From NCBI RefSeq assembly GCF_000174435.1, contig NZ_ACJN02000001.1, positions 485,658-549,657 of the forward strand: DNA of 64,000 nt, read 5' to 3'. Below the pieces are notes generated by a model. That model had not been told where the DNA came from. It searched no databases and saw only the letters and a list, made by a program, of their open reading frames with translations. This DNA comes from Desulfonatronospira thiodismutans ASO3-1. GTDB lineage: Bacteria; Desulfobacterota; Desulfovibrionia; Desulfovibrionales; Desulfonatronovibrionaceae. Of the stretch, positions 1-64,000 are shown one piece after another (the first letter of the stretch is position 1; every line of letters starts with the position of its first letter). The position numbers and the translations under genes were made by a program.

Positions 1-563
1 GTTATATACTTTTCTGCAGCAGCACCGGAAAAGCTGCAGTTATTGATCCGGGGTCGGATGAGGAGATGATTCTTTCAGAACTGAGCAGCCTCGGACTGGT
101 CCTGGAGTATATTCTCCTTACCCATTTTCATTATGATCATACAGATATGGCTGCATCCTTGAGGCAAAGAACCGGAGCCCGGGTGGCCATACATGAGGCC
201 GATGCTTCATTTTACGAAAAACAGGTGGATGAGCCCCTCAGGGACGGGGATATTATTCAGGTCGGTCAGGAGATCCGGCTGCAGGTTCTGCACACCCCTG
301 GTCATACTCCTGGCGGGGCCTGTTATTATGGACACGGCCAGATATTTACCGGGGACACCCTGTTTGTGCACGACAGCGGACGCACCGACTTTGCCTACAG
401 CCACAGGCCCACACTGGGGGCTTCCATCCGTAGAATCATGGAACTGCCCGAGGAGACTATTCTTATGCCCGGGCATGATTACGGCCCCACACCAACATCA
501 ACCCTTGGTCAGGAAAAAAAGCATAACATAAATGCTGTGGAGTATAGATTCCACAAGCCGTAA
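1..563 (+). CDS. Metallo-beta-lactamase-fold hydrolase (5' end outside window)
   Basis: The open frame runs in from before base 1 (readable from base 3), so the N-terminus is missing and the internal ATG at 66 is not the real start. Metal ligands of the glyoxalase II-like branch are visible in order: HFHYDH (HxHxDH), HTPGHTPG with the third ligand region, TGDTLF with the bridging Asp, and a late GHDYGP. Such proteins hydrolyse thioesters or act as persulfide dioxygenase-like or rubredoxin-like hydrolases; the visible part does not decide the substrate. The length after the HxHxDH motif fits a small stand-alone enzyme of about 210 residues. Fold confident, substrate unknown. Confidence 0.85.
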   Translation, partial: YILFCSSTGKAAVIDPGSDEEMILSELSSLGLVLEYILLTHFHYDHTDMAASLRQRTGARVAIHEADASFYEKQVDEPLRDGDIIQVGQEIRLQVLHTPGHTPGGACYYGHGQIFTGDTLFVHDSGRTDFAYSHRPTLGASIRRIMELPEETILMPGHDYGPTPTSTLGQEKKHNINAVEYRFHKP

Positions 564-630
564 GATTATTCTCTCCTGCCATTTGCCTCCTGAAAATCTG
601 TCACGATATAAGTGTTATATTTGTCTTATT

Positions 631-727
631 GTTCCCACGCTCTGCGTGGGAACATTCCCTGGACGCTCAGCGTCCACAATGACCGCAGGAGCGGTCGGGC
701 TACGCTCCCACGCAGAGCGTGGGAACG
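631..727. repeat. Palindromic repeat pair GTTCCCACGCtctGCGTGGGAAC
   Basis: A near-perfect palindrome at 631-653 and its partner at about 706-726 (cccacgcagagcgtgggaac) flank two smaller palindromes, ggacgctcagcgtcc (661-675) and gaccgcaggagcggtc (681-696). The same unit recurs at 52304-52332. It resembles a REP-like interspersed palindrome that could form a cruciform; no transposase of the REP-associated type is in the window. Confidence 0.75.
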
Positions 728-1050
728 ATAAACCCCCCAGATTATGCAAGCATTATGTAACACTTATTTTATGACAAACCCTGACTCCTGCGACTGAAAA
801 AAGGAGTTTTTGCAGTCGATTAATTATAGTGATTACCAGCAACTATTTCATCATTTGTAAATTGGATTTACAATTTATGAAATTGGTCTTTAGGCCCTCC
901 CTGAACCCCTGTTTGTCTCCTGCATCCCTGTCCCGTTAAACTTTCTTCAATTTAACTGGGCTTCTTCCAACTCACCGTAGTCCTAAAAAAAAGAAAATTC
1001 TCACGCAAAGACGCCCCGGTTGAATGCCCTTCGGGCTTGCTCTTCGAGCA

Positions 1051-1158
1051 ATTCAACTGGGCAGGCAAAGTACGCAAAGTCAAAGACACCCACCTGTTCG
1101 GCGGAAACATCAATCCTCATCATTCAACTGGGCAGGCAAAGTACGCAAAGTCAAAGAC
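1051..1158. repeat. 37-bp direct repeat, two copies
   Basis: Bases 1051-1087 and 1122-1158 are identical (attcaactgggcaggcaaag followed by tacgcaaagtcaaagac), separated by 34 bases. Related fragments (aactgggc) recur at 1267-1275 and, inverted, near 1580. Only two full units exist and the spacer is unlike a CRISPR spacer array. Confidence 0.8.
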
Positions 1159-1355
1159 GCCAAGCAGGTGTATTGTTCAAAACCGGGGCACGGTTTTGGA
1201 CAAGGCTGCCTTCCTTAGCGATCTTTGCTTGCCCGGTTAAATGCGTAAGCACCTCGAAGAGGATTTAACTGGGCGCCTTTGCGTGAAAAAAATGGGTTGC
1301 GGGTGTAGCAAGCTTTACTGACTTACTCCTGAAACCCTGTCATAAAAAACAATAA

Positions 1356-1376
1356 CCACGCGCTTCGCGTGGCAGG
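1356..1376. repeat. CCACGCG-N3-CGCGTGGCAGG palindrome, copy 1
   Basis: A 21-bp unit with 7-bp arms. Two more copies lie at 47029-47049 and 47430-47450. The sequence just upstream here (1318-1350, ctgacttactcctgaaaccc...) recurs in inverted orientation at about 47336-47370, so the palindrome is part of a wider dispersed repeat. Confidence 0.7.
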
Positions 1377-1446
1377 CCTTAGACAGGATTAACAGGATGG
1401 ATAGGATAATCAGCCACCGGCCTGATGCCGCTGACTGAATTTACCA

Positions 1447-1502
1447 TCCAGCACTCACTTTCTTCCGACATTCATGAGTGCCGGAAAAAAGTGAGTGCTG
1501 GA
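1447..1502. repeat. TCCAGCACTCACTTT hairpin
   Basis: Inverted arms at 1447-1467 and 1482-1502 (21 bp, one mismatch) around a 14-base loop. A sister hairpin (tccagcactcacttttga / tcaaaagtgagtgccgga) is at 52231-52296, and a similar layout with a different arm (cccgcactta) occurs at 4983-5036, 27260-27325 and inside the MITE at 57434. No T-run follows, so it is a repeat and not a clear terminator. Confidence 0.65.
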
Positions 1503-1748
1503 GTGATTACCTTTTGGCCTGGCTTCCGCCTGTCCCGTTTTACCCGGTTAAACACGGCTATGCCGTAGACCAGAGGTCTGTTTAACTGGGTGAATTGCTC
1601 GCAGAGCAAGCCCCAAGGGCATTAAACCGGGAGCCAGGACAAAAATGTTTTTCTCTTAATCAATCTCTTAATCCTGTTAATCCTGTCAAAAAAGCTCTTT
1701 TCTTTATTGGGTTGCGGGCATGGCCCGCGCTAGTTTTTTTCCGCCTTC

Positions 1749-1762
1749 TTGATTTAAGTCAA
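1749..1762. promoter_or_regulatory. Putative HcpR-type operator, TTGATTTAAGTCAA
   Basis: A 14-bp palindrome with one mismatch, about 130 bases before the ferredoxin start. It differs by one base from the perfect site in front of hcp (3133-3146). CRP/FNR-family HcpR regulators of sulfate reducers are known to control hcp together with a ferredoxin gene, which is the arrangement here. The HcpR gene itself is not in the window. Confidence 0.55.
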
Positions 1763-1892
1763 GGAACGGCCATTGCTGATGAGGCATAACTTATTCACGC
1801 CGGGCGGGAAAGTCCTGTTTGGAGCAGGTGCAAACCGTCCTGCCCGGTGAAGTATTAAGTTGTTCGTATTTCAAAACAGGGAGGAAAAAAAC

Positions 1893-2714
1893 TTGGCCAG
1901 AGAAATTAGAGATATTGTCAAAATCGATGAGGAACTTTGCGACGGTTGCGGACTGTGCGTACCGGGATGCGAGGAAGGAGCCATTGAGATCCGGGACGGC
2001 AAGGCCAGACTGGTGGCGGAAAAGTATTGCGACGGGCTGGGGGCCTGCCTGGGCCACTGCCCCAGGGGGGCTATCACGGTCATTAAGCGCGAGGCGGATC
2101 CCTTTGACATGGAAGCAGTGGAAGAACGCCTGCGGGAGCAGGAAGCAGCTGGACAGTCACCACAGGAAAAGCCGGAAACAGCCTCTCGGCTTGGCTGCGG
2201 CTGCCCCGGTTCAGTCATGGCTGACTTTGCTCCGGATAAGGCACATACACCGGCGCAGGGCACTGAGAACATCCAGTCAGCTCTTACTCACTGGCCGGTA
2301 CAGATCAGGCTTGTCCCCCCGCATGCGCCATTTTTAAAAGGAGCACATCTTTTGATTGCAGCTGACTGCGTACCTGTTGCCTATCCCGGACTGCACCAGG
2401 ATCTTTTGCCCGGCAGGAAGATAATGCTTGGATGCCCCAAGTTTGATGACGGCCATGATTATGTTGAGCGCCTTACGGAAATATTCAGGCAGGCGGACAT
2501 CAAAAGCGTAACAGTTGCCTCCATGGAAGTCCCATGTTGCGCCGGAATGGTCAAAATTGTTGAAAAGGCGGTTGTCCAGGCAGGCAAAGGCATGGCTGTT
2601 GAAGAAGTGGTCATCTCCAGGCAGGGTCAGGTTATGCCTCAGGGCAGACCCGGGGCAGAACAGTCCAGACAAAAGCATGTCCAGGTACAGCAGGGCAGTT
2701 GTGCCTGCATGTAA
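1893..2714 (+). CDS. 4Fe-4S ferredoxin-domain protein, probable HcpR-regulon member
   Basis: I chose the TTG at 1893 because an AGGGAGG ribosome site ends 8 bases before it; a TTG at 1860 has none. The N-terminal region carries two clusters: CDGCGLCVPGC (CxxCxxCxxxC) and the looser CDGLGACLGHC. A linker of charged residues follows, then a Cys-containing segment (LGCGCPGS) and a domain with Cys at DCVP, LGCPKF and VPCCAG, ending in CACM. It probably passes electrons, plausibly to the hybrid cluster protein encoded next, because both genes share an operator type. Family known as an uncharacterised ferredoxin-like protein; the electron partner is inferred. Confidence 0.8.
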   Translation: MAREIRDIVKIDEELCDGCGLCVPGCEEGAIEIRDGKARLVAEKYCDGLGACLGHCPRGAITVIKREADPFDMEAVEERLREQEAAGQSPQEKPETASRLGCGCPGSVMADFAPDKAHTPAQGTENIQSALTHWPVQIRLVPPHAPFLKGAHLLIAADCVPVAYPGLHQDLLPGRKIMLGCPKFDDGHDYVERLTEIFRQADIKSVTVASMEVPCCAGMVKIVEKAVVQAGKGMAVEEVVISRQGQVMPQGRPGAEQSRQKHVQVQQGSCACM

Positions 2715-2735
2715 TTATTCCACATGGGAGCGATG

Positions 2736-2799
2736 GTAACCATTCAGAGGGGGCAGTTGATGATTGCTTCACATTTTGCGTCAAGCGCGAAATGTGAAG
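2736..2799. repeat. Solo MITE end plus hairpin
   Basis: GTAACCATTCAGAGGGGG at 2736 matches the left end of family-1 MITEs, but no right end follows before the next full copy. It is followed by a hairpin with 14-bp arms (2767-2780 and 2786-2799, one mismatch). Probably a truncated element. Confidence 0.55.
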
Positions 2800-2895
2800 A
2801 TGTTGAGGCATGAGATACAGGCCTGGTGGACAGTTTTTGCAGCATTTTCCTGCATTAATCAATTATAAACAAGAGGTTACGATATTCGCTGAATG

Positions 2896-3072
2896 GTAAC
2901 CATTCAGGGGATGCCGGAACTGGCCAGGGGACAGTCCCCGCGACACCTTTTACGCACAATTACAAAAATTACAGACGCGAAGTTTTGTGTACAAACACAG
3001 CCGGTACTTAGCGGGGGACAGTCCCCAGGCCTCGTGCCAGTAATGACCATCGAGTCCCCCCTGAATGGTTAC
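2896..3072. mobile_element. Family-1 MITE (IS66-type ends), 177 bp
   Basis: Ends are GTAACCATTCAGGGG and its complement CCCCCTGAATGGTTAC. The 8 bases GCTGAATG stand directly on both sides (2888-2895 and 3073-3080), an exact target-site duplication. The interior has the GGGGACAGTCCCC palindrome near both ends. No transposase is encoded. It lies between the ferredoxin gene and the hcp operator. Confidence 0.85.
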
Positions 3073-3131
3073 GCTGAATGGTTTCGAGCTATTGGCTGAG
3101 AAATAATAAAAAAATGTTAAATGTTGTTAGT

Positions 3132-3147
3132 TTTGACTTAAGTCAAA
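3132..3147. promoter_or_regulatory. Perfect palindromic HcpR-type operator upstream of hcp
   Basis: TTTGACTTAAGTCAAA is a perfect 16-bp palindrome with the TTGAC-N4-GTCAA form, 80 bases before the hcp start. The matching site before the ferredoxin gene (1749-1762) supports a common regulator, most likely the CRP/FNR-family HcpR known to respond to nitrosative stress. Confidence 0.65.
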
Positions 3148-3227
3148 GATTTTAAAAATACATGCGCTATTTGTATTTATACGGGAATATTCCCCAAACC
3201 AGAAAAACAATTTAAAGGAGGCTCATT

Positions 3228-4925
3228 ATGTTTTGTTATCAATGCGAACAGACTGCCAAAGGCGAAGGGTGCACCAAGATAGGAGTGTGCGGAAAGCAGC
3301 CGGACACTGCCGAACTTCAGGACCTGCTGGTGTTTGCCCTCAAGGGCCTGTCCCAGGTGGCCATGGCCGGCCGGGAAAAAAATGTAGTGGACACCAAAGT
3401 GGGCCGGTTCATCTCCGAGGCCATGTTTTCCACCCTGACCAATGTCAACTTCGATCCGGAGCGTATTGCCGGACTGGTCAAGGATACCGTGGAGCTCCGG
3501 GATGAACTCAAATCCAAGGTGTCCCAGGCCGGCGGCAATGTCCCTGCCTCTGAAGCCGCCAGCTTCGTCCCGGAGAATACTGTGGAGGGCATGGTGTCTC
3601 AGGGGGAAAAGCATGGAGTTGTTGCTGACAAGGATCCCAACGAGGACATTCATTCCCTGAAGCAGACCGTCACCTACGGCATCAAGGGTATCTGCGCCTA
3701 TGCCGATCATGCGGCCATACTGGGACAGGAGGACGACGCTGTGTACGAATACGTCCAGAGGGCCCTGGCTTCAACCCTGCGTGAGGACCTGAGTCTGGAA
3801 CAGTGGATTGAACTGGCCATGGAATGCGGGCGTACGAATATCCGGGCCATGGAACTTCTGGATGCGGGCAATACCGGAACTTATGGTCATCCCGAACCTA
3901 CAAAGGTGCCCCTGGGACCCAAAAAGGGCAAGGCCATCCTGGTTTCCGGGCATGATTTGAAGGATCTGGAAATGCTCTTGAAGCAGACCGAGGGCAAAGG
4001 CATAAACATTTACACCCACGGTGAGATGCTGCCCTGCCATGGCTATCCTGAACTGAAAAAGTATTCCCATTTTCATGGTCATTACGGCACTGCCTGGCAG
4101 AATCAGCGCAAGGAGTTTTCACAGTTCCCCGGACCCATTCTCATGACCACCAACTGCATCCAGAAGCCTCAGGAATCCTACAAGGACCGCATCTTTACCA
4201 CCGGCCTGGTGGGCTGGCCTGGAGTGGCCCACGTCAATGGTGACCAGGAAAGCGCGTCCCTGCTGGAACGTCTCAAAACAGTGGTGGGCATGGCCAGCAA
4301 GGGAGAAAGTGAAAAGGACTTTAGTCCGGTTATTGACAAGGCCCTGAGCATGGATGGATTTGCAGCTGATGAAGACAAGGGTCATGTCATGGTGGGTTTT
4401 GGCCGCAATGCAGTCATGTCCGTAGCTGGCACTGTCATTGATGCAGTCAAGGATGGCAATATCCGGCATTTTTTCCTGGTGGGCGGCTGCGACGGAGCCA
4501 AGCCAGACCGCAACTACTACACAGAGTTTGTGGAGAAGGTGCCAGGTGATTGCGTAGTCCTGACCCTGGCCTGCGGCAAGTTCAGGTTCTTTGACAAGGA
4601 TCTTGGGGAAATCGGGGGTATACCCAGGCTTCTGGACGTGGGGCAGTGCAACGATGCCTATTCCGCGGTAAAGATCGCCATGGCCCTGGCCGAGGCCTTT
4701 GAATGCGGAGTAAACGACCTGCCTCTGTCCTTAGTGCTGTCCTGGTATGAACAGAAGGCTGTGGCCATTCTATTGTCCCTGCTGGCCCTGGGTGTCAAAG
4801 ACATCCGCCTGGGGCCTTCACTGCCGGCTTTTGTCAGCCCCAACGTCCTCAATTATCTTGTGGAAAATTATGACATAAAGCCCATAAAAACCCCTGATGA
4901 AGACCTTAAGGCCATCCTGGGATAA
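3228..4925 (+). CDS. hcp: Hybrid cluster protein (hydroxylamine reductase), class I
   Basis: The product has 565 residues, close to the length of Desulfovibrio Hcp. The N-terminal cluster motif is C3-x2-C6-x8-C15-x5-C21, the class I spacing of strict anaerobes. Later hybrid-cluster residues are in recognisable segments (HGEMLPCHGYPEL, TTNCIQKP, GGCDGAKP, TLACGKFR, DVGQCNDAY). A strong AAAGGAGG site precedes the ATG. The family holds a 4Fe-4S and an Fe-S-O hybrid cluster in the cytoplasm and reduces nitric oxide or hydroxylamine. A palindromic operator lies upstream, and no partner reductase (hcr) follows; the ferredoxin at 1893 is the likely donor. Confidence 0.97.
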   Translation: MFCYQCEQTAKGEGCTKIGVCGKQPDTAELQDLLVFALKGLSQVAMAGREKNVVDTKVGRFISEAMFSTLTNVNFDPERIAGLVKDTVELRDELKSKVSQAGGNVPASEAASFVPENTVEGMVSQGEKHGVVADKDPNEDIHSLKQTVTYGIKGICAYADHAAILGQEDDAVYEYVQRALASTLREDLSLEQWIELAMECGRTNIRAMELLDAGNTGTYGHPEPTKVPLGPKKGKAILVSGHDLKDLEMLLKQTEGKGINIYTHGEMLPCHGYPELKKYSHFHGHYGTAWQNQRKEFSQFPGPILMTTNCIQKPQESYKDRIFTTGLVGWPGVAHVNGDQESASLLERLKTVVGMASKGESEKDFSPVIDKALSMDGFAADEDKGHVMVGFGRNAVMSVAGTVIDAVKDGNIRHFFLVGGCDGAKPDRNYYTEFVEKVPGDCVVLTLACGKFRFFDKDLGEIGGIPRLLDVGQCNDAYSAVKIAMALAEAFECGVNDLPLSLVLSWYEQKAVAILLSLLALGVKDIRLGPSLPAFVSPNVLNYLVENYDIKPIKTPDEDLKAILG

Positions 4926-4940
4926 ACCGGCTGTAAATAA

Positions 4941-5060
4941 CACTACAGCGAAACTTATGACTGACCTCCGGGGACTGGCTCTCCCCGCACTTATTTTAAA
5001 ACCTGTCAATCTTCCTTTAGAAAAATAAGTGCGGGGGTGCCTGTCCCCTGCTTTCCTTCT
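4941..5060. repeat. Degraded family-2 element with CCCCGCACTTATTTT hairpin
   Basis: The core is an inverted repeat, 4983-4997 and 5022-5036 (15-bp arms). The outer text ggggactggctct on the left and gtgcctgtcccctgctttcctt on the right matches the inner arms of family-2 MITEs at 42616 and 60902, but the terminal repeats are gone. The left flank (cactacagcgaaacttatga...cctccggggactggctct) recurs at 45612-45835, where a family-1 MITE interrupts it. Confidence 0.6.
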
Positions 5061-5119
5061 CTTACGAGCCGGAAGCAGGGCTGGAAGCCAAGCCGATTTC
5101 TCACACTGTTGGGATGTGG

Positions 5120-5726
5120 TTAAGAGATCAAGTTTATTCTTTTTATTGATGGGAATAGGTGAAAGCCCCTGAAATCGGTGGAAACGATTCGAGATATGCC
5201 TGCAGAAGAATAGGTCGCGGGTAACCATTCAGGGGTTCCTCGGTATTGATTGCTGGCACCAGGCCTGGGGACTGTCCCCGCTATGTACTTTTATGCAGGT
5301 TCACACACCTTAGCTTTTGACAAATTTAATCTGTGCAGGAAAGGTTTCGCGGGGACTGTCCCCGGGCCGGTTTCGGCACCCCCTGAATGGTTACGGTCGC
5401 GGCAAGCATGGTGTCCAGAATCCTCTTGCGGCCTATATTGAATCTGCTCCTCCAGTCATTAAAGATAACCACTGTTTGGTGGTCGGGAAAAATACGCTTG
5501 ACTTCCCGAGCCTGCCACCACCTGGTGCTGCGCTGCAAAGCTTCCTGCATGGAAAGAGGCCTGGAGAATCTCCTTGAATCAGTTGTTACATAAATTCCGA
5601 AAGAACTTGAGGAGCCAGCGCAAATCCGAGGTCTGAATTGCTGGCTGCAAAATTTCTCGCTTCCTGGCATTGCGGATGTTCAGCGATTTCAAATGCCACC
5701 ATAAAAGAAGTATCAATACCTGTCAT
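5120..5726 (-). pseudogene. Broken VapC-type PIN toxin gene (frameshift and MITE insertion)
   Basis: Reading from the ATG at 5726, which overlaps the antitoxin stop by 4 bases, gives MTGIDTSFMVAFEIAEHP and then ALAPQVLSEFM followed by a stop. The frame shifted by one continues with YVTTDSRRFSRPLSMQEAL and RILDTMLAAT. At that point a 174-bp MITE (5221-5394) with 8-bp duplicated target interrupts the gene. Beyond it the text continues as AGISRIVSTDFRGFHLFP and stops at 5120. Removing the MITE and one target copy leaves about 141 codons, the normal size of a VapC ribonuclease. So the gene is complete but carries two lesions; the toxin should be inactive. Confidence 0.85.
5221..5394. mobile_element. 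Family-1 MITE inside the vapC-like gene, 174 bp
   Basis: Ends GTAACCATTCAGGGG and CCCCCTGAATGGTTAC, inserted in reverse orientation relative to the copy at 2896. GGTCGCGG is duplicated on both sides (5213-5220 and 5395-5402). Excising the element and one target copy restores the PIN-domain reading at DTMLAAT-YSSAGIS, which confirms insertion with an 8-bp duplication. Confidence 0.9.
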
Positions 5727-5953
5727 TCAAGCATCTCCTGGAGCAGATCATCTTCAGGGGTTAAATCTTTCAGTATAGATCCAGCGTTGGCAGGAGGGGC
5801 GTCAAAAATACTCTGATCTTCTCTCAGGTAACTACGGCGGTATTCTTCCATGGCATTGCGGATAAGCTCCGAGGCAGTCCGGTTATTCTGAGCGGCATAT
5901 TCCTGAAAGGCGTGGTAGGTTTCTGAGGATACATTTATGGTTATGGTTTTCAT
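5723..5953 (-). CDS. VapB-like ribbon-helix-helix antitoxin
   Basis: The protein has 76 residues. The N-terminus MKTITINVSSETYHAFQEYA followed by NRTASELIRNAMEEYRR has the strand-helix-helix pattern of CopG/RHH DNA-binding antitoxins. The acidic C-terminal tail (DLTPEDDLLQEMLE) is the typical toxin-binding end. It overlaps the toxin gene start by 4 bases (ATGA), so the pair was translationally coupled. Because the toxin is broken, this gene may be an orphan antitoxin still able to autoregulate its promoter. Confidence 0.8.
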   Translation of the reverse strand: MKTITINVSSETYHAFQEYAAQNNRTASELIRNAMEEYRRSYLREDQSIFDAPPANAGSILKDLTPEDDLLQEMLE

Positions 5954-6080
5954 AGATATCTATTCTATGTAAATCAGCAACAAGGTCAAGCTTCGATATA
6001 AGAAGTGGATGTGCCTGCAACCTTGAAAAAAATAACGAACACCTAAGTTCCGAATTCTGTACAATAAAGGTAGGTAATTG

Positions 6081-6194
6081 ATGGCAAAAATCCTGATCGT
6101 GGACGATGTACCGGCTAATATCAAGGTCCCGTGCCGGTTGCTGAAAGAATACCATCAGCTTATGGTGGCCAGCAATGGGGAAAAAGCCAGTTTC
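6081..6194 (+). pseudogene. Response-regulator receiver N-terminal fragment
   Basis: The translation starts MAKILIVDDVPANIKV, the classic beta1 and acidic pair of a receiver domain, and runs through ASNGEKA, then loses similarity. The frame happens to stay open into the Fic gene at 6303, but no receiver core follows. A receiver C-terminal remnant (about 9768-9824) lies on the same strand 3.6 kb downstream, so the original gene may have been split by incoming DNA. Confidence 0.65.
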
Positions 6195-6302
6195 ATAAGC
6201 ACGGGTATCACCACCAGGGTGAAGTCAAGAATTCTCTTGACGCATAAAGGATACTGGTTGAAAATCAAATTTCAGAATTATATCTACAAAGGAATTTTTT
6301 TC

Positions 6303-7871
6303 ATGGCAAGGAATCAATTTTCAGGCCCTGCGACCTTTTTTCAGGACAGGCGGCTTCCGGTAAAGGCAACTCCGGCAGGTTACAGTGCTTTAATCGATTA
6401 TTTTGATCTCAGGGTCCCTTTACCCCGGACCCTTTTTGCCATCGGAGACAGGCACAGAACCATTCAGGAGCAGGGTTGGCATATACTTACTCCACGCCAC
6501 ACCCCATCTCCCGATATACAAAGCCATCTCAAGTTTGCCATCAAGTACGAGGGCCTGGATTTGGCCGTCCTCAAACGGCTGTTTCAGGCAACAGGTCCCA
6601 AACCCATAGAAGCAATGGTTAAATCCAGGCCCACCGGCTCATATGCCAGGCGTAGCTGGTTTCTTTACGAATGGCTTTTGGGTGAAGAGCTGAATCTTCC
6701 GGACGCCCGGACCGGCCGTTATGTTTCAGTGGTGGATCCAAACATGCAGTTTGCTATGCAGGGAAAGGGCTCACCCCGGCACCGTGTGCGCAACAACCTG
6801 CCTGGAACCAGTGCATTCTGCCCCATGGTCTTCTGTACGCAAGTTCTGCAGGAATTCATGGACCAGAAACTCAAACAGAAAACCCTGGAAATAATCGATG
6901 ACGTGCCCAGGGACATCCTGGCCAGGTCATCAGTGTTTCTGTTGCTTAAAGACTCTAAGGCAAGTTACGCCATTGAAGGAGAAGGACCTTCCCATGACCG
7001 TGTTCAGAGATGGGCCAGGGCTATCGGGGAGGCCGGACAAAACGATCTGGATCAGGATGAGCTCGTCAGGCTGCAAAAAATTGTCATAGGTGATTCCCGC
7101 TTTGTGGATCTGGGGCTGAGAACCGGTGAAGGCTTTGTCGGCGAGCATGACCGGAATACTGGAGAGCCAATTCCTGTACATATCAGTGCCAAAGCTGACG
7201 ATCTGCCTGAACTTGTGCAGGGACTGATTGAGTTTGAGCATAGCTCCGGACTGGAGCTTGACCCTGTAGTGGCTGCGGCGGTACTGGCTTTTGGTTTTGT
7301 GTATATCCATCCATTCGAGGATGGGAACGGAAGACTGCACCGCTACCTTATGCATCACGTGCTTTCCTCCCGGGGGTTCAACCCTCCTGGTCTTGTCTTT
7401 CCGGTTTCAGCAGTGATCCTGGAAAGGATAGAGGAATACAGGAAGGTCCTGGAGGACTATTCTGCCAGACTTATGCCCGCTATCGAGTGGAAGCCCACGG
7501 ATAAGGGGAATGTGCAGGTGCTGAACGATACGGCGGATTTTTATCGTTATTTTGATGCCACCCCGCATGCTGAGTTTCTCTACGATTGTGTACGCCGGAC
7601 CATTGAAAAGGATCTTCCTGAAGAAGCCCTTTTCCTTCGCCGCTATGATCAGTTCAAGGCCCGGGTGCAGTCTTTGGTTGATATGCCCGAAAATACCTTA
7701 AACCTGCTTTTCCGTTTTCTGCGCCAAAACCAGGGGAAATTATCCAAGCGGGCCAGATCAAAAGAATTTAATGCGTTGACAGATGACGAGGTCCAAAGCA
7801 TTGAAGAAATTTTTCAGGAGAATGCAGGAAACGCAAGCCCAACTCTAAAAAGGAGGGCACAGGATGGATAA
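6303..7871 (+). CDS. Fic family protein (class II, probable AMP-transferase)
   Basis: I start at the ATG at 6303, preceded by AAAGGA; the longer in-frame ATG at 6078/6081 only adds a receiver fragment. The product is 522 residues. The Fic catalytic loop is HPFEDGNGRLHR with the catalytic His at about residue 336, matching HPFx(D/E)GNGRxxR. The inhibitory motif (S/T)xxxE(G/N) is present as SYAIEG at about residues 221-226, upstream of the Fic core as in class II proteins. The C-terminal region is helical and unassigned. Such enzymes transfer AMP to target proteins; the target is unknown. It sits in a decayed accessory zone with toxin-antitoxin remnants. Confidence 0.88.
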   Translation: MARNQFSGPATFFQDRRLPVKATPAGYSALIDYFDLRVPLPRTLFAIGDRHRTIQEQGWHILTPRHTPSPDIQSHLKFAIKYEGLDLAVLKRLFQATGPKPIEAMVKSRPTGSYARRSWFLYEWLLGEELNLPDARTGRYVSVVDPNMQFAMQGKGSPRHRVRNNLPGTSAFCPMVFCTQVLQEFMDQKLKQKTLEIIDDVPRDILARSSVFLLLKDSKASYAIEGEGPSHDRVQRWARAIGEAGQNDLDQDELVRLQKIVIGDSRFVDLGLRTGEGFVGEHDRNTGEPIPVHISAKADDLPELVQGLIEFEHSSGLELDPVVAAAVLAFGFVYIHPFEDGNGRLHRYLMHHVLSSRGFNPPGLVFPVSAVILERIEEYRKVLEDYSARLMPAIEWKPTDKGNVQVLNDTADFYRYFDATPHAEFLYDCVRRTIEKDLPEEALFLRRYDQFKARVQSLVDMPENTLNLLFRFLRQNQGKLSKRARSKEFNALTDDEVQSIEEIFQENAGNASPTLKRRAQDG

Positions 7872-7913
7872 TTTTGAAGCAAGGGGTTTGTAAATTTTGC
7901 AGCCAAGAACTTA

Positions 7914-7929
7914 ACCCCCTGAATGGTTA
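7914..7929. repeat. Solo right end of a family-1 MITE
   Basis: ACCCCCTGAATGGTTA matches the right terminal repeat, but no matching left end or duplication is nearby. It lies between the Fic gene and the next gene. Confidence 0.5.
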
Positions 7930-7972
7930 TGTTGGAATTTATCAGATAATTATTAATAAAGGAATAAACCAG

Positions 7973-8422
7973 ATGAACAGACAGGAACTGATAAAAAAGG
8001 CCGCTGAAATCAAGACGCCCTCAAAGCAGGCCGCAAGGCAATTTCAGGAAGCCAGCCCTTCGCTTGTGGACGAATTGAACCAGATCATGTGTTCCAGATC
8101 AGACCTGGAAAAACTCATAGGCAAGAACAACCGGGAGATGATGCTGGACAACCACAACAATCATGCCCGTTTCATGTCCGCTCTGCTTGTGGACTACCGC
8201 CCCGAGGTCCTGGTGGATACGGTTTTCTGGGTCCTGCGAACTTACAGGGCTCACGGATTCCAGCCTGCATACTGGCCTGCCCAGCTTAATGCCTGGCTGC
8301 AGCTTTTTCAAAAGCACTTAAGCCCGGAAGCCTATGAAGAAGTAAGCCCTGTTTACAATTTTATTATAGTTAATCAGGCCTTTTTTGACAGATCAAACCC
8401 GGCCTGCCCTGAAGATCTGTAG
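7973..8422 (+). CDS. Conserved-looking helical protein of unknown function
   Basis: I chose the ATG at 7973, which follows AAAGGAATAA, over the longer frame from 7874 because that extension runs through a MITE end. The product is 149 residues, soluble, with no signal peptide or membrane segment. Notable features are a basic N-terminus, LDNHNNHARFMSALLVDYRPEVLVDT in the middle and a Trp/Tyr-rich stretch (VFWVLRTYRAHGFQPAYWPAQLNAWL). I do not recognise the family with certainty; the pattern suggests an all-alpha sensory or ligand-binding domain. Confidence 0.7.
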   Translation: MNRQELIKKAAEIKTPSKQAARQFQEASPSLVDELNQIMCSRSDLEKLIGKNNREMMLDNHNNHARFMSALLVDYRPEVLVDTVFWVLRTYRAHGFQPAYWPAQLNAWLQLFQKHLSPEAYEEVSPVYNFIIVNQAFFDRSNPACPEDL

Positions 8423-8479
8423 ACAGCAGGACATCCCGGATGGAACAGCTTTTCAAGGATGATGAGTATGGGAGGTATT

Positions 8480-8745
8480 ATGGCCAATGGAGCATTTAAA
8501 GTAACCATAAATCTGCCGCATAACCTGGTAGTGGTTGCTGATGTAACCTGGTAGTGGTTGCTGATGAAGTTGCGCGTGAAAGAAAGACCAGTCGCAGCAA
8601 GGTCATCACTTCTTGCCTGCAGAGTTTAGCTGCCGAGCGTTTACATAATGAAATGGCAGAGGGATATAGGACGCTGGCAAAAGAGAACTTGAAGTTTGCT
8701 GAAGGGAGCGCCCATTTGGCTAATGAGCTACTGCCCGAGCCGTAG
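8480..8745 (+). pseudogene. RHH antitoxin-like gene broken by a 23-bp tandem duplication
   Basis: The gene starts at ATG 8480 after a GGGAGG site and reads MANGAFKVTINLPHNLVVVAD, then hits a stop. Bases 8521-8543 and 8544-8566 are identical 23-mers; with one copy removed the frame continues DEVARERKTSRSKVITSCLQ to the stop at 8745, giving a normal short ribbon-helix-helix antitoxin of about 80 residues. Because 23 is not a multiple of 3 the duplication destroys the frame. No clear toxin follows. Confidence 0.8.
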
Positions 8746-8915
8746 AGCAAGGCAGGAGACCCAGTTGTCGCCTCGGAGAATAGAGGTTTAGAACTGCTTT
8801 TTTCACATCAAAATGGCGGTTCTAAGACTGAAAATCAAGCAAAAAACGAGATGTTCTCAAATATTTTCAATATATTGTCTTGGTCCGACCCGAAAACTAA
8901 AAGAAAACTAAGCCG

Positions 8916-9539
8916 CTAAGCCAACAGATCCAGGATTCTCTGACGATCCCAGCCCCGGGCAAAGAGAATGCGGATCAGGCGAATCTTGGCTGCGTATCGC
9001 TCCTCTGGTTTGCCCTGGGTCTTTTTGGTCAACAGGTGCGCTGCTGTAACCAGAGCAAAAGCATTATCCGATTCAAGCAGCTGATCTATTTCCGATTCCC
9101 AGTCCAGAAGTTTGACAGCTGGAAAATCAAACCTCAGCCGGCAGCCGTAGAGTTCGTAGCCAAAGCTGTCCGGATGCCAGCCCGGACTGGTATCAGCCAG
9201 CACCGCAAGGCTGGCCAGGGGCTTGTCGTACTGATCAAAAAGCCGGTAATGGTAGGTGAACATCCGCCTGGCAAAAACATCCTCGGCTTCTCCCTGCACC
9301 TCAATATGTACGCATACCCAGCCTTCATCTCCACTCAACCTGTGTACCCGCACCAGCTTGTCCACATACCTACGCCCGAGTTCAGCATCCTTAGTCACCT
9401 GCTGTAATTCTTTGTCCAGAAAATCATACCCTGAACTCCAGTCTATGTCAGCAAAAATTCCAGGGAAATAAAACTCCATAAATTCCGGGAAATATCTTTC
9501 CAGCGCAACTTTCCAGGGGCTGTCGTATTCATCGCTCAT
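8916..9539 (-). CDS. Rpn-family PD-(D/E)xK nuclease/transposase-like protein, probably C-terminally truncated
   Basis: The product has 207 residues. Text such as KLVRVHRLSGDEGWVCVHIEVQG with the E-x-Q pair, FARRMFTYHYRLFDQYDKP and SFGYELYGCRLRFDFPAVKLLDW is typical of the Rpn (recombination-promoting nuclease, YhgA-like) family. The end RILFARGWDRQRILDLLA stops where relatives continue with a FIDWLM-like segment, so a C-terminal part of roughly 80 residues seems lost. Located in the accessory zone, it is probably a mobile or selfish gene. Confidence 0.78.
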   Translation of the reverse strand: MSDEYDSPWKVALERYFPEFMEFYFPGIFADIDWSSGYDFLDKELQQVTKDAELGRRYVDKLVRVHRLSGDEGWVCVHIEVQGEAEDVFARRMFTYHYRLFDQYDKPLASLAVLADTSPGWHPDSFGYELYGCRLRFDFPAVKLLDWESEIDQLLESDNAFALVTAAHLLTKKTQGKPEERYAAKIRLIRILFARGWDRQRILDLLA

Positions 9540-9767
9540 AGGTTCTACCTCAAATTTTTAGCAACGTCGGCTGAAGCAACGATTGCTTAGTTCGCTGAAG
9601 TCTCTTGAGTCGTGCTTATCATATAATCCGTTGTTTGCCTGGGGGTCAAGATATTTGTATTCGTTTGTTTCATCACACCAGGGGCGTGACTGGCCGGCGG
9701 GTTTTCCGTTCTCGACTTGGGAGTTCGCCTGGTGTCAACTCTCGGTGGTGATTGCTGGCACCCTCTG

Positions 9768-9824
9768 ACCAGGAGCAGTTACTTAAGGCCGGCGTGGATG
9801 ACTACATGGTCTACACACTGTAAT
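9768..9824 (+). pseudogene. Receiver-domain C-terminal remnant
   Basis: The short reading SDQEQLLKAGVDDYMVYTL, ending at a TAA at 9821-9823, matches the end of a receiver domain (…LxAGxDDYxxKP). The Lys of the usual KP is gone. Between the Rpn gene and this remnant (9540-9767) I see no gene; 9738-9760 resembles the inner right arm of a family-1 MITE (cggtggtgattgctggcacc). Confidence 0.5.
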
Positions 9825-9862
9825 CAGTCTGCCTGAATGATATTGCAAATGCCAGTATTTCT

Positions 9863-10478
9863 ATCGCAATCTGCTTTTCAATGCGCTCAAATTCACGTAT
9901 CAGGGTAGCAACGTATTTGTTCACGGCTATCAGGAAGGTGTCATGGCCAGGTTTAGGTTTGTGACGGCGGAGCGGGCATGGACCAGAACACAGCGGCCAG
10001 GGTGTTTTCCATAGATCAGAGCAGATCTCCTCAGGTACTGATGGTGGAAAATGAACCTGTCTGCGCCTTGATCTGTGTAAAGAGTTTTTGGAGAAGTACT
10101 TGGGACGGATCTGGATAGGCCTTCAGCACGGTAAGGGCACTACCCAATCAGCTGCCCATGAAGCTTTTACTGGAGAAATGCGGACATAAGGTGAGCCTGG
10201 CCGAAGACGGACAGCAGGCCCTGGATTTGTTTGCCTCCCTGGATTTCGACTGCATTTTAATGGACATACACATGTCGGTCATGGATGGAGTGGAGGCAAT
10301 CCCCGAATCTCAGACTCCCCGAATTCCCATAATAGCTTTAACCGCCTACGCCATGGACGGTGACCGGGAGAGGTTTCTGGATGCCGGCATGGATGACTAT
10401 TTGGCCAAGCCGGTGCAGAAAGAGGACTTGGAAAAGGCTCTTGCCAGATATGCAGAACGAGGCTTGATGAGCTTTTGA
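9863..10478 (+). pseudogene. Decayed hybrid sensor histidine kinase (N-box, G-box and receiver remnants)
   Basis: Three pieces in different frames follow the order of a hybrid kinase. RNLLFNALKFT (about 9865-9897) is the N-box of a HATPase domain. DGGAGMDQNTAARVF (about 9963-10008) is the following G-box. From about 10147, PMKLLLEKCGHKVSLAEDG through DFDCILMDIHMSVMDGVEAI, IPIIALTAYA and DDYLAKP is a nearly intact receiver with its phospho-acceptor Asp, ending at 10478. The receiver lost its N-terminal acidic residues. The kinase is not functional as read; the 106-residue ORF at 10158 is only its tail. Confidence 0.75.
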
Positions 10479-10515
10479 GGACTTGTGCAAAAGAGGTGAG
10501 GGTGCCAAGGTGAGC

Positions 10516-10555
10516 AAAATAAAAGGCCACCTGGAAAAAAGCTCCCAGGTGGCCT
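10516..10555 (-). terminator. Rho-independent terminator of the uvrC-tRNA transcript
   Basis: On the minus strand an 11-bp perfect stem (AGGCCACCTGG, 10555-10545, paired with 10534-10524) is followed by TTTTATTTT. It lies 95 bases past the end of tRNA-Glu and ends the minus-strand transcription unit. Confidence 0.8.
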
Positions 10556-10649
10556 GATAAAGGAGAGGGGGGTGCAAACTGATTCTGTAACCGTTGTTAT
10601 AGAATCATGGTTACCAGAAAATTATAGTATAACCCCTTGATTTTATTGG

Positions 10650-10724
10650 CGTCCCCAGGGGGATTTGAACCCCCGTCGCCGGCGTGAAAGGCCGGTGTCC
10701 TGGACCGGGCTAGACGATGGGGAC
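10650..10724 (-). tRNA. tRNA-Glu (UUC)
   Basis: Minus-strand cloverleaf: acceptor GTCCCCA pairs with TGGGGAC, anticodon stem CCGGC/GCCGG with loop CTTTCAC giving anticodon TTC, and T-loop GGGGGTTCAAATCCCCC. About 75 nt; CCA is not encoded. Confidence 0.95.
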
Positions 10725-10738
10725 GGAACGCTTAATGG

Positions 10739-10809
10739 CTGGGGCACGAGGATTCGAACCTCGGCTACCAGGGCCAGAACCTGGCGTCCTGCCGCTAGAC
10801 GATGCCCCA
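10739..10809 (-). tRNA. tRNA-Gln (CUG)
   Basis: Minus-strand cloverleaf: acceptor TGGGGCA pairs with TGCCCCA, anticodon stem CCAGG/CCTGG with loop TTCTGGC giving anticodon CTG, and T-arm CGAGGTTCGAATCCTCG. It lies 14 bases upstream of tRNA-Glu and is probably co-transcribed with it. Confidence 0.94.
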
Positions 10810-10885
10810 ACAACCAAGAAAGAATTATGTAGTTTTTCTTGTGGGAGTTGTCAAGAAATTTTCAAAGGGCTCAGAAAAAAAATAT

Positions 10886-11491
10886 TCAAGCGAAGAAAAA
10901 GAACAGGGCCTGCAGGATTCCAATGACGAAACCAAGTACTGCTCCGATGATTTCGATGAACCTGAACTCCTTGCGCATGATTGTGTAGAGGATCTCCTCC
11001 AGCTTGTCCATGGAAAAACTTTCCACCTTGCTGCGGACCACTTCCTTGAAGTCCAGGGTGTGCTCCAGTTCCTCGGCCACGCGCTGCAGAAGCTGGGGCA
11101 GAATTTTTTCGCTTTCACGGTGAAGCCTGCTCTGCAGGGAATCGGCTACCCTGCTGCTGAGGATGCTGCCCAACACTGGGTGTACTGAATTCAGCTTGCG
11201 GCTTAACAGGTTGTGTATGTATTCACTTAGAATATTACGCAGACGTTCACGGAACCGCGGGTCATTTATGACGTTTTGAATATCCTCGTGGGAAATGAGC
11301 TCGCGCTCCACCAGGGTCCCCAGGTTGGAAGCCAGCTCCTGCTGTCTTTTGGGGAATACCCCCTGCAGCTTCCAGCCCAGGATGTTCACCGGACGTCTGG
11401 GGTAAAAAAGCATTTTCACCGCCAGATAATTGGTGATCCAGCCTATGAGGGCTCCTATAAAGGGTGCTAAGATGAACTTGTAGTATTCCAT
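10886..11491 (-). CDS. DUF445 family membrane protein
   Basis: The product has 201 residues. The N-terminal segment FILAPFIGALIGWITNYLAVKMLFYPRRP with the GWxTNxLAxxMLFxP signature is diagnostic for DUF445. A long soluble helical part and a C-terminal membrane segment (IIGAVLGFVIGILQALFFFF) follow. The family is widespread and of unknown function at the membrane. The start overlaps the end of uvrC by 25 bases, so the two are coupled; the tRNAs follow downstream. Confidence 0.88.
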   Translation of the reverse strand: MEYYKFILAPFIGALIGWITNYLAVKMLFYPRRPVNILGWKLQGVFPKRQQELASNLGTLVERELISHEDIQNVINDPRFRERLRNILSEYIHNLLSRKLNSVHPVLGSILSSRVADSLQSRLHRESEKILPQLLQRVAEELEHTLDFKEVVRSKVESFSMDKLEEILYTIMRKEFRFIEIIGAVLGFVIGILQALFFFFA

Positions 11492-13284
11492 TCTTTAAGG
11501 GACCTGGCTGTTCTTCCGGCAGTTTCCGGGCCGAAACCCGGCACCTGCATGAGTTCTTCCCGGGAGGCACCCAGGATACTTTGCAGGCTGCCGAAATGTT
11601 TCCACAGTGCTTCTACTTTTTTGGGGCCCAGACCGGGTATTTTTTCCAGGTCGCTTTGCAGGGATTTTCTGCGCAGGCTGTTGCGCATGCTGCCCAGGGC
11701 GAAGCGGTGGGCTTCATCCCGGATTCTTTGCAGGTAAAGCAGTTCCGGTGAAGCGGGCTTCAGGGAAAGTGGGTACTTGCGCCCCGGCAGATACACCTGG
11801 TCCTGAGCCCCGCCCCTGGCCCGCGTTTCGGCCTTGGCAATGGAGGCCAGGGCGAAGAGACCTTCCTGTCCGGCATCCTGCAGGGCTTTCTGGACAGTGC
11901 CCAGCTGTCCCTTTCCCCCGTCTACAAGCAAAAGATCCGGCCAGGGACTGGAAGACCGGCTCCTGCGCTTGATGAACTCGCGCATGGCCTGGTAGTCGTC
12001 CCCTGGAGATACAGAGGGCAGGTTGTAGATGCGGTAGTCCTTTTTATGCGGCTCCCCGGCCACAAAGGTCACCACCCCCATGCGGGTGTTCCGCCCGGCG
12101 TGGTGGGAGACGTCAATACACTCGATGCGCTCCGGTTCGCGCTCCAGGCCCATGACCCCGGCCAGAAAGGGAGTGCCGGCATCTCTTCGGTCTCTGGCAT
12201 GCTGCTCACAGTTCTGGCGGGCGATGTTTAAAAGGCCTTTCAGGCTCTCCCCCCTGGCCCCCACAAGCCTGACCTTGCCTTTGCGGTATTCCATGAGCAG
12301 GTGCAACAGGGCCGGGTCATGAATTTTTTCCGGAAGCAGGATCTTTTCCGGGATGAAACTGTCCGGTCCGTAAAACTGGCTTAAAAGGCTGGCCAGGGTG
12401 TCTTGCAGTTCCTGGTCGTTTTCCGGGTGGTGCTCGGGCCAGAAAAAATTCTTGCTGTCCAGGACCTTGCCCTGGCGGACAAAGAGCACCCCGATGCCCA
12501 TTCCGCCCTGGACATAAACAGGGGCAAACACGTCCATGTCCCCGGTGCCAGGGAAAACCACCGACTGGGACTTAGTGGTCTGCTTCACCGCTTCAATCTG
12601 ATCGCGCAGCAGGGCTGCTTTTTCAAAGTCAAGCTCCCGGGAGGCTTCCTGCATGTCCTTTTCCATGCCTTTTATCAGCTCTGCGCTGCGCCCGGACAGA
12701 AACATTTCCAGCCGGCGGATCTCCCTTGAGTATTCCTCTGTGGACACATCCAGGCAGCATGGTCCGGGGCAGCGCCTGATGAAATGCTGCAGACAGGGGC
12801 GCACCCGGTTTCTGAATTTTTTGTGTCCGCATTTGCGCAGGTAAAAAAGCCTGTTGATGACCTTCATGGTCTCCCTGGCCGCTGCTGCAGAAGTAAACGG
12901 CCCGAAGTAGACTGAGCCGTCGCGCCTGGCTGAACGCGTTAGTTCCAGGGCCGGGTAGGGCCTGGATTTGTCTAAGCGGAAAAGGACGTACTGCTTGTCG
13001 TCTCGAAGGACAATGTTGTATCTTGGCCTGTGTTTTTTGATGAGGCTTGCTTCCAGGAGCAGGGCCTCTTTTTCGCTGGTGGTGGTGATGTAGTCCACCT
13101 GCAACACCCGGCCCAGCATAACCCTGGTTTTGGGTGAGGGATCCCTGGATGAGCGGAAATATGAGCTGACCCGGCTGCGCAGGTTCTTGGCCTTGCCCAC
13201 ATAAATAATCCGGTTCTGCTCATCCTTCATGAGGTATACGCCCGGATCCCGGGGGAAGTCGCTGGAGTTGAACTGGTATTGCAT
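11467..13284 (-). CDS. uvrC: Excinuclease ABC subunit C
   Basis: I start at the ATG at 13284 (MQYQFNSSDFPRDPGVYLM); the longer frame has no family sequence before it. The product is 605 residues, normal for UvrC. The GIY-YIG domain is at the N-terminus (GVYLM...IIYVGKAKNLRSRV), followed by the Cys-bearing linker, a UVR motif (EKAALLRDQIEAV), the RNase H-like nuclease half (ECIDVSHHAGRNTRMGVVTF, LLLVDGGKGQL) and tandem HhH motifs (IPGLGPKKVEALWKHFGS, VPGFGPETAGRT). It makes both incisions around UvrB-marked DNA damage in nucleotide excision repair. Confidence 0.97.
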   Translation of the reverse strand: MQYQFNSSDFPRDPGVYLMKDEQNRIIYVGKAKNLRSRVSSYFRSSRDPSPKTRVMLGRVLQVDYITTTSEKEALLLEASLIKKHRPRYNIVLRDDKQYVLFRLDKSRPYPALELTRSARRDGSVYFGPFTSAAAARETMKVINRLFYLRKCGHKKFRNRVRPCLQHFIRRCPGPCCLDVSTEEYSREIRRLEMFLSGRSAELIKGMEKDMQEASRELDFEKAALLRDQIEAVKQTTKSQSVVFPGTGDMDVFAPVYVQGGMGIGVLFVRQGKVLDSKNFFWPEHHPENDQELQDTLASLLSQFYGPDSFIPEKILLPEKIHDPALLHLLMEYRKGKVRLVGARGESLKGLLNIARQNCEQHARDRRDAGTPFLAGVMGLEREPERIECIDVSHHAGRNTRMGVVTFVAGEPHKKDYRIYNLPSVSPGDDYQAMREFIKRRSRSSSPWPDLLLVDGGKGQLGTVQKALQDAGQEGLFALASIAKAETRARGGAQDQVYLPGRKYPLSLKPASPELLYLQRIRDEAHRFALGSMRNSLRRKSLQSDLEKIPGLGPKKVEALWKHFGSLQSILGASREELMQVPGFGPETAGRTARSLKEWNTTSSS

Positions 13285-13480
13285 TAGTCTTAAGAAAAAT
13301 AGTTTTATCCAGCGGTTATATTTAGTGCAGCGCCTGGTCCTGGTCAAGAAAAACAAAAGTGTTTTACATCCGGGGCTGTTTTTTATAGACATTTTCTGTA
13401 AATAGATTGTTTGACAGTTTTCTGAAGAAAATCCGGCCGGCCGGGCCGGTAGCAACTTATAAAAAAGGGAGTTTCAGGCG

Positions 13481-14848
13481 ATGAAGGAAATCAGGCAGGA
13501 CATTTTCAGGGCCTACGACATCAGGGGCATTGTGGACAAGGATTTTGATCCGGAATGGGTGGAAGTGCTGGGAAAAGCCTGCGGGACTTATTTTCGCAGA
13601 ATGGGCCTGGATCAGGCTGTTGTGGGCCATGACTGCAGGCACAGTTCACCCGAGTACCAGGCCCGCATGATCGAGGGGCTCAACAGCACCGGAGTGGACG
13701 TGGTCTTTTTGAATATGGTGTCCACGCCGCTATTTTATTTTGCCGTGAAAAAACTGGAACGCCGGGCCGGGGTCATGATCACAGCCAGTCACAATCCGCC
13801 TGATTTCAACGGCTTCAAGGTCTGGGCGGAAGAAAGCACCATTCACAGCGAGGAGATCCAGGAAGTTTACCGCATTATGGCCTCCGGAGAATTCGCCCAG
13901 GGAAACGGCATGGCCACGGAGATGGATATAAGGCCTGTTTACCGGGAGTACATGCAGGCCCAGGGTCCCGCCGCCTCTAAGGTAAAGGTGGTTGTGGACG
14001 GAGGCAACGGTGCCGCCGGCCTGGACTGCGTGCAGGTCCTGGAGGATGCCGGGGCTGACGTGGTACCCATCTATTGTGAGCCCGACGGAAATTTTCCCAA
14101 TCACCACCCTGATCCAACTGTCATGAAAAACAACGAAGACCTGGTGGCCACGGTGAAAAAAGAAAACGCCCAGCTGGGCATCGGCCTGGACGGAGACGGA
14201 GACCGCATAGGAGTGGTGGATGAAAATGGAAAAATGATTTACGGAGATCAGCTCCTGGCCATCTATGCCCGGGACGTGCTGCAGCAAAATCCCGGGGCCT
14301 GCGTCATCGGGGAGGTAAAATGTTCCCACCTGATGTTCAACGATATCAAGAAGCACGGCGGCAGGCCCATAATGTGGAAAACCGGGCACTCCCTCATCAA
14401 GGCCAAGATGAAAGAGGAAGACGCTTTGCTGGCCGGAGAGATGAGCGGACACATGTTTTTCGCGGACCGTTATTACGGGTTCGACGATGCAGTGTATGCG
14501 GCCAGGCGCATGGTGGAGATTGTGGCCAAGAAGCAGGGTCAGCCCGTGAGCGGTTATCTTGATGACTGGCCGAAGACGGTGAATACCCCGGAAATCCGCG
14601 TTGAATGCCCGGACAGCATCAAGTTCGACGTGGTCAAAAAGGCCCAGGAGTATTTCCGGCAGCATTACGACATAGTGGATGTGGACGGGGTGCGCATTGC
14701 TTTTGATGATGGCTGGGCCCTGCTGCGGGCCTCCAATACCCAGCCGGTCCTGGTGCTCAGGTTTGAAGCCGAATCCGAGGCCAGACTGCAGGAACTGCGC
14801 GAACTCATTGAAAAGCCCCTGAAAAACTGGGTGCAGGAACTGTCCTGA
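13481..14848 (+). CDS. Phosphomannomutase/phosphoglucomutase (alpha-D-phosphohexomutase)
   Basis: The protein has 455 residues, normal for the AlgC/ManB type. The phosphoserine loop is TASHNPPDFNGFK with Ser at about 103, the Mg loop DGDGDR at about 237-242, the sugar loop GEMSGHMFF, and the C-terminal phosphate site RASNTQPVLVLRFEA. It interconverts hexose 1- and 6-phosphates for surface polysaccharide synthesis. A run AAAAAGGGAG lies before the ATG. The next gene starts 3 bases after the stop. Mannose versus glucose preference cannot be read from the sequence. Confidence 0.95.
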   Translation: MKEIRQDIFRAYDIRGIVDKDFDPEWVEVLGKACGTYFRRMGLDQAVVGHDCRHSSPEYQARMIEGLNSTGVDVVFLNMVSTPLFYFAVKKLERRAGVMITASHNPPDFNGFKVWAEESTIHSEEIQEVYRIMASGEFAQGNGMATEMDIRPVYREYMQAQGPAASKVKVVVDGGNGAAGLDCVQVLEDAGADVVPIYCEPDGNFPNHHPDPTVMKNNEDLVATVKKENAQLGIGLDGDGDRIGVVDENGKMIYGDQLLAIYARDVLQQNPGACVIGEVKCSHLMFNDIKKHGGRPIMWKTGHSLIKAKMKEEDALLAGEMSGHMFFADRYYGFDDAVYAARRMVEIVAKKQGQPVSGYLDDWPKTVNTPEIRVECPDSIKFDVVKKAQEYFRQHYDIVDVDGVRIAFDDGWALLRASNTQPVLVLRFEAESEARLQELRELIEKPLKNWVQELS

Positions 14849-14851
14849 TAG

Positions 14852-15310
14852 ATGCGCAAGGTCTGTCTTCTGGTGCTTCTGCATATCCTGGTGCTGGGAG
14901 GGATCTGGCTCTGGCGGTCAGACCCGAATCCGGCGGTGCATCCCGGGGACCCCGCCTGGATCGGCATGACCGGGCAGGATATGCAGAAAAGCTTCAGAGG
15001 CGAACTGATGCTTCCAGGACAGCCTCCGGCAGATGTGGAAATAGACGGCCATGCCAGGGTCTCGCTGTGGATATATCTGCCGGAATCAATGCTTGAAAAT
15101 CTGCGCCGGGACAGCCCTGTCAGCATCAGGCTGCAGGGCGGGGAGGAAGATGTTCTCACCGGGCGTGTATCCGGGGTGGACAGCGATTCTCGAAAGCGGG
15201 GCAGTGATACTTATTACCGCGTTCTCCTGGAGCTGGATGCAGAGCCTGGACAGATCAAGGACATGAAGATTATTGAGCCTTACATACATAATGAGCAGGG
15301 GACACAGTAA
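14852..15310 (+). CDS. Membrane-anchored periplasmic protein, adaptor-like beta domain
   Basis: The product has 152 residues. An N-terminal hydrophobic segment (VCLLVLLHILVLGGIWLW) is a signal anchor. The rest is hydrophilic; SLWIYLPESMLENLRRDSPVSIRLQGGEEDVLTGRVSGVDSDS resembles the beta-barrel of RND/HlyD-type adaptor proteins, but the lipoyl and hairpin parts are absent. It follows the phosphohexomutase by 3 bases and precedes another membrane-anchored protein by 3 bases, so all are one operon. Function unknown. Confidence 0.7.
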   Translation: MRKVCLLVLLHILVLGGIWLWRSDPNPAVHPGDPAWIGMTGQDMQKSFRGELMLPGQPPADVEIDGHARVSLWIYLPESMLENLRRDSPVSIRLQGGEEDVLTGRVSGVDSDSRKRGSDTYYRVLLELDAEPGQIKDMKIIEPYIHNEQGTQ

Positions 15311-15313
15311 ATC

Positions 15314-15820
15314 ATGGGCATGAGCTTCTTTCCCCGTTCGGGCTCCGGCAGCAGAAGGCAGGGCAGCACTTTCAGGGTGTTTCTGCTGGTCCTTCTTTTT
15401 GTGGTGGTGGGGCTTCTTTTCTGGAAGAACTACGAGCGTTCCATGGACGTTATCCTGTCCAGCCACGTGGTCCAGGACGAGACTGAGACCCTGTCCCGGG
15501 AACAGAAGGATGAACTGTCCTCCTTTGCCAAAGGCCTGCAGGACAGGTTTGGATTCGGGCTTCAGATCAGGGTGTTCGAGCATTTTGTAGAAAAGCCTGA
15601 GCCGGATTCCCGGGTGATCTTCATGGGTATCAGCCCTGCCAACCAGGAGGTTGAAATCGTATGGCCCCCGGTCCTTAGAAGGGCTCTGCCCGACGACTTT
15701 ACCCGGCACCTGGAAGAAGAACATTTTGAAGAATACTGGCAGGGGGACAACTGGCCCAGGGGGCTTTACCAGGCCCTGCAAAGACTGGGAGAGGAGCTTC
15801 TGGCCATTGAGCAGGAATAA
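15314..15820 (+). CDS. Membrane-anchored protein with a TPM-like domain
   Basis: The product has 168 residues. One membrane segment ([19 protein letters not shown], about 19-37) puts the remainder in the periplasm. [29 protein letters not shown] and later [17 protein letters not shown] with [13 protein letters not shown] have the layout of a TPM domain, but the match is weak. The gene starts 3 bases after its neighbour and its 3' end overlaps the rnhA start by 14 bases. Function unknown. Confidence 0.65.
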
Positions 15821-16265
15821 CAATACGCAGGTGGTGGATATTTATACCGACGGGGCCTGCCTGGGCAATCCCGGGCCTGGAGGATATGCCGCAATACTTA
15901 AGTGGGGGGACCTGGAAAAGGAGATTTCCCAGGGCACTCCCGGGACCACCAACAACCGCATGGAACTAATGGCCGTGCTGGAGGGCCTGAAGGCCCTGAA
16001 ATATCCCTGCCGGGTGCGCATTCATACTGATTCCCAGTATATAGCCAGGGCCATAAATGAGAAGTGGCTGGAAAAGTGGCAGAGAAACGGCTGGAAAACA
16101 GCCCAGAAAGAAGACGTTAAAAACCGGGACCTGTGGGAAGAACTTGCCGCCCTGCTGCAGGAGCACAAGGTGGAATTCAAATGGGTCCGGGGGCACAGCG
16201 GGCATGAATACAACGAGCGCTGCGATAGCCTGGCCCGGCAGGCGGCCCAGGCTGTTGATGATTGA
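15807..16265 (+). CDS. rnhA: Ribonuclease HI
   Basis: I chose TTG at 15807 (GAGAGGAG site about 10 bases before) giving 152 residues, the usual RNase HI length; the frame is open further upstream but inside the previous gene. The catalytic tetrad is clear: Asp in [14 protein letters not shown], Glu in NNRMELMAV, Asp in HTDSQY and Asp in NERCDSLA. The basic handle ([21 protein letters not shown]) is present, as in the E. coli enzyme. It degrades RNA in RNA-DNA hybrids during replication and R-loop removal. Confidence 0.95.
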
Positions 16266-16356
16266 TTGTTATATGTTATCTGCTGACAGGGCTTCATACG
16301 TAGAGTACAGGACCAGACTGCAAGTAATCTGGAATAATGAAGTGGTCATTATAATA

Positions 16357-16458
16357 ACCACCCCCGGCCCCTCCTTGGCTAAGGAGGGGAGCAGTGCGTG
16401 CTGTACGCATTAATTGTCACAAAAGGTGTCTCGGGGACTGTCCCCGGGCCGGTACTCA
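16357..16458. repeat. CCCCTCCTTGG hairpin and MITE remnant ahead of rnc
   Basis: aaccacccccggcccctcc at 16357 leads into the palindrome cccctccttggctaaggagg (16368-16389), the same unit as at 21470 and 21653. It is followed at 16424-16455 by gtgtctcggggactgtcccc and gggccggtact, the inner right arm of a family-1 MITE without terminal repeats. The rnc ribosome site starts directly after this remnant. Confidence 0.6.
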
Positions 16459-16468
16459 AGGAGAAATA

Positions 16469-17185
16469 TTGAACCAGGATTTGCATTTGCTGGATGAGCT
16501 GCAGGATAAAATCGGCTATAGATACCAGGACCCTGAGCTGCTGGTAAGGGCTCTTACTCACAGCTCCTATGCCAATGAAAGGCATATGGAGCACAATGAA
16601 AGGCTGGAGTTTCTGGGGGATGCCGTCCTGGAGTTGTGCATTTCCAATGTACTTTTTTTCAGGTTTCCCCGGGCACCTGAAGGGCATCTTACCCGGCTTC
16701 GGGCGGCCCTGGTGAGCGAGCCTACTCTGGCCAGGCTGGCCAGGTCCCTGACCCTGGGCGATTATATTTTTCTGGGCAGGGGAGAGGAGCTGCAGGGAGG
16801 CCGGGACAGGGATTCAGTGCTGGCTGATACCCTGGAGGCCATTCTGGGGGCTGTTTACCTGGATTCCGGTTATGACGGGGCCTTTGAGTGCATTGCAGCC
16901 CTATTTGAGGATTTCATCCCCGACAGGGTGGAAGCGTTGCCTGTATCCAAGGATTTCAAGAGCAGGCTGCAGGAAAAGACCCAGGGCCTGTTTCGGGCCA
17001 GGCCTGTTTATACACTGATTGACAGCTACGGGCCGGAACATGAAAAGATTTACCGGGTCCAGGTGGAGCTGCCGGACGGTACCGGCATCGAGGCCATGGC
17101 CGGCAGCGTGAAAAAGGCCGAGCAGAAGGCTGCCAGCAAGGCTCTGGAATACCTGGATTCCGTCAAGACGGCTGATGTCAGGTGA
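16469..17185 (+). CDS. rnc: Ribonuclease III
   Basis: I chose TTG at 16469 because AAGGAG ends 5 bases before it; the upstream in-frame part is MITE sequence. The product is 238 residues. The RNase III signature HNERLEFLGDAVL with its acidic catalytic residues is present, followed by LADTLEAILGAVYLDSG and a C-terminal double-stranded RNA-binding domain (DFKSRLQEKTQGLF ... GSVKKAEQKAASKALEYL). It processes rRNA precursors and structured mRNAs. It is convergent with the flagellin gene. Confidence 0.96.
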   Translation: MNQDLHLLDELQDKIGYRYQDPELLVRALTHSSYANERHMEHNERLEFLGDAVLELCISNVLFFRFPRAPEGHLTRLRAALVSEPTLARLARSLTLGDYIFLGRGEELQGGRDRDSVLADTLEAILGAVYLDSGYDGAFECIAALFEDFIPDRVEALPVSKDFKSRLQEKTQGLFRARPVYTLIDSYGPEHEKIYRVQVELPDGTGIEAMAGSVKKAEQKAASKALEYLDSVKTADVR

Positions 17186-17201
17186 CCATGGTTTTCAGGG
17201 T

Positions 17202-17231
17202 GGGGCCGGGGGGTCAAGTCCCGGCCCCCAT
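17202..17231. terminator. GC-rich hairpin between convergent rnc and flagellin genes
   Basis: GGGGCCGGG and CCCGGCCCC form a 9-bp stem around a short loop, between the stop codons of rnc (+) and fliC (-). There is only a weak T-run, so it is a plausible but imperfect bidirectional terminator. Confidence 0.5.
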
Positions 17232-17256
17232 GTCTTTGGTCGCCTCAGCCGTGTGG

Positions 17257-19647
17257 TTAGCCCATGAGCTGCATAGCCATCTGGGGCAGGGTGTTGGCCT
17301 GGGCCAGCATGGCCGTGGCACCCTGGGAGAGGACCTGGTTGCGCATGAACTGGGTCATTTCATAGGCAACATCTGCATCAGAGATGCGTGATTCCGCAGC
17401 CTGCAGGTTCTCAGCCTGGATCTGCAGGTTGGAGATGGTGCTTTCCAGGCGGTTCTGGAAGGCACCCAGGTCGGCGCGGATGCGGTCCTTCTTCTCAATG
17501 GCCGCGTCTATTTCCTCCAGGGCGTTCTGGGCGAACATAGTGGGCTTGGTATCGTTTACGTGACTGTCGAACCTCTCTGCATCCTCCTGAATATTGGGTT
17601 CACCGATCTGGGCAGATGGGTTATTTATTTCGATATCACCTTCTAAACGTGTTGAGGCGAATATAGTAGCGTCATCACCCTCAATGCCCTCTTCCTGAAT
17701 TACTATTCCCTTGTGTTCATCGAAAGATGCACCTTGCACATGGTTGTCAAGGTCTATTGATTCAGCCAAAGCCTTCATAACATCATCATGGTCATCTCCT
17801 TCCTGCACTATGTATTCATATCTTTCAGTATCTCCGCCTGAAGCTTCGACGTCTATGGCGTATACTGCTCCTTCCCATAGCGGTCCACTATCAATTTTAA
17901 TTTGCAGTTCATTATCTTCTTCGTTCGAAGTAGTTTTTACAACATCATTACCAGAGCTTAGCTCATAGACCATGATATCACTACTAGCAGCACCATTTAT
18001 TATTATTTCGTCATCAATATATCTGGCAGAGTAGATGTCTGACTCATTAATGGCTTCAACAAGACCATCAATAACATCACCGCTATTATCATTACCTTCT
18101 GTAGTATAAGTAAAAGCTTCTCCGTTTATATTAATATGATATGTTTGACCTGAATCAATATTATATAGCTGATCAGATATACTTGATATTTTACGTTCTT
18201 CATATATTAAACTTTCTGAATGATAGAAAGTAATATCGCTATCATCAAATTCTTGCCCCTCAATTTTAATTTCTCCATCTTCCAAATCAATGTAGGTAGC
18301 ATCCAATCCGGTTTGCTCATTTATATTTTGAGTCAGTCCCTGCATGACATCCTGCAAAGTATCACCTTCACGGGCCACGTATTCCACAGTTTCATTTATG
18401 TCTCCACTAACTATTTCAAGGTTATATATCATGCCTACTTCAGGTTCTGGGCCACCAAATTTTAAGGTCGTGTCTCCATTACCACTGCTTACATCCAGGG
18501 CAGTGTTACCGCTTCCTTCTACTAGTTCGAAAGCACCCACCTGGCTTGCACCATAAACTACCAAATCTCCATTTTTAACTTCGGCTTCGTAATCATCAGA
18601 CTGATCTATCAGACTAGCTAATCCCTGCACCACGTCAGAAGCAGTGTCGCCGCTACCAGCCTCATATTCAAAAGTTTCTCCGTCTACAGTGGCGTGGTAT
18701 ACCTTACCACTGCTTACCTCACCGGTAAGTGCACCTGCTAATCCTTCAACGGCACGTTCTTTCCCGTTTAAAAATGAGTAGGCACTACTAATGTTTTCAT
18801 CAATGTTTTGCCAGTCAGGCTCTTCATTATCGGGGTTTTCGTATTCATCTTGGGCCTGTTCCAACTGATTTATGGCATTTTCAAGGCTATCCTTTAGTTC
18901 ACTGAATTCTTCAGTTACCTCTTCTTCTTCATAGGCCCTCAATAAATCATCTCGCATTCCTTCAAGGTAGTACTTAATGTCGTCAATTTCTTCCATCAAT
19001 TCTTCTGGGTTATCAGGTTTTTCACGATTTATCTGTGAGTTAATCGCCTTTAGACTATTTTGGTTTTCAATTAACCTTTCTTCAAGATTACTTTGAAGAT
19101 AGCTGTTTCCAATATCAAGCCCCCTGGCAGTGGCATCCCCCATATTGACATAGTAAAAGTCCTCTCCGTCATTGTTACGGGGACCAAAGTGTAATTTCAT
19201 GGGGTTGCCGTCTTCTTCACCCAGGGTGCCGTCCAGGAGTTTTACCTGGTTGAATTCTGTGGCATTGGCAATGCGGTTAATTTCCGCCTTCATCTGCTGG
19301 TATTCCTGGTCGATGATTTCACGTTGATCAGTTGTGTAGGTCCCGGTGGCAGCCTGCTCAGCCAGTTCCTTCATGCGGATGAGCTTGTTGTCAATGACTT
19401 CCAGGGCACCGTCCGCGGTCTGGATTGCCGAGATGCCGTCATTGGCGTTTCTAACGCCCTGGTTCATGGCGGCAATATCTGCCCGCATGAGTTCCCTGAT
19501 TGCCAGTCCTGCCGCATCGTCCGCCGCAGTGTCGATCCTGAGTCCTGAGGACAGCCGCCTGGTGGATGTGGCCAGGTCGCCGTAATGGTGGTCCAGATTA
19601 CGCGCCGCATTCATCGCCATCATATTTGTGTTAATGACCAAAGACAT
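17257..19647 (-). CDS. fliC: Flagellin with a large four-module central insertion
   Basis: The protein has 796 residues, well above the 270-500 common for flagellins. The conserved N-terminal D0/D1 (MSLVINTNMMAMNAARNL, LRIDTAADDAAGLAI, residues 1-145) and C-terminal D1/D0 (about 705-796, ENLQAAESRISDADVAYEMT, ending MAMQLMG) are intact, so it can polymerise. Residues about 200-285 are acidic and helical. Residues about 314-680 hold four divergent repeats of about 90 residues, each starting like GxxYxxxV followed by EYxxxxGDTxxDVxxGL. The coding sequence of this middle part is more AT-rich than the ends. A GAAGGAGGG site precedes the ATG and a sigma-54-type promoter lies upstream. The modules should form surface domains on the filament. 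Confidence 0.95.
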   Translation of the reverse strand: MSLVINTNMMAMNAARNLDHHYGDLATSTRRLSSGLRIDTAADDAAGLAIRELMRADIAAMNQGVRNANDGISAIQTADGALEVIDNKLIRMKELAEQAATGTYTTDQREIIDQEYQQMKAEINRIANATEFNQVKLLDGTLGEEDGNPMKLHFGPRNNDGEDFYYVNMGDATARGLDIGNSYLQSNLEERLIENQNSLKAINSQINREKPDNPEELMEEIDDIKYYLEGMRDDLLRAYEEEEVTEEFSELKDSLENAINQLEQAQDEYENPDNEEPDWQNIDENISSAYSFLNGKERAVEGLAGALTGEVSSGKVYHATVDGETFEYEAGSGDTASDVVQGLASLIDQSDDYEAEVKNGDLVVYGASQVGAFELVEGSGNTALDVSSGNGDTTLKFGGPEPEVGMIYNLEIVSGDINETVEYVAREGDTLQDVMQGLTQNINEQTGLDATYIDLEDGEIKIEGQEFDDSDITFYHSESLIYEERKISSISDQLYNIDSGQTYHININGEAFTYTTEGNDNSGDVIDGLVEAINESDIYSARYIDDEIIINGAASSDIMVYELSSGNDVVKTTSNEEDNELQIKIDSGPLWEGAVYAIDVEASGGDTERYEYIVQEGDDHDDVMKALAESIDLDNHVQGASFDEHKGIVIQEEGIEGDDATIFASTRLEGDIEINNPSAQIGEPNIQEDAERFDSHVNDTKPTMFAQNALEEIDAAIEKKDRIRADLGAFQNRLESTISNLQIQAENLQAAESRISDADVAYEMTQFMRNQVLSQGATAMLAQANTLPQMAMQLMG

Positions 19648-19681
19648 GTTAATACCCTCCTTCGAGTTTTTGGAGGGTCAA

Positions 19682-19697
19682 AGCAATGGCGGTGCCA
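19682..19697 (-). promoter_or_regulatory. Sigma-54 promoter of the flagellin gene
   Basis: On the minus strand TGGCACCGCCATTGCT matches the -24/-12 consensus TGGCAC-N5-TTGC with exactly 10 bases between GG and GC. The predicted transcript starts near 19671, leaving a leader of about 25 bases before the flagellin ATG at 19647. Confidence 0.85.
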
Positions 19698-19942
19698 TAT
19701 AAAATTAGTTCATTAAAAACAGTATTTTATACTTATGGAAAAAAGATGGGAACGGCTAAACAGGCGAAATGCGGTAAAATCTTCCCAGTGCTGAAGATGA
19801 AAGCTTGAAGCTCAAGGCTAAAAGGTAAGATCAAACAGATGATCCGAAGTAACTGTCGGGCATGCTTAGACTGATTTTTCTGGCTTGATCGGTAACTATT
19901 CCGAGGGTGCCGGAACCAAGTAAGGTTTCTTGTCTGACAGGA

Positions 19943-19958
19943 TGGCCCTTATTTTGCA
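19943..19958 (+). promoter_or_regulatory. Possible sigma-54 promoter of the GGDEF gene
   Basis: TGGCCCTTATTTTGCA has GG-N10-GC spacing and most of the -24/-12 consensus. It would start transcription near 19969, 28 bases before the ATG at 19997. The rest of the 350-base gap to the flagellin start shows nothing else clear. Confidence 0.5.
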
Positions 19959-19996
19959 TTGAAAATCTAAAACAATGTCAAATAAAGGAGCCTGAC

Positions 19997-21457
19997 ATGA
20001 ACGGAAGTCATGCTGTTTTTCATCTGGTGGACATCTCCAGGGATCTGAAGCGGGAAATAGAAGACAACCTCCCCGGTGACACTGCTGTTAATGAGGTGGA
20101 CGGCTCCGATTCCCTGTCTACAGACGGTGGGAGCCAGTCCAGGATAGACATCCTCTTTTTGAGTCCCGGCAGATGGGAAAAGATGGATCAGGAAATGAGG
20201 GAATGGCTGGAAAGCCGTAATCAGCACCTGGTGCTGGTTCTTGAGGATGAGCAGCAGAAACCGGATCAGGAGTACAACGTGTCCGCTTCTTTTCTGGGTT
20301 ATCTTCGTCGTCCGGTTACCAGAAACGCCTTGAAAAGTATCCGGGACAAGGCCAGGGAAGTTCAGGAGCTTTATACTGACCTGCACCTCATGGCCAAAGA
20401 GATTGTCCTTGAGCGCGAGCTTCTCACGCGTAAAAACGCACAGCTGGAATTTTTGAACCGCATTCTGACCAGCACCTCTCAGACCCTGGACCTTAAAGAA
20501 ATCCTGCACCAGACTTCCAAAGAGTTTGGGACACTGCTTGGGACCACCGGGCTGGCAGCAATCTTCTGGAACTATGACAATGAGGATCTGTTTGCGGAAA
20601 TATATCTGCCGGAAATCAAGTCCCTTAAAACAAGGCAGAAATGGACCGGGCACCTTATGGAAATAGTTCAGAGGTTTGAAGGCAGTATGCCCAGACATTA
20701 CCATACAGTGGTCATGGGGGAGGGGGAAAATACCCTGAGCAAGCCTCCCAGTCATGCCCGGCAGATAATGCTTCCCCTGCAGGCCGGGCAGAAGACTTTC
20801 GGGGCCATTATCCTGGATGCAAAAGAGATCCTGAACCTGGGTAAAGACCAGGTGACGATAATAAACAGCGCTGCCAGGCACCTGTCCCTGAGTCTCCGCA
20901 ACGCCCTGGAATACAAAGCGGTCAAGTACGAGGCCGAATTTGATGGGCTGACCTGCATCAACAATCGTCAGCATTTTGACAAGAAACTCAGAAAAGAGCT
21001 TAAAAGACACCAGAGGCAGGTGAATTCATTGAGCCTGATTATGCTGGACCTGGATCATTTTAAGACACTAAATGATACCTACGGTCATGTCACCGGAGAC
21101 ATGGTGCTCAGAAAAATCGGGGAAATCCTGGTGGATACCGTCAGGGAAACGGACTTTCCCGCCCGTTACGGTGGAGAAGAGTTCGTCATCCTACTGCCCG
21201 AGACCACAGAGGAACAGGCCTGGCTGCTGGGTCAGAGGATCCGCCAGAAAATCGGCCAGACCGAGTTTGAAGTGCAGGGCAAAAAATTCAGCATTACCGC
21301 CAGCCTGGGTGTGGCCTCCATAAAGCCCGGCCCTCTGACACCCAAGGATACCCTGGTGGAACAGGCTGATCAGGCGCTTTATCTTTCCAAGTTCAACGGA
21401 CGCAACATGGTCTGCACCTCGGCAGACGTCTGCATGGACCAGGCTGTTTCCAATTAG
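19997..21457 (+). CDS. Diguanylate cyclase (receiver-like, GAF-like and GGDEF domains)
   Basis: I start at ATG 19997 (AAAGGAG 7 bases before); the longer frame from 19907 overlaps the promoter. The product has 486 residues. Residues 1-130 look like a degenerate receiver (VDISRDLKREIEDN... DILFLSPGRW). A coiled-coil linker and a GAF-like domain (about 160-310) follow, then a GGDEF domain with DGLTCINNRQHFD, LDLDHFKTLNDTYGH and active-site motif RYGGEEF. The inhibitory site RETD lies 5 residues before GGEEF, so product feedback is expected. It makes cyclic di-GMP from GTP. Its position beside flagellin suggests a motility role. Confidence 0.92.
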   Translation: MNGSHAVFHLVDISRDLKREIEDNLPGDTAVNEVDGSDSLSTDGGSQSRIDILFLSPGRWEKMDQEMREWLESRNQHLVLVLEDEQQKPDQEYNVSASFLGYLRRPVTRNALKSIRDKAREVQELYTDLHLMAKEIVLERELLTRKNAQLEFLNRILTSTSQTLDLKEILHQTSKEFGTLLGTTGLAAIFWNYDNEDLFAEIYLPEIKSLKTRQKWTGHLMEIVQRFEGSMPRHYHTVVMGEGENTLSKPPSHARQIMLPLQAGQKTFGAIILDAKEILNLGKDQVTIINSAARHLSLSLRNALEYKAVKYEAEFDGLTCINNRQHFDKKLRKELKRHQRQVNSLSLIMLDLDHFKTLNDTYGHVTGDMVLRKIGEILVDTVRETDFPARYGGEEFVILLPETTEEQAWLLGQRIRQKIGQTEFEVQGKKFSITASLGVASIKPGPLTPKDTLVEQADQALYLSKFNGRNMVCTSADVCMDQAVSN

Positions 21458-21810
21458 AGGTTTGCAGTCAACCACCCCCGGCCCCTCCTTGGCCAAGGAG
21501 GGGAGCTATTAAGTGCCTGTAATCCAGAGCGTTCTACGCTCGCTAAGCCTGCCACGCGCTTGGAGTGGTTCAAAAACAGATGTCTGCATGGAGCAGGCTG
21601 TTTCCAATTAGAGGCTTTCAATCATTTTGTAATAAGGAAGGGATTTCATATAACCACCCCCGGCCCCTCCTTGGCCAAGGAGGGGAGCTATTAAGTGCCT
21701 GTAACCCAGAGCGTTCTACGCTCGCTAAAGCCTGTAACGCGTTTGGAGTGGTTCAAAAGCAGACGTCTGCATGGACCAGGCTGTTTCCAGGTAGAGGCTT
21801 GCAATCATTT
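21422..21810 (+). repeat. Tandem direct repeat that copies the 3' end of the GGDEF gene
   Basis: A block of about 38 bases covering the last codons and stop (gcagacgtctgcatggacca..., 21422-21460) reappears at 21576-21614 and 21759-21797. Between them stand two copies of a unit holding the perfect palindrome cccctccttggccaaggagg and gttctacgctcgctaa (21470-21575 and 21653-21758). Unit sizes are about 154 and 183 bases; the second has about 29 extra bases. The remainder of the gap to 21977 shows no gene. Confidence 0.85.
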
Positions 21811-21976
21811 ATAATTTTGACTTTGGTCTTCTTTTTTCGGTAAACTTTCAGGCCCGGCAAAAATCAGTTGTTTACAAAACACAGCAGATGAAGGTATAGG
21901 TTTTACCGCTGTCCGGTTTTCCGGGAGTGTAGAAGGTCAAAGTTTCGCAGATTAAAATTTCAAGCCCTTTTTCATC

Positions 21977-22528
21977 ATGTCTTCATCTGTATTCGAAATA
22001 AGCACTCAAGAGCAGGAGTACCTCAAAGAACTGGCTTTTTTGAGCATCAAGTCCAGGTTGGAAGGCAGCGAGCCTGATTACCCCCTTCCTCCCAGCGATA
22101 AACTCAAGGAAAACCTGGGCGCTTTTGTCACCCTGAAGATACAGGGCAAGCTGCGCGGCTGTATTGGAAATATTGTCGGTGAAGGGCCTTTGTGGAAAAC
22201 CATCATAAGAATGGCCAGGGAGGCCGCCTTCAACGACCCCAGGTTTCCTGAACTTACCCCCGGGGAACTGGAGCAGGTGGAGCTTGAAATCTCCATTTTG
22301 AGCCCACTGGAGCCGGTACCGGACACCACACTCATTGAGCCGGGCAGGCACGGCCTGGTGGTGCGCAAAGGGCCGTACTCCGGGCTTTTGCTGCCCCAGG
22401 TGGCCCAGGAATGGGGCTGGGACCGGGAGACTTTTCTGGCTCACACCTGCCGCAAGGCGGGTCTTCACGAGAATTGCCACAAGGACAGGGACGTTGAGAT
22501 ATTCTGGTTTCAGGCGGTGGTCTTTTAG
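21977..22528 (+). CDS. AMMECR1 domain protein
   Basis: The product has 183 residues. The family signature LRGCIG appears as KLRGCIGNIVGEGPL, followed by AREAAFNDPRFPELTPGELE and LEISILSPLEPVPD, and RKGPYSGLLLPQVAQEWGWDRETFLAHTCRKAGL. AMMECR1 proteins (AmmA) often occur with MEMO1-like and radical SAM genes, but here the next gene is cheW, 21 bases downstream. The catalytic role of the family is not established. Confidence 0.93.
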   Translation: MSSSVFEISTQEQEYLKELAFLSIKSRLEGSEPDYPLPPSDKLKENLGAFVTLKIQGKLRGCIGNIVGEGPLWKTIIRMAREAAFNDPRFPELTPGELEQVELEISILSPLEPVPDTTLIEPGRHGLVVRKGPYSGLLLPQVAQEWGWDRETFLAHTCRKAGLHENCHKDRDVEIFWFQAVVF

Positions 22529-22549
22529 ATTGCCGGCAAGGGAGGTGAT

Positions 22550-23008
22550 ATGCAGGGAAAAAGCAGCAAAGCTTCAGATAGAAAGGATCCTTTCCAGATA
22601 TCCTGTTTTTATATCGGCGACGCCATGTGCGGCATCGATATAAACCTGGTGCAGGAAATCAATAAACAGCTTGATTTTACAGTGGTTCCCCATGCCCCGG
22701 AGTATGTCATGGGCATAATGAACCTGCGGGGCAAGATCGTCACCATAATCGACCTGAGCAAAAAGCTGGGTTTTTCCTTTTCCAGAATGGGCGATGAGAC
22801 CAGGATTATCATTGTCGAATCTAAGGACGAATTTATCGGCCTGCTGGTGGACAAGGTCACCGATGTCGTTCTGGCTGACTGGGAAAAGGTTTCCTCGCCC
22901 CCGTCCAATATAAAGGGCCTCAAAGGCAAATATTTCCAGGGAGTATACAAGTCCAGGACCAAACTTGTGGCCATACTGGACATCGAGGAAGTATTGAGCA
23001 GCGAATAG
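22550..23008 (+). CDS. cheW: Chemotaxis coupling protein CheW
   Basis: The product has 152 residues. After a charged N-terminus, the CheW fold is clear: FYIGDAMCGIDINLVQEI, VPHAPEYVMGIMNLRGKIVTIIDLSKKLG with the conserved NLRG, and VDKVTDVVL. It couples chemoreceptors to the kinase CheA. GGGAGGTGAT precedes the ATG. A MITE separates it from the following regulator genes. No cheA is in the window. Confidence 0.95.
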   Translation: MQGKSSKASDRKDPFQISCFYIGDAMCGIDINLVQEINKQLDFTVVPHAPEYVMGIMNLRGKIVTIIDLSKKLGFSFSRMGDETRIIIVESKDEFIGLLVDKVTDVVLADWEKVSSPPSNIKGLKGKYFQGVYKSRTKLVAILDIEEVLSSE

Positions 23009-23037
23009 CTTCCCTGTAACGCATGGACCATGCCCGG

Positions 23038-23214
23038 GTAACCATTCAGGGGGGCAGGTACCGGCCAGGGGGACAGTCCCCGCGACACTTGTCCTGCACA
23101 AATACAGAAATTACAGACGCAAAATTTTTTGAAGCTGCACAATCATTACTTAGCGGGGGACAGTCCCCTGGCCTTGTGCCATTAGTCAGCACCGAGGACC
23201 CCCTGAATGGTTAC
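23038..23214. mobile_element. Family-1 MITE, 177 bp
   Basis: Ends GTAACCATTCAGGGGG and CCCCCTGAATGGTTAC, flanked by the exact 8-bp duplication ATGCCCGG (23030-23037 and 23215-23222). The interior is the standard version with GGGGACAGTCCCC near both ends. The remaining bases to 23395 hold no gene. Confidence 0.9.
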
Positions 23215-23395
23215 ATGCCCGGCAGCGCCGCAGACATTCAAAACCGGATCAGGCCGGATGAACAGCTTGCCGCATCATCCTTTTGTGATCACTGAAGTAC
23301 CGCTTTTATGTTTTCATGCCCCCAGGCGGGGTTAAGGCATTTTTTGCGGTGACAACAAACTTATGCCCTGAAAAAATTTCTCTGGATTCGTTCTT

Positions 23396-24532
23396 ATGAC
23401 CAACACCAACACGATCCGCACCCCACTGATTCTCATAGTTGACGATTCCCCGCTGAACAGAAGGATGCTCAGAGTGGTACTGAACAAGGCAGGCTACCGC
23501 ATTCAGGAGGCCGAGGACGGTCTACAGGCCCGGGAAATGGCCCGGGAGCATCTGCCGGACCTGATTCTGCTGGATGTCATGATGCCCCACGAAGATGGCT
23601 TCGATACCTGCATCAAGCTTAAAAAACAATCCTCCACCCAGGACATTCCCATAATTTTCATCTCCGCCCTCAATGATACGGAAAATATCGTCAAGGGTCT
23701 TGAGCTGGGCGGGGTGGACTACATCAGCAAGCCCTTCGCCCAGACCGAGGTCATGGCCCGCATCAGGGTGCACCTGGAACTCAAGTTTGCCAAGGAAAGG
23801 CTGGTGGAGGCCCAGGTACAGAGGTTTGCCGACCTGAAGCAGGCCCAGGAATCTTTCCTGGTGGAGCCGGACAAGCTGCCCGGGGCCAGATTTTCATATA
23901 TCTATCAGCCGGTACTGGAGGCTGGAGGAGATTTTCTGGATGTGGTTCAGACCGGTGAAAACATCCATGTTTACGTGGTTGCGGATGTTAGCGGGCATGA
24001 CCTGGGCACGGCTTACATGACCTCTGCCCTGAAGGTGCTCATAGACCAGAATATAAACCCCTATACCCCCATGCATGAAAGCCTGAAGATGATCAATGCC
24101 GTGCTCAACAGGATTCTTCAGCCCACCCAGCACCTGACAGCCAATTTTTTGAAAGTCGACCGCGGACGTAACAAAATGAGCCTTTACAACGCAGGTCATC
24201 CCGCCCCGGTCATGGTATCCGGAGAGGGCAGCGAGCCCAGGATACTGGAGGCAGAAGGCGATATACTGGGGCCTTTTGAACAGGTGGAATTCACCCCCCT
24301 GGAAAAGGACATCCAGCCCGGAGACCGTGTCTTTCTTTACACTGACGGGCTTGTGGAGTCTTTCGGCGAAAATTTCATGAGCAGGGAACAAGGAATGGAT
24401 AAACTTCTCCAGGCATGCAGAGAAGCCTCTGATTACCAGCTGCAACCAGCTCTGCAGCATATTTTTTCAGTGTTGCGTCCAGAAAAATCTTTACTGGAGG
24501 ATGATGCCGTCCTCCTGGCTACGGAGATCTGA
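23396..24532 (+). CDS. Receiver-PP2C (RsbU-like) serine phosphatase response regulator
   Basis: The protein has 378 residues. An N-terminal receiver domain (ILIVDDSPLNRRML, phospho-acceptor Asp60 in ILLDVMMP, ISKPF) is joined by a helical linker to a SpoIIE/PP2C phosphatase domain with GGDFLDV (metal Asp), VADVSGHDLGTAYM, LYNAGHPAPV and DRVFLYTDGLVESFG. Such proteins dephosphorylate anti-sigma antagonists in partner-switching pathways. The gene overlaps the next one, an RsbW-like kinase, by one base, which strongly suggests they act together. Confidence 0.93.
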   Translation: MTNTNTIRTPLILIVDDSPLNRRMLRVVLNKAGYRIQEAEDGLQAREMAREHLPDLILLDVMMPHEDGFDTCIKLKKQSSTQDIPIIFISALNDTENIVKGLELGGVDYISKPFAQTEVMARIRVHLELKFAKERLVEAQVQRFADLKQAQESFLVEPDKLPGARFSYIYQPVLEAGGDFLDVVQTGENIHVYVVADVSGHDLGTAYMTSALKVLIDQNINPYTPMHESLKMINAVLNRILQPTQHLTANFLKVDRGRNKMSLYNAGHPAPVMVSGEGSEPRILEAEGDILGPFEQVEFTPLEKDIQPGDRVFLYTDGLVESFGENFMSREQGMDKLLQACREASDYQLQPALQHIFSVLRPEKSLLEDDAVLLATEI

Positions 24533-24981
24533 TGTCTTCAAAATGCAGCGTGGAGGACAATTCTCTAACGTGCTTTTTTCCCGCGGACACAAGCCATGTG
24601 GAGAAAGTACTGCAGCAGCTTACCTATATTCCTTTCCTGGCTGACAGAGAAAGAGTCTTTTTTGATCTGTCCCTTGTTTTGCGAGAAGCCCTGAATAACG
24701 CCATTGTCCACGGTGCAGACCAGGACCGGAGTATGGAAGTAGAATGCCGGGTCAGCGTGGATTCAGAGGGCATAGACATTGTAGTTGTGAGTCCTGGCCA
24801 TGGATTTGACTGGGAAAAGTGCCTGGAAAAACAGCTCCCTGAGTGCCCCACCCAGAGCGGCTGGGGGGTTTTTCTCATCCGGGAATATACTGATCATTTA
24901 GTTTTCAGGGATCAGGGAAAAAGGCTGGAATGCCGCATCAACCTGGACCGGTACCAGGAAAAAGATAGACAACAATTTTAA
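24532..24981 (+). CDS. RsbW-like anti-sigma/serine kinase (HATPase_c domain)
   Basis: The product has 149 residues and is a stand-alone GHKL ATPase domain: the N-box is LREALNNAIVHGAD, the G1 region VSPGHGFDW and the late glycine region SGWGVFLIREYTDHLVF. The family phosphorylates STAS-domain antagonists or binds a sigma factor. The start overlaps the stop of the PP2C gene (TGATG). No STAS antagonist gene is adjacent, so the substrate is missing from the window. Confidence 0.88.
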   Translation: MSSKCSVEDNSLTCFFPADTSHVEKVLQQLTYIPFLADRERVFFDLSLVLREALNNAIVHGADQDRSMEVECRVSVDSEGIDIVVVSPGHGFDWEKCLEKQLPECPTQSGWGVFLIREYTDHLVFRDQGKRLECRINLDRYQEKDRQQF

Positions 24982-25062
24982 GAAAAATCAGCACGCAAAG
25001 TATCCGACTTTTTCCTCCGCGGATACTGGTCCGAGAGCAGGGCTGAATAACGGGAGCAGGTT

Positions 25063-26160
25063 ATGAAACTCAAGGTTCTGGTGGTTGACGATACCATTGT
25101 CTACCGCAAGATTCTAAGCGATGTTCTGGCAGATTTTCCCAGCGTAGAGGTGGTGGGGACCGCCAGCAACGGAAAAATTGCTCTTAGCCGCATCGAGTCC
25201 CTGAAGCCCGATCTCATCACACTGGACGTGGAGATGCCGGTTATGGACGGGGTGCAGACCCTGGAGGAAATCCATAAAATGAAGCTCGGCATCGGGGTCA
25301 TTATGGTCAGTACGCTGACCAAAAAGGGCAGTGAAATCACCATGAAGGCCCTGGAGCTAGGTGCCTTCGACTTTGTGACCAAGCCGGACTCGGAAAGCAG
25401 AGAGGAAAATATCAAGCAGATCCGCGCATCACTGGCTCCGCGGATTAACCATTTTTTGAAGCGTTTTGAGCTTAAGAAGGCCCTGAAAGGGGACCGGGCC
25501 CAGAAAAAGGAAGAAAAGCCCAGGGAGCCCAGGGAGCCGCGGCCTGCTCCACCGTCCAGGACACCGGGCCGTTCCACCTACGAAAAGTCGGATATAGTGG
25601 CCATAGGAATCTCCACCGGAGGTCCCAATGCCCTGACCAAAATGCTGCCCATGCTGCCTGGAAATCTCGGGGTGCCGGTGGCCATAGTCCAGCATATGCC
25701 TCCTCTATTCACCAAATCCCTGGCCGAAAGCCTGAACCAGAAATGCGCCCTGGAGGTCAAAGAGGTTCAGGACGGGGAAACGGTCCGGAAAAATGTTGTC
25801 TATATCGCCCCGGGGGGCAAGCAGACCAAGATAGTGGCCGGGGCCAATCAGGCCAGGATCTTCAGGGTGACCGACGATCCGCCGGAAAACAACTGCAAAC
25901 CCTCAGTGGATTATCTTTTCAGATCCGTGGCCAGGGAATATAAATCCAAAGTTACCGGGGTGATAATGACCGGAATGGGCAATGACGGAACTCTGGGACT
26001 CAAGGTCATGAAGTCCTTTGGTGCAGTGACCATGGGCCAGGATGCCGACACCTGCGTGGTTTACGGCATGCCCAAGATAGCCTGGGATGCAGGGGTTGTG
26101 GACATGGAATTCCCTTTGGAGAAGATTGCAGCTGAAATAACATCCACTGTCAAAAGATGA
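25063..26160 (+). CDS. cheB: Chemotaxis protein-glutamate methylesterase/deamidase CheB
   Basis: The protein has 365 residues: a receiver domain (VLVVDDTIVYRKIL, Asp55 in LDVEMPVMDG, TKPD), a charged proline-rich linker (about 145-170) and the methylesterase domain. The catalytic triad is seen as Ser in IGISTGGPNAL, His in IVQHMPPLFTKSLAESL and Asp in MTGMGNDGTLGL. It removes methyl groups from chemoreceptors when phosphorylated. It overlaps cheR by 4 bases. Confidence 0.97.
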   Translation: MKLKVLVVDDTIVYRKILSDVLADFPSVEVVGTASNGKIALSRIESLKPDLITLDVEMPVMDGVQTLEEIHKMKLGIGVIMVSTLTKKGSEITMKALELGAFDFVTKPDSESREENIKQIRASLAPRINHFLKRFELKKALKGDRAQKKEEKPREPREPRPAPPSRTPGRSTYEKSDIVAIGISTGGPNALTKMLPMLPGNLGVPVAIVQHMPPLFTKSLAESLNQKCALEVKEVQDGETVRKNVVYIAPGGKQTKIVAGANQARIFRVTDDPPENNCKPSVDYLFRSVAREYKSKVTGVIMTGMGNDGTLGLKVMKSFGAVTMGQDADTCVVYGMPKIAWDAGVVDMEFPLEKIAAEITSTVKR

Positions 26161-26996
26161 AGATCACTCCGGATGAATTAAAGGTCCTGGCCCAGTACAT
26201 TTATAATGTATCCGGGATTCACCTGGACCAGAGCAAGGCCTATCTGCTGGAATCCAGGCTGAAGCCCCTGATTGCCGAGCATAATCTTTCCAGCTACACG
26301 CAATTGTATCACAAGGCCAAGGCTGATGCCAGCAAAACACTGGAAAAGGCCATTATTGATGCAGTCACCACTAAAGAGACACTGTTTTTCAGGGACAGCG
26401 GTCCCTTTGAAGTCTTCAAGCACAAGATCCTTCCTGATATTATCGATGCCAGGTCAAAAAGGCTGCACAAGTCCATGCCGGTTAAGCTGCGCATCTGGAG
26501 CGCTGCCTGTTCCACCGGGCAGGAAGTCTACAGTATAGCCATCGCCATCAAGGAGACCATCCCGGATCTGAACAAATATCAGGTGAGCATTCTGGGCACG
26601 GATATTTCAGACCAGGCCATAGCCCAGGCCAGCTATGGCAAATATAACAAGTTTGAGATAGAGAGGGGGCTTAGCAAAGATAAGCTGCAGAAGTATTTTT
26701 CGCCTACAGAGGACGGAAACTGGCGCATCAAGGACGAGGTGCGCATGCTGGCCAATTTCCGCAAGGTAAACCTCATGCAGGCCTTTTCCGGCCTGGGCAG
26801 GTTCGACGTGATTTTCTGCCGCAACGTGGCCATCTATTTCAAGCCCGACGACAAGAAAAAGCTGTTTGAACGTCTGGCCGGGGTGCTCCAGCCCGACGGG
26901 GCGCTTATCATCGGCTCCACAGAATCCCTTTCCGGAGTGACCAGATCTTTCGTGCCCAAAAGATACCTGCGCTCCATCTATTACCAGCCGGCTTAA
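26157..26996 (+). CDS. cheR: Chemoreceptor methyltransferase CheR
   Basis: The protein has 279 residues with the N-terminal helical CheR domain (GIHLDQSKAYLLESRL, VTTKETLFFRD) and the SAM-binding domain (IWSAACSTGQEVYSIAI, ILGTDISDQAIAQA, DVIFCRNVAIYF). It methylates receptor glutamates, opposing CheB. It starts within the cheB stop (ATGA), so the two are translated together. A second, divergent CheR-like gene lies at 42767-43585. Confidence 0.97.
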   Translation: MKITPDELKVLAQYIYNVSGIHLDQSKAYLLESRLKPLIAEHNLSSYTQLYHKAKADASKTLEKAIIDAVTTKETLFFRDSGPFEVFKHKILPDIIDARSKRLHKSMPVKLRIWSAACSTGQEVYSIAIAIKETIPDLNKYQVSILGTDISDQAIAQASYGKYNKFEIERGLSKDKLQKYFSPTEDGNWRIKDEVRMLANFRKVNLMQAFSGLGRFDVIFCRNVAIYFKPDDKKKLFERLAGVLQPDGALIIGSTESLSGVTRSFVPKRYLRSIYYQPA

Positions 26997-27084
26997 CACC
27001 ACAGCGAAACTGTGCCTGCAGCACAGTAATTCTATTTTAGTGTAAAAAACATGTAACTGTTCACCTTAATGATATGAGCTCCAG

Positions 27085-27360
27085 GGGTCCGGAAATTCGG
27101 CAAACAGGACGTAAAAACTCGCTCCAAGGAAGCGTAAATCAAAACCTCTTCAAGTTTTTCAACCAGAAAATCTTCAATTATATTATTTTTTGAATCAAAC
27201 TTGGTGTTTAACGGTTTTGATTAATCACGCCACAGGCGTGACTACGCGTCGCTCAGATCCCGCACTTACTTTCTGGCAAATCTTGCTTTGAAAGTTGGGC
27301 AGACTTAAGAAAGTAAGTGCGGGACCCAGTTTGCCGAACCCCCGGCCCCTGGCGTTTAGT
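27085..27360. repeat. Long stem element, copy 1, with a nested CCCGCACTTA hairpin
   Basis: Outer arms ccaggggtccggaaattcgg (about 27083) and ttcggcaaac read backward at about 27331-27355 (gtttgccgaacccccggcccctgg) pair. Inner arms gcgtaaatcaaaacc (27131) and ggttttgattaa (27213) also pair. In the right half a hairpin with arms cccgcacttactttct and agaaagtaagtgcggga (27261-27325) is inserted. A second copy without the nested hairpin is at 47524-47730. No gene lies in 27000-27453. Confidence 0.65.
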
Positions 27361-27453
27361 CCGCAGGTGCTTAATAATTACATAAACATTTAACCAAAAA
27401 GGATATGAAGTTCATCGAGTCAAGCAAAAAGCCAAGTCTTTTGTGCTGTAGTT

Positions 27454-28575
27454 TTAAGATTCAGAAATCATTTCCCTGTACCTGGAAAAGAAGTACCGGC
27501 TGTCGTGGGGGCCGGATGCTGCTTCAGGGTGGTACTGGATGGCCATGACCGGCCTGTTTTTATGCCTGAACCCTTCCAGGGTGTTGTCGTTTAAGTTGAT
27601 GTGGGTCTGCTCCAGAAAATCCAGGTGGTCGATATTTACGCAGAAACCGTGATTCTGGGATGAGATTTCAATTTTGCCGGTACTCATATCTTTGACCGGG
27701 TGGTTCATGCCGTGATGGCCGAATTTGAGCTTGAAACTCGAAGCCCCCATGGCCAGTCCCAGTAGCTGGTGTCCCAGGCAGATGCCGGCCACGGGAAATT
27801 TTTCCAGCAGTCCGGAGATGATCTCAATGCTTTTGGTCATTGCTGCCGGATCACCCGGCCCGTTGGACAGGAAAACGCCGTCCGGAGCGACTTTGACCGC
27901 CTCCTGTACCCCGAAATTCCAGGGGACCACCAGAAGTTCCAGTCCCTGGGCCTTGAGCAGTCTTAAAATGTTCCACTTGATGCCATAATCATATACCAGA
28001 ACCCTGCCTCCGCTGCCAGGCCAGTCATAGCTGCCGTCCTGGTTGAGGTCCGCCTGAATGGGACCCCACTCGGTCCAGGCGAATGGTTTACTGCAGCCTG
28101 CCTTTTCAGCCAGATTAAGTCCTTCCATGTGGGGAAGCTGCAGGGCTCTCTGGGCAAGCTTGCCTGGATCGTTTTCAGTGGTGGACATGACCCCGCGCAT
28201 GGCCCCGTATTTACGGATATGTGTGGTCAGGGCCCTGGTGTCTATGCCCTCCATGCCCATGATCTTCTGACCCCTCAAATAATCAGGCAAAGACTGGGTG
28301 GATCTCCAGTTGGAAGGAATCTGGCAGCACTCCCTGGTTATGAATCCGGCGGCCTGGATCTTTTCCGATTCCACATCTTCGGGGTTTATCCCGTAATTGC
28401 CCATGAGCGGATAGGTCATGCAGACCATCTGCCCCATGTAGGAAGGATCTGTAAGTATTTCCTGATAGCCGGTCATGCCGGTATTGAATATGACTTCGCC
28501 CTCGGCTTCGCCCATTCCGGTAAAAGACCGGCCCTCAAACCAGGTCCCGTCTTCCAGGGCCAGTAAAGCTTTCAT
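27454..28575 (-). CDS. carA: Carbamoyl-phosphate synthase small subunit
   Basis: The protein has 373 residues, normal for CarA. The N-terminal domain carries [17 protein letters not shown] and [17 protein letters not shown]. The class I glutaminase domain has the catalytic Cys in [14 protein letters not shown] and the His/Glu pair in [13 protein letters not shown]. It supplies ammonia to CarB for pyrimidine and arginine synthesis. Its start overlaps the kdsB stop by 4 bases, an unusual operon partner; carB is not seen. Confidence 0.97.
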
Positions 28576-29330
28576 GTCTGTCTCTCCTGCAATAGTTGAA
28601 CTGTTCTGGAAATATCTTCAGGCACGTCCACCCCGTGACAGGCATACCGGGTAACCACCACGTCAATGGGGATGCCGGCCTCCAAAAGCCGCAATTGCTC
28701 AAGCTTTTCAGTCTGCTCCAAAAAGCTTTGCTCCATCTGTTGAAACTTCTCCAGGATATCATACCGATATGCATACAGACCGATATGTCCCAGGAAAGGA
28801 CCTTCTCCGTCATGGGACCAGGGAATGGGGCTGCGGGAGAAATAAAGCGCCCGCCCCCTTTGTGATATTACCACCTTGACCGTATTCGGGCTTTGCGCCT
28901 CCTGGAAATCTATCCTCCTGGCCGGGGTGGTCACGCAGACCCCGGTTGCTGATACAAAAGGCTCAAGGAGTTGGTCAAGTATTTTCGGTTCCAGGGCCGG
29001 TTCATCCCCCTGGATGTTCACCACCACGCTCTGTCGGGCCAGGCCCAGCTGCCGGGCGGCCTCCATGATGCGGTCGGTACCGCTGTGGTGCTCCGGGGAG
29101 GTCATGAGTGCAGGTACCCTTAGTTCTCCGGCTGCCTGGTAAATCCTTTCGTCGTCTGTTGCCAGGTAGACACGGTGCAGAAGTCTGCATTGCACCGCCT
29201 GCTGGTAAACATGCCAGAACATGGGCTTGCCCAGGATGTCCGCCAGAGGTTTGCCCGGAAACCTGGTAGAGGAGTACCTGGCCGGGATGATTCCGGTAAA
29301 GACTAAAGAGTTATTATCTCTGTGCCTCAA
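28572..29330 (-). CDS. kdsB: CMP-Kdo synthetase (3-deoxy-manno-octulosonate cytidylyltransferase)
   Basis: The protein has 252 residues. The nucleotide-binding start [25 protein letters not shown] is diagnostic, followed by [28 protein letters not shown] and HIGLYAYR. It activates Kdo with CTP for LPS inner core synthesis. The only in-frame start before the motif is TTG at 29330, just downstream of the overlapping waaA stop. The neighbouring waaA uses the product. Confidence 0.95.
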
Positions 29331-29333
29331 ACC

Positions 29334-30593
29334 TCATAAACTCCCGTGTCTGGCAACGATACCGGCCAGCTCCTGTGTTCCGCCCCTGCGACTCTGCAGA
29401 TATTCCTTGAACTTTTTTTCCACCTGTTCCCTGGACATGCTCTGAGGCTGCTGCAGCTTAGAGCTTAGTTCATTTTTGTCCCGGACCTGGATGAGCAGGC
29501 CGGCGTGGACAATTTCCCGGCCCACCCAGGTGAAATTGTCCCAGAAGGGTCCTACGCAGGGAACAACACCCTGACCCAGGGCTTCCAGAAAGTTCTGTCC
29601 GCCGCAGGGCATGAGGCTTCCACCCACGAAAACCGATCTGGCCATGGCATAAGCCGCTTCCAGTTCTCCGAAGCTGTCCCAGAGTATTACTCCGGCAGGG
29701 GCGGTCCCGGACTCAAGACTGGAACGCAGGGTATATGGAACGCCTTCACTGTCCAGGATTTTCTGCCAGGGCCTGATCCGGGTCATGTGTCTGGGAAAAA
29801 GGGCGATGGTGGTTTTGGGGCGGGCGCTGTAAAGTTTTTGTATTACCCTGGCGATCTGAGGCTCTTCTTCTCTGCGCACAGATCCAAGGGCTATGAGGGC
29901 GTGCTTGGGCTTGAAGAAGGAGGACAGGGGGTTCTGGACATAGGCCATGGGTTCCTTGTCCACCAGGAGGTCGAATTTGATATTGGACATGACCGATGTC
30001 TGGGCAGAAGGAAAAAGCGAGGAAAATCTTTCCCGGTCCCTTTCAGATACAGCAGCGATTCTGTCTGGACCAATGGATGCCAGAAACCTGCGCAGGGGGT
30101 AGTAGCGGCAGAAGCTCTTGAGGCTAAGGCGGCCGTTGCCCAGGACCACCGGGACATTTTTACGTCTGCAGGCATTGAGAAGTGACGGCCAGATTTCAGT
30201 TTCCAGAAGCACCAGTTTTTCCGGTCTGGCCCTGCACAGGGCCATGGCCATGATGCACATGTTGTCGAAAGGAAAGTAGGCCTTCTGAGCATCTTCCTTG
30301 ATTTCGCTGTCCAGAAAATCCATGCCCTGCCGGGTATTGGTGGTGACCAGGATGTTTCTGATACCCTTGCGGTTCAGTTCGCGCACTAAGGCAGCAGCCA
30401 GTCTGGCCTCGCCCACGGAAGCCGCCTGAATCCATACCCGGAAGGGTCCCCGGGGCATGCCGAAACCCAGCCTGCCCGAGTCAATGGGAGTCTCTCTTCT
30501 GACTATGAGCAGTATGGGCAGGGCAATGACCCATAGCAGAGAATAAAGAACAAGCAGGGCCCAGTGGCAAAAGGAAATTTTTCTGGTCTTCAT
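29334..30593 (-). CDS. waaA: 3-deoxy-D-manno-octulosonic acid transferase (Kdo transferase)
   Basis: The protein has 419 residues. The N-terminal membrane anchor (WALLVLYSLLWVIALPILLIV) and GT30 motifs WIQAASVGEARLA, LVTTNTRQGMDFL, LLETEIWPSLLNACRRKNVPVVLGNGRLS and GGSLMPCGGQNFLEALGQG are present. It transfers Kdo from CMP-Kdo to lipid A precursor at the inner membrane. It lies between ddl (4-base gap) and kdsB in one minus-strand operon. Confidence 0.95.
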   Translation of the reverse strand: MKTRKISFCHWALLVLYSLLWVIALPILLIVRRETPIDSGRLGFGMPRGPFRVWIQAASVGEARLAAALVRELNRKGIRNILVTTNTRQGMDFLDSEIKEDAQKAYFPFDNMCIMAMALCRARPEKLVLLETEIWPSLLNACRRKNVPVVLGNGRLSLKSFCRYYPLRRFLASIGPDRIAAVSERDRERFSSLFPSAQTSVMSNIKFDLLVDKEPMAYVQNPLSSFFKPKHALIALGSVRREEEPQIARVIQKLYSARPKTTIALFPRHMTRIRPWQKILDSEGVPYTLRSSLESGTAPAGVILWDSFGELEAAYAMARSVFVGGSLMPCGGQNFLEALGQGVVPCVGPFWDNFTWVGREIVHAGLLIQVRDKNELSSKLQQPQSMSREQVEKKFKEYLQSRRGGTQELAGIVARHGSL

Positions 30594-30597
30594 CTTT

Positions 30598-31500
30598 TCA
30601 CCTCGGCTGGTTGGAGTTTAGCGCCAGGGACAAAAGCCTGGCAATGAGCTCGGTAAAACCGATTCCGGCCTGTTGTGCCGCCTTGGGTACCAGGCTCGTC
30701 CGGGTCATGCCCGGCAGGGTGTTGGTTTCCAGAATATAGATATTGTCCTGCTGGTCCAGCATGAAGTCTGAACGGCTGTAGTGCCTGAGTCCCAGAATCC
30801 TGTGGGCCTGCAGAGACATCTCCTGTATGCTCCGGCTTGCTTCCTGAGATATGGGAGCAGGGCAGATCTCTACTGCTCCGTCTGGATCATATTTGCTGTT
30901 GTAGTCGAAAAAATCCCCTTTAACCGGCTGAATCAGGATGGGCGGCAGGGGCTCATTGTCCAGGACAGCACAGCTTACTTCGTGACCGTTGATGAGTTCC
31001 TCCACCAGGATTTCATGTTCTGAGTCCACCTGGTTCAGAAAAGAATACATTTCCTCCTGGTTGTAAAATATCTGCATATCCAGGCTGGACCCTCCCTGAT
31101 TGGGCTTGCAGATCACCGGCGGAGGCACATGGTGCAGGCGCCCCTGGGGGAAATACAGCCCGCCTTTGGGAGTCCTTAGACCGTGATTGGCGTAAAACTG
31201 TTTGCTCAGGGCCTTGTTCAGGGCCAGAAATGAACCCCGAACACCGGAACCCTGATAAGGCAGGCCAACATCTTCAAGAACACCCTGTATGCTGCCGTCT
31301 TCACCGGGAGCACCGTGCAGGTTTATTATAGCCGCGTCAGCTTCACGGGCCTTATTTACAAGTTCCTGGTAATCAGGGGAAAGATCTAGAAAAAGAACTT
31401 CATGCCCTAAACTTTTCAGCGCTTCCTTGATCTGTGCTGCCCCGTTCAGGGAAACCTGTCTCTCCTTGGACCACCCGCCTGCTATTAAAAGTACGCGCAT
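30598..31500 (-). CDS. ddl: D-alanine--D-alanine ligase
   Basis: The protein has 300 residues. ATP-grasp and substrate motifs are present: GGWSKERQVSLNGA, INLHGAPGEDGSIQG, GSGVRGSFLALNKALSKQ, VICKPNQGGSSLDMQIF, HYSRSDFMLDQQDNIYILETNTLPGMT. It makes the D-Ala-D-Ala dipeptide for peptidoglycan in the cytoplasm. The first 101 bases overlap the 3' end of the upstream HD-domain gene in another frame, which is unusually long. Confidence 0.95.
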   Translation of the reverse strand: MRVLLIAGGWSKERQVSLNGAAQIKEALKSLGHEVLFLDLSPDYQELVNKAREADAAIINLHGAPGEDGSIQGVLEDVGLPYQGSGVRGSFLALNKALSKQFYANHGLRTPKGGLYFPQGRLHHVPPPVICKPNQGGSSLDMQIFYNQEEMYSFLNQVDSEHEILVEELINGHEVSCAVLDNEPLPPILIQPVKGDFFDYNSKYDPDGAVEICPAPISQEASRSIQEMSLQAHRILGLRHYSRSDFMLDQQDNIYILETNTLPGMTRTSLVPKAAQQAGIGFTELIARLLSLALNSNQPR

Positions 31501-32065
31501 TCAAATCCGCCTCAAGACTCTGGTTGAGCTGTTCCTGGATGTGCAGGGTCTGCTGCCATGACTGGCGGATAAGGCCCTGCATCCTCTCGTTGATACCGTA
31601 ACGCGTGTAAATATCGGAATATCTTGTTTCCAGGCTGACTATCCGGTCATGCATCACCCGTTTGTCGCTGTAGATGATGACCAGCGGCAGGAAAAATCTG
31701 TAAATATCCACTTCTCCCGGCCAGTACACGTGGTGCATGACTCCCTGGGCAATGGCCGGGTTGCCGGTAAGTTCCATGGCCAGGCTGGCCCCGAGCTGGT
31801 TGTGGCATCCGCCATGCTCCACACAGTAAAATTTACCCACATCGTGCAGCAGAGCAGAAGCCTGAACCGCCCCGGCATCAACCTGCATTCCCTTTTGCAG
31901 GGCCAGGGTGCAGATTTCTCCGGCAACAAGGGCTACCAGGACGCTGTGATCTATGATATGCTCGGGAAGGTTGTAAAGTTCCAGGTAATGAAGGCATTCC
32001 TCCCGGGAGGGCACTTTCCACCGGGGGTCTACTGGGTAAGGAACTGGCTGGAAAGTATAAATCAT
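31400..32065 (-). CDS. HD-domain phosphohydrolase
   Basis: The protein has 221 residues. The HD motif is ASALLHDVGKFYC, with an earlier His in EHIIDHSVLVALVAGEI and HNQLGASLAMEL and a later VMHHVYWP and YSDKRV. This order is typical of small metal-dependent phosphohydrolases. The last 34 residues lie over the start of ddl and look unlike a conserved domain, so the functional protein may effectively end near residue 190. Substrate unknown. It is the first gene of the ddl-waaA-kdsB-carA operon. Confidence 0.82.
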   Translation of the reverse strand: MIYTFQPVPYPVDPRWKVPSREECLHYLELYNLPEHIIDHSVLVALVAGEICTLALQKGMQVDAGAVQASALLHDVGKFYCVEHGGCHNQLGASLAMELTGNPAIAQGVMHHVYWPGEVDIYRFFLPLVIIYSDKRVMHDRIVSLETRYSDIYTRYGINERMQGLIRQSWQQTLHIQEQLNQSLEADLNARTFNSRRVVQGETGFPERGSTDQGSAEKFRA

Positions 32066-32262
32066 TGCCTTTATTGTGGTCCCTGGGGGTTCTGGTTGTC
32101 AGCCTGCCTGCAGTCAGCCCTGATTTGCGGTTGATATCTGTACACCGGGCATGTTCTTTGAAAAAAACAAGTGACCAGACACAGAAATCATACCGGTCAA
32201 ACCTGCTTCGATCTTGCATCCCTGCTAACACTGAAGCTTGAAAAAGGCAAAATAATTCTCAG

Positions 32263-32437
32263 GTAACCATTCAAGGGGTCCTCGGTGGTGATTCATGGCA
32301 TTAGGCCCGGGGACTGTCCCCGCTAAGTTATGACTATGCAGCTTCACTTAATTTCGCTTCTGTACTTTTTGTATTCGTCAAGGAAAAGTGTCGCGGGGAC
32401 TGTCCCCGGGCCGGTTAGGCCCCCCCTGAATGGTTAC
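32263..32437. mobile_element. Family-1 MITE, 175 bp
   Basis: Ends GTAACCATTCAAGGGG and CCCCCTGAATGGTTAC with exact 8-bp duplication ATTCTCAG (32255-32262 and 32438-32445). It lies between the divergent HD-domain and hypC genes, in reverse orientation to the copy at 23038. The rest of 32066-32577 shows no gene. Confidence 0.9.
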
Positions 32438-32577
32438 ATTCTCAGGATCCAGCCTCTTCCTTTGTTGACCTTTTGAGACGGGCTGGTTAGTTATTGTTTT
32501 GACGTCCTGGAGAGTCCAGGCCGTGAAATGAGGCCTTGCGGGGCAGTATTGCAACAATAAAATTCAGGAGAAAATAT

Positions 32578-32808
32578 ATGTGTCTGGCCGTTCCCATGGA
32601 AGTGGTGTCCATAGAAGACAATGTGGCCCATGTGGAAGTGGGCGGAGTCAAAAACCAGGTACGCCTGGATATTGTGGACCAGATGCCGGCTGTAGGTGAT
32701 TTTGTCATTGTCCACGCAGGTTTTGCCCTGAGATGCATTGACCGCCAGGAAGGCCTGGAAACCCTGAAACTGTTTCAGGACAGTCTGGGGCTTGAACTTG
32801 TCAAGTGA
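32578..32808 (+). CDS. hypC: Hydrogenase maturation chaperone HypC
   Basis: The protein has 76 residues. MCLAVPMEVV with the essential Cys2 and the following VEVGGVKNQVRLDIVDQMPAVGDFVIVHAGFAL is diagnostic. The ATG at 32578 follows AGGAG. HypC carries the Fe(CN)2CO precursor with HypD and delivers it to the [NiFe] hydrogenase large subunit. It overlaps hypD by 17 bases. Confidence 0.97.
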   Translation: MCLAVPMEVVSIEDNVAHVEVGGVKNQVRLDIVDQMPAVGDFVIVHAGFALRCIDRQEGLETLKLFQDSLGLELVK

Positions 32809-33874
32809 ATTCCGGGACCCGGATCTTTGTCGCAGAGTTCTGGAACAGATTCAGCACCTGGCTGATTCACCTTTTCGTTTCATGGAAGTCTGCGGCACGC
32901 ACACTGTTTCCATCTTTCAAAGCGGCATAAAGAGCCTTCTACCGGAGAACATTTCTCATCTTTCCGGCCCGGGCTGCCCTGTTTGTGTGACCCATGACCT
33001 GGAAGTAAATACTTTTCTGGCCCTGGCAAAAATGGATCTCCGCCTGGCCACCTTTGGAGACCTCATGCGTGTGCCGGGAAGCAGGGGCGACAGCCTGAAA
33101 AAGGTACAGGCAGAAGGGGCAAGGGTGGACATAGTCTATTCCGCCTTTGACGCCCTGCAGCTGGCTGTGGACAACCCTTCTGAAAACGTGGTTTTCCTGG
33201 CTGTAGGCTTTGAAACCACGGCCCCCACAGTAGCCGCCACTGTGAAAGTGGCTCTCAAGCAGCAGGTGGAAAATTTCTTCATTCTGCCCATGCACAAGCT
33301 GGTGCCCCCGGCTCTGCAGGCACTGGCTTCGGACCCGGACATAAGGGTGGACGGACTTCTTCTTCCGGGTCACGTCTCCACCATAACAGGCATTGAGCCG
33401 TTTATGTTTCTGGCCGGGGATTACAACCTTCCGGCTGTTATTTCCGGTTTCGAGCCCCTGGATATTTTGCAGTCCATCCAGATTCTGCTGCGTATGCACA
33501 AGGAAAAAACTCCTGCAGTGATCAATAGTTACAAAAGGGCGGTTGCAGATCAGGGCAACCCCAGGGCCAGGAAAGTGATGCAGGAGGTATTCAAGCCCGT
33601 GGATACCGCGTGGCGTGGACTGGGGGACATTCCGGGCAGCGGACTGTCTTTGAGAAAAGAATACCTGGGGTTTGACGCAAGGAGAAAATTTGAGCCTGCC
33701 CCGCTTCAACCTGAAACAAATACCGGGTGCAAATGCGGCCAGGTACTCAAGGGCAAAATTCTGCCGCCCCAGTGCCCGCTCTTTGCTTCCGTGTGCACAC
33801 CGGCTGAGCCCGTGGGGCCGTGCATGGTTTCCACTGAGGGTTCCTGCGCAGCTTTTTTCAAATACTCATTGTAG
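32792..33874 (+). CDS. hypD: Hydrogenase maturation protein HypD
   Basis: The protein has about 360 residues. FMEVCGTHTVSIFQSGI, LSGPGCPVCVT, AVGFETTAPTVA and PGHVSTITG are family motifs. The C-terminal cluster Cys are seen in TGCKCGQVLKG, PQCPLFASVCTP and GSC. It builds the Fe(CN)2CO unit on HypC. The start is one of two TTG codons (32792 or 32798) inside the hypC end; no ATG is available. Confidence 0.96.
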   Translation: MNLSSEFRDPDLCRRVLEQIQHLADSPFRFMEVCGTHTVSIFQSGIKSLLPENISHLSGPGCPVCVTHDLEVNTFLALAKMDLRLATFGDLMRVPGSRGDSLKKVQAEGARVDIVYSAFDALQLAVDNPSENVVFLAVGFETTAPTVAATVKVALKQQVENFFILPMHKLVPPALQALASDPDIRVDGLLLPGHVSTITGIEPFMFLAGDYNLPAVISGFEPLDILQSIQILLRMHKEKTPAVINSYKRAVADQGNPRARKVMQEVFKPVDTAWRGLGDIPGSGLSLRKEYLGFDARRKFEPAPLQPETNTGCKCGQVLKGKILPPQCPLFASVCTPAEPVGPCMVSTEGSCAAFFKYSL

Positions 33875-33896
33875 AACGTATAAAGGAAAAATATCC

Positions 33897-34904
33897 ATGT
33901 CCGACAGGGTCCTTCTTGACTATGGCAGCGGGGGCAAGGCCTCGCAGCGTCTCATCAGGGAGATATTTTTAAAACACTTAGGCAACCCCGGGCTGAACCG
34001 CCTTGATGACGCCGCCCTCATTGAGGATTTAAGCGGCCCTTTGGCCGTGAGTACGGACACATTCACCATTTTTCCACTGTTTTTTCCCGGGGGCGACATC
34101 GGTTCCCTGGCAGTGCACGGAACGGTAAACGACGTGGCCATGCTGGGGGCGGAGCCCAGGTACCTCAGCTGTGCCTTTCTCCTGGAAGAGGGCCTGGACA
34201 TGCAGGATCTGGACAGGATTGCAGCATCCATGGGCAGGGCTGCCGCTGACTGCGGAGTACAGGTCATCACCGGCGATACCAAGGTGGTGCCTAAAGGAGC
34301 AGCGGACAAAATGTTTATCAATACCACCGGCATCGGCATGGTTATAGCCGATCCTGCTCCTTCAGGCAGCAGGGCAGAACCTGGAGATGCGGTACTTATA
34401 AGCGGCACCATGGGAGACCACGGCCTGGCCATACTGACTCACAGGCAGGGTTTGAAGTTTGAAACTGATATCCAGAGTGACAGCCAGGCCTTGAACAGCC
34501 TGACCACCAGGTTGATCCGGGAAGTGGGGGATGTTCATGTGCTGCGCGATCCAACCCGGGGAGGGCTGGCCACCACTTTAAACGAGATCGCCTCCCAGTC
34601 CGGCTGCGAAATACTTCTCCAGGAGGATCAGGTACCTGTACGCCGGGAAGTGCAGGGCGGATGTTCTTTTCTGGGCCTGGATCCCCTGTACCTGGCCAAT
34701 GAAGGCAAGTTCATCTGTATCCTGCCTGAAGACCTGGCCAGCAAGGCCCTGGAGGTCATGCGCTCCCATCCTGCGGGGCGGGATGCAGCCCTTATCGGGT
34801 ACGTCCGGGAAGGACAAAAGGGCAGGGTGGTGCTAAGGACTTCCCTTGGCGGCCACAGGCTGCTGGATATGCTGGAGGGAGAGCAGCTGCCCAGGATATG
34901 TTGA
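33897..34904 (+). CDS. hypE: Hydrogenase maturation protein HypE
   Basis: I start at ATG 33897 (AAAGGA site) giving MSDRVLLDYGSGGKASQRLI; the longer frame overlaps hypD. The product has 335 residues with the PurM/AIR-synthase fold motifs (DDAALIEDLSG, FPGGDIGSLAVHGTVNDVAMLGA, TGDTKVVPKG, DPTRGGLATTLNEIA). The C-terminal PRIC ends in the Cys that becomes thiocyanate for the iron ligand. HypF and HypAB genes are not in this window. Confidence 0.97.
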   Translation: MSDRVLLDYGSGGKASQRLIREIFLKHLGNPGLNRLDDAALIEDLSGPLAVSTDTFTIFPLFFPGGDIGSLAVHGTVNDVAMLGAEPRYLSCAFLLEEGLDMQDLDRIAASMGRAAADCGVQVITGDTKVVPKGAADKMFINTTGIGMVIADPAPSGSRAEPGDAVLISGTMGDHGLAILTHRQGLKFETDIQSDSQALNSLTTRLIREVGDVHVLRDPTRGGLATTLNEIASQSGCEILLQEDQVPVRREVQGGCSFLGLDPLYLANEGKFICILPEDLASKALEVMRSHPAGRDAALIGYVREGQKGRVVLRTSLGGHRLLDMLEGEQLPRIC

Positions 34905-34918
34905 ATGGAAGAATTTTG

Positions 34919-34998
34919 GGATTGGGTGATTGAGGGATTCAGGAATTTAAGAATTTAAGAATTCAGGGATTGGGGGATTGAGGGATTGAGGATTGGGG
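34919..34998 (+). repeat. Degenerate octamer tract after hypE
   Basis: Ten tandem 8-base units from 34919: ggattggg, tgattgag, ggattcag, gaatttaa (twice), gaattcag, ggattggg, ggattgag (twice), gattgggg. It starts 15 bases past the hypE stop. Comparable G-rich tracts follow the thioredoxin reductase gene (46892) and proA (54196). Confidence 0.8.
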
Positions 34999-35109
34999 AA
35001 GTGGAGTAGTAACAGCCGGTACAATTTCAGCATGTTACAGCATGTTTTACAGGATTGCCGGCAAACTCAGCAATAGAAAAAGTTCAAGCTGAACTTGAGG
35101 TTTTACGGT

Positions 35110-35334
35110 ATGCAGGAATGGCCTGATCCCGGTAAGATACTGATAATCATAGGTCTGGTTCTGGCGGCGGTGGGGCTTTTGGTACTGTTGAGGGACAAGC
35201 TGCCCTTTACCCCGGGCCGTCTCCCCGGGGACATTCTCATCAAGAGGGAAAACTTCACCTTTTATTTCCCCCTGGGCACCTGTATCCTCATAAGCGCAGT
35301 GCTGACCTTAATATTTTTCCTCTGGCGCAAGTAG
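35110..35334 (+). CDS. DUF2905 family small membrane protein
   Basis: About 74 residues from ATG 35110. The segment GKILIIIGLVLAAVGLLVLL, then LPFTPGRLPGDILIKRENFTFYFPLGTCILISAVLTLIFFLWRK is the DUF2905 pattern: two membrane helices around a short GRLPGDI loop. Function unknown. A GAGG lies about 9 bases before the start. Confidence 0.85.
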   Translation: MQEWPDPGKILIIIGLVLAAVGLLVLLRDKLPFTPGRLPGDILIKRENFTFYFPLGTCILISAVLTLIFFLWRK

Positions 35335-35450
35335 AAGGCTTAGCAAGAGGTTTATAAGGCGTTGTCCGCAAGCTGATTAATTATTCATACGCCCCTGCTT
35401 CCATCCCTCCCATGGCTGAGAGTGGTTCGTTATGATTGATTACTTTATTT

Positions 35451-35672
35451 TCATGATCTCGTCTTGAACAGGATCACACCGGTGAAAATCAGGGCCACAG
35501 GCAGGGCCACCACGATTCCCCCCAGAAGACCGCCGACGATACATAAAATCATTCCGGCTTTGGCATGCCGCCGCATCCCGTAAACGCTGCCCACCAGGTA
35601 AGGTAAAAGGCCGCACAAAAATCCTATTACAAAACTGACCAGGACAAAGACCAGTATGGATGGATCATCCAT
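35451..35672 (-). CDS. Small membrane protein of unknown function
   Basis: The 73-residue product has two hydrophobic segments (ILVFVLVSFVIGFLCGLLPYLVG and MILCIVGGLLGGIVVALPVALIF) around a basic turn (GMRRHAKA). A GGAGG site is 10 bases before the ATG. I do not recognise a named family. Confidence 0.65.
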   Translation of the reverse strand: MDDPSILVFVLVSFVIGFLCGLLPYLVGSVYGMRRHAKAGMILCIVGGLLGGIVVALPVALIFTGVILFKTRS

Positions 35673-35754
35673 GAGCTACATTCCTCCGGTTACAGGTGAA
35701 GCCACAAATGACAAAAACAGCTGCAGTCGAAAACTGGCGGGCACTGCTCAACGT

Positions 35755-36030
35755 TTATTCCATACGGTAATGCTTGCTTACGGCCCTGTTAATTTTCCAG
35801 GTGCAGGACATGCCCCTGGGAAAGGTCACCAGATCGCCGGCCTTGATGACCACAGGCTCTCCGTCCTCCGGGGTCACCTCAACCTCTCCTTCCACGATGT
35901 AGCATGTTTCCTGCTGATCATAGTGCCAAGGGAATTCTGATTCCTTTTCTCCCCAAGTGGGCCACTGCCAGACCCCCATTTTTTCCAGTTCTTCCCGGGG
36001 GGGATTACGGGTTATCTTTATTTCCTGCAT
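35755..36030 (-). CDS. Cupin-domain protein
   Basis: The protein has 91 residues and is a single cupin barrel: WHYDQQETCYIVEGEVEVTPEDG carries the first motif and VVIKAGDLVTFPRGMSCTW the second. The Trp-rich start (MGVWQWPTWG) resembles the EutQ/DUF861-like group. Ligand unknown. It precedes sixA on the plus map but is transcribed after it on the minus strand, 21 bases apart, so they may form an operon. Confidence 0.85.
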   Translation of the reverse strand: MQEIKITRNPPREELEKMGVWQWPTWGEKESEFPWHYDQQETCYIVEGEVEVTPEDGEPVVIKAGDLVTFPRGMSCTWKINRAVSKHYRME

Positions 36031-36051
36031 AAACCCTCTCTTTTTTGGTTT

Positions 36052-36504
36052 TCAGTCAATACTGGGCATCAAGGTCCATTTGATATGCCATCCCTGTTCT
36101 TTTTCCAGGCAGATAATTCCGCCGTTTTGGAACTTTATCACTTGGTTGTCCTGGTCTCCGTTCACCAGAAGTGAAGCCAGCCGCTGCATGAAGGGAAGGT
36201 GTCCCACCAGCATAAAGTGGTTAAGCTCTTCCAGTTTATCTTTCCAGGCCTGGACATCGTCAAGGGGGCCCAGTCCCTGGGCTGCTTCTATGCTTATTGC
36301 CGGATTCAGGGTGCCGGACATTATCCGTGCGGTCTGTTCTGCTCTTTTTTTGCCGCTGTGCAGAATGCCCTGGACAGGAACCCGATAGTCCCCGGCAGTT
36401 TCAGCAATGCGGCGGACTTCTTTTTCACCCTCTGGAGAAAGGCTCTGATCAGGGTCCTGGTCCTTGGGCCTGCTTTTTCCGTGCTGAACCAGGTAAATCT
36501 GCAT
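36052..36504 (-). CDS. sixA: Phosphohistidine phosphatase SixA
   Basis: The protein has 150 residues. MQIYLVQHGKS contains the histidine phosphatase RHG-type motif (QHG here), with LSPEGEKEVRRI, SGKKRAEQTARI and the second catalytic His in LVGHLPFMQRLASLL. The first residue of the usual RHG is Gln, as seen in some SixA proteins. It removes phosphate from His in phosphorelay or PTS proteins. GGGAGGTGA precedes the ATG. Confidence 0.9.
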   Translation of the reverse strand: MQIYLVQHGKSRPKDQDPDQSLSPEGEKEVRRIAETAGDYRVPVQGILHSGKKRAEQTARIMSGTLNPAISIEAAQGLGPLDDVQAWKDKLEELNHFMLVGHLPFMQRLASLLVNGDQDNQVIKFQNGGIICLEKEQGWHIKWTLMPSID

Positions 36505-36544
36505 AAATCACCTCCCTGTGCGTATAAATACAAGTTGCTTTTTT

Positions 36545-36682
36545 GTATCATGTCAGAGCTTTGGATTTGGCATGGGACCGGCTCTCCCCGCACTTATTAT
36601 TCAAATATGCTGAAATCTCCTGTGGCAAAAACAAGCACGGGGGACCTGTCGCCTGCTTTTTTTAAAAGCGCTGAACTGATAC
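36545..36682. mobile_element. Diverged family-2 MITE, 138 bp
   Basis: Ends GTATCATGTCAGAGCTTT and AAAAGCGCTGAACTGATAC match the family-2 terminal repeats in reverse orientation; the core is a ccccgcactta-type hairpin. The flanks GCTTTTTT and CCGTTTTT match at 6 of 8 positions, so the copy is old. The gap 36505-36835 holds nothing else clear. Confidence 0.6.
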
Positions 36683-36835
36683 CCGTTTTTAAACCTGAAA
36701 GACTCGTATATATGGATTGGATCATACATTATAGTTAGTCAATGGTGATGGGGGGTGTCAAGGAGTAAAGAAATGCTTCTTATGCCGGTGAAAAGCATTC
36801 TTGACAACGCTTAAAGCTTGTGCATTGTTGCCGGG

Positions 36836-38557
36836 ATGAAGAATAAACCCGTTTCTGAAGTATGCAATGAATTTTCTCTGGGCACCCTGGGACTTCCGGA
36901 ATTTTCCCGGGTTCTTGAACATGGTTATGTGCCTGAGCATTCTGCACGTTTCATGCGGGCCATGTCCTGCGGGGAACCTTTTATTGTCCGGGACCATCTT
37001 TTCCTGGCCGGCGGGGACTGGTTGATGGCCGTTGGATATCCATTAACAGGGCCTTATCACCCTCAAAGCTTTTCAGAAGCCCTGCGGGAAAGCATAAAGC
37101 GAATCAGGCCCGCCAGGTGCTGGTCAGTGAGTCCTGCTCTTCCGGAAGATCTCTCCGGGCATTGCGTGGAGCAGGACTTTTACTATATCCTGCCGGTGGA
37201 AAGCAGGGTGCAGTCCCGCCTTCTGCGCCTTGCACAGAAGGCCTCCAGGTCCCTGGAGGTGGAGCAGGGCAGGGAGTTTACTCCGGCTCATGAGGAACTT
37301 TGGAAGGAATTTGTTCATAACCGTACTCTTCCTGCCAGGGTACGCAATATGTACCAGCGTACCGTCCATGTGCTGGCCGGTGTCCCGGAGCTTTTCCTTC
37401 TCAATGCCTGGGATGAAAACGGCAATCTTGCCGCCTGTCTGCTTCTGGATCCCGGTCCAAAGCGTTTTGTCAGCTATCTTATCGGGGCGCATTCCCGCAT
37501 CAATTATGTCCCTTACGCAACCGACCTGCTCTTTCGGGAAATGATCGAGCTGTCCCGGGACAGGGGAAAGGAATTCATTCATCTGGGTCTTGGGGTAAAT
37601 CCAGGCATCAGGCGTTTTAAGGTGAAGTGGGGCGGAACCGCCCACTGGCCCTTCGAGTTTGCCGCCTGGGAGGAAAAGCCGGAAGCGCATAAAGAGTCGA
37701 AAGTGCACCCTGTTCCTTTCATGGAGGACAAGTTCAAGTTTTTTTTGAACCTTCCAGAGCAGCGCAGGCTGGCCATGATCTGGGAGTTGGAAAAAAACGG
37801 ACGCAGAAGCTGGATTGCCGGGGCCGCGCATTTTTATCCCTACAGTTTCCGGCTGGACATGCGCAGGCTTTTCCAGGAGGTGGATACAGTGCTTTGCGAA
37901 GGCCCCCTGGACCAGGTAAGCATGGATATCATAGCCGATTTCGGCAAGAATCCGGACCCGGATACCCCCAGGCTGTCCTCCATGCTCACGGATTCAGAGA
38001 TCAAAAATCTCGAAAAAGTAGTGCTCGGCCGCAACTTCTGGAGCCGTCTATTGAACATGTCCCTGGAAAACGGCCCTGACGTACGCTATTACCTGGCTTA
38101 CACTAAGCCCTGGCTGGCCTTTTTCACCATGTGGTCCTCGTTTCTCAGACGCCATGGCTGGGAGCAGTCAGTGGACAGGGAGGCCTGGGATACAGCTCAG
38201 GAAATGGGCAGATACGTTCTGGGCATGGAAACCATCTCCGAGCAGCTGCGCACACTGGACAGTATTCCTGTGGACAGAATTGTCCGGTTTTTCAGGGACT
38301 GCCATAACTGGTCAGGGCTTAAGAAGAGATATGAGACCGGTTATCTCAAGGGAGAACTGGACAGGATGTTTGGAACCAGTGCAGAGTTTCCATCCAGGAC
38401 TGAAATGGTCATCAACCGCCGTGATGAGCGCTTTTTAAGTCGCATGCTCCCGTTTCTGGAGAAGGGCGGCTGCGCTGTATTCGTTGGTTCAGCACACATG
38501 CTCAACCTGCGCAGCATGCTCAGGGAGGCAGGGTTTTCCGTGCACAGGCGCAAGTAA
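36836..38557 (+). CDS. Fusion of a GNAT/FemAB-like acyltransferase and a TraB/GumN-like domain
   Basis: From ATG 36836 the product has 573 residues (a TTG at 36818 would add 6). Residues about 100-300 hold a GNAT-fold region: LFLLNAWDENGNLAACLLLDPGPKRFVSYLIGAHSR, YATDLLFREMIELSRDRGKEFIHLGLGVNPGIRRFKVKWGG, as in FemAB/DUF2156-like aminoacyl or acyl transferases. Residues about 330-573 match TraB/PrgY/GumN proteins: GAAHFYPYSFRLDMRRLFQEVDTVLCEGP at the start and VINRRDERFLSRMLPFLEKGG, AVFVGSAHMLNLRSML at the end. I know no standard family with this pair. Possibly a peptide-modifying plus peptide-sensing or degrading protein. Confidence 0.8.
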   Translation: MKNKPVSEVCNEFSLGTLGLPEFSRVLEHGYVPEHSARFMRAMSCGEPFIVRDHLFLAGGDWLMAVGYPLTGPYHPQSFSEALRESIKRIRPARCWSVSPALPEDLSGHCVEQDFYYILPVESRVQSRLLRLAQKASRSLEVEQGREFTPAHEELWKEFVHNRTLPARVRNMYQRTVHVLAGVPELFLLNAWDENGNLAACLLLDPGPKRFVSYLIGAHSRINYVPYATDLLFREMIELSRDRGKEFIHLGLGVNPGIRRFKVKWGGTAHWPFEFAAWEEKPEAHKESKVHPVPFMEDKFKFFLNLPEQRRLAMIWELEKNGRRSWIAGAAHFYPYSFRLDMRRLFQEVDTVLCEGPLDQVSMDIIADFGKNPDPDTPRLSSMLTDSEIKNLEKVVLGRNFWSRLLNMSLENGPDVRYYLAYTKPWLAFFTMWSSFLRRHGWEQSVDREAWDTAQEMGRYVLGMETISEQLRTLDSIPVDRIVRFFRDCHNWSGLKKRYETGYLKGELDRMFGTSAEFPSRTEMVINRRDERFLSRMLPFLEKGGCAVFVGSAHMLNLRSMLREAGFSVHRRK

Positions 38558-38587
38558 AATGGTTGTGCTTGCATAAACTCCGGTTTA

Positions 38588-39400
38588 ATGATCTTTTTGG
38601 TCTATGACAGACATCAGCGTTCAACCCTTAAACTCTATTCAAATAATCCATTGCAGGCATTGATTTACAGCATACTGGCGGGGTCCTCCACTGCCCTGGG
38701 GGCTTTGGCTCTCATGTTTATGGGGCCGCCTGGCAAGAGAACCATGGCCGCCCTGCTGGGATTTGCCGGCGGAGTCATGCTGGCAGTTTCCGTTTTCGAG
38801 CTAATGCCGGAAGCACTTGAACTTGGCTCCATGACTGTGCTGGTGACAGGTTTTCTGCTGGGGTGTCTCATTATGTATCTCCTGGACAGATTAATGCCCC
38901 ATGCCCACCTGTCTGACAGTGAACACCTGGAGGTGGAAAACCCGGAACGTCTCGGCATTAGAAGAAGCACAATGCTGCGCACCGGCTATCTGATTTTCAT
39001 CGGCATTTCCATGCACAATATTCCTGAAGGCCTGGCCATAGGAGCCGGTATTGAGTCCAGCCCGGAACTGGGCTTGATCATCGCTGTGGCCATCGGGCTG
39101 CACAATATACCCGAGGGACTCGCTGTGGCAGGGCCGCTGAAGGCAGGCGGACTTTCCAATCTGAAAGTGTTTTTGTTTACCCTGGGAGCAGGGCTTATGA
39201 CCGTTGTGGGTGCAGCACTGGGGCTGCTTGTTTTCGGGATTTCGGAGATGTTTATTTCCGGAGGCCTGGCATTTGCAGCCGGAGCAATGATCTATATTGT
39301 AAGTGATGAGCTTATCCCGCAGTCCACCAGCATGCACGCACATGCCGCCAATGCAGGTCTTATAGGCGGTCTGCTTCTGGGGTTTGTACTTCTGGTATGA
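38588..39400 (+). CDS. ZIP family divalent metal transporter
   Basis: The protein has 270 residues with about eight membrane helices. The two ZIP signature helices appear as HNIPEGLAIGAG and HNIPEGLAVAGPL, and a His-bearing loop (LMPHAHLSDSEH) lies between helices 3 and 4. It should import zinc or iron across the inner membrane. A rho-independent terminator follows the gene (39414-39448). It begins 30 bases after the fusion gene and may share its transcript. Confidence 0.93.
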   Translation: MIFLVYDRHQRSTLKLYSNNPLQALIYSILAGSSTALGALALMFMGPPGKRTMAALLGFAGGVMLAVSVFELMPEALELGSMTVLVTGFLLGCLIMYLLDRLMPHAHLSDSEHLEVENPERLGIRRSTMLRTGYLIFIGISMHNIPEGLAIGAGIESSPELGLIIAVAIGLHNIPEGLAVAGPLKAGGLSNLKVFLFTLGAGLMTVVGAALGLLVFGISEMFISGGLAFAAGAMIYIVSDELIPQSTSMHAHAANAGLIGGLLLGFVLLV

Positions 39401-39413
39401 TGCTGGGTGGAAT

Positions 39414-39448
39414 ACGGGTCTGCAGAGAGCCACTGCAGACCCGTTTTT
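39414..39448 (+). terminator. Rho-independent terminator after the ZIP gene
   Basis: ACGGGTCTGCAG and CTGCAGACCCGT form a 12-bp perfect stem with a 7-base loop, followed by TTTTT. It separates the ZIP gene from the convergent chemoreceptor gene. Confidence 0.9.
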
Positions 39449-39469
39449 ACAAGCCTGAATGATAGAGGG

Positions 39470-41239
39470 TCAGTTATTCTGCGAGCTTTTTTGGAGTTTG
39501 TCCACCAGGCTCTGCAGTTTCTGGGTCTGCTTGTTCAGATCGGTTATGGCCTGCGCTGACTGGTTCATCACTCCAGCGGTTTCCTTGGATATGCGGTTTA
39601 TTTCTTCAATATTCTTGTTGATCTCCTCGCTGGCCGTGGACTGCTCCTCTGTGGCCGTTGCAATGGCCTGAACCTGTTCATTGGCCCGTTTAACAAGCTT
39701 CACTATCTGGCTCAGCTGCTTACCGGATTCATTGGCCTGCTTGGTGGCTCCCTTTACTGATTCTACTGTGTTATCGACGCTGTCCATGTTCTTGTGGACT
39801 TCTTCCTGAATATTGGAAATGTATTGACTGACCTCCTGGGTGGCCTTCATGGTTTTCTCAGCCAGTTTGCGCACCTCGTCGGCCACAACGGCGAACCCAC
39901 GCCCGGCGTCTCCTGCCCGCGCGGCTTCAATGGCTGCATTTAATGCCAGAAGGTTGGTCTGGTCAGCTATGTCATCTATCACGTTCATTATCTTGCCTAT
40001 GCCCTCGGCATGCTCTCCCAGGGTAACAATCTGTTTTTTCAGTCCCAGGGCGTTGCGCTGCACTGTTGCAATGGCCTTGACAGCCTCATGCACTGTTTTT
40101 TCTCCGGACCTGGCGGTTTCCTGAGCCTGGGTGGATTCTTCAGCCGATCTGGAAGCATTCTGGGCCACCTCTAAAACCGTGGCGTTCATCTCCTCCATGG
40201 AAGTGGCTGTTTCAGTGGTGCGCCTGCTCTGTTCCTCAGCGCCCCGGCTGGCCTGTTCCACCTGGGAGGCCAGCTGTTCGGTGAACTGGGTCAGTTCACT
40301 GGTTATGCTTTGAACCTGGGCTGCTGCTTCCTGCAGGCTCCTTTCTCTTTCTTCTGCAGCATCCCTGGCCTCGGCCGCTTCTTCCATGGCCAGGTTGGCT
40401 TCTCTGGTCTGCTCCTCGGCCATTCGAGTTTTTTCCTGGGATTCACTTATCTTTTGTTTCAGGTTTTGCACCATTTCCTTGAATCCCTGGTTCAGCCGGC
40501 CCAGCTCATCCTCCCCGAGATCCTGAAATTCCAGGTCCAGCTCTCCCTTGCTCACCCGGGTTTCCATGTCATGCAGATATGTTATGCGGTTTATAACAGT
40601 TTTTCTCAGGAAATATACCATGGAAAATACCAGGATCAGTAGACAGCCCAGGCCCAGAAGAGCGTTCTGGATCTGATGTCTTTGCAGCAGGGCCAGGTCA
40701 GGGTCAATATCCTGCATGACCAGCATACTGCCCAGGATGGGCTGGGAACTCCCATGACAGTGGTAGCACTCCGGTTCGTTGGGGATGGAACGTACAGTCA
40801 TGAAGTATGTTGTGCCGCCGGCGGTCACCATGGCTGATTCTTCAGTTTCACGGTCCAGGCTGTCAAATACCACCTGGTGTACATCCGGTTCAGGATGTAC
40901 TTCATCCATGTCCATGCGGAGATTGTCTTCGCTGGTGGAGTAGGTGATATTGCCCCGGAAATCGGTAAGATATACGTTTAGATCATCGTAGAGATCGTCA
41001 ATGCGGGCGAACTGCTGATGGGTGCCTTCATTGTCTCCGATAAGCATGGGCTCTTCTATGTTCAGTTCCACGAGGTCAGTGGTGCGGTATCCCTGGCTTT
41101 CAATCTGGCTCATGGTGTCAGCTCTTTGCCAGTAAGAATTGACCAGGATAAGCAGGGTGAATACCACGATGGCCAGCAGTACTACCAGGACCACCACCTT
41201 GAGCAGGATGGATCTTGAAAAAATATTCACAAATTTCAT
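39470..41239 (-). CDS. Methyl-accepting chemotaxis protein with a periplasmic c-type heme motif
   Basis: I start at ATG 41239 (AGGAAGG site), giving 589 residues. A first membrane helix (about 11-33), a periplasmic sensing domain with CYHCH at residues 158-162 and a second helix (about 189-209) are followed by HAMP and a cytoplasmic signalling domain with the hairpin [45 protein letters not shown]. CxxCH is the covalent heme c motif; Desulfovibrio DcrA is a known heme-bearing chemoreceptor of this kind and senses oxygen or redox state. A tetraheme cytochrome gene precedes it by 93 bases on the same strand. Confidence 0.93.
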
Positions 41240-41332
41240 TTCCGGCCTTCCTGATTGTTTTATGGTTTTGAACTGGCCCCGGGATTTACTCGCCAGCATC
41301 TTCAAAAATAAAGAGTTGACGCTTGCTGGGGC

Positions 41333-41800
41333 TTAATGCGCCCCTGAATAGAGCAGGGGTTTGTAATTGATGTTGCGGACCCGTTCATCATCATGGCAGG
41401 GAGCGCAATGTTCTTCGATATTCAGGTCAGCTTCTATGAGGTGTGGATCACCGGTGAAGGCATGTTCCGAGCCGGGGCCGTGACAGACCTCGCATCCGGC
41501 GTGTCCCAGTTCCGGGGTGTCCTCGAAGCTGATAAAACCTCCAGGTTCACCGTAGCCGGTAGTGTGACACTCGTAGCATTCACGCTGCTCATCAGGGGTA
41601 AGCTTATCCAGCATAAGCTGGACATTTTCATCGGAGTTGGATTTGGAGGCGTACTCCATGAAGTTTTCATATTCCTCAATATGGCAGTCCATGCAGGCAT
41701 CAGAACCGACATACTCCTTTTCAAAGGTATCCCCCAGGGACAGTCCAAGCCCCAAAAATAAAACCATTGCAGCCGATACCAGAACCAGCATGTATTTCAT
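41333..41800 (-). CDS. Periplasmic tetraheme cytochrome c (c554-like)
   Basis: The protein has 155 residues. A signal peptide (MKYMLVLVSAAMVLFLGLGLSLG) is followed by four CxxCH motifs: CMDCH, CYECH, CEVCH and CAPCH, with spacing and text (YVGSDACMDCH, GHAGCEVCHGPGSEH) like the cytochrome c554 family. It is an electron carrier in the periplasm. A GGAGGAGG site precedes the ATG. It is likely co-transcribed with the heme chemoreceptor, which might sense its redox state. Confidence 0.92.
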   Translation of the reverse strand: MKYMLVLVSAAMVLFLGLGLSLGDTFEKEYVGSDACMDCHIEEYENFMEYASKSNSDENVQLMLDKLTPDEQRECYECHTTGYGEPGGFISFEDTPELGHAGCEVCHGPGSEHAFTGDPHLIEADLNIEEHCAPCHDDERVRNINYKPLLYSGAH

Positions 41801-42156
41801 GGCCTCCTCCTTATCGGGAAAAACTGAACAAACAATTTGTCTTGTGCCGGAGTTATCATTCAGGCTGCAGGTTAAGACCTGTTGTCCAGTCCGGCTGCAG
41901 CTTGTCCCGGCGGATTAATTCAGGACTAGATCTGTTTTCGTGGCGTTTCGAATACGGACTGAAGCAGAAAATCAGCTTGTCAGGAAGCAGAACAAGAGCG
42001 TGTAGTGGAAAGTCTTGAAAAGGTTGCTTGCATATTTTTTCACAATTTTCAAGGTTAAAAAATGCTTTTCCCAATAATTTTCAGAGCTGACGTGTGGACC
42101 GGCTCCAGGCAGCAGAAACAGCCCTGCATGTTTTCCATTCCCATGATAATATCGAT

Positions 42157-42246
42157 GTAACCATTCAGGGGGTCGCAGGTGGTGACTCATGGCATTAGGC
42201 CAGGGGACTGTCCCCCTGGCCGGTACCTGCCCCCCTGAATGGTTAC
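42157..42246. mobile_element. Short family-1 MITE, 90 bp
   Basis: Ends GTAACCATTCAGGGGG and CCCCCTGAATGGTTAC are intact, but most of the interior is deleted. The flanks ATATCGAT and TTAATCGG do not match well, so the duplication has decayed or recombined. It is the first of three elements packed into 42157-42766. Confidence 0.75.
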
Positions 42247-42343
42247 TTAATCGGATGTCTTTCCCGTGTCTTTAGGGTTGTGCCGGGCTTTTCAAAGGGG
42301 GTGCTGGCAGAGAAGGCTTAAAATCAGGGCAGGGAGCATAAAA

Positions 42344-42379
42344 GATGTGACTGCAAAAATGACTTTTTGCAGTCACATC
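42344..42379. repeat. Perfect 16-bp hairpin GATGTGACTGCAAAAA
   Basis: Arms 42344-42359 and 42364-42379 pair perfectly around 4 bases. Half of it (atgatgtgactgcaaaaaat) recurs at 47386-47405. The T-run lies inside the stem, so it is not a classical terminator. Confidence 0.65.
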
Positions 42380-42417
42380 ATGGTTGGTAATTCTTTGAGA
42401 TAGTTGCTCTTCAAGGG

Positions 42418-42596
42418 GTAACCATTCAGGGGATGCCTCAAGCGGCCCGGGGACAGTCCCCGCGACACCTTTTTCAGCACAATACAAAAAGTACATGCGC
42501 GAAGTTTTGTGAGATTGCACAGTTAGTACTTAGCGGGGGACAGTCCCCAGGGCCTTGTGCAAGTAATCACCACCGAGGAACCCCCTGAATGGTTAC
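42418..42596. mobile_element. Family-1 MITE, 179 bp
   Basis: Ends GTAACCATTCAGGGG and CCCCCTGAATGGTTAC, with exact 8-bp duplication TTCAAGGG (42410-42417 and 42597-42604). Full-length interior in the same orientation as the copy at 23038. Confidence 0.9.
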
Positions 42597-42615
42597 TTCA
42601 AGGGTTATCATCGTT

Positions 42616-42766
42616 GTACCTGTTTAGCGCTTTTAAGGAAAGCAGGGGACAGGCACTCCGGGACCCACTTGAGCATCATTTTGTGCTTAAAACATCTCAT
42701 TTTTTGGGACAAGTGGGTCCCGGAAGAGCCAGTCCCCATGCCACATGCAAAGCGCTAAACAGATAC
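42616..42766. mobile_element. Family-2 MITE abutting a stop codon, 151 bp
   Basis: Ends GTACCTGTTTAGCGCTTTT and AAAGCGCTAAACAGATAC with exact 8-bp duplication TCATCGTT (42608-42615 and 42767-42774). The right duplication contains the last codon and stop of the minus-strand CheR-like gene, so the insertion landed on the gene end. The interior is nearly identical to the copy at 60902 and has a ccgggacccacttg/caagtgggtcccgg core hairpin. Confidence 0.88.
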
Positions 42767-43585
42767 TCATCGTTCATTTTTGTATATCTTCAAGTTCTGG
42801 GAGACAGGAGTAAACAGGTCCTGTTCCTGCGGTTCGATGGATTCTTTCCGGCCCAGAATAAGCAGCCCTTCGGGATTTATGCACTCTGAAATTTTGCGGG
42901 CCATTTCCCTGCGCCTTTTACCCTGGAAATATGTAAAGACCAGGTATCTGCAGAATACCATATCCTGCTTCCCGGGCAGATGGTCTTTCAACAGGTCCAG
43001 CTTTGTGAAATTGACCATGTGCCTGATTCTTTTGTGCAGCCGGAAACCCTCCATTTCCGGCTCAAACCATTTTCTCTGCAGTTCGACCGGGACTTCGCGC
43101 AGGGTCTTACGTGGGTACCAGCCTTTACTGGCCCGGTCCAGACACGCCTGATCAATGTCCAGGGCGGTAATTGAAATGCTCGTCCTTAGAAAAACCGGTT
43201 CTATTTCATTTTTCCACAAAAGGGCCATGGAGTAAGGCTCCTCGCCGTTGCAGCATCCGATATGCAGCACTTGCAGCGGCCGGCTGGCAGGATGTGCAGC
43301 AGCCATGGCCGGAAGTACATCGGCAGCCAGGTGATCCCAGAGTTCTTTCTCCCGGAAAAATCGGCTTACAGTGACATTGAGCAGGTTGGGCAGGAAGGCT
43401 GCTTCCAGGGGGTGAGAATCTATGTAGTCAGCATACTCGGAAAAACCTCCAAGTCCCAGCTGGTAAATACGCCGGAGCACATTGCGACGGCTGGCACGCC
43501 TGTACTTGCGCCAGTCCAGATCTCTTGGAGGGCAGACCCTTTGTAAAAACTCATCAAAAATAATTTCCCTGGAAGCCAATGTCAT
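42767..43585 (-). CDS. CheR-like SAM-dependent methyltransferase, divergent
   Basis: The protein has 272 residues with both CheR parts: a helical N-terminal region (YRRASRRNVLRRIYQLGLGGFSEYADYI, NVTVSRFFREKELW) and a SAM domain (VLHIGCCNGEEPYSMALLW, ITALDIDQACLDRA). The CheR FCRNVxIYF motif reads FCRYLVFTYF, so the usual Asn is Tyr. The changed motif and the lone location suggest a specialised or non-receptor substrate. The last codon and stop lie in the target duplication of the neighbouring MITE. Confidence 0.85.
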   Translation of the reverse strand: MTLASREIIFDEFLQRVCPPRDLDWRKYRRASRRNVLRRIYQLGLGGFSEYADYIDSHPLEAAFLPNLLNVTVSRFFREKELWDHLAADVLPAMAAAHPASRPLQVLHIGCCNGEEPYSMALLWKNEIEPVFLRTSISITALDIDQACLDRASKGWYPRKTLREVPVELQRKWFEPEMEGFRLHKRIRHMVNFTKLDLLKDHLPGKQDMVFCRYLVFTYFQGKRRREMARKISECINPEGLLILGRKESIEPQEQDLFTPVSQNLKIYKNER

Positions 43586-43675
43586 CCACCTGCAAACATT
43601 GATAAAGCCTCCAGATTAACAGCTTTGAAGGCTTGGTGATTTTTACCGGAACTATAACCTGTATGGGCGAAAACT

Positions 43676-44203
43676 TCATGACAGAAAATTCCTGATCCGT
43701 CTTTCCAGCTCTGGCGCAAGCTCATTTCTGTTGTGCAGGGTAAGTTCAACAACCTCTACATCGGGCCTCTTTTTGACTGCGGTAATCAATCCTCCCCCTT
43801 TGGCTGCGACGGTTGCCAGCACTGGTATGGGGGAGTCCAGGGCTGTATAGACAAGTGCGGCGAAATTGTCAGAAAAGCACTCCATCTTTCCAATCTCGTC
43901 GATTACTATAAGTCCTGTCTGGGTGTTATCAAGTCTAAGTCGCTTTAAAAATCTGTCAAAGCCGGACACATCCACCCCGTATCTGCCCACCTGGAAATCA
44001 CCGGGCAAATCGGTATGAGCCAGGATCATCCCGGGACCATCCAGGCTTACCAGTTCAAACCCCAGCCGCTTTCCTTTCTCCCGGATCTCCTGGGTGTAGA
44101 ATCCGGCCGGATTAAAATCCTTCAGGCTGTGACAAAGGCTCCTGACCAGGGTGGTTTTGCCGGTGCCAGGACTGCCGGTGATCAAAATATTCAGATTTTT
44201 CAT
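43676..44203 (-). CDS. THEP1-type nucleoside-triphosphatase
   Basis: The protein has 175 residues. Walker A is ITGSPGTGKTTLVRSL, followed by GFYTQEIREKGKRLGFELV and Walker B LIVIDEIGKMECFS, the THEP1/NTPase (DUF265) signature. The family hydrolyses several NTPs; a role in RNA or nucleotide handling is suspected but not settled. It is alone between the CheR-like gene and a short MITE. Confidence 0.92.
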   Translation of the reverse strand: MKNLNILITGSPGTGKTTLVRSLCHSLKDFNPAGFYTQEIREKGKRLGFELVSLDGPGMILAHTDLPGDFQVGRYGVDVSGFDRFLKRLRLDNTQTGLIVIDEIGKMECFSDNFAALVYTALDSPIPVLATVAAKGGGLITAVKKRPDVEVVELTLHNRNELAPELERRIRNFLS

Positions 44204-44286
44204 ACTGCAGACTCCATAAAGATTTCTGTCTGATGGTAGCCGAGGAGGTCAAGCCCCCTTTGCCGCCTGGCTGCTGAAGCTTTGTT

Positions 44287-44348
44287 GTAACCATTCAGGG
44301 GGCTGCCTTGTGCCGGTAATCAACTCCGAGGCCCCCCTGAATGGTTAC
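44287..44348. mobile_element. Internally deleted family-1 MITE, 62 bp
   Basis: Both terminal repeats remain, with only about 30 bases between them, yet the flanks show an exact 8-bp duplication GCTTTGTT (44279-44286 and 44349-44356). Either the deletion came after insertion or a very short derivative moved. The following 200 bases to the mreB-like gene are AT-rich and show no gene. Confidence 0.85.
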
Positions 44349-44548
44349 GCTTTGTTTTACATATAGCGCTTGACGCAAAGTGTAAAATCTGCCTCCATGC
44401 AAGGTGCATTTTGCAATTAACACCCTGTTTTTTTTGATATTATTCAGTAATATAAATTATTGTAGACAAAGTGAAATGATTTAAGGAAAGTGCAGGTTAT
44501 AGGCGGTAACATTTCGTTGTGATTTCATAAATAAGCGGGTGACGTCAC

Positions 44549-45592
44549 ATGTTTTTTAGAAGAGAGCTTGCAATTGATCTGGGCACAACCAATACTCTGA
44601 TATACAGTCGCGGGGACGGAATTGTTCTGAATGAGCCCTCTGTGGTATTGCTGGATAAACGCCGTAAAGAGGTTCTTGCCATAGGACAAAAAGCCAGAGA
44701 TTTTTCAGGCCGGACTCACCCTAATGCCATTTCAATGCATGCCTTGAGTCATGGAGTAATCTCAGACTTTGAGGTTACCCAGATAATGATCAACAGTTTT
44801 ATACGACAGGTGCTCCCTGGAAAAAGTCTTTTCAAGCCATTTATTATCGTAGGGGTTCCCTTAGAAATTACTCAACTGGATAAACGTGCTATAAGTGAAG
44901 CAATTCGATTGATGGGGGCGAAAAAAGTCAGATTAGTTAATGAACTTATGGCAGCAGCAATAGGCGCTGGACTGCCTACTGCGGAAGCTGAAGGCAGTAT
45001 GATTGTTGACATCGGAGGAGGAACTACGGAGATGGGTGTAATATCCTTGTCTTCCCTGGTTGTTTATAAGTCGATAAAAGTGGCAGGAGATGATATAAAT
45101 GAAGCGATTCAGAGGCACATGCGGGAAAATCATCGCCTCTTGATTGGTGAAATTATGTCTGAAAAAATAAAATGTGAAATAGGAAGAGCTGTCTTTGTAA
45201 ATGATGATTTGGCCATGGAGGTTCAAGGAAAATGTTTGATAAAGAACACTCCGAAATCCATAACACTGAACAGCCATGAGGTTACAGATGCGATTCAGAA
45301 TTCTCTGGATACCATTGCCCAGAATATAATAGAAGTATTGTCAGTCACTCCTCCCAGTATAGCAGGGGATATTTTAAAAAACGGCATACACTTAACTGGT
45401 GGAGGGTCCCTGCTAAACGGAATGAACCATTTCATCGCCCAGCAGACATCATTAAAGGTTATTTCAGATGATGACCCTTTTACTGCGGTAATACGGGGTG
45501 CGGGGATGATATTAGATAATCAGGACAATTTTGAAGACGCTTTTCTAATAGTACCTGATTCAAAACTTGATACCCAGAGTAGTTCAGCTTAA
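44549..45592 (+). CDS. MreB/actin-like protein, orphan paralogue
   Basis: The protein has 347 residues with the MreB phosphate-1 motif AIDLGTTNTLIY, GVPLEITQLDKRAI, the second phosphate motif MIVDIGGGTTEMGVISL, KVAGDDINEAI and the adenosine motif LTGGGSLLNGM. It lacks mreC, mreD and pbp2 neighbours that accompany the shape-determining gene, has a C-terminal extension (FEDAFLIVPDSKLD) and is more AT-rich than its neighbours. It is probably a second MreB with a special role. Polymerising ATPase by family; cellular role inferred. Confidence 0.88.
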   Translation: MFFRRELAIDLGTTNTLIYSRGDGIVLNEPSVVLLDKRRKEVLAIGQKARDFSGRTHPNAISMHALSHGVISDFEVTQIMINSFIRQVLPGKSLFKPFIIVGVPLEITQLDKRAISEAIRLMGAKKVRLVNELMAAAIGAGLPTAEAEGSMIVDIGGGTTEMGVISLSSLVVYKSIKVAGDDINEAIQRHMRENHRLLIGEIMSEKIKCEIGRAVFVNDDLAMEVQGKCLIKNTPKSITLNSHEVTDAIQNSLDTIAQNIIEVLSVTPPSIAGDILKNGIHLTGGGSLLNGMNHFIAQQTSLKVISDDDPFTAVIRGAGMILDNQDNFEDAFLIVPDSKLDTQSSSA

Positions 45593-45644
45593 ATAATCTG
45601 TATCTGCTTAGCACTACAGCGAAACTTATGATTGGCCTCCGGGG

Positions 45645-45819
45645 GTAACCATTCAAGAGGCAGATACCGGCCAGGGGGAAAGTCCCCGCGACACTTTTCC
45701 TGCACAAGTACAAAAAGTTCAGTCGCGAAATTTTGTTAAACTGCATAATTAAAACTTAGCGGGGACAGTCCCCTGGCCTTGTGCCATCAGCCACCACCGG
45801 GAACCCCCTGAATGCTTAC
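45645..45819. mobile_element. Family-1 MITE nested in a family-2-like repeat, 175 bp
   Basis: Exact 8-bp duplication CTCCGGGG (45637-45644 and 45820-45827) flanks ends GTAACCATTCAAGAGG and CCCCCTGAATGCTTAC. The uninterrupted target occurs at 4963-4985 (acctccggggactggctct), so the empty site can be compared directly. Confidence 0.9.
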
Positions 45820-45889
45820 CTCCGGGGACTGGCTCTTTTGCCGCCGAGATTTTTGAGCAGTTGACGTTTTTCCATCGGCCATGATGTGG

Positions 45890-45923
45890 TTGACAGCAGA
45901 TAAGCAGTCATTTATATGTTTAT
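45890..45923 (+). promoter_or_regulatory. Promoter/operator of the thioredoxin reductase gene
   Basis: TTGACA (45890-45895), a 17-base spacer and TATATG (45913-45918). The -10 lies in ATTTATATGTTTAT (45910-45923), identical over 14 bases to the arsR promoter at 47808-47821. GTTTATG-gcaacg-CATAAAC (45917-45936) also forms an inverted repeat right after it. This is likely an ArsR-family operator. Confidence 0.7.
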
Positions 45924-45973
45924 GGCAACGCATAAACGTAAGTCCGTGCAATCTTTCAATGAAGGAGTTTTAA

Positions 45974-46873
45974 ATGTCAGTAAAGGATGTGGCCATAATC
46001 GGACAGGGACCGGCCGGACTCTCCGCGGCCATCTACACTTCCAGGGCCGGGCTGGATACCCTTATTATCGGGTGCGCCCCAAAGGTGGCCGGAGACTATG
46101 ATATAGACAATTACTTCGGCTTTCCCGCAGGTATCAAGGGCAACGAACTTATAGAGCTGGGATGTGAGCACGCTGCCAAATACGGCACGCAGCTCAGCTG
46201 CGAAAAGGTCCTGGCCATTCACATGCAGCCGGATATGACCTTCAAGATCAAGACCGACTACGGCGAATATCAGGCCCGGACGGTTATTCTGGCCACAGGC
46301 GTCAGCCGGGTCAGACCGGGTATAAAAAATATCTCCGAATATGAGGGTAAAGGGGTTTCGTACTGCGTCAGTTGCGACGGATTCTTTTTCAAGGGCAAAA
46401 AGGTCGTAGTGGTTGGAGAGGGAGTCTTTGCAGCCAACCAGGCCATTGAGCTGAAGGAGTACACTCCTTATGTAAGCATCTGCACCCAGGGCAAGGAACC
46501 TGAAATACCTGAAAATTATATGCAGCATCTCCAGGAACTGGACATCGAGATCATGAAGGGCAAAATCCAGAACCTGGAAGGGGAGCAGTTTCTGGAAAAG
46601 GCACACTTTGAAGACGGAACCACCCTGGATGTGGACGGTCTGTTTGTAGCCATGGGTGAGGCTTCTTCTCTGGATTTTGCTTATTCCTTAGGCATAACCA
46701 CCCAAAAGAATTTTATAGAAGCTGATCATGAACAAAAAACCAACGTGCCGGGTGTCTTTGCCGCCGGTGATTGCGTGGGCCGTTTTCTGCAGATCAGCGT
46801 GGCAGTGGGTGAAGGCGCCATCGCCGCCCGCTCGGCAATTAAATATATCAAAGGGTTGAGAAAGCAGGAGTAG
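45974..46873 (+). CDS. Thioredoxin reductase-like flavoprotein with atypical NAD(P) site
   Basis: The protein has 299 residues. The FAD motif is AIIGQGPAGLSAAIYTSRAG, the redox-active pair is C131-V-S-C134 and the late FAD motif is VPGVFAAGDCVG. The second nucleotide motif reads VVVVGEGVFAANQAIEL instead of GxGxxAxEEA with Ser or Asp, and the HRRxxxR segment that grips NADPH phosphate is absent (ICTQGKEPEIP). Sulfate reducers are known to have thioredoxin reductases that do not use NADPH. The electron donor may be ferredoxin or another carrier. AAGGAG precedes the ATG. Confidence 0.9.
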   Translation: MSVKDVAIIGQGPAGLSAAIYTSRAGLDTLIIGCAPKVAGDYDIDNYFGFPAGIKGNELIELGCEHAAKYGTQLSCEKVLAIHMQPDMTFKIKTDYGEYQARTVILATGVSRVRPGIKNISEYEGKGVSYCVSCDGFFFKGKKVVVVGEGVFAANQAIELKEYTPYVSICTQGKEPEIPENYMQHLQELDIEIMKGKIQNLEGEQFLEKAHFEDGTTLDVDGLFVAMGEASSLDFAYSLGITTQKNFIEADHEQKTNVPGVFAAGDCVGRFLQISVAVGEGAIAARSAIKYIKGLRKQE

Positions 46874-46891
46874 CTGCCGGAGCTTTTTTGG

Positions 46892-46955
46892 TGGAAGTAG
46901 GGGAGTGTGGGCGTATGGGAGTAGGGGCGTATGGAAGTATGAAAGTAGGGAAGTA
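46892..46955 (+). repeat. Degenerate octamer tract after the thioredoxin reductase gene
   Basis: Eight contiguous 8-base units from 46892: tggaagta, ggggagtg, tgggcgta, tgggagta, ggggcgta, tggaagta, tgaaagta, gggaagta. It starts 18 bases past the stop. Confidence 0.85.
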
Positions 46956-47006
46956 AAAACTTTTAACGCGGGCTTTGCCCACAACCTAGATAAGAAAAGA
47001 GTTTTG

Positions 47007-47256
47007 GCCCACAGATCACACAGATTGACCACGCGAGGCGCGTGGCAGGCACAGATAAAAGAGATTGAAGAAGCATTTTTTTCCTTGCGGGAATAAGAAC
47101 CCGCAAGGAAAAGGCATCAGCCGCTTGCGCGGGGGAAGATTACTCCCCGGTATCTACCGCGGATGCGGTGGAGACCATGTGCATACCAGGTTCTTCATTC
47201 CTGGTATGCACATAAAAGACCTCTCTTATCTGTGTCAATCTGTGTGATCTGTGGGC
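47007..47256. repeat. 250-bp inverted-repeat element interrupted by a small palindrome
   Basis: The left arm (47007-47063, gcccacagatcacacagatt...) pairs with the right arm (47221-47256, ctctcttatctgtgtcaatc...). The left arm alone carries the 21-bp unit CCACGCG-N3-CGCGTGGCAGG (47029-47049) in its middle. Inside are two more hairpins, about 47080-47110 (ccttgcggg/cccgcaagg) and 47179-47211 (gtgcataccagg/cctggtatgcac). No gene is seen. Confidence 0.7.
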
Positions 47257-47335
47257 AGTAGTCTTTTTCTTAAAAAAATAAGTGAGGCACAGTCCCAGTG
47301 CCAAGCGATGAACCCCCGTCATGGCTCAAATTTTT

Positions 47336-47450
47336 CTTGTTTTTTGTGACAGGGTTTCAGGAGTAAGTCACTGACTGCCCATACATGATGTGACTGCAAA
47401 AAATCATTTTGTTACGCGAACTACGCGAACCACGCGAGGCGCGTGGCAGG
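47336..47450. repeat. Dispersed repeat shared with 1318-1376
   Basis: About 47336-47370 (tttttgtgacagggtttcag...) is the reverse complement of 1318-1350, and 47430-47450 is the third copy of the CCACGCG palindrome found at 1356-1376. Between them stands half of the GATGTGACTGCAAAAA hairpin. Confidence 0.6.
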
Positions 47451-47523
47451 GCGCTTGACAGACCTCTGATTTGCTGACCTCCCAAAACATAGCCATGGTG
47501 AGTTGTCATGAGAAAAAGCAACT

Positions 47524-47730
47524 ATTCAACATGGTCCGGAAACTTTGCAAACAGGACGTAAAAACTCACTCCAAGGAAGCGTAAATCAAAACCTATACAC
47601 GCGTTTGATTGCCAGGATATTTCCTATAATATGCTTTGAATCAAGTTCGGTGTTGAACGGTTTTGATTAACGCTTCCTACGTCGTTCAGACAGTTTACGC
47701 CCTGTTTGCAAAGCCCCCGGATCATGCAGC
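47524..47730. repeat. Long stem element, copy 2
   Basis: Outer arms about 47531-47560 (ggtccggaaactttgcaaac...) and 47695-47724 (cctgtttgcaaagcccccgg) pair, as do inner arms ggaagcgtaaatcaaaacc and ggttttgattaacgcttcc. About 130 bases of the left part match 27090-27225. No coding capacity. This completes the 970-base gap between the thioredoxin reductase and arsR genes. Confidence 0.65.
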
Positions 47731-47787
47731 TTGACGCTTAGATTGTTCAGCTTTTGCAGGTGGCGAGTAGTTACGAGAAAATAATAT

Positions 47788-47821
47788 TTGACATGATATA
47801 AACAACAATTTATATGTTTAT
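47788..47821 (+). promoter_or_regulatory. Promoter/operator of the arsR operon
   Basis: TTGACA (47788-47793), 17 bases, TATATG (47811-47816), inside ATTTATATGTTTAT (47808-47821). ATAAAC-N12-GTTTAT forms an imperfect dyad over the -10, suiting ArsR-family autoregulation. Layout and 14 bases are shared with the thioredoxin reductase promoter at 45890. Confidence 0.75.
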
Positions 47822-47846
47822 ACAACAGATGTAAGAGGCCTATGAA

Positions 47847-48173
47847 GTGACTGATTCTAAAAACAACCAGCCCAGGGAAAGCCTGCAAAATGCCGCCCAG
47901 CTGGCCAAGGCTCTGGGAGATGCCAACCGCCTGCGCATTCTCAGGTGTCTGGGAAGTGAAAGGCAGTCGGTGAGCGCCCTTGTGGAGCAGCTGGATCTAT
48001 CCCAGCCCCTTGTCTCTCATCACCTGCGTGAACTCAAAAGGCTTTTGCTGGTTATTGTGGAAAGGCAGGGGCCTTTTGTCTACTACAGCTTAAACGACCC
48101 CAGGGTGTTAGATGTTCTTGATCAACTTGAACAGCTGGCTCAGCTGGTTCTGGATAAGCGCAGCAATCTTTAG
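47847..48173 (+). CDS. ArsR-family transcriptional regulator
   Basis: The protein has 108 residues, starting at GTG 47847. LAKALGDANRLRILRCLGS and SVSALVEQLDLSQPLVSHHLRELKRLLLVIVERQGPFVYYSL form the winged helix-turn-helix. The CxC metal site of ArsR/SmtB sensors is absent; the only Cys is in ILRCLGS, so it is not an evident metal sensor. It heads the selenoprotein operon and likely represses it and the thioredoxin reductase through the shared ATTTATATGTTTAT element. Signal unknown. Confidence 0.9.
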   Translation: MTDSKNNQPRESLQNAAQLAKALGDANRLRILRCLGSERQSVSALVEQLDLSQPLVSHHLRELKRLLLVIVERQGPFVYYSLNDPRVLDVLDQLEQLAQLVLDKRSNL

Positions 48174-48186
48174 AAAGGATACATTT

Positions 48187-48660
48187 ATGAGTGCAGATAC
48201 TGAAGCCCTGAAAAAAAACATCCTGGACCTGGTCCTGAATCTGGAGCCTGAAGAGGCCCTGGACGCCTTTTCCGGTGCTCTGCGGGAGGTTTTATCCAGG
48301 CTGGAAGACGAGCAGAGGGTAAGGTTTGTCCTGGCACTTCTGGAAAAAGGAGATGAGGACAAGATCTCCAGCATGGTGCATCTGTGAATGGCCAAATGCC
48401 TGGACGAAGGTGTCGATCCAACGCATATGTGTCAGAGCCTGGTGGACAGGATCTCCAGGTCCCGGGCCTTGAACAGTATTGCCGAGCCGGAACTCCTGCC
48501 TCTTTTCGAGGACTGGCTGGAAGAGCTGGAAAAGGAGTTTGTCAGGCAGGCAGAAAAGTCACAAAGCTCAGATGCCGCCCTGATGGCGGAGAAACTGGGA
48601 CTGAGCATGGCCGGAGCCCAGTTTTTGAAGGCCAAGCTTGAGCAGGAAGGCAAGATCTAA
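48187..48660 (+). CDS. Unknown protein with an in-frame UGA (candidate selenoprotein)
   Basis: AAAGGA precedes ATG 48187. The frame reads 66 codons, meets TGA at 48385-48387 and continues in the same frame for 90 codons starting with ATG 48388. Read through, the product is 157 residues, helical and acidic, with the junction SSMVHL-U-MAKCLDEGVDP (U67 followed by Cys four residues later). The second part has no ribosome site. A hairpin GGACGA-AGGTG-TCGATCC (48400-48417) starts 12 bases after the TGA and has GGU in its loop as in known bacterial SECIS elements. Alternative: two separate genes, 48187-48387 and 48388-48660. I do not recognise the family. Confidence 0.55.
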
Positions 48661-48704
48661 AAGCCCAAGCAGCATATCCTGCAATTTCAAAACGTGGAGG
48701 AGTT

Positions 48705-50456
48705 ATGAGCCCCAGGCGCATTATTGTTCTCATGGTACTGTCTCTGGTGATTTCCGGAACAGCCTTGTGGCTTACAAATCTGGAAATTGAATTCGAAGAT
48801 GCAACCTGGGAAGAAGTGCATGAAGAAGCTGAAGCAGGCGGGTATCAAATTCTTACCACTGAAGAGCTTTATAAAATGCACCAGGAAGTCGAGGACCTGG
48901 TGATAGTGGATACCAGGCAGGAATGGGAATACCGCCTGGGACACGTTGAAAATGCAGAAAACTTTTTCATGCAGCCCTGGTTCTGGGACCGGTGGATGAA
49001 AAGAGGTGACCTGCGCGACTTTTTAAGCCAGCATGCCAGGGACAAGGAGACGGCCCTGGTCTTCTACTGAGACGGCATGGACTGAGTCGTAAGCGACTCC
49101 GCGGCCCGGGTGGCCGTAAGTCTTGGTTATGAAAACGTCTACCGTGACCCCAAGGGCTTCGAGGCCTGGGAAGAAGAAGGCTATCCCGTGCACAGCCTCC
49201 CGGCTGAAGCTCCGGCCACACCCCTTGAGGCTGAAGGCCCAGGCACTCTGGAAGGCCTGGCCCTTTTCGGCACCCTGGCAGCGGTCTTTGCCGGTGGTCT
49301 GGCCCTGAACCTGACACCCTGCGTCTATCCCCTCATCCCCATCACCGTATCCTTCTTCGGGGGCATGGGCGGTCAGGGCCGGGGCAGGCTGCTGATCCAC
49401 GGCGGGCTTTACATCCTGGGCCTGGCTACAACCAACTCCATCCTGGGAGTGGCCGCAGCCCTGACCGGCGGGCTTATAGGCGGACTGCTGCAAAACCCCT
49501 TAGTGCTGGCCGGCATTGCCCTGGTTCTGCTTATCTTCGCCCTGAGCATGTTCGGATTCTGGGAACTGCGACTCCCGGCGTCTCTAAACCAGGCCGCTTC
49601 CAGGTCATTCGGCGGATATTTCGGCAGCCTGTTCATGGGATTGACCATCGGCGTGGTGGCCGCGCCCTGCATAGGCCCCTTTGTCCTGGGGCTGCTGGCC
49701 TGGGTGGCTACCATGGGCAGCCCGCTTCTGGGATTTGCCGTCTTTTTCACCCTGAGCCTTGGTCTGGGGGTCCCGCTGTTCTTTCTGGCGGTATTCTCCG
49801 GCAAGCTGCAGAGCCTGCCCCGCTCCGGTGAATGGATGATCTGGGTCAGAAAACTTCTGGGCTGGATCCTGGTGGGCATGGCTGTTTATTTTCTCAAACC
49901 GCTGCTGGGAGATCCCGCCGGGACCTTTGTCATGGCTGCTGTTTTTCTGGCCGCAGCCCTTCATCTGGGCGTTCTGGACAAGACTCAGGCCGGGTTCAGG
50001 GCTTTTGTCTGGATGAAATCCGCTGTTCTCCTGGTGGGCATGACTCTGGCGGTCTTCATTGCCGGGTCCTACGCCCTGCAGGGACCCGGAGTGGCCTGGG
50101 ATGATTATTCCGAGGCGCTTCTGGAACAGGCCGGGGAAGAAAACAAACCGGTGATGCTGGACTTTTATGCTGACTGGTGCGCACCGTGCAGACAGTTAGA
50201 GAATGTAACGTTTCAGGATCAGGATGTAGTTGAGCTTTCCCGGGAGTTTATCACCATCAAGGTGGACATGACGCGCGGGGGAGTGGAACTTCATGAAAGG
50301 CTTGTGGCTGAGTACGAGGTGCGCGGAGTCCCCACGGTAATATTTCTCACCCCTGAAGGGCAGGAGATGGAGGATCTGCGTGTGGTGGACTTCATTCCGC
50401 CCGGCGAATTCCTTGGACTTATGCACAATGCTTTACAGAAAACAGAGAAGGAGTGA
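48705..50456 (+). CDS. Rhodanese-DsbD-thioredoxin fusion with two in-frame UGA (putative selenoprotein)
   Basis: Read through TGA at 49068 and 49083 the product has 583 residues. An N-terminal anchor (IIVLMVLSLVISGTALWL) is followed by a rhodanese domain (LVIVDTRQEWEYRLGHVENA) whose active loop reads ALVFY-U122-DGMD-U127-VVSDSAARVAVSLGY; relatives have FYCxGxxCxxSxxAA, so both UGA replace Cys. Next comes a DsbD/CcdA membrane domain with the paired Cys in NLTPC206VYP and AAPC322IGP, and a C-terminal thioredoxin domain with WC492APC495. Hairpins follow each UGA (49084-49099, 49102-49116). It probably moves electrons across the membrane to periplasmic sulfur chemistry. Without read-through it would appear as two ORFs, 48705-49070 and 49110-50456. 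Confidence 0.88.
49068..49116 (+). other. Two in-frame UGA codons with SECIS-like hairpins
   Basis: TGA at 49068-49070 and 49083-49085. First hairpin: GAGTCG-TAAG-CGACTC (49084-49099), 13 bases after the first UGA. Second hairpin: CGGCC-CGGGT-GGCCG (49102-49116), 16 bases after the second UGA, with GGGU in the loop. Bacterial SECIS elements sit at about these distances inside the coding region. Confidence 0.7.
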
Positions 50457-50458
50457 TT

Positions 50459-50770
50459 ATGCTCAAGGTCATGTTTTTCCTCAATGAGCCCAGGGGCAAG
50501 CCCTGAAAGAATTTTCTGAAGATGATGCCCAGGCTGGGCGAAAAATACGATGTGGAAATAGAGACGGTTTCCAAGCCCATGCAGGAATACCATACCGATG
50601 AATACTTTGAGCAGGACCTGCCTGTGGCTCCGGCAGTGATGGTAGGCGACGAGGTGGTTGTGGAAGGGGCCAACGTGGATGAGTACACAGTGGAAGAGGC
50701 CATCTGCCGTCACCTGGGGCTTCAGCCCCCGGAGAAAAAGGGTTTTCTGGGACGCATGTTCGGAAGCTGA
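50459..50770 (+). CDS. Small thioredoxin/glutaredoxin-like selenoprotein (in-frame UGA)
   Basis: ATG 50459 follows GAAGGAG and reads MLKVMFFLNEPRGKP, then TGA (50504-50506), then KNFLKMMPRLGEKYDVEIE to the stop at 50768, in one frame, 103 residues. The UGA is where a redox Cys is expected (GGKPC-type loop before the first helix). Later VAPAVMVGDEVVVEGANVDEYTVEEAI has the cis-Pro and strand pattern of a glutaredoxin-like fold. A hairpin GCCCA-GGC-TGGGC (50527-50539) starts 20 bases after the UGA. It directly follows the rhodanese-DsbD gene (3-base gap), so it is a likely redox partner. The downstream ATG at 50522 would give only a headless domain. Confidence 0.82.
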
Positions 50771-50808
50771 GGCCCTGCCCGGCTGTAAAAAATCAAGGGA
50801 GTACAGAA

Positions 50809-51522
50809 ATGGCGGAACAAAACGGATCCACCAGAAAAGGCCCCGGGCGCGGGGCTATATTAAAGATCCTGGCTCTTTTGCTGTTTATCGTTGCGGCTGT
50901 TTATTCTGTTCAGTTCACCCAGCTGCGGGAATACTTCACCCAGGAAACCCTGGTGGCCTTTCTGGAGGATATCGGATGGTGGGCCCCGGCCGTATTCAGT
51001 CTTTTATACGCCATCGGGGTGTGCCTGTTTGTTCCGGGAACTCTTTTGGCTGGTGTGGGAGCAGCCCTGTTCGGTCCTTACGTGGGCTTTGTCTTCGTCT
51101 GGATCGGGGCCATGCTGGGGGCCAGCACCGCATTTTTTATCGGGCGCACCCTGGGCCGGGAATTTGCCGCCTCCCTTATAGGCGACAGGCTTAAGAAATA
51201 CGACGAGGCTATAGAGAGAAACGGCTTTGCAACTGTACTCTATCTGCGCCTGATCTACTTTCCTTTCACCCCCATGAACTTCGGGATGGGCCTGACCAGG
51301 GTCAGGTTCTGGGATTATTTCTTCGGCACCGCCTTTGGAATAGTCGTGGGGACATTTATTTTTACTTTCTTTATCGGTACGCTGCGCGATGTATGGCTGT
51401 CCGGGGAATGGAGCGGGCTTCTTTCCTGGCAGGTATTTCTATCCGTGGTCCTGTTTGCTTTTTCCCTATATCTGCCCAGGCTGGTAAAAAAGATAAAGGG
51501 TGAAAACGGGGCTCAAGAATAA
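50809..51522 (+). CDS. TVP38/TMEM64 (DedA-like) membrane protein
   Basis: The protein has 237 residues with about six hydrophobic segments. The VTT-domain signature is FVPGTLLAGVGAALFGPYVGFVFVWIGAMLGASTAFFIGRTLGREF and later YLRLIYFPFTPMNFGMGLTRVRFWDYFFGT. The family scrambles lipids or moves small molecules in membranes. It lies 38 bases after the selenoprotein gene and ends the operon. TVP38 genes are often near redox or selenium genes, which is only suggestive. Confidence 0.92.
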   Translation: MAEQNGSTRKGPGRGAILKILALLLFIVAAVYSVQFTQLREYFTQETLVAFLEDIGWWAPAVFSLLYAIGVCLFVPGTLLAGVGAALFGPYVGFVFVWIGAMLGASTAFFIGRTLGREFAASLIGDRLKKYDEAIERNGFATVLYLRLIYFPFTPMNFGMGLTRVRFWDYFFGTAFGIVVGTFIFTFFIGTLRDVWLSGEWSGLLSWQVFLSVVLFAFSLYLPRLVKKIKGENGAQE

Positions 51523-51560
51523 AATCCTCAAAAAAGGTTCTGCATCCCCTTATACGCAGG

Positions 51561-51857
51561 GTAACCATTCAGGGGGTACCAGCAATTGCTACCGAGAATA
51601 GACTTGAGGCATACTCCCCAGCCGTGAGCGGCAAAGCCGCCCGTGAGCAACGAAGTTGCCCGTGCCAAAAAAATCTTCTTAGGCACGGGAAGCCTTCAGG
51701 CTTCACACCCGACAAAAAATACGCTTTGCTGTCCTGCGGAATTTTAGCGGGCAGGCGGGTGTTCCGCACACACGGTTTTGAAGAATAAATATCCCCAGCA
51801 AGGCATTACCCGCCTGGCAGACAGGTAAATCGGCATATCTCCCCCCTGAAGGGTTAC
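51561..51857. mobile_element. Enlarged family-1 MITE variant, 297 bp
   Basis: Ends GTAACCATTCAGGGGG and CCCCCTGAAGGGTTAC with exact 8-bp duplication TACGCAGG (51553-51560 and 51858-51865). Only the outermost 35 bases or so match the family; the interior is unrelated and contains gccgtgagcggcaaagccgc and a hairpin ccgtgcc/ggcacgg. No ORF of interest. The gap 51858-52021 shows nothing. Confidence 0.85.
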
Positions 51858-52021
51858 TACGCAGGGTATCCGGGACGGCGGGATATTTAACTTGACTGAA
51901 CAGGTGAAAAAAAGCATTCATTCAGTCAGTTTTGAACCGATACTGACGCCGACCCCGGCAAAAGCATTTTCATGGCGAGAGGCTGTGAATTTTCTTTAAA
52001 TATCAGGCAGGGAGTACTGGT

Positions 52022-52249
52022 ATGTTTTTTTCAAGGAAGCAGGAAGGTTTTTCCTTTCTGGGATTTGTTGTTGTTCTGGCCCTGATTGCTTTTTTGCTTA
52101 TGATAGCAATTCCCCAGTACCTGGAATACCGCGACAGGGATCAGGATAACACAGGCTTGCTGGATGATCCTGTAAAAATTTCTCAGGCCTGGGATAAGGA
52201 AATAAGTAATAATAACCTGTACGTTGTCTTATCCAGCACTCACTTTTGA
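52022..52249 (+). CDS. Type IV pilin-like protein, truncated by a repeat
   Basis: The protein has 75 residues. KQEGFSFLGFVVVLALIAFLLMIAIPQYLEYRDRD is a prepilin-type leader and hydrophobic helix with the cleavage site at G-F, though the usual Glu at position 5 of the mature protein is replaced by Gly. The short globular part ends in LSSTHF, which is encoded by the start of a TCCAGCACTCACTTT hairpin. So the original C-terminus is probably lost. Possibly non-functional. Confidence 0.6.
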   Translation: MFFSRKQEGFSFLGFVVVLALIAFLLMIAIPQYLEYRDRDQDNTGLLDDPVKISQAWDKEISNNNLYVVLSSTHF

Positions 52250-52332
52250 ATACTATTATTTACCTGGTACTTCTCCATTGTCAAAAGTGAGTGCCGGATC
52301 GAAAAACGTTCCCACGCAGAGCGTGGGAACGA
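52231..52332. repeat. Hairpin pair: TCCAGCACTCACTTTTGA and GTTCCCACGC palindrome
   Basis: Inverted arms 52231-52248 and 52279-52296, followed at 52304-52332 by cgttcccacgcagagcgtgg, the same palindrome as at 631-727. The first arm overlaps the end of the pilin-like gene. Confidence 0.7.
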
Positions 52333-52465
52333 TAAAGAAGAGTTTTATCTTTGAAAAGGGCTTAAATATTACCATGAATTAAACATTATCCGGCGGCTGT
52401 GCAGCATAAAGGGTAACTATAAAGAATTTGACCGTTTTTTTCTTTTGAATTAAGCGGGGCTGATT

Positions 52466-52909
52466 GTGAAATTTCTGTATATTTTACTAGCCCTGGCAGC
52501 CGGTATAATGATGCCGGTGCAGGCCGGCATCAACGCGTTGCTGGGAGCCCAGATCAAAAGCCCCATCATGGCCGCAGCAGTATCCTTTACAGTGGGTGCT
52601 GCATTCCTGATCCTGCTTTGCATCATGCTTCGCATCCCTGCACCGGCTATGTCGCTCTGGGGCAAGCTCCCCCTCTGGATGTGGACCGGAGGTCTGCTAG
52701 GGGCTTTTTTTGTGACCACCACAATTATTCTGGCTCCCAAGCTTGGGGCAGTAACCCTTCTGGCTTCACTGATCACGGCCCAGATGACCGCTTCTATTAT
52801 TCTGGACCATTACGGTCTTATCGGCTATCCTGTACAGCCAGTAAACATGGGACGGGTTCTCGGGGTCATATTCCTGATTCTGGGAGTCCTCCTTGTGCAG
52901 AGATACTGA
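52466..52909 (+). CDS. DMT-type transporter of the YdcZ (DUF606) family
   Basis: The protein has 147 residues and about five membrane helices. GIMMPVQAGINALLGAQIKSPIMAAAVSFTVGAAFL and GGLLGAFFVTTTIILAPKLGAVTLLASLITAQMTASIILDHYGLIG match the family. Start GTG 52466. Substrate unknown. It lies 28 bases before proA. Confidence 0.9.
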   Translation: MKFLYILLALAAGIMMPVQAGINALLGAQIKSPIMAAAVSFTVGAAFLILLCIMLRIPAPAMSLWGKLPLWMWTGGLLGAFFVTTTIILAPKLGAVTLLASLITAQMTASIILDHYGLIGYPVQPVNMGRVLGVIFLILGVLLVQRY

Positions 52910-52937
52910 CACAAATCCTTGATATCTGGAGGTTTAA

Positions 52938-54197
52938 ATGAGTTTGGAGCAACAGGTCAAAGATGTTTCCCGCAAGGCCCGGGATGCCGGCAGGCTTATG
53001 GCCAGGGCGGACTCGGAAAAGAAAAACAGGGCCCTGGAAATACTGGCGGATTTGCTGGAGCAAAATAGCGCAAAAATCTTTGAGGCCAATATCAAAGATA
53101 TCCAGGAGGCGGAAACAAGGGGGTTGGACAAAGCCAGGGTGGAGAGGCTCAAACTCGATTCCGGCGCCGTAAAATCCATGGCCGGAGCCTGCAGGGAAGT
53201 GGCTGCCATGCATGATCCCGTAGGAGAAATCGAGTCCATGCACAAAAGACCCAGTGGTATTACTGTGGGCAGGATGCGCATCCCCTTAGGCGTGGTGGCC
53301 ATTATTTATGAATCCAGGCCCAATGTCACCATTGACGCGGCTATATTGTGCCTCAAGGCGGGCAATGCCATAATTTTAAGGGGCGGATCCGAGGCGGCCA
53401 ATTCCAATGAGGCTCTGGCCGGGCTTATATCCACAGCTCTGGCCCAGAGCGGGTTGCCAGAAAGCGGAGTCTGCTGCCTGCCCTCCACTGACCGGGAAGC
53501 GGTACGCATAATGCTCAAGCAGGACGACTGCATAGACGTGGTCATCCCCAGGGGTGGTGAGGGGCTTATCCGTGCCGTGGTCCAGGATGCGACCATGCCC
53601 GTGCTCAAGCATTACAAGGGAGTATGCCACATCTATGTGCACAACGACGCCGACCTGGATCGAGCTGTAGATATTATCCAGAACGCCAAGGTTCAAAGAC
53701 CCGGAGTGTGCAACGCCCTGGAGTGCCTGCTTGTGCACTCTGACGTTGCCGGAAACTTTCTGCCCCGTTTGAGCTACAGGCTGGCAGGTGACCAGGTGGA
53801 ATACAGGGCCTGTGAGAGGTCCCTGCCTCTTCTCGGAGACGCTGCCAGGCCTGCTTCTCCTGAGGACTTCGGCTGTGAATTTCTGTCCCTGACCATGGCT
53901 GTGCGGGTTGTAGACAGCCAGGACCAGGCCCAGGAGCATATAGATAAATACGGATCAGGACATTCCGAGGCTATCCTGACCAGGGACTATTCCAGTTCCA
54001 TGCGATTCATGCGGGAAGTGGATGCTTCAGCGGTCTTTGTAAACGCCTCCACCAGGTTCAATGATGGCGGACAGTTCGGACTGGGAGCTGAAATAGGCAT
54101 ATCCACCTCCAAGCTGCACGCATACGGACCCATGGGAGTGCGGGAACTCACCAGCACCAAGTTTGTGGTCCTGGGTGAAGGACAGATACGTTGTTGA
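52938..54197 (+). CDS. proA: Gamma-glutamyl phosphate reductase
   Basis: The protein has 419 residues, normal for ProA. IPLGVVAIIYESRPNVTIDAA, LKAGNAIILRGGSEA, DVVIPRGGEGLIRAV, and the catalytic Cys in KVQRPGVCNALECLLVH are clear, as is ASTRFNDGGQFGLGAEIGIST. It reduces glutamyl 5-phosphate with NADPH in proline synthesis. GGAGG precedes the ATG. proB is not adjacent. Confidence 0.97.
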   Translation: MSLEQQVKDVSRKARDAGRLMARADSEKKNRALEILADLLEQNSAKIFEANIKDIQEAETRGLDKARVERLKLDSGAVKSMAGACREVAAMHDPVGEIESMHKRPSGITVGRMRIPLGVVAIIYESRPNVTIDAAILCLKAGNAIILRGGSEAANSNEALAGLISTALAQSGLPESGVCCLPSTDREAVRIMLKQDDCIDVVIPRGGEGLIRAVVQDATMPVLKHYKGVCHIYVHNDADLDRAVDIIQNAKVQRPGVCNALECLLVHSDVAGNFLPRLSYRLAGDQVEYRACERSLPLLGDAARPASPEDFGCEFLSLTMAVRVVDSQDQAQEHIDKYGSGHSEAILTRDYSSSMRFMREVDASAVFVNASTRFNDGGQFGLGAEIGISTSKLHAYGPMGVRELTSTKFVVLGEGQIRC

Positions 54198-54286
54198 GCA
54201 TAGGGCATGGGGCATAGGGCATGGGGAAGATGGCATGGAGCATGGGGCATGGGGAAGATGGCATGGAGCATGGGGCATGGGAAAGA
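54196..54286 (+). repeat. Heptamer tandem repeat at the proA stop
   Basis: Thirteen 7-base units: gagcata, gggcatg, gggcata, gggcatg, gggaaga, tggcatg, gagcatg, gggcatg, gggaaga, tggcatg, gagcatg, gggcatg, ggaaaga. The first unit overlaps the last base pair of the proA TGA. A 35-base higher-order period is visible. Related gtatggg text continues to about 54340. Confidence 0.85.
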
Positions 54287-54385
54287 AGTATGCAGGTATG
54301 GGAGTATCGGTGTATGGGAGTGGGAAAAGGCTGTGTTCGGGTGTGGGAATCTGGGCTTTTTGGAGTATGTAAACCTGGATTTTGA

Positions 54386-56440
<2,055 letters not shown>

Positions 56441-56628
56441 GCCCTGCTTATGCGCCTTTGAACATGCTCAAGGTTCAAGAAGAACTTCAGGGTTTGCGGA
56501 TTTTCATTGCAGTTCATGCCTGCTCTTCCCCTTGCAAAAAAAGTTATGCTTAGCAGTCAATTGTTTTGAGTTAAGAAAAAATACGCTATACTGGACAGGA
56601 TCAAATCAATATATTTCAAGGAGGCTTT

Positions 56629-57411
56629 ATGCAGACACAGGTAATAGTCATGGGAGCCAAAGGCCGCATGGGAAGCACTATTTCTAAGCTGGCCATGGAG
56701 GATTCTCAGCTTGACCTGGTGGGAGTGGTTGAAAGAGAGGACAATCTGGACGGCCTGGACAGCTTGTCGTGCAAAGTGGACAGCGATCTTTCCAGGATAC
56801 TGGATTCTTTTCCAGGTGCAGTAGTGATTGATTTTACTGTTCCAGAGGCAAGCATGGAAACCGTGGAAAAATGCTCCAGTGCTGGTGCCGCGGCTGTAAT
56901 CGGCACCACCGGCTTTACTGCTGAGCAGTCACAAAAGCTTGAAAGCCTGGCCGCATCCACCAGGCTTTTCTGGGCTCCGAATATGAGCGTAGGCATTAAT
57001 GTCCTCATTCAGATCCTTCCGGAACTGCTCAAGAGTCTGGGTGAGAAGTACGACCTGGAAATAATGGAGATTCACCACAAGTTCAAAAAGGATGCCCCTT
57101 CAGGTACTGCGGTCAAGCTGGCCCAGATCCTGGCTGAAACCAAAGGGCTGGATATGGACAGGCACGGCGTATACGCTCGTCACGGCATAATCGGAGAAAG
57201 ACAGAAAGACGAAGTGGGAGTTCAAACCCTGCGCGGCGGGGATGTAGTGGGAGAGCATACTTTTTATTTTCTGGGACCCGGCGAAAGGGTGGAGGTGACT
57301 CACAGGGCCCATTCCAGGGAGACTTTCGCCCAGGGCGCTCTAAGGGCTGCAAGATGGCTTGTAGAGCAGAAACCCGGGAAGCTTTATTCAATGGCGGATA
57401 TTTTTGCCTGA
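56629..57411 (+). CDS. dapB: 4-hydroxy-tetrahydrodipicolinate reductase
   Basis: The protein has 260 residues. The NAD(P) motif is VIVMGAKGRMGSTISKLA, followed by VVIDFTVPEA, VIGTTGFT, and the substrate signature EIHHKFKKDAPSGTA. RGGDVVGEHTFYF is the usual C-terminal segment. It acts in diaminopimelate and lysine synthesis. AAGGAGG precedes the ATG. Confidence 0.97.
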   Translation: MQTQVIVMGAKGRMGSTISKLAMEDSQLDLVGVVEREDNLDGLDSLSCKVDSDLSRILDSFPGAVVIDFTVPEASMETVEKCSSAGAAAVIGTTGFTAEQSQKLESLAASTRLFWAPNMSVGINVLIQILPELLKSLGEKYDLEIMEIHHKFKKDAPSGTAVKLAQILAETKGLDMDRHGVYARHGIIGERQKDEVGVQTLRGGDVVGEHTFYFLGPGERVEVTHRAHSRETFAQGALRAARWLVEQKPGKLYSMADIFA

Positions 57412-57433
57412 AAACCATCAGGATAAACACTGA

Positions 57434-57592
57434 GTAACCATTCAGGTTGGGCAGGTACTGGCCAGGGGACAGTCCCGCACTTATTTTTTTCTGATGAACA
57501 ATTTACAGATGCGAGCGTTAGAAAAATAAGTGCGGGGACAGTCCCCTGGCCTAATGCCATGAGTCACCACCGAGCACTCCCTGAATGGTTAC
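57434..57592. mobile_element. Family-1 MITE with a CCCGCACTTATTTT core, 159 bp
   Basis: Ends GTAACCATTCAGG and CCCTGAATGGTTAC; flanks AACACTGA and AACACTAA match at 7 of 8. The core is the cccgcacttattttt/aaaaataagtgcggg hairpin otherwise found in family-2 relics, so the two families share a module. Confidence 0.8.
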
Positions 57593-57644
57593 AACACTAA
57601 AAACAGTAGCACCTGGTCAAGGTACGGAACTAAAGGAGTTTAAC

Positions 57645-57734
57645 ATGAAAGAAGGATTGATACTTTTTTTGAAGGTTATGGCTGTTCCTATTATAGCCAT
57701 AACTGTAGTGCTGATTCTTATATTTACCAACTGA
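57645..57734 (+). CDS. Predicted 29-residue membrane peptide
   Basis: A textbook AAAGGAG lies 6 bases before ATG 57645. The product is MKEGLILFLK then a hydrophobic run ending IFTN: one basic N-terminus and one membrane helix. It could be a small membrane protein or a holin-like or toxin-like peptide; no family is recognised. Supported only by ribosome site and composition. Confidence 0.4.
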   Translation: MKEGLILFLKVMAVPIIAITVVLILIFTN

Positions 57735-57764
57735 TATTGCCTTCAGCTACAGTTAAATCAGGGA

Positions 57765-57812
57765 TATGTCCCAGTGCCACATGCAAAAAGCTGAACAGAT
57801 ACAATTTGTAAT
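57765..57812. repeat. Family-2 MITE right-end remnant
   Basis: tgtcccagtgccacatgcaa followed by aaagctgaacagatac matches the right end of family-2 elements (ccccatgccacatgcaaagc...). No left end is present. Confidence 0.55.
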
Positions 57813-57847
57813 TATTTGCAAGCTGAAAATAAAGCAACCACACAAAT

Positions 57848-58441
57848 GTGATTCAATCAAAATATGAATTAATGTACAGATCACTTTTTAAATACATTTT
57901 GGTCTTTTTTGTGTTTACTGGAATGTCATTTTTGCATGTCTATGAATCCAGAGCACAACCGCTGGACTTTTCCAGCTTCTTGATCGATACTCAGGAAGAC
58001 TATCTTGTGGCCATGTTTTCCATTGATATCGAGGAGTTTGAAAAGATTCAGAAGGCTTTGCACGATGGAAACAAGATAAGTATGATCTGTACTATCAAGT
58101 TGAAAAGGCACAGGACCCTTTTCTGGAATAAAAATATACAAGAGAAGACCATCGAGGTCGACATGGCAAAAGACCTCTTGTCAGAAGAGTACATGATCAA
58201 ATTTCCAGACAAGACATATACTCTGAAAAAACTGCAGGAGGACAGCTTTGACGCTCTGTTTGAAAATATCAGCATAAAGCTCGCTCCGCTGGAAGAACTT
58301 ATGCCCCAGAGAGATTACAAACTCCACATTGGAATAAGGGTTATTTCTAAGGACGTCCCCCAGTGGATAAAATCCACGCTGTTTTTTTTGTCATGGGATG
58401 TAGTTCCTGAAGTACGCTACGAGAAGGAGTTTTCATTTTAA
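57848..58441 (+). CDS. DUF4390 protein preceding an NtrY-like kinase
   Basis: The protein has up to 197 residues (GTG 57848; ATG 57872 is an alternative). A signal-peptide-like segment (YILVFFVFTGMSFLHVYESRAQ) leads into a beta-rich domain with LVAMFSIDIEEFEKIQKALHDG, KRHRTLFWNKN and WIKSTLFFLSWDVVPEVRYEKEF, the DUF4390 pattern. In many proteobacteria DUF4390 is found directly before NtrY-type kinases, as here. Presumably a periplasmic accessory of the kinase. Confidence 0.78.
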   Translation: MIQSKYELMYRSLFKYILVFFVFTGMSFLHVYESRAQPLDFSSFLIDTQEDYLVAMFSIDIEEFEKIQKALHDGNKISMICTIKLKRHRTLFWNKNIQEKTIEVDMAKDLLSEEYMIKFPDKTYTLKKLQEDSFDALFENISIKLAPLEELMPQRDYKLHIGIRVISKDVPQWIKSTLFFLSWDVVPEVRYEKEFSF

Positions 58442-58442
58442 C

Positions 58443-58495
58443 CCTGCAATGACAATGATTTTACAAGTCACCCATTTTCTAAGCGTCATTGCAGG
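58443..58495 (+). terminator. Hairpin after the DUF4390 gene
   Basis: CCTGCAATGAC and GTCATTGCAGG form an 11-bp perfect stem around a 31-base loop. The following tttaa is only weakly T-rich, so it may be a repeat or an attenuating structure. Confidence 0.45.
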
Positions 58496-58503
58496 TTTAA
58501 AAA

Positions 58504-58575
58504 GTAACCATACAGGGGATGCCGGAATCACGCCTCGTGCCAGTAATCACAACCGAGGATTCCCTGAATGGTTAC
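58504..58575. mobile_element. Internally deleted family-1 MITE, 72 bp
   Basis: Ends GTAACCATACAGGGG and TTCCCTGAATGGTTAC with flanks TTTAAAAA and GTTAAAAA (7 of 8). It separates the DUF4390 gene from the kinase gene. Confidence 0.75.
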
Positions 58576-58624
58576 GTTAAAAATATAAGGTACTGCGAGA
58601 GAATTCAAGTACAGGGTTTTAAAG

Positions 58625-60850
58625 GTGAATCAGAACACTATAGAAGTTGCCGGTCCTGATCCCAGGGAAAAACGCAGAAGGCTTAGGGAGGTTTATATTG
58701 CCCTGGCAGCAGTGGGACTAATGGGCCTTCTGACCTGGATAGAACTGCACTTTTTCGGAGTTGAATCCTACCTTTTCCTGGCCTTCTTCAATGTGAACCT
58801 TATTCTTCTACTCCTGGTACTTTTTCTGGTTGTCCGAAATGTTTTCAAGCTGGTCATTGAACGCAGGCGCAAGGTCCTGGGGTCCAAGCTCAGAACACGC
58901 TTGGTGATGACATTTATCGCCCTGTCCATTGTCCCCACTGTCCTGATGTTTTTCATTGCAGTACGCTTTGTCCACACATCGGTGGACTACTGGTTTCAGG
59001 AGCAGGTTGGCCAGTCCATGCAGCAGGCACTGGAAGTGGGTCAGGTGTTTTATGCCTCAGTCAAGCAGGGCCTGGAAGTACGTTCGGAAATCGCTCTGGA
59101 TCAGATCCGTTCCCAGCAGTATCTGTGGGGTGGCCCGGGCATGAGCAATTTTCTGGAGAACAAAAAGGAAATTGAACATGATCTGAGTCTCATGGGGATT
59201 ATCAGCCCCTCTCTAAGTGAACAGAACTGGTTTGCTGATGAGGAGTGGGAAACTTACTGGCCTGAAATCAGGCAGAGCGTTCCCTGGGATGAACTGCTTG
59301 AAAGCCCTGAATACTGGACGGGCATGTGGCCCAGTGAAGAATCTGGAGACCTGGTGGTGGGCATTATGCCTGTGGATGAGGCCAGGACGGGCTTTCTGGT
59401 TATGGGGCAGACCCTGGAGCCGGGCCTTTTGTCCAGGCTGGACGGTATTGTGCAGGGTATTGAAGAGTACCGCAAGCTGGAAACCATCAAGAACCCCATG
59501 AAGACCGCCCTGTATACCATACTGGGGGTCATCACCCTGCTGATCATTTTCGGCTCCACCTGGTTCGGTTTCAAGCTTTCCAGGGAAATATCCGCTCCAG
59601 TGCAGGCCCTGGCCGAGGGCACCGAAAGGATAGCCAGGGGAGATCTGAGTGTGCGTCTTCAGGATCAGTCCGATGACGAACTGGGGTTGCTGGTTCAATC
59701 CTTCAACAAGATGGCCAGGGACCTGGAAAAGAGTCAGAACAGCCTGACCCGGGCCAACATGCGCCTGGCCAGCCAGAATCAGGAGCTGGAATCCAGGGGC
59801 AGGTATATGCATGCAGTCCTGGATAACATTACCGCCGGAGTCATATCTGTAGATCATGAAGGCAGGATAACCACGGTAAACAAGGCGGCAGAATACATTC
59901 TGGGTATAGATAGCAGGAAAGTGCTGGGTCAGTACCCCTTAGATCTGGTGGGAGGAGAGTACGGCAGTCTGATTCACGAAGTCCTCAATCAGCTGCATGA
60001 TCTTCCGGAATCCCAGTGGCAGAGACAGCTGGACCTGGAGGTTAAGGGGCGTATTGTCAAGATACTGGTAAATGCTGTGATCCTGAGAGGGGAGCAGGGG
60101 GACGATTACGGAATCGTGGCTGTATTTGAAGACATTACCGAGCTGGAAAAGATGCAGAGGCTGGCAGCCTGGAGAGAAGTGGCCAGGCGTATAGCCCACG
60201 AGATCAAGAACCCCCTTACCCCCATCAAGCTGTCGGCACAGAGGCTGGAGAAAAAGTTTTCTTCCAGTGTAAGGGATCCATCCTTCGAGCAGAGCACCCA
60301 GCTAATTATCAGGCAGGTGGAAAACCTGCAGCAGATGGTCAGAGAATTTTCCACCTTTGCCAAGCTGCCGGAGGTCAGGCCCAGGACTGACTCCCTGGAC
60401 AGCCTGGTTCAGGAGGTGGTGTCCATGTTTGAACAGAGCCACAGGCAGATAGGCTGGGAGCTGACCATTGCCTCAAATATCCCCCAGTTCAGCTTTGACC
60501 GGGATGCCATGAAAAGGGTGCTCCTGAATATCTTTCTTAATGCGGCAGAGGCAATTGATAAAACTGGCGACGGTAAAGTGTCCATAGATCTGGATTATGA
60601 TGCCCAGCTCAACAGGGTTTTCGTGCAGGTGGCGGACAATGGCCCGGGGCTTAGTTCCGAGGAAAGGGCCAGGCTTTTTGAGCCGTATTATTCCAGCAAA
60701 AAAGAGGGAACGGGTCTTGGACTGGCCATAGCCAAATCCATAGTTTCGGATCACGGGGGGTATGTCCGGGTCAAAAGCAATCAGCCACGGGGGACTGTCT
60801 TTGTTGTTGAACTGCCGGTGCGCAATCCCGAAAGCGTAAGCATAGCCTGA
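58625..60850 (+). CDS. NtrY-like sensor histidine kinase
   Basis: The protein has 741 residues from GTG 58625. Two N-terminal membrane helices and a third (MTFIALSIVPTVLMFFIAVRF) lead to a large periplasmic domain, then a helix at about 295-320, HAMP (SREISAPVQALAEGTERIARGD), PAS (HAVLDNITAGVISVDHEGRI), a HisKA box with the phospho-acceptor His in RRIAHEIKNPLTPI and HATPase motifs (LLNIFLNAAEAID, VADNGPGLS, KEGTGLGLAIAKSIVSDHGG). It likely pairs with an NtrX-like regulator that is not in the window. Confidence 0.93.
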   Translation: MNQNTIEVAGPDPREKRRRLREVYIALAAVGLMGLLTWIELHFFGVESYLFLAFFNVNLILLLLVLFLVVRNVFKLVIERRRKVLGSKLRTRLVMTFIALSIVPTVLMFFIAVRFVHTSVDYWFQEQVGQSMQQALEVGQVFYASVKQGLEVRSEIALDQIRSQQYLWGGPGMSNFLENKKEIEHDLSLMGIISPSLSEQNWFADEEWETYWPEIRQSVPWDELLESPEYWTGMWPSEESGDLVVGIMPVDEARTGFLVMGQTLEPGLLSRLDGIVQGIEEYRKLETIKNPMKTALYTILGVITLLIIFGSTWFGFKLSREISAPVQALAEGTERIARGDLSVRLQDQSDDELGLLVQSFNKMARDLEKSQNSLTRANMRLASQNQELESRGRYMHAVLDNITAGVISVDHEGRITTVNKAAEYILGIDSRKVLGQYPLDLVGGEYGSLIHEVLNQLHDLPESQWQRQLDLEVKGRIVKILVNAVILRGEQGDDYGIVAVFEDITELEKMQRLAAWREVARRIAHEIKNPLTPIKLSAQRLEKKFSSSVRDPSFEQSTQLIIRQVENLQQMVREFSTFAKLPEVRPRTDSLDSLVQEVVSMFEQSHRQIGWELTIASNIPQFSFDRDAMKRVLLNIFLNAAEAIDKTGDGKVSIDLDYDAQLNRVFVQVADNGPGLSSEERARLFEPYYSSKKEGTGLGLAIAKSIVSDHGGYVRVKSNQPRGTVFVVELPVRNPESVSIA

Positions 60851-60901
60851 TACCCCCTGGTTTTTTCCTGCAGAGCATCTGTTTACCGCCTTTATGGTAA
60901 G

Positions 60902-61052
60902 GTATCTGTTTAGCGCTTTTAAGGAAAGCAGGGGACAGGCACTCCGGGACCCACTTGAGCATCATTTTGTGCTTAAAATATCTCATTTTTTGGGACAAGT
61001 GGGTCCCGGAAGAGCCAGTCCCCATGCCACATGCAAAGCGCTAAACAGATAC
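60902..61052. mobile_element. Family-2 MITE, 151 bp
   Basis: Ends GTATCTGTTTAGCGCTTTT and AAAGCGCTAAACAGATAC, same length as the copy at 42616 and nearly identical to it. Flanks ATGGTAAG and TTGGTAAG match at 7 of 8. It lies between the kinase gene and the next regulator. Confidence 0.88.
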
Positions 61053-61125
61053 TTGGTAAGCAGGAAAACGGTGCAGAGACTGTCAGCTCCCATCAATCTT
61101 GAGCTTACCTGGAGGGTCGAGGATT

Positions 61126-62112
61126 TTGGCCAGCTATACAGAAGAAAACATAATGGTCCTGGAACCGGACCGGGATCGTGCCCTGGAAATTGCAGAAGAT
61201 CTGAATTTGTGGGGGCTGAAGCCCTGTATTTATGCCAGTCATTTCCGGGCCCTGGGCAGAATGGAGGAGAAAAGGTTTCCCCTGGTTCTTGCTTCCATGG
61301 AGTATACCGGAATCGACGGCCTGGAATTCTGCCGCATATTGAGAAAGCGCCAGCAACTGGGGCAACTGGACTTTGCATACATAATCCTCATGGGTGAAAA
61401 CCAGCATCGTACCAGGATATGTGCAAGCTTTGACGGGGCGGATGACTTTATCATCTATCCTTTTTTAAGGTGTGAACTGAAATGGAGGGTCCTGTCAGGA
61501 CTTTCCAGGTACCGGCATCATGAAAAGTTACAGACATCATCCATGTATGACCCGGCTACCCTGGCACTTAACGAAAAGGGCCTGAAAAAGGCATTGTACC
61601 AGGAAGTAAACCGCATGGGGCGCAAAAAAGGATTTCTGTCCGCCGCGGTTCTTGATTTCAAAAACAGGGAGTGGATGGAAGTGAGCCTGGGGACCGGCCT
61701 TTGCACACAGGTAAAAGAGGAAGTCTTCAGGTTTTTAAAGGAAAAGCTGCGCAACTATGATCAGCTGGTCAGGACAGACCAGGACCGCATATGTATTATA
61801 TCAGGGGAAAACGATATAGACGGGATCACCGGTATGTTAAAAAGAATTTCCGCTTTCATTGCTGAAATGGAAGTGAATGAACCCGGCACCAGGGATTTTG
61901 ATTTTTCTCTTGCAGGATCCTTCTTAAGTGTTTCTGTGCACAGCACTTATGCCGACATTACTGCCTGCGCAGAACACGTCCATGACTGGATCAGATCCCG
62001 GGACAGTTTTTCAGACGCAGTGACCGGGTATTCCGGGACCCTGGATGAAAACGGCATACATGTAGATGGAGAACCGGTTCGCATGCATCCCGGGTCAGGC
62101 GCAGAGGATTAA
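61126..62112 (+). CDS. Degenerate receiver plus degenerate GGDEF-like regulator
   Basis: I chose TTG 61126, with GAGG about 7 bases before. About 328 residues. The receiver-like part (IMVLEPDRDRALEIAEDL) has Ser where the phospho-acceptor Asp is expected (LVLASMEYTGIDGLEF), and CRILRKRQQLG follows. The second half keeps the GGDEF layout (DPATLALNEKGLKKALYQEV) but the active motif reads RTDQDRICII, so no cyclase activity is expected. It may bind a ligand or partner. It follows the NtrY-like kinase but cannot be its usual phospho-target. Confidence 0.72.
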   Translation: MASYTEENIMVLEPDRDRALEIAEDLNLWGLKPCIYASHFRALGRMEEKRFPLVLASMEYTGIDGLEFCRILRKRQQLGQLDFAYIILMGENQHRTRICASFDGADDFIIYPFLRCELKWRVLSGLSRYRHHEKLQTSSMYDPATLALNEKGLKKALYQEVNRMGRKKGFLSAAVLDFKNREWMEVSLGTGLCTQVKEEVFRFLKEKLRNYDQLVRTDQDRICIISGENDIDGITGMLKRISAFIAEMEVNEPGTRDFDFSLAGSFLSVSVHSTYADITACAEHVHDWIRSRDSFSDAVTGYSGTLDENGIHVDGEPVRMHPGSGAED

Positions 62113-62264
62113 GTGAGCCGACTTCGGACCGGGACATCTTTTATCCTCTGCATGAAGCCGGCTCCGGGCTGTAATTTTTTAACCCGCTCTGGCTGGCTGA
62201 ATACAGGTTCATGTGCAGGACCTGAAGAGATGTTTCCGGACAGCAGGAGCAGGCATCCAAAGCA

Positions 62265-62828
62265 ATGCGCATCATTTCTGGAACCTTGAAGGGAAGAGTT
62301 TTGAAGACCGGGTCCGGTCCGGGCTACCGGCCAGCTACCGGCAAGGTACGCGAAGCGATTTTCTCCATGCTCCAGGGACAGATTGAAGACTGGTCCCGGG
62401 TACAGGTGCTCGATCTTTTCGCCGGCAGTGGAGCCGTGGGCTTAGAAGCCCTGAGCAGGGGAGCATGCACGGCGGTGTTTGTGGAGAATGACGCCCGGGC
62501 CGTTAAGATACTGCAGGAAAACCTGCAGAGACTTCAAATCCCAGTAAACCGGGCTAAACTGATAAAAAAAGACGCAGAGTCTTTTCTTGCCCGCAAGGCA
62601 GAGCATGGATTTGAACTGGTGTTTGTGGATCCTCCCTACGGAAGGAATCTCTTAAACCAGGTGCTCCCTGGAATTATCAGCCAGGGCTGGCTTTTGCCCC
62701 GGGGGGTCCTTTGCGCAGAAGTCGAATCCAGACTCCAGGTAACCCCGGAAACTTATCCGGGGCTGGACCTTATAAAAGACAAGCACTATGGGCAGACAAG
62801 GATATTGATGTGGCAAAAGACAAGTTGA
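62265..62828 (+). CDS. rsmD: 16S rRNA (guanine966-N2)-methyltransferase
   Basis: The protein has 187 residues. MRIISGTLKGRVLKT and RPATGKVREAIFSML are the RsmD start; the SAM motif is VLDLFAGSGAVGLEALSRG and the catalytic motif VFVDPPYGR. It methylates the 30S subunit during assembly. coaD begins inside its last codons, the common rsmD-coaD pair. Confidence 0.96.
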   Translation: MRIISGTLKGRVLKTGSGPGYRPATGKVREAIFSMLQGQIEDWSRVQVLDLFAGSGAVGLEALSRGACTAVFVENDARAVKILQENLQRLQIPVNRAKLIKKDAESFLARKAEHGFELVFVDPPYGRNLLNQVLPGIISQGWLLPRGVLCAEVESRLQVTPETYPGLDLIKDKHYGQTRILMWQKTS

Positions 62829-63307
62829 CAGCGGTTTATCCCGGCACATTCGACCCCCTCACCAACGGTCATGTGAGCTTAGTCAAAAGAGGGCTGGACA
62901 TATTCGATGAAATAGTGGTGGCGGTTGCACTGCACTCTCCCAAGAATCCACTCTTTTCTCTGCAGGAGCGGGTGGACATGGTCCAGAAAGCCTTTGAACC
63001 TTTTCCAGGGGTCGTAGGTGAGCCTTTTGAGGGGCTTTTAATAGACTATGTGCGCAGAAAAAATGCAAAGGCTATTTTGCGGGGGATGCGTGCAGTGGCC
63101 GATTTTGAATACGAATTCCAGATGGCTCTCATGAACAGGCGTCTGGACCGCGGTATCCAGACTATTTTTCTCATGACTGACTACAAATGGCTTTATATCA
63201 GCTCAACCCTTATCAAGGACGTGGCCAGGCTTGGAGGAGACATTACCGGCCTGGTTCCCGAAAATGTCCGGCTGGAACTGCTCAAAAAGTGCCGCAACAA
63301 CAGTTGA
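62810..63307 (+). CDS. coaD: Phosphopantetheine adenylyltransferase
   Basis: I chose GTG 62810 (AAGGA site), giving 165 residues. AVYPGTFDPLTNGHVSLVKRGL holds the TxxH-type nucleotide motif, followed by LIDYVRRKNAKAILRGMRAVADFEYEFQMALMNRRL and YISSTLIKDVARLGGDI. It catalyses the penultimate step of coenzyme A synthesis. It overlaps rsmD by 19 bases. Confidence 0.96.
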   Translation: MAKDKLTAVYPGTFDPLTNGHVSLVKRGLDIFDEIVVAVALHSPKNPLFSLQERVDMVQKAFEPFPGVVGEPFEGLLIDYVRRKNAKAILRGMRAVADFEYEFQMALMNRRLDRGIQTIFLMTDYKWLYISSTLIKDVARLGGDITGLVPENVRLELLKKCRNNS

Positions 63308-63346
63308 TCCCAGCGATAAAATCTTTGCCGGCGTACCAGTAAATTC

Positions 63347-64000
63347 ATGAGCAAAGATAATGCAGACAGGCTTCCACGGATCATTTGCATTCTTGGCCCT
63401 ACAGGAAGCGGAAAAAACAGGCTGGCCCTGGAGCTGTCAGGTTTTTTTCCAGTACAGATAATAAACTTCGATTCCAGACAGGTTTACCAGGGGCTTCCCA
63501 TTATTACGGCTCAACCGGGTAAACACGAACTCGAGGTATGTGCGCATCACCTTTACGGTTTTCTCTCGCCGGACAAGAGCATAAGCGCAGGACGTTTTGT
63601 ACAGATGGCCAGGGAATGCATCCAGGGGGTCCGTCGGGAATCCGGCATCCCAGTACTTGTGGGAGGTACCGGGTTGTATCTCAGGTCACTGATACATGGA
63701 CTGGCCGAAATACCTCCCGTGGGAGATGACGTCCGAAGGGCTTTACAGCTGCGCTGCATGCATGAGGGACCGGAAATTCTGCACCGTGAGCTTCAGGAAA
63801 TTGACCCTGAGTATGCCGCCAGGATCAGTTGCAGGGACAGACAAAGGATTACCAGGGCGCTGGAAGTTTACCAGGACACCGGATTCAATATGACCGCCTG
63901 GCATAGAAGCCAGCCCAGCGGTCCTTTTTTCCGGGTGCTGAAACTTGGGGTTTATACACAATGGGAATATTTGGAACAGGGATTGCATAGAAGAATACAG
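63347..64000 (+). CDS. miaA: tRNA dimethylallyltransferase (3' end outside window)
   Basis: From ATG 63347 the frame is open to base 64000. IICILGPTGSGKN is Walker A with Asn in place of the usual Ser/Thr after the Lys. IINFDSRQVYQGLPIITAQPG, HHLYGFLSPD, ARECIQGVRRESGIPVLVGGTGLYLRSLIHGL and DRQRITRALEVYQDTG are MiaA motifs. It puts the isopentenyl group on A37 of tRNAs reading UNN codons. About 218 residues are visible; roughly 90 are missing. Confidence 0.94.
   Translation, partial: MSKDNADRLPRIICILGPTGSGKNRLALELSGFFPVQIINFDSRQVYQGLPIITAQPGKHELEVCAHHLYGFLSPDKSISAGRFVQMARECIQGVRRESGIPVLVGGTGLYLRSLIHGLAEIPPVGDDVRRALQLRCMHEGPEILHRELQEIDPEYAARISCRDRQRITRALEVYQDTGFNMTAWHRSQPSGPFFRVLKLGVYTQWEYLEQGLHRRIQ

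Follow-up and report, generated by a model that had tools for sequence, protein, structure and literature searches.

In DsbD, electrons pass from cytosolic thioredoxin through a membrane core to a thioredoxin domain, and from there to a periplasmic acceptor. The described system closest to the locus analyzed here is TsoB. The relevant part of a 2026 review (PMC13188914) presents TsoB as a protein with two selenocysteine (Sec) residues in the motif UxxxxU, credits it to Haft and Tolstoy 2025, and also gives TsoA, TsoC and a three-selenoprotein operon.

In the window, the whole 64-kb stretch of DNA that was analyzed, a reading frame that starts with ATG at 48705 is open up to a real stop (TGA, 50454-50456) except for two internal TGA codons. 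An earlier note on this DNA had joined two open reading frames across these codons, and its coordinates, frame, length of 583 residues and TGA positions (49068 and 49083) were all reproduced. The product matched NCBIfam model NF045694 ('rhodanese/DsbD fusion-like selenoprotein TsoB') with 913.1 bits at a cut-off of 805, with residues 7-575 aligned to positions 3-570 of the 572-position profile. Judged from the sequence, both UGAs are almost certainly Sec codons and the protein a rhodanese-DsbD-thioredoxin fusion, and we assign 48705-50456 to tsoB, with both UGAs read as Sec, at high confidence. The earlier note had held that such a fusion would be a new type of transmembrane selenium-based thiol relay. 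Its novelty is not supported, since the TsoB family and its operon were already named and described in 2025 and the locus is a known member of that family. The gene and its parts are as follows.

48705..50456, + strand: tsoB, double-Sec rhodanese/DsbD/thioredoxin fusion, 583 residues (NF045694)
48855..49175, + strand: rhodanese domain, residues 51-157 (Pfam PF00581, E 1.6e-13), spanning both UGAs
49068..49070, + strand: first UGA (Sec122), corresponding to the catalytic Cys of rhodaneses; TGA in all 32 Sec-type sequences, Cys in L139
49083..49085, + strand: second UGA, Sec127; TGA in 32/32 Sec-type sequences, Cys in homologue L139
49272..49904, + strand: DsbD transmembrane domain, residues 190-400 (Pfam PF02683, DsbD_TM, E 4.4e-42), with invariant Cys206 and Cys322
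50097..50354, + strand: C-terminal thioredoxin domain, residues 465-550 (Pfam PF13899, Thioredoxin_7, E 1.6e-14), with WCAPC, Cys492/Cys495

The fusion proposed in the earlier note was borne out by the three Pfam domains, which occur in the expected order, and the order rhodanese, DsbD, thioredoxin is supported by the predicted structure as well. An N-terminal anchor is followed by the rhodanese domain with U122-x4-U127, the DsbD membrane domain and a DsbD-gamma-like thioredoxin domain. The PF00581 match (51.4 bits, gathering cut-off 22.2) extends past both UGAs, confirming that the downstream residues continue the rhodanese. The predicted rhodanese fold superimposed on E. coli GlpE with Z 14.3 (rmsd 2.5, 107 residues), and the predicted thioredoxin fold on DsbD-gamma (2fwe) with Z 18.7 (rmsd 1.8, 117 residues). 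Assignment of the membrane domain relies on Pfam and the conserved cysteines, because the structure comparison barely probed this domain. The model of the whole protein had a pTM of 0.56, so the arrangement of the domains relative to one another is uncertain. The DsbD model NF001419 scored 248.7 bits on TsoB, below its cut-off of 330, and aligned to residues 190-575 only; by this profile comparison the protein has a DsbD-like core without being a canonical DsbD.

In the structure model, U122 directly follows strand 117-121 and U127 lies just ahead of helix 129-139. U122 aligned with the catalytic-loop Cys of the solved rhodaneses 6mxv, 1qxn (the polysulfide-sulfur transferase Sud) and 2hhg, and in this alignment U127 had no counterpart in any of the three. 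The earlier note had placed the UGAs at the two cysteines of the rhodanese loop. This is correct for U122; canonical rhodaneses, however, have a single catalytic Cys, and U127 corresponds to the second Cys of the C-x4-C subset, members of which are found near tsoB in some relatives. Across 18 aligned sequences, six chalcogen positions were invariant. Two are the Sec sites 122 and 127, always U except for C in L139; the others are Cys206, Cys322, Cys492 and Cys495.

By analogy with DsbD, a membrane-anchored Sec rhodanese would stand in for the periplasmic acceptor DsbD-alpha. A cytosolic donor of the thioredoxin type would reduce Cys206/Cys322 of the membrane core, which would hand the electrons to Cys492/Cys495 in the thioredoxin domain. 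The Sec122/Sec127 pair of the periplasmic rhodanese would receive them next and would reduce a periplasmic substrate containing sulfane sulfur, selenium or a disulfide. Topology, the direction of electron flow, a diselenide or selenenyl-sulfide cycle and the nature of the substrate are all suggested by homology to DsbD and rhodaneses. The thiol relay of the earlier note is a sensible guess at the mechanism, and taken by itself we regard such an electron relay as moderately probable. Sec-containing TsoB might instead be a sulfur or selenium transferase, the Sec loop taking up sulfane sulfur as in Sud and the DsbD-thioredoxin part recycling or releasing it. The rhodanese domain does resemble Sud (1qxn) in sequence and fold, and the same genome encodes two related C-x4-U rhodaneses (FYCRSFRU and FYCMNPAU; L140:3631-4086 and 6023-6280, at ~768-771 kb of contig C3). 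These adjoin apparent molybdopterin oxidoreductase, cytochrome-b-like, TorD-like, TusA-like and YeeE-like genes, likely forming a sulfur-metabolism cluster that uses single-Sec rhodaneses; the molybdopterin oxidoreductase, TusA-like and YeeE-like neighbours fit a transferase. On the other hand, all four relay cysteines of the DsbD and thioredoxin domains are invariant, and a complete electron conduit within the fusion argues for reduction as the central activity. A transferase role is possible but rather unlikely. Note that it and the electron relay are not exclusive and could both hold.

Returning to the double-Sec reading, we compared tsoB with its relatives, which were gathered by a scan of the genome collection and by surveying the phylum in 395 genomes. 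TGA was present at both sites in 31 distinct relatives that are 50-70% identical to TsoB over the entire protein, i.e. in 32/32 sequences including that of the window. The best partial match, at 82% identity, was to L032, a Desulfonatronospira MAG; identity to L020, a Desulfonatronovibrio MAG, was 69%. Going by these matches, the window probably derives from this group of sulfur-metabolizing bacteria. Of the matches that exceeded the TsoB cut-off in this survey, nearly all contain two TGAs and a single one contains none. This stop-free homologue (L139:4538-6232; genome G278, contig C128) is full length and reaches 913 bits with NF045694. It reads FYCAGPDCVRSD, the two Sec positions being encoded by TGC and TGT; the search for a homologue with Cys at both positions, as suggested in the earlier note, was therefore successful. 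L139 is the only Cys/Cys TsoB among the genomes surveyed, and a closer survey of its class revealed no second Cys version. Its genome also carries a TGA/TGA copy within a tso operon (L141), and neither tsoC nor tsoR was present beside the Cys/Cys copy in the 10.5 kb read. Sequencing error at the UGAs was rejected, both TGAs being common to 31 other, independent sequences.

In-frame TGA joins of two open reading frames are common in the 64-kb window (31 listed). Eight others were scanned, of which six had no family match and two had one; one of the latter consists of two ordinary adjacent genes (kdtA-like and kdsB) with a normal TGA stop between them. A TGA join alone therefore proves little, since such joins are frequent here and mostly lack a family match. 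Given the conservation of TGA/TGA in relatives and the existence of the Cys homologue, the tsoB join is well beyond chance.

The standard code yields two open reading frames at the locus, which could be two genes: a truncated rhodanese fragment of 121 residues that stops at the UGA, and a DsbD-thioredoxin protein starting with GTG at 49110. Related genomes indeed encode DsbD-thioredoxin proteins whose match to the profile begins only at about residue 170. However, the rhodanese match runs through both UGAs, the rhodanese segment after them is under protein-level constraint (pN 0.21 versus pS 0.57, with L020), the UGA pair is kept in 32 sequences, and an open Cys/Cys version exists. Moreover, the GTG lies inside a hairpin and is not preceded by an obvious ribosome-binding site just 5' of it. 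Two separate genes are very improbable. Reassignment of UGA in the host code, for example to Trp or Cys, would fit an open frame in which TGA encodes any residue, but is barely credible, as UGA is an ordinary stop here (it ends tsoB and tsoC and separates the kdtA-like gene from kdsB), the genome has full Sec machinery, and both sites are Cys rather than Trp in L139.

The double-Sec reading agrees with the gene content of the genome. The sel genes that the earlier note had wished to see were all found above their cut-offs: selB (376.6 bits), selA (605.5 bits), selD (396.6 bits) and tRNA-Sec (selC; 81.1 bits). Across genomes with tsoB, selA was present in 20 of 22, the two without it being 62% and 79% complete. 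As most genomes of the phylum (355 of 395) contain selA, this co-occurrence amounts to consistency rather than strong support. The selD gene (L010, C2:173669-174595) itself holds one in-frame TGA; SelD is known to occur as a selenoprotein.

Folding of single sequences 3' of the UGAs gave inconsistent results, and shared hairpins emerged only from the alignment. The 32 aligned sequences show two hairpins 3' of the first UGA.

49084..49099, + strand: hairpin 1, GAGUC/GACUC stem, overlapping the second UGA; loop at a distance of 18 nt from the first
49101..49117, + strand: hairpin 2, putative bSECIS, GCGGCC-CGGGU-GGCCGU; loop CGGGU, 6 bp, -9.5 kcal/mol

In hairpin 2, compensatory changes occurred at alignment columns 36/48 (GC 24, AU 5, CG 2) and also at columns 39/45. 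These pairs link third positions of Ala or Val codons, and the changes therefore leave the amino acids as they are. Eight cells were changed on both sides, compared to a mean of 1.2 in shuffled alignments (0/500 as high) and 0-3 in slid versions. By the rules for stem, loop and spacing given in the pertinent part of PMC13188914, a stem of at least 4 bp and a loop with G followed by G or U are present in 32/32 sequences; for the 30 sequences that have all 6 bp, the energy lies between -7.8 and -10.9 kcal/mol. The bSECIS that the earlier note had proposed to look for is thus represented by a covarying candidate. Wobble positions nearby are nearly fixed (Val128 GTC in 32/32, Ala134 GCC in 31/33, Val136 GTG in 31/32), and over codons 118-140, around the UGAs, wobble entropy averages 0.99 bits versus 1.49 elsewhere; this codon range was picked after the hairpin had been seen.

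Hairpin 1 is also well kept, with 98.1% of cells paired and a G at loop position 1 or 2 in 31/32, and showed no two-sided covariation in the 32 sequences. It is possibly an accessory element or a first bSECIS. A hairpin after each UGA, as the earlier note had it, is therefore partly right: two conserved hairpins exist, but only the one after the second UGA covaries, and the other overlaps that UGA. An Rfam search of 48100-51600 returned chance matches only. Counted from the first and the second UGA, the loop of hairpin 2 begins after 36 and 21 nt, respectively. Because both spacings are within the permitted range, we infer that this one element may serve both UGAs; insertion of Sec at the two sites would be directed mainly by the putative element at 49101-49117.

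The earlier note had overlooked that tsoB is flanked by two further selenoprotein genes, tsoA and tsoC. The neighbourhood contains:

47847..48173, + strand: tsoR, ArsR/SmtB-type regulator, 108 residues, GTG start (NF045707, 'metalloregulator TsoR', 146.2 bits, cut-off 115)
48187..48660, + strand: tsoA, small selenoprotein, 157 residues, motif L-U-M-A-K-C (NF045695, 190.3 bits, cut-off 170)
48385..48387, + strand: UGA of tsoA, Sec67; TGA retained in every relative aligned across the site
50459..50770, + strand: tsoC, thioredoxin-fold selenoprotein, 103 residues, NEPRGKPU (NF045708, 144.9 bits, cut-off 45)
50504..50506, + strand: UGA of tsoC, Sec16; TGA retained in all relatives found
50809..51522, + strand: gene for a DedA/TVP38-type membrane protein (Pfam PF09335, VTT domain, E 8.7e-25)

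The locus is a tsoR-tsoA-tsoB-tsoC(-dedA) operon with three selenoproteins. The order tsoR-tsoA-tsoB-tsoC is repeated in most relatives with enough flanking sequence, often with dedA as the last gene, and tsoR is kept upstream of tsoA in most; the dedA-type gene lies 3' of tsoC in L020, L021, L032, L103, L108, L110, L111, L116 and L141. TsoC is predicted to adopt a thioredoxin-like fold (pLDDT 85), its model resembling thioredoxins and, about as weakly, ArsD, with no match at E <= 0.001. The hairpin after the tsoC UGA is weak in the window sequence alone (-7.7 kcal/mol). Neither TsoA nor TsoC matched a Pfam family, so that they give no functional lead; in the proposed electron relay they would be partner selenoproteins.

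Variations on this arrangement were seen in several genomes. Two copies of tsoC are present in L101, L105/L141, L106, L108, L109, L114, L119 and L122, the extra copy being more divergent (e.g. NDPCGLTU) and sometimes separated from the other by a second ArsR-type gene. The gene ahead of tsoB in L025 (5228-5902) encodes a regulator in which ArsR is fused to a rhodanese, a possible hint at sensing of reactive sulfur. In L023 (8188-9088), genes 3' of tsoC include one related to GcvH (NF045810) and a thioredoxin-like one of the HUIPC type, the latter below its family cut-off; they are possibly other parts of a sulfur system. In the window itself, ~0.95 kb upstream of tsoR (46900-47840) is without a clear gene, and short motifs are repeated upstream of tsoR, such as CGCGAGGCGCGTGGCAGG near 47033 and 47435.

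Taking gene, hairpin and operon together, TsoB could work through a Sec122-Sec127 diselenide cycle fed by the DsbD core across the membrane, with one bSECIS decoding both UGAs (at 21 and 36 nt), and the tso operon could serve a selenium-based transmembrane reduction of periplasmic sulfane sulfur or metalloids. We put this complete scheme forward tentatively, as a doubtful whole. The locus is a clean example, resting on several kinds of evidence, of a double-Sec membrane redox protein in an operon that carries four UGA-Sec codons. The covariation of the bSECIS and the rare Cys/Cys homologue offer ready constructs (Sec/Sec versus Cys/Cys, and hairpin variants) for asking what two Sec residues add.

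Compared to known systems, TsoB shares with DsbD (NF001419) a membrane domain in which two Cys are conserved and, at the C-terminus, a CAPC-bearing thioredoxin domain, but has a Sec rhodanese where DsbD has DsbD-alpha at the N-terminus. With GlpE, Sud (1qxn) and 6mxv it shares the rhodanese fold, U122 occupying the position of their catalytic Cys; it differs from them in that Sec replaces this Cys, another Sec follows five residues later and a membrane electron conduit is fused to the domain. Other Sec rhodaneses, namely forms 1-4 in the table of the review (PMC13188914) and NF041203 (LYCAU), likewise carry Sec in the active loop of the rhodanese; as far as that table describes them, they have one Sec per protein, in the motifs UxxS, UxxG and CxU. 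With the TsoB family (NF045694), the locus has in common the UxxxxU motif, the two Sec residues, the domain order and the operon partners TsoR, TsoA and TsoC. Nothing material sets it apart from this family; the loop reads UDGMDUVVSDSA here and UAGL[TA]UVRSDSA in most relatives.
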